Shown piece after piece: positions 1 through 64,000 of a DNA stretch of 64,000 nucleotides. The number at the start of each line of letters is the position of its first letter. Position 1 is the stretch's first letter. A program made the translations under genes and the position numbers. The notes below the pieces were generated by a model, which did not search any database, was not told the DNA's origin, and was given only the letters and a program-made list of their open reading frames with translations. This DNA is from Cucumis sativus (Eukaryota > Streptophyta > Magnoliopsida > Cucurbitales > Cucurbitaceae), in the NCBI RefSeq assembly GCF_000004075.3, contig NC_026659.2:2232001-2296000 (forward strand), written 5' to 3'.

Positions 1-1
1 T

Positions 2-853
2 GAAGGAACTCTGCTTGGAAACAGAGCCACCACTTTCTCCCCTGCTATGGCTTCTTTTTCTTCACGAGGGCCATGTCAAGCAAGCCCTGGGATCTTGAAA
101 CCTGACATAACAGGCCCTGGTGTCAACATTCTCGCAGCTTGGCCATTCCCATTAAACAACAACACAAACACGAACACAAAATCGACTTTTAATGTTATAT
201 CAGGAACATCAATGTCTTGTCCTCATTTAAGTGGAATTGCAGCTTTGATCAAGAGTAATCATCCTAATTGGTCCCCTGCTGCCATTAAATCTGCTATTAT
301 GACCTCTGCAGATGTAAGAAATCCTCAAGGGAAACCAATCGTGGATCAAGATTTGAAACCAGCGAACTTTTTCGCTATGGGGTCCGGACATGTTAATCCA
401 TCAAAAGCAGCTAACCCAGGATTGGTTTATGACATTCAGCCCGATGATTATGTTCCTTATCTTTGCCATTTGTACACAGATGCTCAAGTGTCGATTATTG
501 TTCGTAGACAAGTAACGTGTTCGACGGTATCAAGAATACGAGAAGGCGATCTGAATTATCCTTCGTTTGCTGTGAGTTTGGGAGCTGATTCACAGGCGTT
601 TAATAGAACAGTGACAAATGTGGGTGATGCTAATTCAGTTTATTACGCCATTGTTAAGGCACCAGCTGGAGTTTCAGTGAGAGTTACACCAAGAAATTTG
701 AAGTTCTCAAAGTTGAATGAAAAATTGACATATTCTGTAACTTTCAGCCGGATCGACTTTGTTAGAACAAGAAGTGAATTCAGTGAAGGGTATCTCATAT
801 GGGTTTCTAATAAACACATAGTGAGAAGTCCAATCTCTGTAAAGCTCACCTAA
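2..853 (+). CDS. Subtilisin-like serine protease, C-terminal part (partial, 5' end outside window)
   Basis: The reading frame is already open at base 2 and runs 283 codons to TAA at 851-853. The ATG at 47 is internal: the 15 codons before it continue the family sequence. GTSMSCPH carries the catalytic Ser (codon at 209-211). The catalytic Asp, His and the PA insert must lie left of the window. After the S8 domain comes a fibronectin-III-like C-terminal domain, roughly the last 100 residues, ending near VRSPISVKLT. The visible part has no intron, as in many plant SBT1 genes. Plant subtilases are secreted as zymogens and act in the apoplast on cell-wall or peptide-precursor substrates. The subgroup (SBT1-like) is inferred from overall resemblance and the substrate cannot be told. 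Confidence 0.93.
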   Translation, partial: EGTLLGNRATTFSPAMASFSSRGPCQASPGILKPDITGPGVNILAAWPFPLNNNTNTNTKSTFNVISGTSMSCPHLSGIAALIKSNHPNWSPAAIKSAIMTSADVRNPQGKPIVDQDLKPANFFAMGSGHVNPSKAANPGLVYDIQPDDYVPYLCHLYTDAQVSIIVRRQVTCSTVSRIREGDLNYPSFAVSLGADSQAFNRTVTNVGDANSVYYAIVKAPAGVSVRVTPRNLKFSKLNEKLTYSVTFSRIDFVRTRSEFSEGYLIWVSNKHIVRSPISVKLT

Positions 854-905
854 GGAAGTTATGAAACCTACTTCATACATTGTTGTATTTCTTTTAATCA
901 TTTGA

Positions 906-911
906 AATAAA
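906..911 (+). terminator. Possible polyadenylation signal of the subtilase
   Basis: AATAAA lies 53 bases after the stop codon, in a T-rich 3' flank. This is a normal position for a plant near-upstream element. It is seen by motif only. Confidence 0.4.
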
Positions 912-2481
912 ATTTGTAATAAGAATTGGTGTAATCGTTAATCAATTAATTAACAACTAATGGATCTCATCTCACTTAATTTTTCAAAGGAAATCAAATT
1001 TATCACTCTCAACTACGCAATCGTATTCCGTTTGTTGATTACCAATTGAGCACCATAATATTATTGTTTTCTATTTCTTTTTCTAGAAGATTGAATCAAC
1101 TTTTGAGATGGTACCTTGATTAGTACTTTATCTACCTGACTGTTATTTCATATAACTGATTTAAATTGCTAAAATATAATACAATGTCTGCTTATTCAAG
1201 TTCTAGCTCTCTTGTCAAGACAATTTGAAAATTGGCGTCAAATGACCAAAACCAACCAAATTGATGGTGAGCACCTGGTTGTACAAATTTGATCTGTTGA
1301 CTTTGTGAACCAATAAACCAATCTGTCTATCAATCAAGGAATTGTGAGAAATGGGATCGACTCATCTTAAAAAATAACACATAAAAATGTATTACTGCTT
1401 TAGTGGAGACAGAAAAAATAAAAGACTAAGATCCATTGTTCGACCTTACGGTTGGCCACGAAACCACCAACCTTCCAAAAATCGACCATCACTCTGTTTA
1501 CAACACATGCCTCATTTTTATTATCAAATTTGTTTGTCAAAATTTAGGGTGAAGATTTGAATCCGTAACCTTTTGTCCACATATATATACATGTGCTAAT
1601 CGAACTAAGCTTCGGGTTCAACATTTTAGGTTTAAGTTGAGAGGAATAGCTTTTTCAGGTCTCATATTATCTTCCAATCTTTTTGTTTCAAATAGCTTTT
1701 ATCTTACCTTTTTTTTCTATTCTTTTATTCGACTTTTTATATTTAATCTTGATATTTTTTAGCTTTAGTTTTTCTTATAGGTTTTTTAATCAGGAATAAG
1801 TTGCTCTTTCCCACAGTAACTATTTTAGATTTATGGACTTTCAAGTACTCATACAAGCTCAGTAATTATATAAATGTCAAATTTACACAATGGTTCCAAC
1901 TATCCTATTTTAATTTACACATGAGTAGCCTAATAGGGCTATTACTCTACCATAACTCAAATGTGTAAACTATGAGCACTTGTGTCACTTCTAAGATTGT
2001 ATACACACTCTATTTATAAATCAACTTCCCATGTAAAGGATATATTACAGGCGTTCTCTCTTTTAACTACTAAGTCAATCTCAAAAGGAAGGGTCTCTTG
2101 ATGTCGTTATTAAAACATAATTTGCGGAAAAGGAAAATTGAAAGTGTTTTTGGTGTAACAAAAGGGTAAGAGCACGACTCATTTTATTAAAAAAAAAAAA
2201 AAAAAACTAGCCTAGAAACATTAAAGAATTTGGGTATGAAAAAGGTAAGCTATGTTAAAAGCATTTATATTCAGTTAGTTACTAATTAAATAGGAGCAAA
2301 CATATATATGATATTGGACAAAGTCAATTATTCATAAATATTTTCCTATAATTTAGATACTAAATACACACAATACATAGTTCTATTAGCAACCAAACCC
2401 AAAACATAATTTTTCTTCAATAATAACATAGGAAGTAGGAGATTATTTGTAGTCCACACATTTGAAACAGGCTGAAAAAGA
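912..2481. other. Spacer between subtilase and first P450
   Basis: AT-rich, with no coding signal. It contains one SINE-like copy at about 1537-1615 (listed separately) and an A-run near 2189-2206. The two flanking genes converge here. Confidence 0.5.
1537..1615 (-). repeat. tRNA-derived SINE fragment (reverse orientation)
   Basis: Read on the minus strand this has TAGTTCGATTAGCACATGTA, then GGACAAAAGG, then a B-box-like GGATTCAAATC. The order and spacing match the plus-strand copy at about 5685-5801, so two members of one pol III SINE family are present in opposite orientation. No clear oligo-A tail or target duplication is seen here. The family name is unknown to me. Confidence 0.5.
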
Positions 2482-5212
2482 TCAAACAATGATAGGAATA
2501 GCTTTAAGAGGATGAGCCATGACCAAAGTGAGACCAACTTTTTCATCCATGTTCATGTTTTTTGGTGTGATTCCATCTTCAAGCTTCCAATCAAAAGAAT
2601 GAATTAAAGAAGCAAGAATCCAATGCCCCATTCTATTAGCCAAAGGCAATCCAGGGCAAATTCTTCTACCAGCACCAAATGGAATCAATTCCATGTTTCT
2701 ACCTTTGTAATCAATCTCTGAGAGCTCCAAGAATCTTTCTGGTTTAAACAATTCACCATCTTCCCAAATGTTTTTGTCCCTTTGAATGTACCATGCATTC
2801 ACAATAACTTGAGCATCTTTTGGTATTACAAAGCCTCCAATTTCAGTGTCTTGTCTTGCCTTTCTTGGCAATAGTAAAGGAACTGGCGGGTGCAATCTAA
2901 GAGTTTCTTTTGCAATTGCTTGAAGAAAAGGGAGCTTTAAGATATCCGATTCTTCAATTGGCCTGTTTTTTCCCACAACTTCCATGAGTTCTATTCTTGC
3001 TTTTGATAGTGCTTCTGGGTTCTTTAATAGCTCTGCCATTGCCCATTCTACCATAGATGTAGTCGTATCGGTACCAGCGGGCAATAGAACCTTTTTTTTT
3101 TTATGTGGAGAAACAGTATAATTAAGTACCAAGTAGATGTATAAGTATACACATTTATCTAAAAACGATGCCAAAGTTATTATAAAATTGTGTTCAATAA
3201 TTGATGTTGGTTTGGAACATTGATTAGTTTGGTGTGTGTTGCCCCAGTTGACTTAAAAGTAGTTTAAAATAAAGCAAAAAAGAGGACGCTTAAAAAGCAA
3301 TGGTTAGACAAAATAGGTGGAGCCGTGAATATATATGATTGGACTAAAGGTGAGTGTAGTGACCTTAGTGTTTATATTTAAAATATAACACCAATCTTTT
3401 TTTGTGGTAAATAAAAAATAAATTAAAATATTTACCAGCAAAATTTTAAATTCTATCAATTTATATCACTCTCAATCAATATCACTTGTAGAAGAATATT
3501 AGTGTGTATGAATATCTTTTATTAATAAAATCTAAAAATTTTATAAGTCGTAAATATTTTGTTAAATTTGTTATTAGGACACTTTAATAATTGTTTTATT
3601 TAATGAATCTTTTTAAATTAAACAATAAAAAAACGTCATTCTCAACTAGAGCATGAACTAAATCTTTTATATACTACAACCACGATTTTCTTGTCCACCA
3701 CTAAACTTTTTACATAATATATATATTTTTTCTTTCTGAAAAATTAAAATCAATTTTCAATATCTTTAAAAAGGTTAGAATAGTTATAGATATAACAATA
3801 AGATTTAAAGTATTCGTACGACACAAAGAAATTATTGCATATATAACAAAATTTACCCTTCATTTTCAAAATTTATTAGTGTTCATCTCTCTACACTCCC
3901 AATAAATCATTGTCCCTTGCTAGCTTATTGCTATTTAGAAGAAAAAAAAACTTTTTGTTCTGTATTATATTTTTACGAGAGATTAAAAATATAATAGATT
4001 ACAAAATATATATTCATATAATATTATATTTCCTTTCATGAAATTAAAAAAAAAACTATTAAAAATTATTTAAATTCAAATACATTTTATAGCCAAATTT
4101 AATTACTGTATTTTAATAAATTTTAATTTTGGTCCATTTCTTTCACTATATTTGAAAATTAACCCAAAAATTTTAATTGATATAATTTTTTTTTTTTGTA
4201 TTTAAACCAACAAACATATAAAAAACAGAAAACTATTTTTACCAAATCAACTTATATTATTTACAGTTCTAGAGAGAGTAGAAGAACTTTTTTTTTTCCA
4301 AAGGTAGAGAGAGAGATTTACCAATATTAAATGCTTGATTAAATAGACGTCGAACATAGAGTCATCATTTTCTTTCGCAAGATTGAGAAGATTATAAAGC
4401 ATATCATGGTTTTCTTCCACTCCTTCCAACTCCATTCGCTTCTCTATCATATCCCCAATCATGTCCAAAAATTTCTTAATATAAACCATCATACGCCTTC
4501 GACTACCTTTAATATCCATCGTCTTAAACAAAGGAAAATAATCTCCAATGTCCGGTTTCCCAGACTCCTCCATAATCCCCCACACGGTTTCCTTCAAATC
4601 TTTCGCCCATTCTGAATTTGGGTCTGCTAAATCTACCGAAAAAACCATGTTCGAGAGCATATTGAGAATGGTCACAAACGCAGCTTTTCCAATATCTACA
4701 GCCTCGCCTTTCAAAGCCCTTTCTCGTACGTTGTCTAGAAGTCGTTGGATTTGCTTTTGGCGAATGATCTTGGTTGAGTCGAGAATCTTGTGAGAAAACA
4801 TATGATTGTTGCATACTTTTCGAAGGGTTCTCCAGACGTCACACACTGGAAGCCAGACGAAACCGAGCTTGTCGTGGTCGTAAACTGTGGAAGAGTAAGG
4901 GATCGTACGGTCACATAATTGTTGGTCATGGGTTTGGAGGACTTCCTTAGCCATGGCTGCTGAGGAAATCACTATGGAGGTCATTTGGCCTAGTTTGAGG
5001 CTCATGATGGGGCCATGGGACTTGGCTAGATTGGCTAGAGATTGGTGGGGTTTGTCACCAATATCCATTAAATTTCCAATGACTAAGTAACCTTTTGGCC
5101 CAGGAGGGAGCTTGGAATGGGTTCTTTTGGTACTTGAATTGAAGAGTAGAAGAAAGGAGAGGCATGAGATGATGAAGGAAACAAAGAGCATGCACATAAT
5201 TATAAACTCCAT
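2482..5212 (-). CDS. Cytochrome P450, CYP76-type (copy 1)
   Basis: Two coding exons on the minus strand: 5212-4322 (297 codons) and 3090-2482, giving 499 residues, normal for CYP76. The 1231-bp phase-0 intron is GT...AG. An N-terminal membrane anchor is followed by the proline hinge LPPGP (residues 35-39), I-helix AGTDTT, K-helix ETLR, PERF, and heme loop FGAGRRICPG with the Cys ligand near residue 442 (codon 2656-2658). This is an ER-bound monooxygenase. CYP76 members often hydroxylate monoterpenols such as geraniol, but the substrate here is unknown. Its SRS5 has the usual LHPPVPLLLPR, unlike copies 2 and 3. The acceptor of exon 2 is odd: a run of ten A directly precedes the AG. A minus-strand TATAAAAA at 5257-5264 sits about 50 bases before the ATG. 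Confidence 0.92.
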
Positions 5213-5256
5213 ATTTTCTTTTCACTCTTTCTCTCACTCCATACACAATTTAGTTG

Positions 5257-5264
5257 CCTTTTTA
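5257..5264 (-). promoter_or_regulatory. TATA box of P450 copy 1
   Basis: The minus strand reads CTTATAAAAAGGC. Its distance to the ATG at 5212 (about 50 bases) would leave a short leader. Seen by motif and position only. Confidence 0.5.
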
Positions 5265-5684
5265 TAAGAGTTAAGAACTGACCCATGACTTTAATTCTAA
5301 TTAATTAAGTGTTTATTGCTCTTGTTAAATTATACGTTTATGTTTCTTACACTTACTTTTTCTTTTCTTTTCAAATTGTCTAATATTTAAGAGAGATGAA
5401 GAAATTTTGAAATGGCTAACTGATCTTTATACGTTTAGAAATATAATTTGAAGGAGAATTTTACTTCAATTAAGTTCTTTTGTTAATGATATTCATGATT
5501 GTCCTATTCTAGCTTAAACGTCAATAACAATTTGACTGATCCTATAATATTTAAGGAAGTTTAAGATAACTAGTAATAAGGGCGGCCCACGACCTTTTAA
5601 TTTAGTCCTTTTCAAGGTCCTTTATATAATTTGTTGGAAAAAAATTTTAGGAGTTTTGAGGCAAACGTGGAAGAAAAATATCAC

Positions 5685-5801
5685 TAAGAAGCTATTTGTA
5701 GCCAACTGAAGTTTAGTTCAAATGACACTTGTATGTACATAAGGACAAGAGTTCTCGGGTTCAAATTCTCATACCCCAAGTTGTACTTAAAAAAAAAAAG
5801 G
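5685..5801 (+). repeat. tRNA-derived SINE
   Basis: An A-box-like start (GTAGCCAACTGAAGTTTAG) is followed by CACTTGTATGTACATAAGGA, the B-box GGGTTCAAATTC at about 5757-5768, then CCCCAAGTTGT and an oligo-A tail of eleven A at about 5789-5799. Box order, length (about 115 bp) and tail are those of a plant tRNA-derived SINE. A reverse-oriented relative lies at about 1537-1615. Confidence 0.6.
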
Positions 5802-5960
5802 AACACATTAGTATTCCAGTCCGATGACACAACATCTACATCTAGGGGTTACAAACAAAGTGTTCAACACCACACAAACATCTATGGATCACAAACACAC
5901 CACCAGAGAGCTTAATCATTGAATCATGAATGTGTGTTGACAAAAACTTAATTGTCCATA

Positions 5961-7125
5961 CACTACAAGAAAATATGTATTTTTCGATGCACAACATAGA
6001 TATCGGGATAAGTGACAATGTTGTGAGAAAAATCTTCTTCTAACATCGTAAAAGCTCCATCGAAAAAGGTTGGCAATCTCGACGCGGCATAAGGCGACCT
6101 CGGTATAAGATAATTTAATAAAAAAATTACAAACTTCTCCTAACGCCATTATTTATGACATTGGGAGAAGTTTATAAATTTTTAATATATTTAACTTCTC
6201 CCAAGGCCGTTATGCATGATGTCGAAAAAAGTTCATAATTTTTTAATATATTTAACTTCTTCTAACATCGTTATGCATGGTGTCAAAAGAAGTTTATAAT
6301 TTTCTTTAATGTATTTAACTTTTTTCAACGCTGTTTTGAATGACGTTTGGAGAAGTTTATAATTTTTTTTAATATATTTAACTTCTCTCAACGTGTTTAG
6401 TCATGCGTTAGAAATGTCGTCACTTCAAATACCATTTTTATTTCTGTAAAACAAATTTGTGTTAGCCGAAAATGAAGGAAAGGGAGACCGAAAACAAAGG
6501 AGACGAATGAAAGGTTTGAAGGCCGAAAGAGGAAGAAGAAGGTCTATCGTCGTCCACCGTTCATTGCTTGTCGTCACCCTCGACGCTTGTGAGCTGCCGT
6601 CTGCCCCTCGCCGGTAAGTGGTTGTTTTTTGTTTTTTATTTTTGTTTTGGTTTAAGTTTGAGAAAAAAAAAATAGTAAATAGGTATGTTAATTTTGTGAT
6701 TGTCAAGGCCATCTCTTTTGTGTTTTTCTCATTGTCGTCGTCATCCGCCACTACGCTTCTACTGTTGCCCTCATCCGCTCCTTGCCAGTAAGTCTTTGTT
6801 TTTATTTTTTTTATTTATTTTGGTTTGAGGTCGAAAAAAAATATTAAATATGTGTGTTAGTCTTTGTTGTTGTTGATCTAGGATCCGATTAGATCTCTTT
6901 CGGATTTTTTCTAATGCTAATATTTTTTCATTCATTTTCTTCTAATTTTTCATTCTGGATTTCTTCTAGGTTGCAGTATTTTTTTTAAAAAAATAAAGGA
7001 TCTTCTGACACAACATTTTGTGTGTCGATTGATTCTCTTCCGACTTATTTTTTCTAACTTCAATCCCAACGCAAATTTAAGCGTCGGAATAACATTGTTA
7101 TGTGCCAATTTCACTTAAGGACATT
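5961..7125 (+). mobile_element. CACTA-type DNA transposon end (non-autonomous or truncated)
   Basis: It begins with CACTACAAGAAAATATG, the conserved terminal inverted repeat of plant CACTA (En/Spm) elements, preceded by ATA, a possible 3-bp target duplication. Subterminal repeats at 6128-6420 follow, as CACTA elements have. No transposase frame is visible. I found no matching right end (CTTGTAGTG) before about 7130, where sequence homologous to the 3' flank of P450 copy 3 begins, so the right boundary is approximate and the right end is probably lost. An imperfect duplication of about 190 bp (about 6541-6712 and 6733-6870) lies inside. Confidence 0.6.
6128..6420 (+). repeat. Subterminal tandem repeat, about 62-bp unit, 4.5 copies
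   Basis: Diverged units begin AACTTCTCCCAACGCCGTT-like and end TTTTTAATATATTT. Each unit carries a small inverted repeat, CTTCTCC near its start and GGAGAAG about 30 bases later, so single strands could form hairpins. This is consistent with transposase-binding subterminal repeats of a CACTA element. Confidence 0.65.
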
Positions 7126-7129
7126 CCTT

Positions 7130-7758
7130 CTCGGGGAATTTTGCTCTTTGTTTTTATTTGTTTTGTGTTGGATTTTGTTTTTTTCCCTTGTATTTAAAAA
7201 AATGAGAGGGAGAGAAAGAAAATAGTTTTTACTTTTTGAGGCCATTCATATGAGTTAGTCGATGGATCATGGTCAAAAGGAGGGAGATTATTAGCTTTAT
7301 TAGGGCTTCAATCAAAACCAAATATTTTGATGATAACAAATAAACTGGAACCATATTTTAGTGTGGTTGGTATTACATTTTCAAACTCTGCATCTATTAC
7401 CAGTTTTTTTAGAAAGAGAGATTTCATTACAATTATATCATATATATTCATAAACTATATAGTAAAAACTATTTCACTGTACTTCATCAGCACGATTCAT
7501 AATTAATAAATATAAATGAATTTTGAACATTCACACTAAACCTTTAAACATAAATAATAACAATAAATTATAAAATTCTTAGACACCTTTTATCACACTG
7601 TCAATTACTTTTATTAGAATTTGACAGGTGACAAATTACAATCTTACACTTTATTAGAATTCATACATATGGATAAAAGTTGTTTGAGAGAAACAAATTA
7701 TTTTTCGTAAATAAACATAAAAGATAAGATGGAATAACATAGTTTGAAATGTAAATTA
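7130..7758. repeat. Duplicated 3' flank of a P450 gene
   Basis: Patches match the 3' flank of P450 copy 3. The stretch at about 7128-7213 (ACATTCCTT, then CTCTTTGTTTTT, CCCTTGTATT and AAAAAAATGAGAG) matches about 13822-13925. The stretch at about 7500-7595 (AATTAATAAATATAAAT, TATAAAATTCTTA) matches about 13953-14030. About 275 bp (7215-7490) is present only here. The duplicated block therefore includes flank as well as exon 2. Confidence 0.65.
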
Positions 7759-8228
7759 ATTAGATAAGAATAGGTATAGCTCGTACTGGTTGAGCCTTGG
7801 CAAGAGTAAGACCAAACTTTGCATCCATATTAAAATATCTCAGGCGTAACTCCATCTTCAAGCTTCCAATCAAAGCAATGAATCAAAGAACCAACCGTCA
7901 AATTCAACATCCTCATCCCCATTCCCTGACCAGGACAAGTCCTCCTCCCATTACCAAATGGAATAAACTCAAAATTTCTTCCTTTACTTTCCAAGAACCT
8001 TTCTGGCATGAACACGTTTGGATTTTCCCACAAGTTTAGGTCTCTACATGAAGCCCATAAATTCATTCACAATAATTTGAGCCGCTTTTGGAATTGTGAA
8101 GCCTGAAATTGTTACTTTTGATTCTACTTTAGGTGGAATTAGAAGTGATGATTGCATTCTTAAGGTTTCTTTGATGATTGCTTGTAAATATGGTTTTTGT
8201 AATTAGGGGAGATGGGAATCCAGGGAAT
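7759..8228 (-). pseudogene. Chimeric CYP76-type P450 pseudogene
   Basis: The minus strand at 8194-7759 matches exon 2 of P450 copy 3 from the K-helix region (YLQAIIKETL) through PERF and the heme loop FGNGRRTCPG to the C-terminus. It is broken by a 4-base insertion near 8066-8072 and a 1-base insertion near 7838. At about 8190-8195 the match jumps directly to exon 1 of the same gene: the bases encoding PWIPISPNYKNH, found at about 16473-16500 in copy 3. The rest of exon 1, the intron and the I-helix part of exon 2 are missing. Both parental sites share CCATA at the join, so a microhomology-mediated deletion is the likely cause. There is no start codon and no intact frame, so it cannot encode a P450. 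Confidence 0.85.
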
Positions 8229-8392
8229 CCAAGGGCAAAAGAGATTTGTAGAATTTTTTATTGTCATTTTTAACATAGCATATATAAATTCTTTTTGTAA
8301 AGAGAAAAATAAAATTTGAAAATTTAGTTTAAGTAAAAGGATTAAGGCTATAGTTCGTACGTAGTTAAAGGATGAGCCATCTTAATTCACAC

Positions 8393-8490
8393 TAATTATA
8401 TAACTAATTGGTGAGACTCCTATTGTTAAAGCTTTCCAATCAAACCAGTATGAGATGGTGACTTTGAAATTGTGGAGAGCAAGGAATAAA
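8393..8490 (-). pseudogene. Short relic of a P450 exon 2
   Basis: TTGGTGAGACTCC, AAGCTTTCCAATCAAACCA and ATGGTGACTTTGAAATTGTG match, in order, the relic at 17285-17400. That relic is itself a decayed copy of the C-terminal exon (VGSLxHWFDWKLEDGVTP region). This copy has lost about 20 bases in the middle. No usable frame remains. Confidence 0.5.
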
Positions 8491-8579
8491 TAAAAAAGTT
8501 TGCCGTTAGGAGGGAGAAGACGATGAAGGAAAAATGGTGGACAAAGGTGGTTAGGGGAAGAGAACAACGATCCTTTTTC

Positions 8580-10624
8580 TTCCGTAGTTATTGTTTAATT
8601 TTAGTTAATTTATTGTTTTCAAGAAATTGTCACGTCAACTTTAATGAATTTGGATGATAGAGATATTATTATTCAACATTTTCAAAATAATATCCACATG
8701 TTGATTGTCCAGTCTAAACTATGCTAAATTATAGAATATGCTAATCAACTTTGTACTTTTCCTAGAAAACATAAAATGTTTCAAAAATACCCTTCTATCA
8801 AGTGAAACTGTTAATATACCCATAAATTTATTTGAAGCTGTTAGCTTTTATCAAATTTGCAACGTTTTTTTATAGTTTTGGATATCAAAAAGGTCATAAT
8901 TACATCGTTGTTTTGAAAAATGGATGGTCTACCAAAACGTTTGGTTCTACCAAATATTTTCTTTATTGACGGTTTTCTTTTCTTTTTTTGTTTTTCCTGC
9001 TGACATTTTCCTATACACAACCTGGTCTCTATGGAAGTTAGAGTTGCTCAATTTTTTTAGTCCATTGTGCATATTTTAACGATACTTAGTCCTCCCGTTA
9101 ATTAGAGTTTTGGTCATTCATTTTGTCTTCCGAGCAACATTTACATTATTTTGATTGTTTCGATTTGTCGGAAGAATGAAACATTACATGTAATGGAGAC
9201 ATATTTAATTCTTCTTGCTATTGTGCATTGTGATTTATTAGCTTAAGGAGAACCTAAATTTATAGACAAAACATTGTCAGTTTCAAATAAATTTATCATT
9301 ATCTTAACGATAGAGATATTTTTAATTAATCAAAGTTATCTATGCAACTAGATATTAAAAAATTTTGGAATAAATTTTTTAACTATTTCTATGTTCAAGT
9401 ATATTTTTTAAACTTTTTAATATAATTTAAGGATATTTTTTAAACAAAACTTTAATGGTTTCTATCTAAAATTAACTATAAGAATATGTTTGAATCATTT
9501 TTTAAAATGTTAGAATATTTTTGAAACTTTAAAAATTTACGAGTATTTTTTTTTTTCATGTAATATGCTAATCGTGTGAGACATATTTATATATATATAA
9601 TTTAGCCTTTGAACAAAACCCAAAAGTAATCACCTAAAACAATATTACTCTATAATCTACCAATTACAGCACAACTATCTATATTATATTATTTAAGAAG
9701 GACAGTAGGAAAAATATTTGTTTTCCATATTTTGTCTCTTTTGTAAAACCATACCTTCATCGTACAGCTTGAAGTTTAAGTTAATGGTTGTAGACAAATT
9801 TAATTATATATCACTAACATCTTTTCATGATTAGCTTAATTGTTGTCCTTTGCTAGTTTATTGTTATTCGTTTTTTAAAAATTGCTTTCTATTAATATTT
9901 TTACTAGAGATTATTAATTTTCGGTTACAAAATGGTTAGAAATATTTTTAAATAGAGTAAAATAATATTATTTATCACTTTCCTATATATTAAAGAGAAG
10001 TAGCATTAGATGACAAAAAAATTTAGAAAAAAACAATTCATAACACATTATTTTTGCATATTACAAATTTGCCAAATATAACATTAATAAGATGTAATTT
10101 GAGGGTAATCTACTTTTAAATTTTCTATTTTTACAACTTTAAAAATAAGTGACATGGACTCTATTATCATAAATTATTTTGCTATTTTTACAACTCCTCT
10201 ATATTTAATATTATACTTTCATATATTATGTTATTAATATATTAATTTTGACACAAATTAAGGGTGAGACTAAATTTAATATTTATAAAAAATACAGTGA
10301 TTAAAATTTGACAAATGGAATTATCATGATTTAACATTGCACAAATTATTTGAAAATATATAGGGGACCAAAATGATATTTTATATTTAAAATGTCATCT
10401 AATCCGAGGTTAGCTCATCGTAGCATGTATCAAATAATTGAGATTCCATCCTATTTTCAATTTATATACTTTCAATGGCAAAATTTAATTATTATTGTAA
10501 TTTGAATAAATCTTAATTTTAGTTATTTATTTGTTTTGCTATATTTAATTTGAAAATGGCCTTTAGAAAAACAAATTATATGTAATTCCAGAATTTAGAA
10601 TTTGAATACCAACTAGAGATCTAT
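8580..10624. other. AT-rich spacer inside the P450 cluster
   Basis: I see no gene, RNA or clear transposon. Runs of A/T and short AT repeats (for example near 9590) only. Confidence 0.4.
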
Positions 10625-10720
10625 TTTTTAAAAAATCACGTTGGAAAGCATATTGAGAGTGGTCACTTGTGCTAGATTTTGCTACATCTTATGCTAGAAA
10701 AGCTTCTTGTTGGAGAAGTG
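10625..10720 (-). pseudogene. Short relic of a P450 exon 1
   Basis: The minus strand reads VTTLNMLSNVIF, matching VTILNMLSNMVF of P450 copy 1 (bases GAGCATATTGAGAATGGTCA near 4652). The preceding codons resemble VDIGKA but are out of phase. It lies 270 bases before the start of P450 copy 2, on the opposite strand, and is too short to be functional. Confidence 0.6.
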
Positions 10721-10990
10721 TAAATCCACACACATATTCAATTCATCCCCATATATATTACAAAATTCTCAACAACTCAGCATCATGAGGATCATGTCAG
10801 AATTTGATAAAAAAAAAAAAAAAAACCAAATATATAGTGTTCTATAGTCAATCAGTAAACTTGTTGGTTGTTTTCTCAATAATCTAATTTAGGGTCCCAT
10901 TATTTGTTGTGACATCGGTTGCTTCCAAGTTCTATCTTGTCATCTTCATCATAAATCTTATCCTTCTCTGGACACAGAAGTGGATCAAAG

Positions 10991-13541
10991 ATGGAACTTT
11001 CAATTCTCAGTTGCATAGTATGTCTCATCGTCACTTCCATACTCATCCATTTCATATTAAATAGGAAAAAACCCAATCTTCCACCCGGACCCAGATCCCT
11101 TCCCATCATCGGAAATCTATTAGATATTGGGGACAGACCCCACAAATATCTCGCCGACCTTGCCAAAATCTACGGCCCGATCGCGTCGTTAAAGCTCGGC
11201 CAAGTCAATGCCATCGTCGTATCATCACCGGAGACAATACGACAAGTCCTTGAAACTCACGACCAGGTATTATCCACCAGAGCAATCCCGGACGGCGCAA
11301 GAGTATTCGACCACGACAAATTAGGTACGTTATGGGTCGCCCCTATTTCGCCAATTTGGAAAAACGTTAGAAAACTGTTCAAAACCCGACTTTTTTCCCA
11401 AAAAAGTCTGGAGGTCAGTGAAAGTATCCGGCAAGCGAAGATTAAAGAGCTTTTGAATAGCGTCCGGGAAAGCGCCGTAAAGGGCGAGGTTGTAGATGTT
11501 GGAGCGGCGGCGTTTAGGACGGCTCTTAATATAATGTCCTGTTCGATTTGGTCAATGGATTTGGCAGATACTAATTCGGAAATGGTGAAACAATTTCAGT
11601 CAAGGTTTAGGGGAGTGATGGAAGCATTTGGGAGAACGAATGTTAGTGATTTTTTCCCGGTGGTTAAGAAATTTGATATTCAAGGAGTGAGGAGGCGTAA
11701 CAGCGTTCATTTGAGAAAGATCTTTGATTTGATCGATGAGATGATTGACGGACGGCTGAAAATGCAGGAATCTCTTGGTTTTACACCCAAAATTGATGCG
11801 TTGTATCATCTTCTAAATTTGGATGAGGAGAAGAACGGAGAGATTCTTATGGACAGAAACCAAATTGGACATTTGATTTTGGTGAGACTGCCTTTCTTTC
11901 ATTTGCTTTTACACTTTCTTTATTATTTTTCTTTTCTATTTTAGAAAATTACCTTCTTAAAATAGGTGGATAGTTGCAATGATAATATGCAAAAACCATT
12001 GCAAACATGATAACTAGAATATGAATTATTATATAAATAACAATATTTTAACCAATTATAAATATATCATTCATTGTTGGAGTCTATCCTTTAAGATGAC
12101 GTATTGAAAAGGACCATTTTTATTATAATCTTGACGTTGACGTGTCGTATATAGTAAGATCTTTATTTTATTACTGTATTAGATATAGGATTTGTATAAA
12201 TTATTTTAAGATAACTTTTGGGTTAGAAATGAATTGTAGATGACACTAAGAAGGGCTCTTTTTGGAACAAGTCAATGAGAACACATAAATAAGGTTTATA
12301 AATTATGCAGCGACTTTGTTAACCTTTTGTTAACCTTTAACTCACTTTGAATAAATAAATAAAAAGCTAAAAACCGTGCAATTAATTTGAAATTAATATT
12401 CATTTGAGAAGCTAAGAAAAGACAAAGGTTTGAATTATCGATAGAGGAAAATATGTAGATTTTATTTTTATGAAAGTTTCGATTGAATATCAATCAAAGT
12501 GTCGATTTTGATGGATATTTATATAAAAATAAAAAAATAAAAAATAATCAATAATTAACTTTAAATTATAAATAAATATTTCATTATTTTTAAATAAGAA
12601 AACATATCGAAATTATATTTATCACTCAAATGCTTTTTTTTTTTTTTTTTCTCTCTTAGAGCTTTTCTACTCTATAAGGGTAGGATGTTATCATAATTAT
12701 TGAAAATCTAATTTATGCATGTTAAATCTAGGGTGTAACAAAATATAAGATTGTGAAATGTTTAAATGGTGAAAAATATAGGGTTTAGTTATAAATTACA
12801 TGAATGAAATAAATTTCAAAATACTAAATTCAAACTTGGAGTTTGGATTAAGTTATTATATTACCAGCTTACTTCATCACAACTTCTAAGATGTATCTAA
12901 TCCTAAAATAATGATAATTATTTTCGTTTGATTATGGGTTGTAGGATCTATTTGTAGCAGGCACCGATACAACTGCAACAATAATTCAATGGGCAATGGC
13001 ATATCTTTTACAAAACCCAAAAGTTATGTCAAAAGCCAAAGATGAGCTAAACCAAATGATAGGAAAAGGAAATGCAATTATTGAAGAATCACAAATTGAG
13101 AAGCTTCCATATTTACAAGCAATCATCAAAGAAACATTGCGATTGCAATCTTCACTTCTTCTTCCTCGTAAAGCCCAATCGCAAGTCACCATTTCTGGCT
13201 ACACAGTCCCGAAAGGTACCCAAATAATTGTCAATCTTTGGGCCTTAGGTAGAGACTCCAATATTTGGGAACAACCAAATTGTTTCATACCAGAAAGGTT
13301 TTTTGGTAATTTCAATACCAAAGGTAGAAATTTTGAGTACATTCCATTCGGTAGTGGGAGGAGAATTTGCCCTGGACAACCCTTAGGAATGAGGATAGTG
13401 CATTTGATTGTGGGTTCTTTGGTTCATTGGTTTGATTGGAAGCTTGAAGATGGAGTTACACCACAGAGTTTGAATATGGATGACAAATTTGGATTGACTT
13501 TGGAGATGGCTCAACCTTTGAGAGCTATTCCTCTCTCTTAA
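10991..13541 (+). CDS. Cytochrome P450, CYP76-type (copy 2)
   Basis: Exons 10991-11881 (297 codons) and 12945-13541 give 495 residues. The 1063-bp phase-0 intron runs from GTGAGA to TGTAG, at the same position as in copies 1 and 3. Features in order: membrane anchor (about 1-22), LPPGP (30-34), I-helix AGTDTT at the start of exon 2, ETLR, PERF, and heme loop FGSGRRICPG with Cys near residue 439 (codon 13368-13370). All catalytic P450 motifs are intact. After ETLR the segment reads LQSSLLLPR, two residues shorter than LHPPVPLLLPR of copy 1. This lies in substrate recognition site 5, a deletion shared with copy 3. It is an ER-membrane monooxygenase; monoterpenol oxidation is the usual family role but is not shown here. 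It converges with copy 3. Confidence 0.93.
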
Positions 13542-14228
13542 TTCAGTATTGAATACTATATGAGATCGAAGAATCATAATAATGAATAACCAATATAAAC
13601 TTACTCACCTTGTAGTGTTGATCCAAAAAATCAATTTGTAATATGAGTTATGCTTCCTCATCATTATGTGCACCTTAAGAGTGTAATATTGCATGACCAT
13701 GTTGCCTATGAAGAGACATTATATTTTACTATTGGAGTATATTGAGTTTGTTGAGGCCATTGTCACGTTTGAATGTCTCTTTAGAGCTCTTGAAGCTTAT
13801 ATCTTTCCTCTTTTCAGGTGTAGACATTCCTTAGCTTCTTGGGGGAATTCTACTCTTTGTTTTTCTTTGTTTTGTGTTTTGGTTTTGGTTGTTTTGTTTC
13901 CCTTGTATTAAAAAAATGAGAGAGAGGGAAAAAAAGACATTCACAAAAATTTCAATTAATAAATATAAATTAATTTTCAACATTCGCGAGACATAAAAAA
14001 GAAAAAAAAAAAACTATAAAATTCTTAAACACTAGAATCACACACATGAATTACTAGTGGTATTTCAAAAAGGAAAATTTAAAAAAAAAAAAAACAAATT
14101 CGCAACATGACAATTTACGATATAAATCTTAGAATTAATTATTAGAATACACATCACGAAAAAAGTTATCCCAGATACACTAATATTTAAAAGAGAAGAT
14201 GGAATAACATAAATTGAAATTTAAAAAT
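13542..14228. other. Convergent spacer between P450 copies 2 and 3
   Basis: Holds both 3' flanks. The block at about 13822-14030 is repeated, in pieces, at 7128-7595 beside the pseudogene. CCTTGTAGTG at about 13607 resembles a CACTA right end but has no partner in the right context. Confidence 0.5.
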
Positions 14229-16862
14229 TTAAATAAGAAGAGGTATAGCTCGTACTGGTTGAGATTTGACTAGAATAAGTTCATATTTTGCATCCATATT
14301 CAAATTCTCAGGTGTAACTCCATCTTCAAGCTTCCAATCAAAGCAATGAATCAAAGAACCAACTGTCAAATACAACATTCTCATTGCCATTCCCTTACCA
14401 GGACAAGTCCTCCTCCCATGACTAAATGGAATAAACTCAAAATTTCTTGCTTTACTTTCCAAGAACCTTTCTGGCATGAACACATCTGGATTTTCCCATA
14501 AATTTGGGTCTCTACATGAAGCCCATAAATTCACAATAATTTGAGTCCCTTTTGGAACTGTAAATCCTAAAATTGTTACTTCTGATTCTGATTTCCGTGG
14601 AATTAGAAATGATGATTGCATTCTTAAGACTTCTTTGATGATTGCTTGTAAATATGGAAGCTTCTCCATGTGTGATTCTTCAATTGGATTCCCTTTACCT
14701 ATCACTTCTAATAGCTCTTCTTTGGCTTTACACATCACCTTTGGATATTTTAAGAGATATGCCATTGCCCATTGTGCCACTGATCCTGTTGTATCAGAGC
14801 TTCCTGAAAATAAAACCTAAAACACAATTTCTAATTTCAGTTTTCTGTTCAGCATGTCGATATAATTAAATTTATTGTCGTAAGCACTGTAAGTTTAAGC
14901 TTTTGGTTATACCTTCAAAAATTTTAGAAGTTTAAAACTTACAGGTAAGTCTTCCTTTGATAACAGTTTTCCATTTTAGATGTTGTAATTTGATCATTTG
15001 ATTTTTTTTTAAATGATAGACAAGTCCGATCGTAAAAAGTTTGGTTGTTTTTTTTTTTTCTTTCTAAATTTAAAAAAGACAAAAAATATGTTCGGTAATT
15101 TTTTTTGGGTTTACTTAATAATTAAAAACTTAAAAACCCTATTTGATAATGGTATTTTAAAAAGAAAAATCTACACGGTGTTGTTTTGCAAAATGAATCA
15201 AATATCTACCATTATCCCAAAATTCAAGACTTATATTAGTGTTTACCCATACCTGAAATTTATTATATTTATAAATATTTTGAGTATAGTTTGAAATAAT
15301 TTTTCTAATTAAATTTTTGAAAAAAAAAATAGTTTTATTAATTTTTTAATGAAAAATAAATCGAAAATTTGTTTGAAAGGGTAAATACATGAAATAGTTT
15401 CAAATATAGCCCAAAGAAAAAAAAAAAACTAAAAGAACATTTTAAGTTGGAAGTTTACATATTTATAAATATCAAATTGTCCCTTCTTCGTATTTTATGA
15501 TTGAAAGACAGTAAAAAAACCGTTTATCGTTTATCAATAATAGACCGTGATAAATTATTATTATTGTCCATCACTAATAAATAACGATAGAAGTTTATCT
15601 CTAACCTGACTTGTTTATTAGTGACAGATAACAATTACCCAATCTATCACTATATCATTCAATTTAAACAACTTATTCTTCTTTAATTAGGAATAACGCT
15701 TCCTTTTCTTGTTCCATCTTTTATTACAGTACTCTTCAGGATCAATTTTCAAATATTTTGGAATAAACTATTAAAATCATATCGGTGGAATTCAATCCGT
15801 TAATGATTGACAGTTCTATCACTGTAGATATAATTACCAAAAGAATATAAGTTCTTCAAAGATAGGAAAAATAAATAAATAGTTACCATATGAGATTTAT
15901 GAGAACAACAGTGTTAGAGAATTAAAATGAAAAGATAAGGAGAAAAAGTGGCTTACGAATATTGAATGTTTGATTTGGTTTCTATCAAGAGGTATCTCAT
16001 TGTTGTCCTCCTTCATGTTGAGAAGATGATGTAGCATATCATTTTTGGGTGTGAAGTCAGGTGTTTCCTGCATCTTCAACCGTTTGTCAATCATCTCATC
16101 AATCAAACCTAACATCTTTCCAAAATGAATGGCGGTGCGTCTCCTTACACCTTGAACATCCATCTTCTTCAACACAGGAAAAAAGTCACTAATATTTGGT
16201 CTTCCCATTTCTTCCAAGCTTCCTCTCAGGGTTGCCTTGAATTCTTTAGTCATTTCCGAATCCGTGTCCACCAAATCCATGGACCAAATTGAATACGATA
16301 TCAAATTAAGCGCCAATGAAAATAAAGTTGTTCCAATGTCCACCACCTCGCCATTCACTGCGCATCGTCGGATGTTATCAAGATGTTTGTCTATCCTCAT
16401 GCGGCGAAGATTTCGACTGGCGTCGAGAGCCTTGGGAGATAAAAGATAGTTGTTGAAGATTTTTCTATGGTTTTTGTAATTAGGGGAGATGGGAATCCAT
16501 GGGAGTCCTAGTTCGGCGTGGTCGTAAACCGTTGCCGCATCGGGAATGAATCTGTAAGACAAGACATTGTCATGTGTTTGAAGAACTTGTTGGATTGTCT
16601 CCGGGGACGATACAACAACGGTGGTGACTTGGCCGAACTTTAACGACAGAATTGGACCGTAAGACTTGGCGAGATTGGTGAGAGAAAGGTGGGGTTTGTC
16701 TCCAAGAGCCAAAAGGTTTCCGATGATGGGAAGAGGGGTTGGTCCGGGGGGAAGCTTGGGGTTTCGTCTCGCCGGAATCAAACGGCAGAGGTTTATGCAA
16801 GTGAAGATAAGAAAGATGAAGAGAGGGAAGGTGAAGAAATCCATATCGTCTTCTTCGCTCAT
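14229..16862 (-). CDS. Cytochrome P450, CYP76-type (copy 3), unusual I-helix
   Basis: Exons 16862-15957 (302 codons) and 14816-14229 give 497 residues, with a phase-0 intron of 1140 bp. Initiation at MSEEDDMDFF or at the second Met (residue 7) are both possible. LPPGP is at 37-41, EVLR, PERF, and heme loop FSHGRRTCPG with Cys near residue 440 (codon 14403-14405). The oxygen-activation motif reads GSSDTT where copies 1 and 2 have AGTDTT: acid and Thr are kept, but Ala-Gly-Thr has become Gly-Ser-Ser. It shares the two-residue SRS5 deletion (LQSS/MQSS) with copy 2. An internal TTTTCAG 10 bases into exon 2 is a competing acceptor but would break the frame. Likely a working ER P450 of unknown substrate; its closest relative in the window is the pseudogene at 7759-8228. 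Confidence 0.9.
15500..15665. repeat. Dispersed AT-rich repeat with TATCA/TGATA inverted motifs, in intron of P450 copy 3
   Basis: Short inverted motifs such as TTTATCAATAATAGACCGTGATAAA and CTATCACTATATC recur. Similar stretches lie at about 53180-53290 and 56215-56415. They look like decayed MITE-like copies, but I cannot define ends. Confidence 0.35.
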
Positions 16863-17284
16863 TAATGGTCAAGAAAGAGGCAAAGGGATTTGAATGTTTT
16901 TCATATTGGCGTGGCAATAATTCAAAGTCTTTTCAAGTATAGTACCACTCTCAGCTTTATCAGCTTTGCGTGATTGATCCCACAGATACTTTTTCTACTT
17001 TCGTTTTCCTCCATCGGTTTTCTAAATCTTGACAAATTAGTTATGTTTTGTAAAAGAAATAGAACATCTTCTTTTAACCAGATATTTAACTGGGTTGTAG
17101 TGAAGTGATCTTCTTTAACTAGATATCCCTTGTAAAGATTTAACAAGCTTTTGTTTTGACGGACGTGGGTGGTACTTGCGCGCGCGGCACAGACATGGAC
17201 GACACCTATGCCTGCGTGCGCGGCACGAGCGTGAATTTAGTTGTTGTTTCAATTCGGTTGAAGAATTCTAACAACGACATATAA
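16863..17284. other. Upstream region of P450 copy 3
   Basis: Should contain the promoter of copy 3, but no convincing TATA box is seen. A GC-rich patch at about 17160-17235 contrasts with its surroundings: two similar segments, TGCGCGCGCGGCACAGACAT and TGCGTGCGCGGCACGAGCGT, lie about 37 bases apart. Confidence 0.4.
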
Positions 17285-17400
17285 TATCATTTATTGGTGT
17301 GACTCTTTCTCCAAGTTTTCCAATCAAACCAACAAGCCAAAGAACCCCACTATCAAATGGTGACTTTGAAATTGTGTTGAGCCAGAAATAATGAATTTTT
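17285..17400 (-). pseudogene. Relic of a P450 exon 2
   Basis: The minus strand CATTTGATAGTGGGGTTCTT...TTGGTTTGATTGGAA corresponds to HLIVGSLVHWFDWKLEDGVTP of copy 2 with small indels and a stop. The following ATGGTGACTTTGAAATTGTG is shared with the relic at 8393-8490, so both come from one older duplicated fragment. Confidence 0.6.
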
Positions 17401-18087
17401 TTTTATTGGGCTCCAGTTACATTATATGAGTGTCCACCATATATGATTCCATTCAGGGATCTTATTGTCTTTTTCGTTATTAAAAAAAAAACACGTGCAC
17501 GTTGTTCTAATTAGTAAATAACAAAATGACAGTAAGACGATCTCACTAAAGTGTGAATCGCCTTTCTTTTTGGAGTCCATCTTAACTATACAGAAAAAAA
17601 TGAAAACAATATATCTTAATAATAAAAGAATATGAAAAAGAGGGAAGAGCAGTGAAACTTTAGATATAATACCAAATATCTAAACTTAATAGTACCAAAT
17701 GTCAAGATATATATTATTTTTAAATACTGTGTCCTACTCATAGGTTTCTATCTTCTGTTATCTTTAAAAGAAAATCAAACCAAGTCCTTCCAAACTATGT
17801 TTTAAAAATATAGTTTTCAAAAAAGGTTTTGTTTGTAAGAAGTTCCAAGAAGAAAACCAGGTAATTACAAAATGCTTACAAGATCATCTTTTATGTGCTG
17901 ATATGGAATCTATTTGTGAATCAGCTTTCGATAGGAACCTTTCGTCCATCAAAGTCCATCATGGTTCCAACCAATCATCATCGCCGGTGGAGGTCGTCTG
18001 CCTTAAATAAGTTAGGGAAATATCATGTTGTCCTCTAATGGAAAACTTAACAGTTTTTTATTTTTGTTATAACTCATCAAATCAAAT
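17401..18087. other. Spacer before tRNA-Val
   Basis: A 35-codon ATG frame at 17903-18010 (MESICESAFDRNLSSIKVHH then 15 more residues) has less AT-biased codons than its surroundings. I do not recognise it and do not call it a gene. Confidence 0.3.
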
Positions 18088-18161
18088 GGTGTCGTGGTGT
18101 AGTTGGTTATCACGTCAGTCTAACACACTGAAGGTCTCCGGTTCGAGTCCGGGCGACGCCA
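18088..18161 (+). tRNA. tRNA-Val (anticodon AAC)
   Basis: 74 bases folding as a cloverleaf. The acceptor stem GGTGTCG pairs with CGACGCC (one G-T pair), with discriminator A at 18161. The anticodon arm is CAGTC-TAACA-CACTG with AAC in the loop. The T arm is CCGG-TTCGAGT-CCGG. The internal promoter is present: A box around TGTAGTTGGTTA and B box GGTTCGAGTCC at 18140-18150. CAA motifs lie just upstream and a T-run (TTTTTT) lies about 15 bases downstream, as plant pol III tRNA genes have. It has no intron. Confidence 0.95.
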
Positions 18162-19307
18162 ATACTTCACTTAAACTTTTTTATGCCTGACGTGGCTCTT
18201 TGTAAGAGGGTATTTATTTCTCATCTTATGAGAGAGAAAAAAAGATCAATTTATTCTTTCTTTTTCATCAATATTTGTAGCATTTAATTTCAAAATTGCT
18301 GATAGGTGTAATTTATTGTTTCTGTAAAGATATCAAATAAAAAAATTAACTAGATGGGAGGTGAATATATATAAAAACACCTCACATTCAAAACAATCAA
18401 TCTAAAAGTTAAAATTTTGATAAAAGAAATTAACAAACACATCTCTGCAATTCAATTTGTTTTTTCTTATATTATTGAAATATTCAAACACTTCTAAATT
18501 ATTGAACAACAAATCATATGTATATGTATATGGCCTTACATTCAACTTTTGTATTTACATTATTACATTAATTCTACTTAACCTCTACAAACAATAGTAT
18601 AATCCAACTTTAGGCATTAACATTATGCATTCTAATGGTGTTGAATGGCATTGTTTTTCAAAATTTTGGCTTGGCTTTTTAAAACATGGGTAGAATGTAG
18701 ATAAGAAAGAAAGAAGGCTCTAAAAAAGAAAAGAGAAAAGAAAAGTTGAGGTAGAAATAATGTGTATAAGCACACAAATGATTAGGAAATGGAGATTATT
18801 TGTATTGTTATTTAGATGGTAGGAGGGTTTAATTTATTTAAAAATCTATACATTATACAAATCAAAAAAATTAATTTTTGTAAAACTTGTACTTTTGGGT
18901 TTAAAAAGGATTCAAATATATTTATATTGGTATTATAGAAAAAAAAACCATGAGGATAAGAGAAATCGAGAGAAAAGAAGTAAAATTAATTTGTTTAAAG
19001 ATTGGAAAAAAGAAGAAGAAGAAGAAGAAGAAGAGTATTGAGGGATTAGAAATAATGTAAGAAGGGAAATGAAAAGTAAATAAGGAGTAGTTTAATCAAA
19101 AGTAATTATACAAAATTATTAAGTTTAATAGTACAAAATACGTGTCCCACCGACACGCGGAATCATCCATCCACGCTTCAAAAAACCTGCACCGTCCGAT
19201 CTCATCCCTACCATCTTCCTCCTTATCCTCCTCTTCCCTCACTCCTTCCTTTCCCTCTCACTCTCTCTACTCTCAAACACTCCCAAAAATCCTAACTCCA
19301 TTTCGTT
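18162..19307. other. Spacer and 5' leader of the translocator gene
   Basis: AT-rich to about 19140, with a (GAA)n microsatellite at 19009-19034. A C/T-rich leader (about 19150-19300) follows, typical of plant 5' UTRs. Confidence 0.5.
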
Positions 19308-20339
19308 ATGGGCGCCGAGGCACCCACATGGGCCACCCGTCGTCTTAGCAACCAAACTCCCTCCACCGTCGATCACGTCCTCGATTTCCCAACCACCGCT
19401 CCCCCTCCCGCCAGATCCCCCACCATTTCAACCGCCTTCATCGTTCTCTCCTGGTACCTTTCCAACATCGGTGTCCTCCTTCTCAACAAGTACCTCCTCA
19501 GCTTCTATGGCTTCCGGTTCCCCATCTTCCTTACCATGCTCCACATGGTTTCCTGTACATTCTACAGCTACCTCTCTATTCTCTTCCTCAAAATTGTACC
19601 CACCCAGCAAATCCAATCTCGTACCCAATTTCTTAAAATCCTCGCTCTCAGCGCCATTTTCTGTTTCTCCGTCGTCTGCGGCAACACTTCTCTTCGTTAC
19701 CTACCTGTTTCCTTCAATCAAGCCATCGGCGCAACTACCCCTTTCTTCACTGCCATTTTTGCCTTTCTGATTACTTGTAAGAGGGAGCCTGCCGGGGTTT
19801 ATTTTGCGCTTTTGCCTGTAGTGTTCGGGATCGTTCTAGCTAGCAATAGCGAACCTCTGTTTCACTTTCTTGGGTTTTTGATCTGTGTTGGCTCCACCGC
19901 TGGGCGGGCTTTGAAATCCGTGGTACAGGGGATTCTGTTGACTGCTGAAGGGGAAAAGCTTCACTCAATGAATCTTTTGCGGTTTATGGCGCCGATGGCT
20001 GCGGGAATTTTGCTTCCCGTTACGCTCTATGTGGAAGGAAATGTCGCGGCGATCACGGCAGAGAAAGCGCGGGCAGATCCTTATATTTTATTTCTGTTGA
20101 TTGGGAATGCAACGGTGGCGTATTTGGTGAACTTGACGAATTTCTTAGTGACGAAACACACGAGTGCTTTGACGTTGCAGGTGCTGGGAAATGCAAAGGC
20201 GGCAGTAGCGGCCGTCGTGTCGATTCTGATATTTAGGAATCCGGTGACGGTGATGGGAATGGCGGGATTCTCGGTGACGGTAATGGGTGTGGTGATTTAC
20301 GGTGAGGCGAAGAAGAGATCGAAGAATACGACGGATTAA
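19308..20339 (+). CDS. Probable sugar-phosphate/phosphate translocator (TPT/NST family, At1g12500-like)
   Basis: A single exon of 343 codons. The ATG at 19308 has G at +4. It begins [16 protein letters not shown], matching the start style of Arabidopsis At1g12500 (...TWTTRRMSNP). A proline-rich N-terminal tail of about 40 residues precedes roughly ten membrane helices. Family blocks are clear: [63 protein letters not shown], and [21 protein letters not shown] near the C-terminus. It ends in a Lys/Arg-rich cytosolic tail ([11 protein letters not shown]). There is no plastid transit peptide, so it belongs with the KT/KD-type translocators of the endomembrane system. The solute carried is not known. 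The many GC-ending codons stand out from the AT-rich flanks. Confidence 0.93.
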
Positions 20340-22982
20340 GGGGCAAGATTTGTGTTATTTTGTTTTAAATTAAATTAATTACTTTTCTTTAATTGATGAA
20401 AAAGAGAAATCAAAAATTAATTTATATATAGAATTTAAAAAACGAAATTGTATAGTGGAAGAATTGAATAGTATATTGGTATGATTATGGGTCATGAGAA
20501 TTAATTGAATTTCTTTCGGGAGAGAATTATGCTTTGTGGGGGTTTCTTCTTTATTTTTTCAACTTTATAAACTTTAATTGATTGGAGAATAGAAGTGAGA
20601 GTAAAGTTCTCTTAAGTCCACTTTTCCAGCTGTCATTTATGGAATTTGTAGTCCTTATTTGTATAGGAATATGGATAAGATGACCCCAATGCTGCCCCCA
20701 TCCCTTTTCATTTTCATTTTTCTTTTTTAGGATGCTTTTAAATTAAATCTTGTTTGTTATAAGTTAATTTGTTTACGGTGAACTTTATATAGATGATCAA
20801 ATTCATTCATGTAAATGCTAAGGCAGTGATAGATGTAGTACAAGAGGACACTAAGGAGGAGGCAATTTGTATCTACGAAAATATGTTACTTTCTTTCTCT
20901 TCTTTTGTTAATGTCTCTTTAACTATAATTTTATTTTCTATGTTTTATATAATCAATGAAATGAGTAATTGACAATTGGCATTCTTATGCAAAATTGTCT
21001 ATAAACTAATAAATGTTTTAGTTTATTAGTTTTTCCCACTGTTATTTGGATTATATGATCACAAATACATCGTTGTAACCTTTGTAAGTTTGTGGAAATA
21101 CTTACTCTCACCTCGCTTTTATTCTTTTTATTTATTTAGTTTAACAAATCACAAAGGGGGCTTGAAATTTGTAGAAGACGCAACAAATAAAAATCATTAA
21201 TAGAAATAGAAATAGAAATAACATAGCAAGGATTTAAATTTAAATGAATAATCTTAATTAACAATATATAAAACATGATGAAATATTAGGTATGGGAAGA
21301 GAATGAATTATTTTCCCATTTGGGTGTTGATCCATTTTTGTTGGCTAGAAAGCCATATTGAATTCATTTTTGTTAGTTGAGGCAAAAGCTAATAAATTCC
21401 AACCAAATTAGAAAGCTTTCCAATCTAGCCTCATTAAAGTTCATAAATATAATAGAAAACATTCAGACCATTAACCTCCTACATAACTATATAATATTTC
21501 ACAATATCTTAAATTTTAGTAATATTTCAATTATGACTACACTTTAGTAATAAGTTTTTATCTTTTAATTTCATATATATAAGACTATATATATATGGTA
21601 TAAATACTGTCTTGTCATCAAATTCAAATATACCCTCATTTATTTCTTTAAAATTCAAATATATTATGTTGTATAATCACATACATCTTTTCCTTGTCAA
21701 CTTTTATTCTATTTTTTATTCGTGGATTGTGCCTGCTTTATACATATAGAAAGAGTATAAAATTTAAAAAGTTACATAAAATTCAATGAAAAGAGGAAGA
21801 AATTGGGTGAGAAATGAAGTGAAAGAAAAAAAGAGAAAGAAAAAGGAGTTTAATTGTGTTTGATTATGAAAAAAGGATTTTGTTTATATGACGTGTCACA
21901 TCAAATGAATCGGACAAGCTGGCCCTGCTTCATCTCCAGCTATTACCCACACCTACCAATTAAAACCTTTCTCCCCATCTTCATCTCCATCTTCTTACAT
22001 TACATTTTACAAAACTAAAATAAATCAAATAGAATTCTAAAAATATAATAAATTTGATAAAATATTTATATTAAAGCTTGTTGATTCTATCGATAATAAA
22101 TATTGATAAACACTTTTATGCTTGAATGATAGAAGCATATCAGTTTCTGCTATTATATATGTGAAAACAATTATAAACGTTCAAAATCACTACATGCATA
22201 AAAAAAATTAACCACCACTCCATATATCATTTGCAAGTTTGTTGGAGAGCTCTAATATCTATACCATCTTTACAACCCTCAAATAACTTTTAATGTACGA
22301 AAAAAGAAATTTTCTCTCTCAAATGTAAACATGGTTTGGGGTGGTGAACAATTAGGTAGCTAGGGGTGGGTCACTTTCACTACCATTTTTAACATCTTAG
22401 CAATATATTTTTATTTTCTTTTAATTTTATGAGTTTTTTATTATTTCAATAATATATTTTTTAAAAGTTACGAAAAGGATTGATGATATGAACATATTTA
22501 AGCTTGCTTTCTTTCTCATTTACTCACACCAATGGTTTACATTTGTATGTTTGAGTATAATAGCTTTTCTTAAGAATAAGATGTAAAATCACATCTCAAT
22601 TACTACTCAACTCAGCTTAATTTAGTAGATATAATAGTTGGATTTATTGAAAAATAATAATTCTTTTTTTAACTTTTCAAATTTTGACTAAATTTTTAGG
22701 TGAAAACAAAATTTTGTTGTTTTTCTTAGATACATAGGAGACAAGTAATGAAATAATGATGCAAAAGGATGTTAGATAATTATTATTGAAGAGGAAGCAA
22801 ATTTATTAGGGTAAGCAAATTAAAATTCAAATATATGTCTCAAATTGAAATGGAAAAACTCAACAAATTGCAAAAACAAACCAAACATAAATGGGAATAA
22901 TGTTTAAAACAGCAAAGTCGTCTCTCTTGTCAAATGTTGCAAATTAAAATAGTAAGAAACCCATCAATTAAATTAAATCACT
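20340..22982. other. Spacer between translocator and phytocyanin cluster
   Basis: AT-rich. I see no gene, RNA or bounded repeat in it. The terminal part is the 3' flank of the first phytocyanin. Confidence 0.4.
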
Positions 22983-24207
22983 CTAAAGCATCATCATCCC
23001 AAGGACGGCAACCACCAGTGCAACGAACCCAAACTGGGCGGAAACAACAGCTTTGGTGGCGGCAGATGGGGGAGGAGGGGCGGTTCCACCAGGAAGTGGG
23101 GAATTGGCCGGACCCATATCCATGACATTAATGACCAGCTTCTGGCCCTGTCCACAGTGGCCTTCTTTTCCACAAATGTACCATTTCTTTCCAGGCTTCG
23201 CTAGCACAATGACGTCGCTTCCGGAGGTTAATGCATTTTGGCCGTCCTTTGGTAATGTGCAATTCTGGAAATCACTTCCGTTCACCTTGAACACGTTGTG
23301 GTCTCCGGGTGGGTAATTGAAAACTGATCCCAATAACAAAAGATCAACAAAATTATGTTATATATTATGAATTATATAATATTGCAAAACTCTATATTTC
23401 CCCTTATCCAAATATTGCGAACTCTATATATATTTCCAATAAAAATGTGAATTACGTTATATAATATTACAATTGAAAATTTAGTAAAAAATGTTTATGT
23501 GTTAATTAATAATACTTTATTATAACTGCAAATACTTTTATGGTTGATAATTAAATAGTGTATTAAATATCACTGCATAAAAATTAGAATCCAATTATAT
23601 TCTTAAATATGTGTATACTAAACAAATATCTAAAAATATGAAATATAATAATTATGTTTTAGTTTTTGCTATCTAATTTTTATTTTAAGTCTATAAATAT
23701 AACAATTTAAAACCTATCTGTTTATGAAAAATCGAATGTCATCTTGAGTGCATTGCACCATCTTTTTGCAGCCTATATGTACCTAAATATACTTATTATC
23801 AAATTTTCTACCTATATATACTTATTATGGCGAAAAACTTATTTTTCTTCTTGTTTTATAGTGTGTTTTAGTGTTTTGACTGTTGTATGATATATATTTC
23901 GTATTTTATTATAAAACCATGTTAGACCATTAGACAAAAATAAATAAATTATAAAGGAGGTCATCTTTATAATATTTTAATTAACACATTTAAGAAAAAC
24001 ACGAATGGCATAATGAGTTGAATAAAACGACTTACTAAGCATATCGCCGACGTTGAACATTTTTCCTTGAGCCCACAAGGTATAGTTGACATTGATGCTC
24101 CAACCAGCATCATCTCCGACGGTGTAATTGGTGGCCAGAGCCGAAGGCGCATACATGACAACCGCCATTGAGAGAAGGACGAAGAGATGAGAGGTGGAGA
24201 TGGCCAT
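22983..24207 (-). CDS. Phytocyanin, stellacyanin-type (copy a)
   Basis: Exons 24207-24036 and 23323-22983 encode 170 residues. The intron is phase 1 (donor GTAAGT), at the family's conserved place after GDML. A signal peptide of about 25 residues (cleavage near ALA-TNY) precedes a plastocyanin-like domain. The type-1 copper ligands are all present: His66, Cys108, His113 and Gln118 in the axial place, with a disulfide Cys79-Cys114. Gln instead of Met marks it as stellacyanin-like. A short Pro/Ser linker leads to a hydrophobic C-terminal tail ([16 protein letters not shown]), the usual GPI-attachment signal. It is expected at the outer face of the plasma membrane, probably in electron transfer or cell-wall redox. 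A TATA box at 24304-24311 fits. Confidence 0.94.
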
Positions 24208-24303
24208 TTTGGAAAAGGAAGGCTTTGAGATGTGTAGTAGTATTAAGTAGTTAATTTGATATATGAGGGGTGAGATGGAAAAATGAGGATTGTGTTGGGT
24301 TGG

Positions 24304-24311
24304 TATTTATA
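24304..24311 (-). promoter_or_regulatory. TATA box of phytocyanin copy a
   Basis: Minus strand CTATAAATACC, about 100 bases before the ATG at 24207. Confidence 0.5.
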
Positions 24312-26194
24312 GATATTAGATATATATGTGTTTGTTTGAATGGGGTTGGTGTAGGGGGCCGGCCATGGGCGGCCGGCTGTGGGGTGCCGAATGGGGGCTG
24401 AAGGATACAAGAGGATGGGTATGGTTGGGGACTTTGACAGCTTGTGGAGAAAAGCCAGCGCAATATGGCAAATGCTTAGAAACTTTCATGTGGAGATGTT
24501 TACAATGGCAATATATATTGTTTAGAGCTAGCTAATTGTGTGTCTTTGTTGTTGTGTGAGAATGCCTTGTTTCAAACACTTGGATTTCTACGAGTTTATT
24601 CCTTTCTTTTCCTTAATAAAAATAATAATATAAAATGTTTATGACTAGATTATAAACTGCACTTGTTATATTGATTTTATTTTTTTTAATTAATTAGTGA
24701 AGGAAATTTCTTGAATACGTTAGCGGGTACGTTTTGAATGATTATATTAATTAAACAAGCTATTACTGTTTCGAGGGTGCACTGTATAAACTATTTAACC
24801 CCAAATGTATCCATGACTTATGATTTTTTGGTAGTATTCGGTTACCACTTTGCATATTAGTAAATCACAAGTAGTTTTTACTTTTTAGCCTTTTTGTTTA
24901 TTTCTATGATATAGTGGTTTTAAAATTGGAAGAAGTAGTTTAATTTAAAAAACACAAAAACATAAATAACTTTAGGGTTTAGGGTTAGGATGAATTTATT
25001 GAAGTTTGTGTTTTCTATTATGAAAATCCAAGGCTAGTTAACTATTTTCTATACAAAAAAAGAAAAGTAAAAAGTTATATATGGCTAACTATATATGAGA
25101 GTTTTTACTCAACCAAACTATTTCTACATGCATTAGGTTTCTAGAGTCCTATTGAATGCTTTTTAGTTTGGGTTGGACACATTTTAATTATACTGCCTAT
25201 TTCACATTTGTAGACTAAGCTTTGGATATTTCAAAGACGAAATTTTGGCATTTTGTAGCTTCATGTTTTACATATTTTTTTAAAAAACGAGATGCCAAAT
25301 TCCACCTTTAATTTATATAATAAAGATCAACCCAAAATGTAGGTACATGGAAAAAGAAAAGACTAGAGAAACGAGGAAAATCTCAATGTTGAATGATAGA
25401 AAGCTCAATCATAATGGGTGAGCCAAATAGTACTTTAAATATACATCTAATTTGCTAAGCTATCTACATAAATTGATGGTGTTATTGTTATGTTATTATT
25501 TTCCTTCTTTTTCGTCATACTATTCTTGTATGCGTCTATTGTATAGTTGTGAATTTGTGATCTTGCTCCACTTCAATCACATTCCTTATATATTTTACAT
25601 TATCAACTAAACCTGTAAAATTAATATATAGAATGACACACCTATATAATGTTCAAGTTTATACCAATAACTTATTTGATGTATCAATTCAAATATATAT
25701 AACTTAAACGAGTATTTTTTTTAAAGAATGATTATGTGCAGTCTAGGTTGCATCTCACGGTCTCAACTTAAAAATTAAAAAAAAAAAAGTATAGAATGGA
25801 TCTTTATTATTAAATCAATTACTGTTTTTTATCATTTTATGTTCATATAATCATTGGATTTTTATTTTATGTTTGATAAGAGTTTCACCTATTCATATTT
25901 TTTAAAATCATTACATTGCATTATTGGAATGCCAAAATTTGTTATTTACGTATTCGTGGTCTTTATTGTAATTTGTGTATATGATCCAAAGGTTTTGAGA
26001 AAACCACCATAGATAAGCTAGCTATAAGACACTGTATATTTGTATAAATCTGTTTGTTTGATTCTCTGCTATTTTATGTTTTTTCTTATTCTATATTTTG
26101 TCATTTTTCATACCCAGAATAATAAAAAGAAAGTTATGCACATTTATTTATAATTCTTAAATTATTTTTCAAATGATTGAAAAAGGTTCAAGTA

Positions 26195-26225
<31 letters not shown>

Positions 26226-26294
26226 CAAATCATACATAAAAGTAAAAGCTTGGTAAAAGTGAATAATGATGTTCAAAATATGAATCCATGATGA
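24312..26294. other. Spacer between phytocyanins a and b
   Basis: AT-rich with no gene seen. A GC-rich palindromic patch at about 24358-24378 (GGCCGGCCATGGGCGGCCGG) lies upstream of copy a. An (AT)n run lies at 26195-26220. Confidence 0.4.
26195..26220. repeat. (AT)n microsatellite
   Basis: About 13 perfect AT units, 75 bases beyond the stop codon of phytocyanin copy b. Confidence 0.9.
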
Positions 26295-28144
26295 TCATAT
26301 CATAATCCCAGCAAGAACGCTAACCGCCATCGCCAAAAAACCAAGATGGCCCGAAACAGCGAATTTCACGGCAGCTGATGGCGGCGGAGCAACAGGAGTG
26401 GGGCTCGGAGTAGCTGGCGATACCGATGGTGGAATGTTTTGGGTTGGCATTGGAGCAATTGGCAAATGTGGGGCAGTTTGGTTCTGACCGGGCGATTGTA
26501 CCGAAGGAGGAGAGGCTGGAGGTAGCGATGGCGGCTGAGCTGGGACAATCACTGGAACAGACGATGACGGTGGAGGAGGCGGTACAGCAACTGGTGGCAC
26601 TGGAGGAGTTTGTATGGCGGAGGGTGGCGCTGGAGGAGCCTCTCCGGGGGTGGCTGGCGCGGTGTCCACTGAAAGGACAAGCTTCTGGCCGGAGTTACAG
26701 TGGTGGGGAATGGAGCAAATGAACCATTTGGTTCCAGGAGTAGTCAATGTAATGACGTCGTTTCCGCTAACCAACGGTGGTTGGTCTTTAGGCGCAGCGC
26801 ATTGTGAAAACGACGAGACGTCGACGTTTAATACGTTGTGCTTCCCTTTCTCATACTTGAATACTACAACAAAAATTAAAAAATTTCACATAAAAATATG
26901 CACACTCAAAATAAAATTTTATTATTATTTGCACATGAATGAATTAGAACCCTAAACTTTTACCATTTTCAAATGTATGAAAGGACCTCTTGAATACAGC
27001 TTTGAAAGTGAATGATCTATTAGATGCTTAATTATTATTATTATTATTATTATTACTTTTTGTTAGAAAATCACTGTGGTTTTTCAAATTTTAAAGTTTA
27101 TTTAATTTTAGTTTATATTTTTTTATGGTCTAATTATCTTCAAAATGCTAGTTTATATATACTTGAGCTTTTAAAAAAAAGTTATTATCTAATTAGCATT
27201 TTTACTTTAAAACTTAAAAATATACCAACGTATTATATTTATTTGCGTGAAACTTATTGTTATTCTTGAACCAATTTTGATAGAATAATTAACATTAAGG
27301 ACTACATTCAAGACTTAGTATATGTTTTATTTTTTATTTTTTAATTCAGGATCAAAACAATACAACTAAAACTTTAATTTAACCCCTCTTTTAAGTTTCA
27401 ACTTACAATGTCATTATATTGATGTTAAGTAATATTTAGGCTCTGATTGGTAGCACGTTGGTCTTGAAAATTATTCCTTATTTTTTCTAACAAATTTTTA
27501 CAATAATTTTTATATATTTCTTGAGACAATCTTTGAGTTATTCTTAACCAACCAAAACTTCAAAAATCTGTATAGTTTTTTAATAATTAATCATGTTAAG
27601 TTTCAAAAGTTAGCTTAAAATTTGAGAACAAGTTGTAAAAACTGGACTACATAACACAACAAAGAAATTGTTGTTTTGGGCAATAATTAAGAAAAATATT
27701 TAGATGCATCCCACTTTTATCTATGATATCAAGTTGCTATATGAACAATTTTTTTAGGAAAGCAAAATTAAATTCATAACTTGCCATACGTATTCATTCA
27801 ACAAAATTTTGAGGTTGGAGATTTAGATCTCTTATTTCTCCACTTGTTTTTTTCTTTTTCCTTTAAAGATGCGGAGCATGAGTCGATAAGTGCACTGGAT
27901 CATCCTAATCACATGAGGTTTACGCCTCAATTTCGATTGTTGTAAAAAAAAAGTGAAAAACAACTTAGCAAAAGAGTTTACCAAGATTATCGCCAACAAA
28001 GAAGGTTTTGTCACTGGTCCAAGAGAAGTAATCGACTCCAAGGTTCCAACCACTCTTATCTCCGACTGTATAGTTGGTTCCTGCCAAAACTCGAGGAACA
28101 AAAAATGTCACGAAGAGAAGGAAGAGATGAGAGTAGTTAGCCAT
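26295..28144 (-). CDS. Phytocyanin with long proline-rich arabinogalactan-like region (copy b)
   Basis: Exons 28144-27982 and 26863-26295 encode 243 residues, with a phase-1 intron of 1118 bp. I chose MANYSHLFLL as start because a TATAA at 28188-28194 lies 44 bases upstream; an in-frame ATG at about 28171 (MALHKW) would sit near the expected start of transcription. Signal peptide is about 21 residues. The copper site is His63, Cys104, His109, Gln114, with disulfide Cys76-Cys110. About 100 Pro/Ala/Ser/Thr-rich residues follow (APPAPPS, PPPPPSSS, SPATPSPTP), typical of hydroxyproline-O-glycosylated arabinogalactan proteins, and then a hydrophobic GPI signal. It is a chimeric AGP (ENOD-like or stellacyanin-like), expected to be anchored outside the plasma membrane. 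The domain is fully ligand-bearing, unlike true early nodulin-like proteins. Confidence 0.92.
27030..27055. repeat. (TTA)n microsatellite in the intron of phytocyanin b
   Basis: Eight to nine ATT units in the intron. Confidence 0.85.
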
Positions 28145-28187
28145 TTTGAGAAACCACTTGTGTAAGGCCATTTTGGTGAATTGGTAC

Positions 28188-28194
28188 TTATAAA
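28188..28194 (-). promoter_or_regulatory. TATA box of phytocyanin copy b
   Basis: Minus strand CCTTTATAAGTACC, 44 bases before the chosen ATG at 28144. It favours that start over the upstream in-frame ATG. Confidence 0.5.
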
Positions 28195-29448
28195 GGCTAT
28201 TTGTTGAGCCCAATCCGGCCATGGACTGCGACAATAAATAAAAATGAATTTTGGTTTTGGACTGGTTACATGAGATAATTAAGGCCAGCTTATTAAAAAA
28301 GTGTTTTTAACTTTATTGAAGCTTGTTTTGGTTGTAATAAATTAGGCTTATAATATGGAAACAAGGTTTATATTATAAGGTTTTTTTACGTGGCATCATA
28401 TGTGTGTTTAACTAAGAATGTTAATATTTTGTTATGTATTATGCCAACCATGGTCCAGCTACTGTACCTCTTGATCATCGATGGAAGATTTGAGATTTTG
28501 CTATCTCATACAAACTGAGGGGAAAAACAAAATCAAAATTTACCTGAACTCGACAAAAAAAAAAAAAGTGTATGCATTAATTTTTACGTCTTTAACAAAA
28601 ACAAAGTGTAATTCATTCATTCCAATAAGGAAAAAAAAGTTGTGCGAATTAAATTAAAGTTTAAAGTAAAAATTAAACTTTTTTTTTTTTTTTTGCATTA
28701 ACAGTTTACATATATTCTTCCCTTGCATTTGCAATGTCGTCACATAGTCAAAAGAAAAATGTTAATTCATTAATTAAATTTGATGCCTTTTAGTTAGGCT
28801 AATTGAGGAGACATGCTTGTTCTCGTTGAGATATAGAGCTTAGTTAGATTTGTCACTTTAACGTCGGAAATTAGTTTGAGGTGTAAGATTGGGAGAGTCG
28901 CTTGGATTTATTGTTATATATTTTATTTTGACGCAAACGTAATCAATTATGTGGTCATGGAGGCGGAGCTAGTTACTATGCGATGTTCCCAGGTGCTTAG
29001 TCAAGTTGTGTAGTTGAAGATGTTTTTCTTTATTATTTTAAGTAGCGTAGAGCTTCTTTTTTTGGGACTGATATATATATCTCTTCACCATTAATACTCT
29101 TTTCAGAAAAGTAGCGTAGGATTCGGGACTTGAGAGGGCTCTTCTCCTCAGAAACTATTTCTTTGAGTCGTCTGTTTTTTTTTCTCTTAACTTTCTTCAT
29201 TGTGTAAGTCAATTTATACTTCATGCAATTCAATATACCTTCAGAAAAATCAACAGAGTACTAATTACATAAATATTAATATCAAAACAAAATTGATCAG
29301 TTACCACAATTATAATAATTTATTGTTTTCCAACCTCTCCCCTAAACACACTGGAAATAAATATAAAAGAGAAACAAGCAATCTCAAACGCAAATGAAAA
29401 TAAAACAAGAGAGTGAAGTTAAAAAAATATATATATCAAGAGCTTTGA
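28195..29448. other. Spacer between phytocyanins b and c
   Basis: Mostly AT-rich. The part at about 28780-29200 is less AT-biased and repeats GTAGCGTAG at about 29041 and 29111. I do not recognise it. Confidence 0.35.
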
Positions 29449-30564
29449 TCATAATATCCCAGCGAGCAGAATAGTAAACACCATCAGGAAGACGGAAACA
29501 GCCGCTTTTGTGGCGGTTGATGGTGCGGGTGGGGGTGCATTGGTTGAGTTGGTCGGAAGGGAGGCTGGCGGTGTTGGAAGAAGCCGTGGTGATGGAGACG
29601 GAGAAGGAACACCAGCTCCTTTGTCCAGCACTGTAATGGCGAGCCTTTGTCCGGCAGTACAGTGGAAGCCGATACCGCAGATATACCATTTTTTTCCTGC
29701 TGATTTCAACTGAATTCGGTCACTTCCGGTCGTTAACGGTGGAACGTTGGCCGGCGGAGTGCACTCTTTGAAGGCTGTGCCGTTAACTTTGAATACGTTG
29801 TGCCTCTCTTGCTGGTAGTTGAATACTGCCGGTTGAAACCATAAACTCTTAAAAAGGAAGGTAGTGTTTATAAAATCATTTGGTTTTAAACTGCTGAAAA
29901 TTAAGCTTATAAACACAGAGTAACTAATTTCATCTGTTTATTGTTTCAAAAGAGTTGTTTTCAAATACAAAGCTTAAATTTAAAACCAGTAAAAAAGTAG
30001 TTTTTGATTTTAGAAATTGATTAAGACTACACACGTTTATTTAGAAAATTTGAAACGTATAGGTAAAAAATTGTGAGGAAACAAACATAATTTGAAAGAA
30101 AAACAAAAACAAAATAATTACCAAATAATATCTATTAAGTTTATGTTATGGTCAACATAAGTTTAAACAAAAATGTAGTTAAGGTTTATTTTAAAGATAT
30201 AATTAAAAGGTATTATATTGTGAGACTATCCTTTATATAACCGTTTTCAATACAATCCGAGTATTTGGATTTGAAGTACAAACCATGTAGTTACCAACCC
30301 GTAAATTAATTGAATGTTTATGAGTGATTTAAAAACATGGAAGTTATAGAAAAAGCTATTTAATTGTTTTAAGATGATCATATTATTAATTATCTTACTG
30401 AGTGAGTCCCCAACAAAGAAGAGCTTCCCCTGAGCCCAAGCTTGGTAGTCAAAGTTGATGCTCCACCCATGTTCATCTCCAACTACATATTCCTTTCCCA
30501 AAACACAAGGTAGTAAAATGGCCACTATCGCCAACACCTTACAACAACCACTGCGCCACCCCAT
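29449..30564 (-). CDS. Phytocyanin, stellacyanin-type (copy c)
   Basis: Exons 30564-30399 and 29825-29449 encode 180 residues. The phase-1 intron matches those of copies a and b (donor GTAAGA, acceptor GGCAG). Signal peptide is about 23 residues (VLG-KEY). Copper ligands are His64, Cys105, His110 and Gln115, with disulfide Cys77-Cys111. A short Pro/Ser/Thr-rich linker (SPSPSPRLLPTPP) precedes a hydrophobic GPI-type tail ending LLAGIL. The exon 2 frame stays open into the intron on the upstream side, so an intron-retained transcript would not stop at once. Its role is as for copy a. The three genes are a tandem family of one orientation. Confidence 0.93.
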
Positions 30565-33500
30565 TCGCCCGTCGGCAATAGGGTGGATTTTGGTAACATA
30601 TATCTGCTAACAATATGGAGGGGGAATATGTTTTATATGGTTCTATTTTGGTCTGCCATGGCTGTGTACTGTGTTAGTTGCCGGCTGAGCTTAATGAAAA
30701 AGAAGACAATTCGATGTACATTGTTTTGTACGTCTTCATCATTCCAAGGCTATATATATATTAGCTATTACGTTTAAATGACAAGTACTCTTTTGTTTAA
30801 TTTAACCAAATTACGAATTTGTAATGAGTCTATATTCCATTAGTCTAAGCAAAAAATTTCTTATTGATTGAAGCGTGTAGCACAGATTTACTAACTTGTT
30901 TTCCTTTTTCCCTAGTATTTGTTTTTGTCGTTCTTATATGAATCTTTTCAAGGTTGAACAGTATATTTGTGGGTTTTGTTTATGCTTAGGGCATCCCTTA
31001 AAAAAGAGGGTATGTGTTTTAGGATTTTTACAATTGATTAAAACTTATATTTATGGTCTGTTCGTGGACTTTTAACTCTTGAATTTGGTTGATGGAGTTT
31101 TATAATTTAGTAAAATAAATTGGAAAAAATGTTAAAAGTAAAGTTTAAATCTGAGTGTAAAGCAAATTGTATGACAATTGTACCATTAAACAAGCTACTC
31201 TTATCGACATTATTTCAATTAGTTATTTATATATATACGTATGTATATAAATAAAGAGCATAAAATTGAGAGGACTTTGACGAGGGGTGTAAATAATGTT
31301 ATAACAAATTTTGCATTCAATATGAGTAATTAATTGATGCTTAATATAACAAAAATGATAATAAGAAAAGATGAACACTTAATATTGTTTTATTTGATTG
31401 AATAGGTTAGGTAGCGGGTGAAAGTTCACTCACTCCCTTTCAAATGATGTAAAGGATTTTTGAATTTACACACTTCTTGAAAACAATGTTATCTTTATCT
31501 TTTGTTTTTCCTAATTTTTGCTTTTCTTTTATTATATTTTTTTTTGTAAGGTTTTACTTTCAAAATATTTAAATGAAAAAATCCAATATAAAATTAAATC
31601 AATAAATTCTCTCACAAAAACTAAAACAAGGCAACATAAAGAAATGAAAAACCTCCCTACATTTAAGTTCTTTTTTTTTTTTTTTTTAGAAATTGGATAT
31701 CATGGCTATATTGGATAATTTTTCTTGGATGTAGGATATAATATATTCTTTTATCCTTAAAAGTCAAATATAAGCTTGAGAGAGATAAGGTTGAGAAGGT
31801 GAGAGAAGTTAGGAAATAAAAAAGTTAGGCTAGAAAGATACATACATATATACATTAGTGGAAAATAAATTAATTTAGTTTACAATATGTAATTAGGCCG
31901 AGAGACATGCAAGTCATGTAGAGAAAAGTCAAAAGAGGGGATATCAATTTGCCCATGTTAGAGACAAGTTAGGGAGAGATATATATCACACAAACATGTT
32001 TCCAGTTCTAAAAATCAAACTCATCCTTCTACCTTTGTATAGTTGAGATAGATAGATATATTCAATATTTATTATTTTATATTCATAATTTTTTAATTAT
32101 TTGTTACCATGTTTTATTATCTTTTTTATTAAAACTAAAATAATTTAAATATTAAACACATATTATTAAAATAGTTATAATACTTCAAAAAATATTATAC
32201 CGTATAAGACGATAATAATTCACTTCTTTCTTCCAACGTCCTTCAATAGTAGTAGTATCAAACTGAGATGAAATGATGTTAAGGAAGTAGGCCAAAATGC
32301 AATAATAGAAGCATCCCTTTCGATGCCATCGCATAGGCAAAAAATTGGGAGAGAAATTTGGTAATCTCTTTCTCTTGGCCTCAAACATCAACGTCCAAAT
32401 CCTTTCTTTTTGGTTAACCTAAGCTTCACCATCTCCACACTTTTCCCTTTCCCCTAACATTGCGTATACTTTGAGACCCACCACACACTTTCCCAACATA
32501 TATCTTTTTCTTCTTCTTATTTTTCCTCTTTTTTGGGTTCTGATTTTAAATTTTGATCACCATGTATTTCAATTTTTTTTTTTTAATGTTTTGTTTTCTT
32601 TCTTCCTATTATTGATCAATTATTGCATCCTATACCATTTTAATCTCATTTGTCCAACTATAAAAACATATGGTTGAAGAAGGTTATGTGTTCAAATTTT
32701 TTAGTATGTTTTTGTACGAAAATAAAAAAAAAATATACATTTTTAAAACTTCAAAATCTATTGCTGATATTATTTCCTTTAAAATTAGTTTTTCTTAAAA
32801 TTTATTTCTAAGTAAGATCAATTGTCATGAATTGGATTAATTAGTTTTCTTTTAGTCCATTTAACTTAGTCAAAACCCTAAAGAGTATGGAGTGGCCCAC
32901 CAAATTTAGGGTTTGTGGTATTTTATTATAACTACAATATGTTAATCTTTATGATCATTTGATTAACTTTCATAAGTATTCATTACAATATATAGACTAT
33001 CTTTTAAAGATTTGATCAAATATAGTGACTATCAATGAAATTTTATCAGATTATATATATAGGAACTAAGTGGAGGTAAGGAAATGTGAAGAAATATCTT
33101 GTTGTATGTCTTTCGACTTATATGATTCTTCTTAATTCCATCATATATCTGTTATATATAATTAATTGTTGGGAATACAATGAATTATTTTTCCCTTAAA
33201 ATAGTATTAGAATTAAATAAATGTTAAATTAATATGTGTGGCAATTAGATAACACAATGCTGGTTTTTTTAATTGTATATATATAAAAATAATATTATTA
33301 GTACACTTGTATTCAAATCAAAGCTAGGTTCATTTTGTCTCATATAATCAAACTCTTACTCCTTCACAAGCTTTAATTTGCTTTGTATATTTTGATGGTG
33401 GGCTTACTTTTTTAACAAGGTTTAAAATGTTAACGTTAACAAAAAAAAAAAAAACTGTTAACGAATAACTTTTTTAAAAAATTATAAAAAATATATATTT

Positions 33501-34995
33501 AAAATTAGTAAATTAACATGTTTACCTTTCTTTTAGACGAGTTAATATTATTAGTTATATTATAGGAAGTCTAATCCATTTTTTTCTTTTTTAGAAAAAA
33601 AAAATCTATAATTGAACATTAATTAATAAATATTTCAAGAATGTAGCCAGCAGAGTGTCAAGTACAAATTAAGGACCCAATTAAATTATCCAAAGTTTGT
33701 GGTTCAATTTTTTTGTCCCTTACTTGCATAGGATCCATCCCAAATAATCATATTTTTATTAATAAATAAATTAGTATTTTATTATTATTTATTTTAGTTT
33801 TGTCAGAAAAAGAACGGTTCTAATTCTTTCTTTCTTTTTCTTTTTTTCTTCTCTCTTTTTACTCATAAAATTATATAGTTATGGTAAAAAAATTGGCTTC
33901 ATCTCACATGCCAAAATTTAGTGAATACCCAAAAATTAAAGGCCAATCAATTGTGTTGAAAACAACTTGATTCAAATACAAACAAACCCAATTGATTAAA
34001 CAAAAATTATGTTAAACTTATTAGTAGGAAAAGGCAATTAACTAAAGAAAGTTTTTTAAATTGTTAGTCTTTTGATTTTTGAGGTTTGTGTGGTATATTT
34101 AGTGAATTTCAATATTGTATGCCTTTGTTGTATTCTTAGACCATGTTTTTTATGAGCAGTTTTAAAATAATAACAATAGTAAAATTGTATTCGTATTTGT
34201 TGAAAAAGATTTAAAATAAAAATAGGAATATATGGCTGGCTATGCGTTGCCATAATTTGATTGTTTAGACTCTTGTGGTTTGTGATGGAAAAGGAAAGTG
34301 ACAAATTCTTCCAATTTTTGTCTTCAACCCAAATATCTCATTACATCTCTATTAATTTATACATTCTAATTAGTTTAATGGCTTCTTTTAAGAATAATAA
34401 TAATAATAAAACAAACTATTTACAAGAAATCACAAAAATTCATTACTAAATATTACACCTTCTCTTTTGAAAATAATAATTATACATGAGTATTACTTTT
34501 AGTTTTAAATTTTAATTATCAAAATTTGTTAAATAATAAAAACAATAACAATTTAGTTTTGAAATTAAAAGGGACGAAAACAATATTTTAACAAAAAAGA
34601 AATCAAATTTATTAGAGTTTAATGTGTATGTGAGTAATGCTGTATTCTTTCTTATTTTCTTATATGTATATGTTCTAAAGAAATTTCATAAAGGGTATTA
34701 TCGTAAAACAAGAAACCCTTCAAGAAAAAAGAAAAAAAGAACGAAAGAAAGAAAAAAGGGGACAAATTCATCGCCGCCTTAAAGCCCAAAGAATCGGCGC
34801 GGAAAGTACCAATGTAATATAAATTCTTTTATTTTTTAAATTTATTTTCAAATTATTCAATTTTGTCATTTCTGCTCCTCCCCTGCCGCCCGCCGGAATT
34901 TTCCATGTCTATCCGGTGAAAGAACCAACTTCATAATCTCGCCCTTGCCGGTGGCAGTTTCTGTTTGGTTTCCGGTGAATTGAAATGACTCTGCA
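30565..34995. other. 4.4-kb spacer before the ACS-like gene
   Basis: Very AT-rich. I see no gene, RNA gene or bounded transposon. The last 250 bases become C/G-richer (from about 34765) and should include the promoter and leader of the ACS-like gene. Confidence 0.4.
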
Positions 34996-37629
34996 ATGAC
35001 CCAGACCCGATTCTTCAGAACTCGCAATTCCAAATCGGACAAAGAAGCAGAACCCACCACAAGCAGTGGCGGAGGAGCCGCCATGAGAGTCATAGTGCCT
35101 CTGCAAGGCGTCGTTCAAGGAAGAGGTGGCGTCGTTTTGGGCTCTGTTATACCTTGCGTTCTCTTCTACTTTCTTCAGCTATACTTGAAACGGAACCGGT
35201 CCGACCCCACCCGGGACCCTCCTTCTTCACCGGAAGTGGATTCTTCGGGGGACTCTTCGCCGTCGTCTAGTAATCAGTTCGTGGAGCTCTCTGTACTGCC
35301 TCGAACATTGTCTCGGAATTTTCTCTCGCCGAGGTCGTCTGGGCCGGTTTGCGTTTCGGGTCGGGCTAATTCGATTTCTAGAGTTGGGGATTCTTCGATT
35401 TTCGTTGGAATGAGAAGGTTCTTGGAGGACTCATTTGATGAATTGGATAATCCGACGGGGATTATTCAGCTTTCTGTTGCTGAGAATAAGGTGGGTGGCT
35501 TTATGCTTTTTGTTGGTTTGAATATGAGTCAGCAAGATTTTTGTGCTCTGAATTTCTCGGTTTCTGTGTTGACGATTGTGGATGTTTAATCAAACGATGA
35601 AGTTATCCTCGGACTTGGTGCAAAATTGGCTAACGGAGAATGGAAGAGATGCTATATTAGGGGTGAATCACAATGAGCTGAGTGTAGCTGGGACTGTTTG
35701 TTATCAGCCTTCAGATGGATTGAAGGATTTGAAACTGGTAATCAATTTTATTTGTCTTCTTTCTGTAATTGATGTTTTGAATCATTTGGGTTTGCACTTG
35801 TCTGTATGAATTCATTTTTAAGATGGAGAAATTGAATTGCTTGACCAGCTCTGTTTTTTGTATGTTGCATGTGCTTGGACTTGTGTTCTGTGCTAACATA
35901 GAGTATAAGGATATTAAATTTCTAAGCTTTTTCAAATGCTGATGACTTTATTTGAATATGTGCTTCACTCCTGTAAGGACCTTCTTCCTCTGTTTGTTTA
36001 CGCTCTTGATTATTATTTTAGTTTGATATGGATATCGCTTTTGCTTTTGGAGACTGGAGAAGATTTCAACATATGAATGAATGCATTGTAAAACATATAG
36101 TGAATGAAGTGAGATTTCAATTTATGAAGCGCAGAGTTGACTCCAATTAATATACTGGTTAGCATGGTCTATTGTTGCAATTAAGTGCCTCCTTTCATTT
36201 TCTATCGAGGAAATTAAGAATCATTTTCAAACCCTCGATGTTAATGTTTGATTCCAATATTTATATCTGCTCAAAGTATTCCCTTTTTCATATTTCTAAC
36301 TTTATTGCTACCTTTTCTTTGTTAACATGTTAGAGAAGACGTTTAAACTTTCTCCATTATTTATAGGTATTGGCTTTTTTATTACTTATGTCCTAGTTCC
36401 AGCTTGTGAGCTGTGTTGCCTTTAGTATTACCTTTTTATTTATACTGCATTTAATTGGTAACTTTCATATGGAGTTTCTTATAATGGATGTACTTTTGCC
36501 CAAAAGATTTATCTAGTCAAGCATCTTCTCACAGGCTGTAGCAAGTTTCATGTCTCAAGTTGTAGGGAACTCTGTTTCATTCAACCCTTCCCAGTTAGTA
36601 TTTACGACCGGAGTGACCTCTGCAATCGAAACTCTTTGCTTTTGCATAGCAGACCCAGGGAATGCATTTCTTGTTCCTACGCCATATTACCCTGGGTACT
36701 TGTTCATTCCTCTTTCATGAAATACTTCTTCAGTTTTATCTGGAAAAACTAAGAGTCTAAATCACAAATGCAGCCTTGACAATGATGTAAAATGGCGAAC
36801 TGGGGTGGAGATAGTACCCGTTCCCTGCCGCAGTGCCGATAACTTCAGTTTAAGCATAACTTCTCTTGATCGAGCATTCCACCAGGCAAGGAATCGTGGC
36901 CTTAAAGTTCGTGGAATTATTATCTCAAATCCCTCAATTCCCGTTGGAAATCAACTAAATAGAGAAACACTCTACGACCTTCTAGACTTTGCCAGGGAGA
37001 AAAACATCCATATCATATCAAATGAAATATTTGTAGGATCAACCTATGGAAGTGAAGAGTTTGTGAGCATGGCTGAAATGATCAATTTAGAAGACAATGA
37101 CCGAGACAGAGTTCATATTACATATGGCCTATCTGAAGACATGTCACTTCCTGGTTTTAGGGTTGCTGCAATCTACTCTTTAAATGAGAATATCCTGGCT
37201 GCTGCTCGAAAACTGGCAAGGTTCTCATCTGTTTCTGCCATAACCCAGAACCTGCTTTCCTCTATGCTTTCAGATACGCAATTCATTCAGAGGTTCATTC
37301 GGACCAATCGAGAGAGGCTTGGAGAAATGAATAGTAAATTCACTGCAGGGCTGAAGGAACTCGACATCAAATGTGCAAAGAGCAATGGTGGTTTCTACTG
37401 CTGGGCGGATATGAGCAAGTTAATCCGTTCTTACAGCGAGAAAGGGGAACTTGAGCTCTGGGAAAAGTTGTTGGATATAGGTAAAGTTAGTGTTACCCCT
37501 GGCTCTTGTTGTAATTGTATTGAACCGGGATGGTTTGGATTCTGTTTTACAGCTTTGATAGATAAAGAAATACCAATTGTTATGGACCGAATTCGGAGAA
37601 TTTCCGAAGCTTGTAAATCTTATACTTGA
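34996..37629 (+). CDS. ACS10-like aminotransferase homologue lacking the catalytic lysine (probable pseudoenzyme)
   Basis: Four exons, 34996-35490, 35603-35737, 36535-36695 and 36774-37629, with phases 0, 0 and 2, encode 548 residues, the length of ACS10-type proteins. The N-terminus has a membrane segment (about 44-64, [16 protein letters not shown]), and blocks such as [13 protein letters not shown] and PRTLSRN are typical of the ACS10/ACS12 branch, which is regarded as amino-acid aminotransferases rather than ethylene-forming ACC synthases. The fold-type-I PLP domain follows ([23 protein letters not shown]). Key residues are missing: the Schiff-base Lys of LSKD is Glu385 (GLSED, codon 37135), the PLP-contacting Asn of NPSNP is Ile319 (NPSIP), the carboxylate-binding Arg of WFR is Gly519, and the PLP N1-binding Asp of SDEI is Asn347. 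The last may be shared by the ACS10 branch. The frame and splice sites are clean, so this is not an ordinary decayed pseudogene. Catalysis by the normal mechanism is not expected. Confidence 0.9.
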
Positions 37630-38705
37630 AATGCAATTATTGTTCTGTAGATATGTATTGATTCTATCAAACTTTTTCTAGGCTTTCATAGTTGTTTATA
37701 GGCGGCAGACTTGCAAAGTAGTACTACAGGGTTATGATCGATTGATGCTACATTACTAGCTTCTATAACTTTTTGAGAGTAGACAAGGATATGTCTGAAC
37801 CTTCTTCAGTTGGAACCATTTTGTGAACTAAAGTTGAGTCTTTCTTCTCACAAACCAGAGAGAAGTGACCTCTACCCATGTATAACAAAGACTCGCAATC
37901 CGCCTCAGGGAGAGAATCCTCATCCTCATGCCAACTCCATGTAACAATTTTATTGAAGCGTTAAATCGTTGAAGTATGTATGACGTTTTAATGTTTAAAA
38001 AAGTTCTATAGATTAAAGACGGTCTATACTTGATCAATGAAGTTTAGTATGAAGTTCTGTTGTTCTTTCTAAGGGACGGAATTAATGAAACAAGCAAAAC
38101 TAGCCATTACTTGTATATGTAAGGTCTATGAGTCCTTTCAATCTTTTCTTTTCTTCTTCTATACATGCATAGTCTTGTTATCTCTCATTTTCGATGTAGA
38201 TTCGGTTTATTCATATACTTTTCACCTACAAAAGAAATCATTAGAAATTTTCTTTTTTGTTTGTGCTTCTTCTTTTGCACTAGAAATTGCTCCAGCTCCC
38301 ATTGGCTCTAGATAATAGATCGTACAAGTTCAAATTTCTACAGTGTTATTCTTCCATATGAACAGTTCTAACCATCGAGAAGGATCTTTTCCACTAATAC
38401 TTATTACGAACAAACTCAATACCTACAAAAGAAATTATATGATTGATCCTATATCATATTTGGTCCCATAGTTTGTGTTCGTATGATCTGATTGCTTCTT
38501 AAGCTTCACAAAGTTCAACAATGACTGGTCCTGAAAAAGGATTTTCAACTCTCAACCTCACTACTATGTAAACTACACTCAAGTATTCTTCAAGGTATAT
38601 CAAGTACTCTAGATAAATGGCATATATATATTGAATAAAGAGTTCAATACATCTAGAAATCACTCAGAACAGAAATAAAACCATGCACTCTTTTGATGAT
38701 TCCCA
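37630..38705. other. Convergent spacer between ACS-like gene and LITTLE ZIPPER gene
   Basis: Holds the two 3' flanks. No further feature is seen. Confidence 0.4.
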
Positions 38706-39085
38706 TCACTTTCTCTGTTCCAAATGTGGGAATTTTTTCTGAAATTCAGTCAATAAAGCCAAATTCTCTTGATGAAGGATATTGGCTTTCTCTCTTAGTT
38801 TCTCATTCTCTTCAATTATGGTTTGATTCTCCAGATATAGCTGCAGATTCTTCAGCTCAATATCCTTCCCCAGCTTCTCTTCACATCTCCTCCTGCTAAA
38901 ATTTAAGAAAAGAAAACCCATCAACAAAAGTCTTCTAAAAAACCATCAAAAAGGTTAAATGGGGTTGTGTGAAAAAGCAACCTTGTAAGCCTCAGAACTT
39001 GAAAATTTGATCTTTTTGAACTTCTTCTGTTCTTTGAACTCTGAATTGTATGAAACAGAACACTCTGTGTTGCACTGACGCACAT
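38706..39085 (-). CDS. LITTLE ZIPPER protein (ZPR1/ZPR2-like)
   Basis: Exons 39085-38982 and 38895-38706 encode 97 residues. The small intron (86 bp) splits a Ser codon, and the first exon has no long frame of its own. The N-terminus MCVSATQSVLF and a basic stretch (SSKNRRSSKRS) resemble ZPR1/ZPR2. The leucine zipper (about 47-86) contains ELKNLQLYLEN, IIEENEKLREKA and LHQENLALLTEF, close to the HD-ZIP III zipper. There is no homeodomain. ZPR proteins dimerise with HD-ZIP III transcription factors and block DNA binding, in feedback control of leaf polarity and shoot meristems. The assignment rests on the zipper and the start; the choice between ZPR1 and ZPR2 is not possible. A TATA box lies about 80 bases upstream. 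Confidence 0.88.
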
Positions 39086-39160
39086 TATTCTTCTATGGCA
39101 GCTTCTTAACTTTTGCCTTTCTTTCTAGTAGAATATTGTATGAAAGTTGAAGCTCATACT

Positions 39161-39168
39161 TATATATA
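39161..39168 (-). promoter_or_regulatory. TATA box of the LITTLE ZIPPER gene
   Basis: Minus strand TCTATATATAAG, about 80 bases before the ATG at 39085, leaving a leader of roughly 50 bases. Confidence 0.5.
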
Positions 39169-40868
39169 GACTGTGTAGACTCACGAGGAGGAGAAAAAAA
39201 AAAAGGTAGAGAAAGCAAATTGTACAAATAATAATAATGGCTGGTGGACTTCTGATTAAGCACTCTTCTTTATCCTGTGGCTAAGGCCTTAGACAATTGT
39301 TAATAATTAGTGACTTGTGACACCACGGGCTCGTGTTAGTCGATGCTTAAAAGATCAAACCTGGCGCGATGCTTTCTTATCGACCTTTTATATGTTTCAT
39401 TATTTTGGTTTTGAATAGATATTTTGTAAAGAGTCAAATGGAACATTGAGAACAACCTTGAGGTGAGCCCATATTGTTTGGTTAATGTGTAATGAGCAAT
39501 TTATTGACACTGTGAAATGAAGGTATGATGCTAATTTGTATATTTGTGTATGACTGTATTTGCAATGAGCCCTTTTTTATTTTCCTTCCACATTATCAAA
39601 TTTCATAATGATGCCTTTCTCTCTATTTCTTCTTCGATATCAATCATGCCATCTTTTTCTCTTCACTTTTCCCATTTCCTTCTCACCACTAATATGTATA
39701 TAATATATATGCATAGAGATTATTTGTATATATACCCCAAAAGTATAATACAGCCCCACTCTCCAAGACTTGTCTCAACGTTAAGATGGAGTAAGTAAGT
39801 GTAGAGCATTTGTGCTTAATTATAAAGATTTGTTCAACTTCAATTTCTTTGGCACTCCAATAATTTCATCACTTTTTATTAAAAAATTGTTATTTTAATT
39901 TTCTCAAAAGATTTAGATTAAGAGTTTTTACGATGACAAGATATCCACTATCAATATATATACACACACATTAAAGATATTAAAAAAGGCGTAAAGTTTA
40001 GCGGTGTAATACAACTCAAACATATATATGTGTTCAAACTAGCTTACGTGTACCTCAACTAATTTTATAGGACAATTCAGTATAACTCAAGTATAAAGAA
40101 TTATTTGTTCGTTGGTTGACTAGTGTAAATTTATTTTATAAATTTTCTCAATCTTGTACACTTTTATATTATTGTTAGAATGAGCGATAACGAAGAATAC
40201 ACATGCTAATTATCGAGTTATTTACGTATAGGTTAAAAATTACATTTAGTCCTCATATGTTACCAAACAAACAATTTGATCTCTAAATTTTCAAAAATAA
40301 CGATTGAGACATTATTATTAAATATGATAAAATCTCACATAAATTTGATATAGCCACCAATTCTAGAATGCATGCAACTTTTTATATATAATAGATTAAA
40401 AAGAACATATTATTTTAACGTCGTAAGGGCTAGGGTTTATGATAGACTCATTTCATACTCTATTAAATATACGAGAGAATATACGAGCTAGAGATGTCAT
40501 TTTACAATATAGAGCAATAATGTTATGCAAAAAAAAATTGTTGTCACATCATGGTTGGGGCTAGTTGAATTATGAATTTGGAGAAGTAATTATAAAGGGC
40601 AGCACTGTATCCATGGGGAAGTAATGGTGTGAATTGCAGTAGTGAGTATGATTTCTTCATTTACTACTACTACTAACAAGGTACTCAATAATTCAAAAAG
40701 TTGAAATAATGAAGTTTTTTTTGGTCCAATACAAATAGAGGGAGGAGAGAATATATATAGAGAGATAGATTGATATATATATAGACCCACTACAAAGCCT
40801 GCACCCTTTGTTTCCTCTTTTACCAATTCATTATTCCCTTTAATTTGTACCCTAAGTTATATGTGTAT

Positions 40869-40879
40869 GTATATATATA

Positions 40880-40963
<84 letters not shown>
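40869..40963. repeat. Long (AT)n microsatellite
   Basis: About 95 bases of AT units with one phase break (ATTAT) near 40886. It is the longest simple repeat in the window and likely very variable between individuals. Confidence 0.95.
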
Positions 40964-40967
<4 letters not shown>

Positions 40968-41964
40968 GAGGGGAACTTAGAGGACTATTGTATCTTAGTC
41001 AACAAACAAATGAAGAAGGGGATGTCAACTTTTTTTTTCCATTTTTTTTTCACTTTTTTGTGATTATATTAATTTGATTTGCACTTCTTTTTTTTGCTCA
41101 TAGAAATTATTGTGTATGAGTTGAGTTGATGTACCAATCACATGCACACCAATCATGAAATGCTATGCATCATTAAGTCTTTTTCCCCTAGTGTGTGTAA
41201 TTGGTGTTATTCCCTTTCTTCATTATATACTATCAATCTTGTCAAAACCATGCTATAGTTAATTTCATGATATGCATAAAGTTTCACGTTGGTTATAAAA
41301 TGTGAGAGATTCGTAGTATTATTATGCATAGGATATTTATTTTTATTTATTCGAAGTTTTTTTTGAGTGATTCCAAAAGTAAAATCATGAAGTGCTATAT
41401 GTTATGTTTAAAATAAACAATATTTTGTATCTTTGAAGATGTATATATTACCAAATTTATTCTAATGATATATATGTAAAATTTAAATTTATTTTGAGCT
41501 TCAATGGAATCAACTATTTGACAAAGCAATCAAACTCTTCATATTTGTGTAAATTAAGTTTTTAAATAGTGTAGTTAACCCATTGTAATTTGTATAATGC
41601 TCTCAAAGTTGTTACTAAAAAAGAAGGGAAAAAAATGAAGTCCGGATTGACAAGTAATGTTAAAATTTAAATTACTTATCAGAGAATTAAAACAAAAGAA
41701 TTTGAGTCTCGATGAGAACATATATACATGTATATATATGAAACAGAAGATCTTGCTTCCAACTTTAAAGTTGATATAATACAAGTTTATGCTAATTACT
41801 GAGTTCGTATGTATAATTGGTTAAAAGAATAATAAAATGGATATAATTAATTTATCATACCAAGTAATTTATTTTTCTTTTATAACTAATTTTAATGTTG
41901 AGCAAATATCAAATTAGTATTACTAAGTTCTTTGTTCAACCACTTCAAAAACTTTAAGCTCTAA

Positions 41965-42008
41965 ACTTTTATAAATCTATTAAAATACTTTTATAAATCT
42001 ATTAAAAT
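41965..42008. repeat. Direct repeat, two copies of 22 bp
   Basis: ACTTTTATAAATCTATTAAA followed by AT occurs twice, head to tail. Confidence 0.8.
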
Positions 42009-43639
42009 TAGACATCCGTCCATCAATTCAATTAAGAATTCTTTATTCTAATAAAAAATTTAATAATAATAATAAAGTAACTTTAGATTAAGATTTATTG
42101 AAGGTAAAAAAAAAACTAAAACTAAGCTATTCAAAATATTGATACTAAAATTTAACGAAGAACAAAATAGCATTTAACTTTTTTACCATTTCACTTTAAA
42201 TGTTTACAAAATTTGTGCAAAACTCAAGAAAGGTGATATGTTATATGCATAGTGTGTTTTGTTATTATTATAATATTACTATCAATAATATATTTGATTA
42301 AGTTAGATTCATATGGTATGATATATGTTAAAGCTAGTCAATTAAAAGTGTTATTTATATACATAAAGCTAGTCAATAATGCCATAACCTCTCACAATCA
42401 CTATAATGGGTAAAGATTTGTGAAACAACCACAATAATGCTATCTTTTTTATTACAAAATTGGTAAGACGAGAGAATAAAAATTATAGTCGATGACTAAT
42501 TATTAAAAATTGGTTTTGTTTTGTTTTTTCACACAAGACTAAGCAAAACCTATACATCAATTAGTTACATTGGCTAAAGTATTATCACCATTTGTTGTAA
42601 ATGGAAGATTTTCATACTCTAATGACCTAATTTCTAATGCTAGATTAAGAAAAATCCTTAAAATATGAAGAAGAAATCAAAATTTGAAAGAGTAAAAATT
42701 GGATAAACTTTGAGGGTAGAGAGGATTTTGAGGAAGAGTGGAGGGCAAAACAATGCAATCATTTTCGTTTTCTTATTGCTACTTATCTTCATCATTTAAT
42801 AGCCACTAACCATTTTTTTTTATGAATTAAAGGGAAATATTATTTTTAAAAATTGCTTTTTATATTTTCAAATATTATCTCATTGTATATATGGAATATT
42901 TTTGTGGACATATTATTTTTTTAAAAATATAATGCTCAATTTGAGTTGTTTTAAAAAAAATTGATAAATAGGATGTATTTATAAAACTATTTGTTGTAAA
43001 AATAGTTTTTTAAAAAAACTTTAAATTAGAATGTGTGTATCTTATTTAATTTAAATTATAAAAACTATTGCATATTCTATTTGAACACATTTTAGATAAA
43101 TATCTTGGTAACGTTGAATTTTAGTAATTTTAAAAGTGGGTCAAAATTGAAATACAATAGATCAACTTACAAATGTCTTTGTCATAATTAATGAAATTTT
43201 AGTAAATTTTCAAAAAAAATCAAAAAATTTCAAAACGTTTTCGAAATTAAAAACTAATTGATGAACATTAATTAACATTTTTTTATTGTTTTTTTTTTGT
43301 TTAAAACCAAACCATTATATATGTATTCAATTAATAAGTGTAAAACCCAAAAACCAATAAATAAATAAGTGTAAAAACCAAAAAAATTAGAGATAAATAA
43401 ATGATTAAAATATTAGATCTAGATATTGCATATACCATAGATACGCACACTTTACCACAGTATTTAATTATTTTAGTGGAAAAGAATTTATATATTGTAA
43501 AAATTCACTTTTTATAGCTTGCTTTTCTTAGAAACGCTGGAAATACAAGACATATCAAAACACATTCAACAAATACAACCGTTAAGAAAAATTATTAACG
43601 AAGACAAAATAATCATATACAAAAAAACATACAATTATA

Positions 43640-43930
43640 GAACATAAAAATATATATACGTGATTCGGTAATTCTCACCTACATCTATTCTCACAAAGGA
43701 ACCACAAATCTTCATTTATAAGAAATCTTAAAGAACTTTTATTATCGATAAAAGAACCATATATTCATGACTATAGATAGCAATACAAATAATCACATAT
43801 TTCGATAAAAAAAAAAGAAGAAAAACTGAGACTTGTGAATTTGTACCACAAAAACACATACCAATATACCATACTCCCTTGTTTGTAGACTTTACCTACA
43901 TCTGCTTTCTATAACACATACCACACAAAC
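43640..43930. mobile_element. Possible decayed LTR retrotransposon fragment (Copia-like LTR)
   Basis: ACGTGATTCGGTAATTCTCA followed by CCTACATCTATT resembles the conserved stretch of many plant Copia-type LTRs (CGTGGTTCGG...CCTACGTC). It is a short, old fragment with no internal region and no partner repeat seen. A tentative fossil. Confidence 0.3.
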
Positions 43931-44745
43931 CATTTCTCGAGACTTATTTTCCCTTAAAATCTTATATTCAAAATTTAAAAAAATAAAAAACCAAATAGTT
44001 ATTAAAACTCGACCTCTCAACTAAAATTTTATTTAATATACTCATAAATTATTGATAAGATTAATTTATAAGTTTGAAAAAAGTTAGAATATAATTCGTA
44101 TAGTTTAAAAAGATCGGTAGGTATGAAAGTTCTTATTACACATTGAAACACTACAAGGAAACACTATATTTTAACTAAACAGAAGCATAAAACCTTTTTA
44201 CTACCTAAAATTTAACAATTATATTAATTTGTTCCATGCCATAGTTGATTTTAAAATAGTAAATAGTTGATTATCTTATATTAGAGATTTATTTTAAAAC
44301 AAAAAAAATATTTTTAGTTTCGAGGTGTAAGTGTAACGTCTATTTTTAATATAAACACTTTTAGTCTGTATTTTTAATTTTGAATGAGTGTAGTAATCTG
44401 TTTTTCAAGTTTTTAATAATTTAATTATCGCGATCTGATTTTGTTTTTATTTGCTCATATGTGATGACTAAGTTTACTATGATTACTGTGAATCACCACT
44501 CTCTTCAATTCTTCTCCACCTCCCTCCCCTTCTTTCTCACATTTCTCATTCAAACAACCATTTTAGGATTCTTAATGGCAATAAAATTCTTTTAAAGAAC
44601 AAAGACAAAACCCTACAAAATTTGCATTATATACATAATATATTTGGATGGGCTTAGCTTAGGCTCTTAGCGCAGTTTGAGGTACCCTATCAGCCCAACC
44701 ACTATACAAATTGTCTCCCCTATTAGGGAAATTATTAGAAAGTAT

Positions 44746-44750
<5 letters not shown>

Positions 44751-44782
<32 letters not shown>
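44751..44782. repeat. (AT)n microsatellite
   Basis: About 16 AT units. Confidence 0.9.
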
Positions 44783-44785
<3 letters not shown>

Positions 44786-45089
44786 AAGTTTTAATATTTT
44801 TTTGTTTATTTAAAAATAAGAGAATAGAGAACAATTTATTAGAAATAATGTATATGCTATATATAATAAATGACTTTCTTAAGCCTATATAGTTTTAAGC
44901 TTAAATAACTACAAATAATAAAAAATGCCAAATATTGAAATCAATGTATTAATATTTTTGTCAATTATTTATTTGGAAGAGAAATAATGCAATAATTATT
45001 TGACAATGCTCGTGTAAGCCTATTAAATGCGATAGCTAAGAGATTAACAAAACTAAAATCTTTTCACAAACAACAAAAATAAAATCCAA

Positions 45090-45260
45090 CGCCTAAGAAT
45101 CAAGATTCCGATCAAGCGGTGAGAAAGAAGGATTCACGATAAGACCTCGTACACCCGTTCGTTCAAACTCATTGCCCTTCAAACCAAAGCTTCGCCGTCG
45201 AACCTAAAATCTGGGCCCCGCGGCCTTCAGCCGGCCCAATAGTTTATAAAAAAGGAGAAG
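45090..45260. other. GC-richer island with promoter-like motifs
   Basis: CTGGGCCCCG, GCCGGCCCAATAG and TTTATAAAAAAGG lie within 50 bases: TGGGCC/GGCCCA site-II-like elements beside a TATA box. No coding frame or recognised RNA follows. It may be a relic or an unrecognised promoter. Confidence 0.3.
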
Positions 45261-45944
45261 TTGCTAGAATACGCCAATCTCAGAATACTTCCTAAACTTC
45301 CCAAATCGTAGCCCCTCAATATCATAGACCCCACAAATCTAATGGTAAATATTAAAAGATTAATTATGCATGATCGTGTGAGCGACCGCAGTCGAACAAA
45401 TTGGTATTAAAAAAATAAAAATTAACACACAAATACAAACTTCTGCCGCAATTTTAGAGCCGTTTTAACTGCTAGGTTGGGTAAAGCAAAGACCTTTCAC
45501 GCAAAACGTGGGACCCGGAACCAACCGGTTTGTTTAGTAAACCGAACCGGGTTTCGCCTCCTCGGGAAGAAGAGGGCGCGTGCAGGAAGTGATCATCGAC
45601 GGACGGAGCTTATTTGAAGGATCATCGAGGTTGTTATATTTCGACACGTGGCCATTTTAATAATTGTGACAAACCTTTCTTATTTTTTTTCCAATTTAAT
45701 ATTTGCAAAATAGAATAAGTATATTTTAACGAGATTGAAGGAGACAATCAAATCAATTTAAGAAAATATTTCATTATGGTGGACCATGACTACCAAAAAA
45801 AACTAGCACTTTTGGAAATATTAAAAAACATAATAATACGAATATCAATTGAATTTTGAAAATTAATCAAGATAAATTATTATATTGCCAATATATATTC
45901 AGCAAAATAAATGGCATATTTATATATATAAAAGCAAGATAGAA

Positions 45945-45972
45945 AGAAAAAGAAAAGAAAAGAAAAGAAAAG
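45945..45972. repeat. (AAAAG)n microsatellite
   Basis: Five to six units of AAAAG. Confidence 0.8.
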
Positions 45973-46359
45973 GTAAAAGTAGGTTAAACAATATTTTAGT
46001 GTTGGATAATTTAATTGTGTTACCAAAAAAGAAAAGAAAAAAAAAAAAGAATTCCCTTTTTTATGTGAAACATTAAATTACCAAAAGGCCCATTCGTATT
46101 CGTCAAGAAATCAATAAATCATCAGGAAAGATTCCAATAGAGAAAACAATCATCACGGACGAAAGCATCCCAACCGTCAGATTTAAAGTAAAGAACCCGT
46201 TATTAATATGATGAATATGATCGAAGGGCTGAAAGTAGGAGTGCAATGTAGATGTGGCGTATGTTAGTATTACACCGACATTGAAACAAGGGGGGCGCCG
46301 TGGAAATAATGATAAACAAGGGGTAGCTTGAAGAATTGGGTAATTCATCTTTATCGTTC

Positions 46360-47028
46360 TATCAGCCTCTAAACCTCAACATAATCTGATTTTTCTTTTC
46401 TTTCTTTCTGTTTTCCTTAATTCTCCTTGAGGCTTCCCTAAATCTTTGATTTTTGTTCTAATTCCTCATTTGAATCTGTATCCTTGAACGGAGGGTTTTG
46501 GTGTTTTGAGTTCCTTAGATCTTTTACTGGCTTAAGAGGTATGGATTTTTTCAAACCATGTTTGACTTCCATTGATTCAGAATAATCTTAGATCGTTTTT
46601 ATTTGGATGAGAAGAAAATTTTGGGTTTTTACGTTTTCTGAGGTTTTGATTTTTTTTCTCTTGTCTTTTCGTCTTCCTTGTTTACTCTGGTGGGTAGATA
46701 GATAGATGTTCTTGTTTTGTTCTGTTTGATGTTTCTGCGAATCCTTGCGGGTTATGATACTGGAAATACTTGGTCGAGTTCTGATTTTTTTAAGGAAATT
46801 TTCTTTCTACTTTTTGTTTGATGAGTTTTGGATTTTGTTACTGTATTTGGATTGGATTTTTTTTTTTTGGTTTTCTGAGAATTTTAGGGTTTCTAGCAAG
46901 AAGATGAAAAAGGGAATTGATCAAAGATATGTTCAATTTGAATACTGATATCGAGTTTTGTTTCTTTTTTTTTTTGTGTTTTTTTTTTCTGAAACTACAG
47001 CGAATTAGACCAAACGAGTTGGAAAAAT
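46360..47028 (+). other. 5' leader of the A20/AN1 gene with a leader intron
   Basis: A T/C-rich leader exon ends at AAGAG before GTATGG (46539). The intron 46539-47000 (462 bp) ends in ACTACAG, and 28 leader bases remain before the ATG. The exact transcription start is not visible. Introns just before the ATG are common in plant SAP genes and often raise expression. Confidence 0.6.
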
Positions 47029-47535
47029 ATGGGTTCAGAGCAAAACGATGGCACAAGCTACCAACCATCGGAGCCGAAGCTTTGCGTGAACAACTGCGGC
47101 TTCTTTGGTTCAGCCGGTACCGAGAATCTCTGCTCGAAGTGCTACAGAGACTCTCGAATCAAAGAAGAGCAAGCGGCATCCGCAAAAGCAGCGATGGAGA
47201 AATCCCTTCAGTCCAAAATTTTAAAGCCGGCTGAAGGTAATTCTCCAGTTGTCTTCTCCGATTCATCAGTGGATTCAGCTTCGTCGTCGTCATCCACTGG
47301 AAATTCCCTCGGCAGTTCCCACAAATCCCCATCACCGGATGTTCCAAACCGGTGCCGGAGCTGCAATAAGAAGGTGGGATTGATGGGGTTCAAATGCAAG
47401 TGCGATCTAACCTTCTGTGGAATTCACCGGTACCCAGAGAAACACAACTGTTGTTACGACTTCAAAAGTGCTGGACGGGAGGAGATCGCCATAGCCAATC
47501 CTGTGGTGAGGGCCGATAAAGTTGAAAGGTTCTGA
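47029..47535 (+). CDS. A20/AN1 zinc-finger stress-associated protein (SAP)
   Basis: An intronless frame of 168 residues. The N-terminal A20 finger has Cys19, Cys23, Cys35 and Cys38 (C-x3-C-x11-C-x2-C). A Ser-rich linker follows (SSVDSASSSSSTG). The C-terminal AN1 finger has Cys109, Cys112, Cys123, Cys125, Cys130, His133, His139 and Cys141, all zinc ligands present, with RYPEKHNCCYDFK. Length and layout fit the standard plant SAP class. SAPs bind ubiquitin through A20 and some act as E3 ligases; many respond to drought, salt, cold or ABA. An ABRE-like ACACGTGGCC lies about 1.4 kb upstream, but its relevance is inferred. The gene number within the family cannot be given. Confidence 0.95.
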   Translation: MGSEQNDGTSYQPSEPKLCVNNCGFFGSAGTENLCSKCYRDSRIKEEQAASAKAAMEKSLQSKILKPAEGNSPVVFSDSSVDSASSSSSTGNSLGSSHKSPSPDVPNRCRSCNKKVGLMGFKCKCDLTFCGIHRYPEKHNCCYDFKSAGREEIAIANPVVRADKVERF

Positions 47536-49635
47536 GTTGTGAGAAGGATTTGGGTAGGAACTTGGTAAATTCTTAGTTGGTTTGTTGCTCTGATTGATTG
47601 TCCTTGTTCTTTTTTGTGTCTGTTTATTTGGGTTGGGTTCATTTTGATTTGGGGAAAAGCTCTTTGTGCTTGGTTTGCTGGGGAAGTTAGCAACTATGGG
47701 TGAATAATGCAAGTTTGATTCCTTTTGATTCTGGTTTTCCCTTCCTTTTACTTTAATGTTTGTAAAGATTAGGCAGTGGTTTTATGAATTTGAAATTTGA
47801 AGATCAACACAAGAAGAAGCAATTCTTCATTATTCTTCTTTTGATCAAAACTTGAATTCCATTTGAAGCCTTCTACTGTAGTCTGGAGTTCTATTTGCGC
47901 TGTGATTCCCACTTTCAAAAGTTTAATTGAAAAGGAATTGGTGTTGAATTAATTTTAAAATTAGAGAATATCTAAACAAAAAGGTTCGATTGTGGAGCGT
48001 TTCTTCTTAAAAAAAGTGCTTTGAATCCTCATCTCTGTTTCTAGTAAAAATACATTGATCAATTTTGTATTTTCATGTAACCAAATGTTAGAAGTTCATT
48101 TCACATGGAGACTTCTTTTTATTCAAATTCTTGAGACTTTGTTTTCACTTTGTGATCTAACTTTTAAACTGATTTTTACTGGATGTGAGATTGTGAAACT
48201 TGGGTTTCAGAAGTCAAGTATAGAACTTGCAGATTTATAATAATAATAAACATAATAGAATTTGCAAAAAGAAATTAGGTTAAGTTATGAACTTTAGAGT
48301 AGTTTTCAGCTACCCATCCAACACCTAAAGAAATAGAAGGAACACAAATTCTATTATATCAATACTCTGCTAAGGGTGTACTGAAGTTGGAAGATATAAT
48401 TGTTTAAAATGTTTGTAAATAAGGAATGGATGATACTCGAATTGCGTTACCATAGTTGTCAACAAAATTGGTGGAATGAAGTTAACTCCAGTCTTTGTCT
48501 GTTCGACTGTTTGCAAGCCCTCGGAAGTCACAACTTCACTTAATATCCTAAATGGTCCAGATTTTTACAAGTATAAGCTAAAAAAGTCCATATGGGGTTT
48601 GAATTATTGGATATAGCTTGGTGCTCTGTGAAGGAGTCGAAGAGGATGAACTATGCCAAGCCAACCAAAGACGTTCAATGCTTTGACTGAGAGCAGAGAA
48701 GAAATATACAAATGAAAAGGTTAAATAAATGGATAACATTGTTTTATTTATTTATTTCTTAGTTCAAATAATATACAGAAGAAAATTCCAACAAAACATA
48801 ATGAATATTTATTATAGCTATATGCTTGTGTTTGACAAAGAAGCATTTGTTATATTTAATTAAAACACCACTCTATAAATAGAGGTTAAAATAATCAACT
48901 TTTGACTAAAGTATTTCAATATATGAAAGACTTTACTTCAACACACAATTCAAACACAAATGTATTAATAATAATATTCAAGAGTATCAATCAAAATTCA
49001 AGAGAATTATTTGTAAAAAGCCTTGAAAATGGAAGGTCGATTATTGCAAAGAAATGAATTTGGAGTGGTTGGTGGTATCTCTTTTTCAAATGGGTGATTG
49101 ATCAGGTACCACATTATTGTGGAATAGTTTTATAGGCCTAGTTTTATTTTAACTTCTTCAACACTATCATCTATTTACCTAAAATCCAATATTTTCGTGA
49201 AGATAAATTAGTTTTTACGAGTAGTGATCAAGATGATATAAAAGTTGTGTTATTCTATTGACTTTTTTTTTTTTTTTTTGTTATCTAGAAACCTTTTTTC
49301 TTTTTAAAGATAAAGAAAAACGTCACTTTCTAACTTTTGGAATTGGTTGAAATGTGTGAGGAGTGTTCAACAATATTCCTCTCTATAAAACTTAAAGAAG
49401 AAAGAAAGAAAGAAAAAGAACAAACCTTTATCTTGAGGGGGGCACGAAGTGAAGAGAATGTCCCAATTTCAAATATGTTATGGCTTAGAAGCAAAAGAAG
49501 AAAGAAAAGAGTTTTTTGCATTGCATGTGGACTCAATGAACAATACGTCTAAAAGGCTGGCCTTATCCCACCAGCTGCTATGGCAGCAAATGCAGCTTCC
49601 CACAGTTTATAAAAGTAAGCAACTCCACAAAACAA

Positions 49636-49669
49636 ATAATTGACTAATACAAATAATTGACTAATACAT
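49636..49669. repeat. Direct repeat, two copies of 17 bp
   Basis: AAATAATTGACTAATAC occurs twice in tandem. Confidence 0.8.
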
Positions 49670-52600
49670 TGGTTCATTTGATAACGATTTTGTTTTCTCT
49701 CTTATTTTTAAGCTTATTTTGAGAAACACACGCGTGTTTGGTTAGCTATTCATGTTTTTCTCTCTTTTGCTTTTTCAAGATTATGTAAAATTTTGGAGCA
49801 TTATTAAATATAAAAAAAAACATTTTTTTTTATAAAATATATAGCAAAATATTTAGTGTCTATGTTACTAAAAATCTAAAATTTTACTATATTTTATTAA
49901 TATTTTAAGTGATTATAGGACAGCCCTATCAAATTTTTGTATTCTATTTAAGTTTAATTTTGAACCATAGATATCATAGAATAAAAAGCAAGATCAAATG
50001 GCTGGTTTTAATAGAAAAAAAAAATAATAAGAAATGAGAAGAATGAAAGGTCATAAATGAAAATGAAAATGGTAACCAAAGCATGTTATATTAGAGATAC
50101 CTCTCCCCAAAATTCAAACACCTATCAACAATAAAGGCATGTCACCACAAAATGTATACACCAATAATAAACCCTTAACACCTTGCCTACGTTTTCACTT
50201 TCACTCCACTCAGGTTTAATATCTCATATTCATATCCTTATGGAAATATTTGTCGATTCGTCGAAATAGTTGAAAATTGAAAGAATTATTGATTTTGAAA
50301 GACTAATCGATATCTCTAGCATCTTTTACAAGTATATATATTATATCATAATGTTTACACCAACTGGGTCTGAATAACTCAACTTCAACGGTTGAACTTT
50401 GCACGTATGTCACGTAACTTTATCTCTTTACATTTTTTTTAATATAGTTTTCACATCTATCGAGGAACTCAATTTTTTTCTCTATGAGTATCTTTCATAT
50501 TTAACCAAATAACTTTGTCTTATTTTCTTAATCTACTAACTTTTAATTATCGAGTAACTCAATCACACAAATTATTAAGCAAGCAAAACTTATTAATATT
50601 CCACTAAGCAGACCAAACGCCTTTGATTATTGATTGAAACATTTTTTTATCAATTTTTATTTACAAAAATATATGTGATATCAAATATATATATTCACAA
50701 AATTAAAATTTCATATTAAACAAATTCTTTATCATTGAGATAGACAGACTCTACTTGTTTGTAATTTAGGATTTACATTACATGCTTCAATTATTCATAG
50801 TTTAACTTTTAAGAAAGGAATTTTGGAAACTTTTGATGGTTATTTCTTTTGTGATGTTGATGATGAATGTGAAGATAACTTCAGAGCTGGTTGAGGGTTC
50901 ATATTATTAATATATATCAATTAAAAGAGGCATGTTGTTCAAGTATTAAGAATTGTGTTAAAGGACCACAAGGACCTCAACATACAAAACTTTCTTAAAG
51001 GGTTGAGAACTCGGGTCAACTAGAAAAGTGAAAGAAGAAAAGCAAATAAAAAATTAAATAATGAAAGGGCATAGGGTATATACCCCAACAATTAAACAAA
51101 AGCCTGCCCATTTCTTTTAAGTGGATATCAGGAAGCTACATACTCAAAGGTCACCAAATTGGTGGAGCATAACCTGTCTCTTTCCGTATTGGAAATACAA
51201 ATATCATGATATATATCTCTATTTGGATGAAGTCTTTTAGATGATATATAAGAAAAGCATGACCACCAAGGTTGCTATATGTTTAGAGGTATACAAATAT
51301 TAGATAGAGAAACCTAGGGAAATGGAAAAACAGAATACCATAACACAGTGGAGTAAAAAGAAAAACAAAAGAACGATAATGAGAGGATCATGTTATGATC
51401 TTTCAAGTAGCAGCTGACTCGACCAACTCAAATGTTTGAATCGATGTTGTCTCAATTCAACTCGTGTGCATTCTTCATTGAAAGTCACCATAAATATAAA
51501 AGGAATCGTTATCAAATTAGCTTTAATATTTTTCCATAAAGAAAGAAAGGGGTCTAGAGGTGAGGCTGCAGGTCATGTGTACATCTTTTTGAAAACCAAT
51601 TGTAGATTCAAAGAATCTAATATATTGTGAATAAAACTTTGACAGTCATATGGGTTGTGTACCAAAAGTTGTTGTCTAATAATATCCTTTAATAAAACCA
51701 ATGATATGCATTTTGGTCTCAGCTATTTTAGTTTGATCATGAGCTTGCGTACGCACACACATAAGATTTTGTAGGTACATTTCCCTCTCGCTTTATTTTA
51801 CTTTGTTTTGTATTGTCAGTATCAAATAATGTGGCACTGCACAATGCCCCTTTTTCACTGTTTGTAATGCAAAGTTTTCCAAAAGACCAACTCTTGTTTT
51901 GGTTTTATGAGTTTAATTCAGAACGAAGAGGACTACTTGGGGCTTTACTGTTCATACATATGTACAAGATGATGCTTTTGTCTTCTAACATAAATTCGTC
52001 GAAGATTCAAATCTCATTTCTGTTTCCTAGTGATGTTCTTTGTAAAGAACTATGTCCGTTCAATTATTAGACAATGTTATTACTTAAAGGCATTAAACTT
52101 GTAACTATTCTTGATTAAAAATACATGTCTTTATAAGTAGTTGAGTATGATAGAAATAAATATATATCCCGTTCTATAAATAAATGGCAGTAAATTAAGT
52201 TTAAACAACGTTAACAAAGTAAGAAAAAAAAATATCGAAAATATACGGATTTTTCATCCTAAACTCAAACCGTACAGATTCCTACAAAGATTATAACATC
52301 ATTACATTTTACTTATAATCAAGCACCACAAAAATAATTGCATGGGATTCACTGCAAGAAGCAATTCTGACGCTTTATTACACATATCAAAGTTAACAAT
52401 TTTTCATGGTTAAATAATAATATTGACTTAAAAAAGCTAAGAAAATTTACTGGTACTGAAATTGGTTGAATAGTAATATTTTTCATACCAGAAAAATGTA
52501 AATATATATATGAATATGATTTAAAATTTATAACAAAAATGTCAGAAAAAAAGTTTTCTTTTTCCTTTTAAAAAATCAAATAATAAACTAACAATTAACG

Positions 52601-53179
52601 TTATATACTAAAATTGGATAAAATTGTATATGAATTAAAATTGAAAAGGCTGGGATCAAAATTTTATTTTAATCCAAAATTTATTTTATAACTTTATTGA
52701 GAAAATGAACAAAAACTAAACCATTTAATTTTCTTTTTATTTTAAAAGAAATATGGAAGATAATATATGGATTAACTTTTGATTTAGAGGTCCTCAAAGC
52801 TGTTGATATTAGTAATGAAGTCATTGTTACATTATAAGTATGAATGGAAGGTATCCAACTATTCCCGATTTGTGTTAAAGTAAGGAGCAAAAAAGTCACT
52901 TTCGGAATGGAATAATATTTAATTTCTCCGTTCATTTTATTTTTCTTCAATAATTAGTTATTTTTTTTAAAAAAGGAAATTTTTATGATTTGTAATAATT
53001 TATATATATTTGAGTACATGGAGAAGAAATTGAATAATTAAAAACAAAGACCTAACATATAGTTAAGTTAATTTTACGTGTAATGAGAAATGAGTATGAG
53101 TAATTATGTTTGAGGTTAATTAAGTACATGAAAATAGCTCTAAACAATTGTAAACATACCAAAATCTATATGGGTTAGA

Positions 53180-53290
53180 TTCCTATTAATTGATAGAACT
53201 TCTATTAATGATACAATCTATTATTGATAGAATTTGAGAATTAAATCTAAATTTTGTTATATTTGTAAATTCTTTTGTATTATGTTATGT
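53180..53290. repeat. MITE-like dispersed repeat fragment
   Basis: TGATAGAACTTCTATTAATG, then ATCTATTATTGATAGAATTT and TTTTGTTATATTTGTAAATT. It shares the TATCA/TGATAGA motif with 15500-15665 and 56215-56415. Confidence 0.35.
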
Positions 53291-56214
53291 CTACAAATAT
53301 TCTAAGCTTGGTTGTTATATTTGAAATGATTCTCTTCGAGCAAACATGAAGGGACATTTGAGTCAAGAGTGAACTATTATACTTGAATTATAATAGTTAT
53401 TTTGTGTATTGAACTGCACACTAGTCTTGTTTGAGAAAGAAAATAATAAACATTGTAACAAAAATAAAATAAAAAATTGAAGCTATTTACAAAATAGAAC
53501 AAGATTTATCAAATTCTCCTGACACATATTTATTTTTGGTGTATTTTATAAATAGTTTTAATTTCTTTTTTCTATCCATAATTTTTTTTAGACTTTTAAA
53601 TAGTATTTATTGTAACAAGAAGTTGTTATCATAGTCTTATACCGTGTTCACTCCAAATATCCTTTCCAAAAGGAGCCTATTATAAATGAGATTTCAAAAA
53701 CTTCTTCACAATTCAAGATTTTGCTAAGAAAAGCTATACACACATATATATTAAAAGAATGATCAATATAATCACATGGGTAAGATGTTACATTATTAAA
53801 ACAAAAATCTGAAGACAATGAGTTTGGCAACATTCAAAACATTCTTCTTCTATTTCAAGAAACCACTTGAAAACACCCTAAGTTTTGCCTAAACACATTT
53901 GGGAAAATTTTAAACCTCCATTTAACTAAGGTTTAGATGGCAACAAACACTTCACCCTTTTTCCTCTATTTTTTTCGAGCAAACAATGATCAAATGTAGT
54001 CTTGACAACATTTCTCTCTCTACAACCTCTTTATTTATCCGAGAACAAGAACATAACAATTTCAAAAATATTTTGCCCAATCTCAGGTTTTAGTTAGACA
54101 ATTAATTTGGCCATTTCATACTACACTCAAATATTTTTCTTTTTCTTCTTCTATTATTTTCATTAATTGTTTGGGTTCTTCTGTCATTTCCAGAGAAAAA
54201 AAAAAAAAAGATTCAATCATAAAATATTTTGCAGGCATTCAGAGAAAAAATATATTGCCCTTTCATGTTTCCTTACTTTACCTAGCTAGGATACTTTATT
54301 TATTGATATTGCATAGTGATCATTTCATCGAACGTGTAAACTAAAACATTCTATATACATTTTACATTCCTCGAACAGTAGAGAAGTATATTGTTAAAGT
54401 GTTATATATAACATTAAATTTACTTTCTTTAGAGTTGATAGATAGTTGTATTTAAATTTGACATAAGATCTGGATTAACAAGACATATTAACCACCTTAT
54501 TTGGTGGCTGCCTAAAGGACCCTTTTTCTAAAAAGAAAAATAGTTTTGTTTCCTTATTTTGAATTTTGATTTCTCATTCTAATCACAGACATGTATTAAA
54601 AACTGGTAGGTAAAGATTAGATAGAACCTTTTCAACCATTAAAATATTTGGAAGATAAAAACTTGCCCACTTAAATGATTTTGGCTTCCCAACCCTTTGT
54701 TGCCTCCAAATATTATTATCATTGTACCTTAATTCAACAAAAGTTTTAGACCCACCATGTGACTAACAGTGAATGTAATATATATATGTATATATCAAAC
54801 TCTTCAAATAATCTATGCTTTCTTGTCATTAACTTACTATAAAGTTTACGATGAGACACTTGAATCAAATGTAGAACCATATTATAAAAAGTTAATTAGT
54901 ACCAAATACTTGGCATATTATATGTCTTCTTGTTGATTATTGTATTGTTTATTTTCAAGCGAAAACTTTCTATTGATGTGTTTAAGGCTAGCTACATATT
55001 TTGATATGGATGAAATTTTTTTAATATATATTTTGTTGCAATGTTTTGAATTCATTATGAGGCGTGCGCTATCAACAATCTAGTACAAAGATCTCGTTAA
55101 CCAAATTAGCGAGTTGAGATCTAAGTGCACCACACTTTAGTGGGTATTTGAGGGCATACACAATACCTTAAAAGTTCTCTTCAATTCAACGATTAAGCGC
55201 ACATATATGTAGTTATTTAAGAAACGTATGATTTAGTGGAGTGTAATATATAAATTTTCGTTAATCTAGTAGTGCCGTTTTTGTATTCTAAACACATTTT
55301 CTCTAATACTATTGTTCTCTTGTGGACAATACATTGTTAAAAAATTATGTATATTTGTGTGTCGATCTCTTTTTTTTATTTGCTTAATTGTTGACTTTGT
55401 AACGTATATTTTTGTTGTTAGTTGTAGTTCTTGTTGTTTGTCGTCTTGTACATGTGGGTTATTAGAATTATTGGAGTGCAATGAGATAGCCAAGAAAATC
55501 AAAAGTTGAGAAATAAAAGTACTCCAAGAATGATTTTGAGGGGCCGTTAAACAGATTGTGAAGGCCCCCTATTGAGTAAATAATATATATATATATATAG
55601 GTATCATTTCATGGTGAACTAAAACTCATTTTAATGTATTGTTTCTTGTTTTTATATGGAATGTCTTAAATAATTAGTTTTTAATCTGAATATTGATTTC
55701 TCTTTCTTCATGATGTAAAATAAAATATATGGGGAATTTCATGTTTAAAATGTGAGATTAAAGGGTGCTTTTATCATTACTAGGGTTTCAGTTTTGAAAT
55801 TAATTGTATGCTTAATTAAGTTCGTAACTTTGTTTTTGGGAAGACATTTTAATCTAAATTTTTTTTCATTGGAATTTGAAGATGTGGGAAAACTCATCAT
55901 TGGATTTTTTTTTTTTTTCATAGAATGAAGATTTTCTCATGTAATTATGTATTAGTTAATTAATCTTTGGTCGAGTAAAGTTAACCCTTTAATTTTGGCA
56001 CCAATTCATTTCAAAATTTTGTACATATCATTGAAGAAAGAGACCACAAAAAAGAAGAAAAGGCATTCCCATCTTCAATGTCTTTTGCATTTACTTTTTC
56101 ATACAATGCTCTCTCTCACCTCATTTCTTTAGTTTAAGTTTACTCAACCTTTAATTTTTGAATTCAAATTCATCACATATGGTTGAATAGTGACTAATAG
56201 ACATACCATTGTTT

Positions 56215-56415
56215 TAAATAAGAAATTAAAACTGTTAAAAATATTTTTAAATATAGCAAAATATCAAAGTCTATCAATGATAGACAATGATAGCTAAACA
56301 CTAATTTATTAGTGATAACCATGATAGTAGTATATTTGTGATACTAATAAATATTGAAATTTTGCTATACATTAAAATATTTTAGTTTATTTTTTATATA
56401 TATATTTGAAAAGTT
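56215..56415. repeat. MITE-like dispersed repeat fragment
   Basis: AGTCTATCAATGATAGACAA is a near-perfect inverted motif (GTCTATCA/TGATAGAC). More TGATA repeats and AAATTTTGCTATA follow. This is the best preserved of the three similar stretches in the window. Confidence 0.4.
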
Positions 56416-56669
56416 ATTCTTATTTTCATTACTTCAATCCATGTACTTACAAAAGATTTAAAATTATTTAACAATGTATACATAATTTGTTAGAAGATAA
56501 AAAGAAAGAGTTAAATATGTGCATGAGGGGGAGGGATTTTGTTTGAATGAAATGAAGATATATATGGTCCAACTATCATATAGAAGAGTATGATGGCATA
56601 AGGCATTCACATATAGATTCAAATTTTGCTTTTGCTTTAAGTTGAATTTGAGGGTAAAATGAAAAGTAA

Positions 56670-56692
56670 GATATATATATATATATATATAG
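56670..56692. repeat. (AT)n microsatellite
   Basis: About ten AT units. Confidence 0.85.
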
Positions 56693-58440
56693 AAGAATAT
56701 CAATAAAGAAAATAAAAAGGAAAATATTTTCCACACTTACCTTTAGCCCACCTTCACATTTAAAAACTTATTATATATATTGCCTAATTATTGTAAAAAA
56801 TAAAAACATATGTAGAATTTAAACACATTAAGAAAATGGTGAAAGTCAAGTGTCAAATTCGAACTAATATGCTAAGATTAGTCCCTTACACCAAAAATTA
56901 TTTAAAATATCGTACCATAATTTCTAATAAAGAAACAAAACAAAAGAAATCTATTTGATAACATTTTTAAAAACATTGTTTTGTTTTGTTTATACACTCA
57001 TCTCAATATCCAAATTTTTAGTCAAAATATATGAAGTATGATAGTTACGTTGAATCAACATCTTTTACTCAAAGTTTATAATAAAATTCTTAAAAGAATC
57101 AATTTAAAGTTTTGAAGTATGAGGTTTACAGATTAAATTTAAAAAAAAAAAAAAAAAAAGTTTAAAAGGTTTGAAGAGAATACTCCAAAATAAAATTGGA
57201 ATATGAGGAAAGTGAAATAGGGATGTTAGATGAAATACGACAAATTATAAGAATAATCAAATAGAATCTTATATGAAATACGACAAATGATAATATTAGA
57301 AAGCAACTTCGATTTTCATTTTCCAATACAATCCTTTAATTTTACGTCAACATTGGCTTTATAGATTATATAATTCCTACTTAGTAAACATTTATTTTTA
57401 TTTATGGAACTGCGAGATTTTGAACATTGTCACCCATACTAAGCAACATCTTAACTAATTAATTAAATGCATTCAACATCTTTAATTTATCTTGTCTTTT
57501 ATTTTTTAATTAATTAGAAAATGAAATCTTTATCAAATTTGTAGAGAAAAAAACCACGTTTGAACGATACAAGACTATCCGAGTTGATATTACTTTGTTT
57601 TTTAAAAAATTATTCGTATTCATTTCGACCATTGAAAAATAAAAGTTAGTCAATTCAACCTTTACAAATATTTCTTAGAACATTTTTAATTTGATTTTTT
57701 CTAACCAACATCGACCGGCCCTTCTTCTTCTCCAACCATAACTTGATTTTTAGATCTATCAAACTCATCTTTAATAGTAGGACTACAATTACACTCACCC
57801 TTAGAAACCACTATCCAATATATCGTGGAAGTTATTAATTACACAGACTTTGAAAAATTTATATTTAGGCGTTTAGTTTTCTTATTTTCGAGAATAATAA
57901 TTGTGAGGCAAAGTCGGAGGTTGAACTAACCTCTAAAGCGTGTAATACTACTAAGTTAACTCAGCCTCTCATAATTTAATTTGTATCATTCATAAGCTAT
58001 ACAGTCATTTTTTTAAGATTTTCTATTACAATGGCTATAATTAAACTCTCTTTTTTTTTTTTTTTTTTGAAGTTCACAAACTTGCCAAAAGTTTTGGTTG
58101 GATAAAATTGGTGAAAAGTTAAATGTATTTATAAAAGGAAAGTTTGGTTAAAGCAAAATTAGAAGTGATTTTCATGTATTTTACCATATTTAAGGATTTA
58201 ACATTGAGTAAGGATATCAAAATTGGACTAGAAATAATTTTGAGAATATAGAAGAAAGCGTCAAGGTGAAAAGAGTAAATTGGGAAGCGCATGATGATAA
58301 TGGTTTAGGCGACGTGATTCGTTTTGTTAGTTAATACTCTCACGAGACACAACCCCGTAATTAGTTACGGTGTAAATTCAGATAATAACGGCGTCGTTTT
58401 AGTTTGTACATCATCCATTCCCCTCAACCTCTCTTCAGTC

Positions 58441-58500
58441 TCCTCTTCTTCTTCTTCTTCTTCTTCTTCTTCTTCTTCTTTCTTCTTCTTCTTCCTCTTC
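58441..58500. repeat. (CTT)n microsatellite in the kinesin 5' region
   Basis: About 13 CTT units, then a few more after one phase break, in the C/T-rich region 330-390 bases before the kinesin ATG. It is probably inside the promoter or leader. Confidence 0.9.
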
Positions 58501-58826
58501 TTTTGCCCTTTTCTTTTCTTCTAACTCCGTCCGAGCCTCAAACCAAAACAAAGAAGAAGAAAGGTACCCAATTTTCTTTTGTCTGAATCACATCCCCCAC
58601 ACCATTTACGTCCACTTCCACTTGTACCTCTTCTTACTGCTCCTCCACGCTTCGTTTTCACCATTTTCTCCCTCTTCTTCTGGGTCCCATTTCCCTCTCT
58701 TTTTTTCCCCTTTCTCTCTCAAAGTTTCTCACTTCCTTCTCTTCCCTTTTCTCTGAAAACCGAAACCACTCCATTCTTCAATGACTTCTTTCTAAACCCA
58801 TTTCCCCCAATTCTTCTGTCCTTCCA

Positions 58827-61800
58827 ATGGCTGCTTCTGGGGGTACTAGTTATAGAAATGGTGCCACTTCTAGAAACTCCCTTAAGCTCGATAAGCCCTT
58901 TTCTGCTAATTCCTCCAACTCCAAGTCTTCTCTTAAGTCAAAGTCTCTTCCCAATTCTGCTCTTCGCCGCAGCAGCCCTGCTGCTCTTGGAGTTGCCAAG
59001 GATGATGGTGGAGGTTTGTCTCTTCGATTTTCTACCTTTTTCTTTTATGGGGTTTTATTTTTTGTGTTCCTTTTTAATTTTATTCTGGAGATCCTGGTTT
59101 CTTCTTTATGAGTTGTTGCATCCAAGTGATTTGGAATTGAGGGTATTTGAAAAGGGATGGTTTTGGTGAATTATTCTGGTGTTTTCTTATTGGTTTCTTG
59201 TATTTGAAAGGGAAAAACTATAACTTTGTTCGAATAAGAACGGGGTTATTCAACCCTTTCAATTGACAAACAGGATGGAAGTTTGAAGTCTGCTTGGAGC
59301 AGATAAGAACCGTTTTGACATGTCATTTTTTCCCCTCTAAACAACGTTAATTTGCTTTCGACAAAGTTTCATTATTGAGTGCTTGGGGAAGTTGGTAAAT
59401 TGATTGACGTTTCGCAAGCTTCTATGTTCGAATTTCAAAATTCCATTTCTTGTATTTTTGCACCAATGATTTAATTCTGTCCGGATGGTATTAACCTTTT
59501 GATAATTTAATTTTTGTTTTATTGCTTTATTTGATAATCATTTACTACTTTCATTGTCAAGGAAGGTCACTTTAATGAGATGGTCTTCCTTTTTCACACA
59601 TTGTTCATAATGGTTGAGTGTAGTTCCTGGAAGAGTTCGAGTGGCTGTTAGATTGCGACCGCGCAATACAGAAGAATCAATAGCCGATGCTGATTTTGCT
59701 GATTGTGTAGAATTGCAGCCAGAGGTACAATGGTCACAATATTACACTACTAAATACCATATTTATCATCATTATTGTCTTCATGGAGTCAGTCAGAATA
59801 TCACAATCTATTTCAGCTTAAAAGGTTGAAACTTCGGAAGAACAACTGGGATTCAGATACTTATGAGTTTGATGAAGTGCTAACTGAATTTGCATCTCAA
59901 AAACGTGTTTATGAAGTCGTGGCGAAACCTGTTGTGGAGGTATGTTTGACTTATATTATCAGTCTTCATTGTATTTCATTTTTTTTCTTAAATAGTAATA
60001 AAATAAATTATGCTTACATGTTTGTTTCATTCATTCATTTAAAAACAGAAAAAAGAAGACTATTCATTCAAATATTTATTCGTATATACACCTCTTAGCA
60101 GGAATATGATGAAGTGAAAAGTTTTCCAAATAATCTCCTTCTGATCTTTATTTAACTTCACTTGATGTCTATTCTTTTCAGTCCCCTTCCTAATCTTTTT
60201 GCAATTTCCTTTGAGTGACTGGTCTTTTTTCTTATTCGGAAGAGTGTATTGGATGGGTACAACGGAACAATTATGGCATATGGTCAGACTGGTACTGGTA
60301 AAACATATACTCTTGGAAGACTAGGAGAGGAAGACACTGCTGATCGTGGAATCATGGTGCGTGCTATGGAGGACATCTTGGCTGAAGTTTCTTTGGAGAC
60401 TGATTCCGTCTCAGTGTCCTACCTGCAGGTTGTTTCCTTTTGTAGACACTCTGCTACTATTTTCTACTAGAAGTAGCTTGCAAACTCAAGTGCTGCTTGA
60501 TGAGCAATTTTGATTGTGTTTTCTCTAAGAAGTTCTTGTGTGCCGAAATTTGAGTTCTTCGTATTTGTATGAGAAGTACCTTTAATTGCTAACCTTCATT
60601 TTCTACAAACATATGTCCAGCTTTATATGGAGAGCATACAGGACCTTCTTGACCCTGCAAATGATAACATTTCCATTGTTGAAGATCCTAAAACTGGAGA
60701 TGTTTCAGTACCTGGGGCTACCCTCGTAGAAATTAGACACCAGGAGAGCTTTTTGGAACTACTAAGATTGGGGGAAGCTCATCGGTTTGCTGCGAATACA
60801 AAACTGAACACTGAATCTTCCCGCAGTCATGCAATTCTGATGGTATGCAAATGCTGGTTACTTTGAAGTCTTTCAATCTCTCAAAAACTGCTAGTTGCGT
60901 ATGGGAATTAGATGTTTACTGCTTGTTGAAGGTACACGTAAAACGGTCTCTAAAAGGAAGGGATTCAACTCTGTCAAGTGATAGTTCTCATTTAGTTAAG
61001 ACCCTGAAACCTCCAATTGTTCGGAAGGGAAAATTAGTGGTGGTAGATCTTGCTGGTTCAGAGCGTATTGACAAGTCAGGTATGTTTATTTAGCAATTAG
61101 CAGTAATCAAATACATTTATCTTTGTAGGTTCCCCTTTGACAACTAAGCCAGCACATTGGGTTCAATATACTGTGCCTACATGCTTTTAGTATTTCTGTA
61201 TGTCTTTAGCACTTACTGTCAAATGCTAGTTGTCTACTCTACTGAAATTAAGTTGTTACTCCCTCCACTGGACATTGATTATATCTTATTAGTAGTATTT
61301 TTTTGGAAAAATAACCTACTAATGAGTCTCTCTTGTTTTCGTGCTTAGTTCGTTTTAGATGTAGCATTGTCTTTCAACTTTTTCATTAGAAAACTTCGCA
61401 ACTTTTTCATTAGAAAACGCAACTTTTTCATTAGAAAACTTCGCTTTCTCAATTAATACCAACACACGTTAAAGGTTATTTGCTTTTGTTGAGGCAGGAA
61501 GTGAAGGACATACACTTGAAGAAGCCAAATCCATCAATCTCTCCCTGAGTGCCTTAGGGAAGTGCATAAATGCACTTGCGGAGAATAGTGCACACGTTCC
61601 AGTTAGGGATTCAAAGCTGACAAGATTACTAAGGGATTCATTTGGGGGTAAGATCTGATTTTAATGTTATTTTAGGTGCCGCCTTTATGGATTAAATCTA
61701 TTATCGTTTCATATAATTCCATATTATGTTTATGCATTTAAGATATCTACGAAATGAAGTTATGGAAGTTGGATTGTTCATTATTAAAGGTATTTAAGTT

Positions 61801-63927
61801 CATATTATAAAACTTCTCCAACATATACTGAAGCAATAACTTCCATATGGCAGAAGTATGCTCATGCTTCCATTTTCCTCATTGGGTTCGTAGACAGGAT
61901 CTTTTGCTAGACGGTATTAATTGAGAGTTTTCTTTGTCATCTCCTCTACCCCCATACAAAACTGTGAATTAGACCAAAATGAAATACTAAAAAGGGACCC
62001 AGAATGCCTTTCAAATTGGTTTAGAAAGAAAGAGTGACTAGGACTGTAAAAAAGAAATCTAGCTAGGTTCTAAGTTAAGCATGTTAAAATTCATACAAAA
62101 CTTTCCAGACAACTCTGCAAACATCTTGATTAAATGTAGTTTCTTTGGTGGTATTTATTTTTAGTTCTCGTAGCCATGTTTCCCTGTTTTAGAATTCTAA
62201 TCGTGAATATTCCCATGCAAAATTTTAACAGGAACAGCAAGAACTTCATTGGTTATTACTATTGGTCCTTCACCTCGGCATCGTGGAGAGACCACGAGTA
62301 CAATAATGTTTGGCCAACGGGTAGGTTATGGGAGCTTAGTTTTGCGTGGTTGTGGGCATGTTAATTATTATCACTACTCTTGTTTGCCTTATTTATCAAC
62401 TTTTGAATGCATTCTGTTCTGTTCTATTTCCAAGATTTTAATTTCTAAAACTTCTTGCCCTCAGGCTATGAAGGTGGAAAATATGCTGAAGATAAAAGAA
62501 GAATTTGATTATAAAAGTTTGTCAAGAAGGTTAGACATTCAATTAGACAAACTGATTGCAGAACATGAAAGGCAGCAAAAGGCATTTGAGTTTGAAATTG
62601 AGAGAATTACCAAAGAAGCACAGGATCGCATATCTGAGGCTGAAAGAAGTCATTCAAATGCCCTAGAGGTAAGGGTTCTTTTAGATTAAATTCTCTGGGT
62701 ATTGAGTATCCCCTATGCAGTTTTCAAGGTTTGATCGCTTACAACTTTAATGTCTGAGAATGTTTGTTGTATTTATAGAAGGAAAGGCTGAAATATCAGA
62801 AGGATTACATGGAATCAATCAAGAAGCTTGAAGATCAATTGATGGTGAAGCAGAGGAAGCTTGGTGGGGAGAAAGTAATTAATGAAGAAGTTGTTGCATC
62901 TGCTTCTAGTGTAATTGCTAATGGGGAGGTATCCTGTTACATGCATCAGCTGTTCTTTCTGTTTCATATGGAATATAAAAGTTCTATATGCTATTTTCCT
63001 CTCACATCATTAGATTCTATTAATTGTGCTAAAACATAAATTATTTTAGCATTATTTGCCCCTTGGCTGGTACCTGCTACCAAATTAAATTGTTGTAGAT
63101 TTCTGTGATCCTGATATCTCTCCCTTGTTACTTTCATCCTTTGAATCTCATTCAAAAATTAAAATATAAACTGTGATTGTAAGTGAGTGTATTTCATTTC
63201 ACATCTCAATCTTCTTCAGTCTCAAAACTGCGTGCTTTGATCTTCTTCACATTCTATAGCGCCTAAAAGATGGTTTTAGATCAAGCAAGGATCAAGTTTC
63301 CTGTTCAATATGATAAGATAGTACACTTTTGAAGCATCAGTCTATAGTACAATACCTATTGCTTGTCCCAACATCCATTTTTTATTTCCGATTGACTTGA
63401 GAAGTAAAAAAAAATTATCCAGTATAACTATTCATCAAATAGCAAGGTCAAAACTATGCTCCTTGGATTATGGCAACAGTTTCATGGATTGTTGCAACAG
63501 TTCGAACCTTCTCTTAAAGCATGTATATCTTCTCTTAAATGATATAGGGTTTGGCAGTGTCTGCTGACAAGGAAGTGGCAGAGCTAAAGAAGCTGGTTAA
63601 AAAGGAAATAGTTTTGAGGAAAGCAGCAGAAGAGGAAGTTAACAATCTTAGAAATCAAGTAGCCCAACTGAAGAGATCAGAGGTATGTTTGATTCAACTC
63701 TATGTAGCTAATTTTAGCCTTGTTTTTTCATCCCCTAGCTCTCCCACTCCATACCCAAGGCTGTAGTTATTTTAATGGTGTCTTTCATGTGCTAGATCTC
63801 ATGCAATTCAGAGATCTCAAAGCTCCGCAAAACTCTGGAAGATGAGCAACATCAGAAAAAAAAACTAGAAGGAGATATAGCTATGCTACAGAGCCAGTTG
63901 TTGCAATTGAGCTTTGAAGCAGATGAG
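58827..63927 (+). CDS. Armadillo-repeat kinesin, KIN-UA (ARK3/PAK)-type, 5' part (3' end outside window)
   Basis: Twelve coding exons join in frame: 58827-59013, 59624-59724, 59817-59939, 60243-60428, 60621-60842, 60932-61079, 61498-61647, 62232-62320, 62465-62668, 62779-62928, 63548-63682 and 63796-63927, giving 609 residues so far. A Ser-rich head (SSPAALG) precedes the motor ([15 protein letters not shown]). It has P-loop GQTGTGKT (151-158), switch I NTESSRSH (262-269), switch II DLAGSE (312-317) and [13 protein letters not shown]. After the motor comes a neck and coiled coil rich in Lys/Glu. The C-terminal ARM repeats must lie beyond 64000. Exon sequences follow Arabidopsis ARK3 (KIN-UA) closely from memory, more than I would expect of ARK1. 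These plus-end kinesins act on microtubules in interphase and root-hair or division-plane functions. The donor after exon 12 is GTAAGT. Confidence 0.95.
61374..61443. repeat. Tandem repeat in kinesin intron
   Basis: CAACTTTTTCATTAGAAAAC occurs three times, each followed by TTCG, G or TTCG (unit 21-24 bp), in the intron before coding exon 7. Confidence 0.9.
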
Positions 63928-64000
63928 GTAAGTTTTGGCTTAGCTTTTATTGATCTTGATTGTGTAGCATTATGTTTTAACAAGAGAGCATATGCTTTAT

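Follow-up and report, generated by a model that had tools for sequence, protein, structure and literature searches.

The usual classification of ACS10 and ACS12 as aminotransferases is based on the Arabidopsis proteins. AtACS10 has been published as an active aminotransferase (PMC10813531), and ACS activity has been published for the chestnut protein CmACS7, which groups with AtACS10 and AtACS12 (chestnut ACS paper); thus, the ACS10/12 clade is not inactive throughout. PMC9369044, citing Lee et al. (2018), states that cucumber CsACS10 is expressed and is inactive as an ACC synthase, and the same paper describes pumpkin ACS10/12-type proteins with significant changes in conserved residues. In quinoa, Glu takes the place of the box-5 active-site Lys in both CqACS10a (548 aa) and CqACS10b (547 aa), and the box-2 Tyr is Ser in AtACS10 (PMC10707884). 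Since the available text of that report names the quinoa pair alone for Glu, a Lys in AtACS10 is implied (PMC10707884). An N-terminal motif is exclusive to AtACS10 and AtACS12 among the proteins compared in PMC8580319. In bitter gourd, McACS10 and McACS12 have 548 and 510 aa, Ka/Ks ranges from 0.038 to 0.084 among McACS pairs (the membership of McACS10 in those pairs being unconfirmed), and the McACS10 transcript, at 19.80 TPM, was recorded in DRAR1 only of two lines (PMC13362086). Expression of ACS10 has been published for cucumber (PMC9369044), bitter gourd (PMC13362086), and quinoa (PMC10707884). The available portions of ACS papers on Hevea, cotton, chestnut, soybean, and legumes contain no statement about Lys in ACS10, and among the papers covered by a broader literature search, none described the loss of Asn, Asp, or Arg from ACS10. 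One paper places CsACS12 at the M locus, at odds with other papers (PMC11480664).

The locus considered here lies in a stretch of 64,000 nucleotides of Cucumis sativus DNA (the window; contig 5, positions 2232001-2296000, of a genome of 226.6 Mb in 88 contigs). The coding length of its ACS10-type gene is 1647 bases, the introns measure 112, 797, and 78 bases, and none of the frame or splice defects that mark a pseudogene was found. The product matches the Class I/II aminotransferase profile PF00155 with 254.9 bits (residues 157-537; profile positions 4-361 of 361). A protein and DNA search of the genome returned no second copy of the gene among the best candidates listed, the nearest being a gene on contig 3, L009. 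The lengths of the two products, 548 and 510 aa, are those of McACS10 and McACS12 (PMC13362086), and the choice between ACS10 and ACS12 rests on these matching lengths together with a Ser at the box-2 Tyr position, as published for AtACS10 (PMC10707884). The window gene is very probably the cucumber ACS10; we infer both names, CsACS10 for this gene and CsACS12 for its contig-3 sister, and with them the ACS12-type label of L009. Feature coordinates are collected in the table.

Features of the ACS10-type gene, in positions of the window
Feature	Position	Strand	Description
ACS10-type gene	34996-37629	+	four exons, 548 codons, sole stop terminal
Exon 1	34996..35490	+	codons 1-165; N-terminal segment, Ser/Pro-rich linker, start of aminotransferase domain; donor GT
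N-terminal segment (MRVIVPLQG...LKRNRS)	35083..35202	+	codons 30-69; 34/40 identical to L009
Exon 2	35603..35737	+	codons 166-210; Q200 (kept) and S202 (box-2 Tyr position)
Exon 3	36535..36695	+	codon 211 to first two bases of codon 264; T238 and Y262
Exon 4	36774..37629	+	last base of codon 264 to codon 548 plus stop; large domain, catalytic loop, C-terminal domain
I319 (ATT)	36937..36939	+	alignment: Asn in 9/9 comparators; PLP O3 contact (PMC8580319)
N347 (AAT)	37021..37023	+	alignment: Asp in 9/9 comparators; PLP N1 contact (PMC8580319)
E385 (GAA)	37135..37137	+	Schiff-base Lys in 9/9 comparators (AAA/AAG in 7 gene models)
R393	37159..37161	+	alignment: Arg of GFR (apple Arg281), kept
G519 (GGA)	37537..37539	+	alignment: Arg in 9/9 comparators (apple Arg407)

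Elsewhere in the window, a long AT dinucleotide run is found at about 40870-40965. Between 2482 and 16868, both strands carry cytochrome P450-like reading frames, six in total, which probably form a cluster; they were named from their motifs. A short leucine-zipper-like reading on the minus strand at 38706-38945 (KNLQLYLENQTIIEENEKLREKANILHQENLALLTEFQKK) is similar to the LITTLE ZIPPER microproteins; its stretch 38706-38897 gave no Pfam match.

The window protein was aligned with nine comparators, namely the models of seven other ACS-like genes of this genome (L001, L009, L010, L011, L012, L013, and L014) and stretches of 1m4n (apple ACS) and 7dlw (Arabidopsis ACS7), ACS chains having ranked top in the PDB search. 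Not included were L005 (a distant aminotransferase), the tomato chain 1iax, and two ACS-type matches with in-frame stops, each a partial last exon of L014-type ACS: C6:12940175-12940912 (L025; 98.7% over 763 bases, 6 gap openings, 5 stops) and C1:14329307-14329942 (L027; 98.2% over 758 bases, 7 gap openings, 6 stops). A chromosome-1 near-copy of L014 was excluded for its frame-breaking gap. This copy (C1:25426450-25428263; L023, L029) and L014 on contig 62 are near-identical AtACS7-type ACS genes; the former loses its frame through a one-base gap after ...SGSVFS and the latter is open, and the pair may be explained by misassembly involving a haplotype contig or, alternatively, by a genuine second copy. 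Within the alignment, the ACS-like gene model L011 (C6:575500-583000) has YYAA against YYPG in the other nine rows, and Arg where the other nine show the Gly of WRTG.

The initial annotation had described an intact four-exon frame of 548 codons with clean splice sites, in which Glu385, Ile319, Gly519, and Asn347 replace Lys, Asn, Arg, and Asp. Both parts of this description were borne out, as GT..AG bounds the introns in 3/3 cases, the only stop is terminal, and all nine aligned relatives carry Lys, Asn, Arg, and Asp at these positions. Each of the four changed codons is one base away from its L009 codon. The residue set of a true ACC synthase (Lys, Arg407, Asp230, Asn202, Tyr85) is replaced here by E385, G519, N347, I319, and S202, and E385 also occupies the place of the Schiff-base Lys by which a Class I/II aminotransferase is recognized as a PLP enzyme.

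Assembly or sequencing error at the four sites would have a parallel in the one-base gap that breaks the frame of the chromosome-1 copy relative to contig 62, which may itself be an error. Errors in long reads, however, are mostly indels. Here, four separate substitutions leave the reading frame untouched, and one has been published independently for quinoa ACS10 (PMC10707884); we consider error an extremely improbable explanation.

Eleven active-site columns were compiled from PMC10813531 and PMC8580319. Three of these, beyond the four replacements, also differ between the window protein and the eight true ACS rows: F350 and G382, at apple Y233 and S270, are common to L009, and S202 stands in the Y85 column, where L009 has F. 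The pocket residues Gln200, Thr238, Tyr262, and Arg393 are retained. By analogy with aspartate aminotransferase, and in agreement with the initial annotation, we take Arg419 to hold the substrate carboxylate and Arg293 the phosphate. The opposite assignment, carboxylate to Arg293 and phosphate to Arg419, is given in PMC8580319. Q200 lies at the AtACS7 Q98 position, at which L009 has Q as well; it should carry little weight, because the alignment is loose there and the chestnut ACS paper gives E/K for AtACS10/AtACS12.

Retention of the phosphate-side and stacking residues, with the O3, N1, Schiff-base, and Arg407 positions replaced, would suit a re-used pocket in which PLP, PMP, or another planar or phosphorylated ligand is bound non-covalently via Thr238, Arg393, and Tyr262, the protein serving as a sensor or supporting an unusual chemistry of Glu385. 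The Glu found at the same site in quinoa (PMC10707884) speaks for such a pocket as well. We nevertheless regard it as quite unlikely; the retained residues are invariant in 9/9 comparators, and folding may explain them.

The distribution of the losses was compared with that of conservation in general. The window protein departs from 19 of the 96 columns invariant in all nine comparators, namely 4/8 active-site and 15/88 other columns (one-sided Fisher p = 0.047); relative to the eight true ACS rows alone, 55 of 137 invariant columns are changed, including 7/11 active-site columns (p = 0.092), and both p-values flatter the case because the residue list was compiled after the finding had already named four of its members. 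The losses lean only weakly toward the active site. In a leave-one-out control that did not include the window row, the eight true ACS rows had 1-9 changes apiece, with 0/8 in the active site, and L009 had 41/137, with 3/11 in the active site. That 15 of the 19 changes fall outside the listed active-site residues counts against the non-catalytic explanation put forward below.

L009 retains Lys, Asn, Asp, and Arg. In a tree of the ten rows, it pairs with the window protein with a support of 100/100, separately from true ACS, and the end branches measure 0.72 for the window protein and 0.24 for L009. Given this threefold difference, some relaxation of constraint is involved. Counts of unique changes pointed in the same direction with all six outgroups, though less clearly, at 43-51 for the window protein against 26-32 for L009 (chi-square 1.9-6.5, above 3.84 in 2/6 cases), and this faster evolution of the window gene fits a partial relaxation. 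The two genes are an old paralogue pair and differ at 154, 107, and 268 first, second, and third codon positions in 509 codons. By all three methods applied, dN is far below a dS that is saturated and places recent selection out of reach: ML gave dN 0.274 and dS 2.19 (ratio about 0.125), NG86 0.286 and 2.12 (0.135), and LWL85 0.281 and 1.40 (0.20). Halving this saturated dS and splitting dN by the branches would put the ratio at roughly 0.19 on the window side and 0.06 on the L009 side, values that average over the time since the genes parted and are silent on the last few million years. Pattern searches for exon 4 gave 5 matches in viral contigs and 65 in prokaryotic genome contigs, and a two-row exon-4 alignment gave 56 pattern matches in prokaryotic genome contigs; none was a confirmed relative, and the residues given for the four sites in other eudicots are those described in the literature.

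The threefold end branch and the change of 19 of 96 otherwise invariant columns would also be expected of a young pseudogene, that is, a gene still transcribed and decaying under relaxed constraint, the protein of which no longer matters. Such decay is hard to reconcile with 1647 coding bases free of stops, frameshifts, and splice defects, with a length of 548 aa that recurs in bitter gourd (PMC13362086) and quinoa, and with a Lys-to-Glu change common to quinoa (PMC10707884). The McACS Ka/Ks values cited above point the same way, subject to the unconfirmed inclusion of McACS10 (PMC13362086). As a weak control, the partial L014-type copies L025 and L027 (98-99% identical) bear 5 and 6 in-frame stops. 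Decay is therefore an unlikely explanation.

Among six segments compared between the window protein and L009, the N-terminal one shows the highest conservation (see the table); identities amount to 20/53 in the linker, 38/54 in exon 3, 177/284 in exon 4, and 252/416 in the domain. The six other gene models, as built, are without this segment. For AtACS10 and AtACS12, an additional N-terminal motif, the AAT motif, has been published (PMC8580319). Codons 30-69 may encode a membrane anchor, for which hydropathy gives weak support. In the window protein, hydrophobicity over 19 residues peaks at residues 46-64 (mean Kyte-Doolittle 2.08); the L009 equivalent, at 1.89, scores just below a stretch of its own domain, at 1.91, so a membrane anchor is one possible reading.

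We propose that the window gene is an ACS10 with a class I aminotransferase fold that has lost Schiff-base chemistry, that it is under purifying selection, and that it acts non-catalytically, an explanation we hold to be probable as a whole. Counting against it are the faster evolution relative to L009, the confinement of the McACS10 transcript to one of two bitter gourd lines (PMC13362086), and the activities published for AtACS10 (PMC10813531) and CmACS7 (chestnut ACS paper). In the absence of Lys, no internal aldimine would form, and without Arg and Asp neither the substrate nor the ring would be held in the manner of the family. From what is known of the family, the missing Lys, Arg, and Asp make ordinary transamination or ACC synthesis very unlikely. 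The gene looks kept, given its intact frame, length, splice sites, and N-terminal segment and the recurrence of Lys-to-Glu in a distant eudicot order. A pseudoenzyme is the simplest account, and the protein probably serves a non-catalytic purpose.

The preference of the initial annotation for a retained pseudoenzyme of the ACS10/12 clade with a disabled PLP site over a pseudogene is upheld by the ACS10 proteins of the same length in bitter gourd and quinoa and by published expression (PMC13362086; PMC10707884). Its implication that the loss is peculiar to this gene is not supported: the same Lys-to-Glu substitution is present in both quinoa copies (PMC10707884), and the inactivity of CsACS10 as an ACS and the altered residues of the pumpkin ACS10/12-type proteins speak further against it (PMC9369044). 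The finding has largely been anticipated in print. The present analysis adds an inventory of the residues lost from the cucumber gene, set against an intact sister gene, and the link between the Lys-to-Glu changes of cucumber and quinoa.

For the function of such a pseudoenzyme, a regulatory or scaffolding partner may be considered, most simply one that dimerizes with ACS12, which retains all four residues; we offer this last step as plausible but tentative. ACS12 would be the best candidate partner on account of the common N-terminal segment, the common fold, and the reported tissues, and the N-terminal segment might anchor the window protein to a membrane. As the same change is found in both quinoa copies, Lys-to-Glu may be a trait of the ACS10 lineage; a parallel origin in the cucumber and quinoa lineages is possible. 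More speculatively, and in our view rather doubtfully, ACS10 could have borne Glu before the split of rosids and Caryophyllales and have persisted from then on as an obligate, catalytically inactive partner of ACS12, tethered to a membrane, in a plant equivalent of the LCB1/LCB2 pair. Arabidopsis would then be exceptional.

If the ACS10 proteins of cucurbits and quinoa cannot perform PLP chemistry, several crops carry an incorrect aminotransferase annotation for ACS10, and expression work in which ACS10 counts among the ethylene or aminotransferase genes would need to be reread. With Glu common to distant eudicots, a non-catalytic role can be tested directly, and the link between cucumber and quinoa turns an old, conserved pseudoenzyme into a testable claim.

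Among described systems, the quinoa pair is closest to the window protein. We take the Glu of AEN in the window protein to be the box-1 Glu. In CqACS10a, by contrast, the box-1 Glu is Lys, and the box-2 Tyr is Phe where the window protein has Ser (PMC10707884). CqACS10a and CqACS10b belong to the same ACS10/12 clade, have practically the same length (548 and 547 aa), and share the change of the box-5 Lys to Glu; the Asn, Asp, and Arg losses of the window protein go unmentioned for them in the available text (PMC10707884). AtACS10 and AtACS12, compared by description only, likewise share the clade and the additional N-terminal motif, and AtACS10 shares the box-2 Ser; they differ in being published as aminotransferases without ACS activity (PMC10813531; PMC8580319; PMC10707884). 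At the Q98 position the chestnut ACS paper gives them E and K, respectively; in our alignment, the window protein and L009 have Q. The pumpkin proteins CmaACS1 and CmaACS9, also compared by description only, group with AtACS10 and AtACS12 and have altered conserved residues (PMC9369044). Within cucumber, L009 resembles the window gene in its four-exon structure, its N-terminal segment, and the Phe and Gly at apple Tyr233 and Ser270, and is unlike it in keeping Lys, Asn, Asp, and Arg, in its 510 aa, and in its shorter branch. A functional precedent is offered by LCB1/SPT1 of serine palmitoyltransferase, a PLP-family subunit that lacks the Lys and is required beside a Lys-bearing paralogue; it belongs to another family and reaction, and the partnership is established there and a proposal here (PMC6148460).
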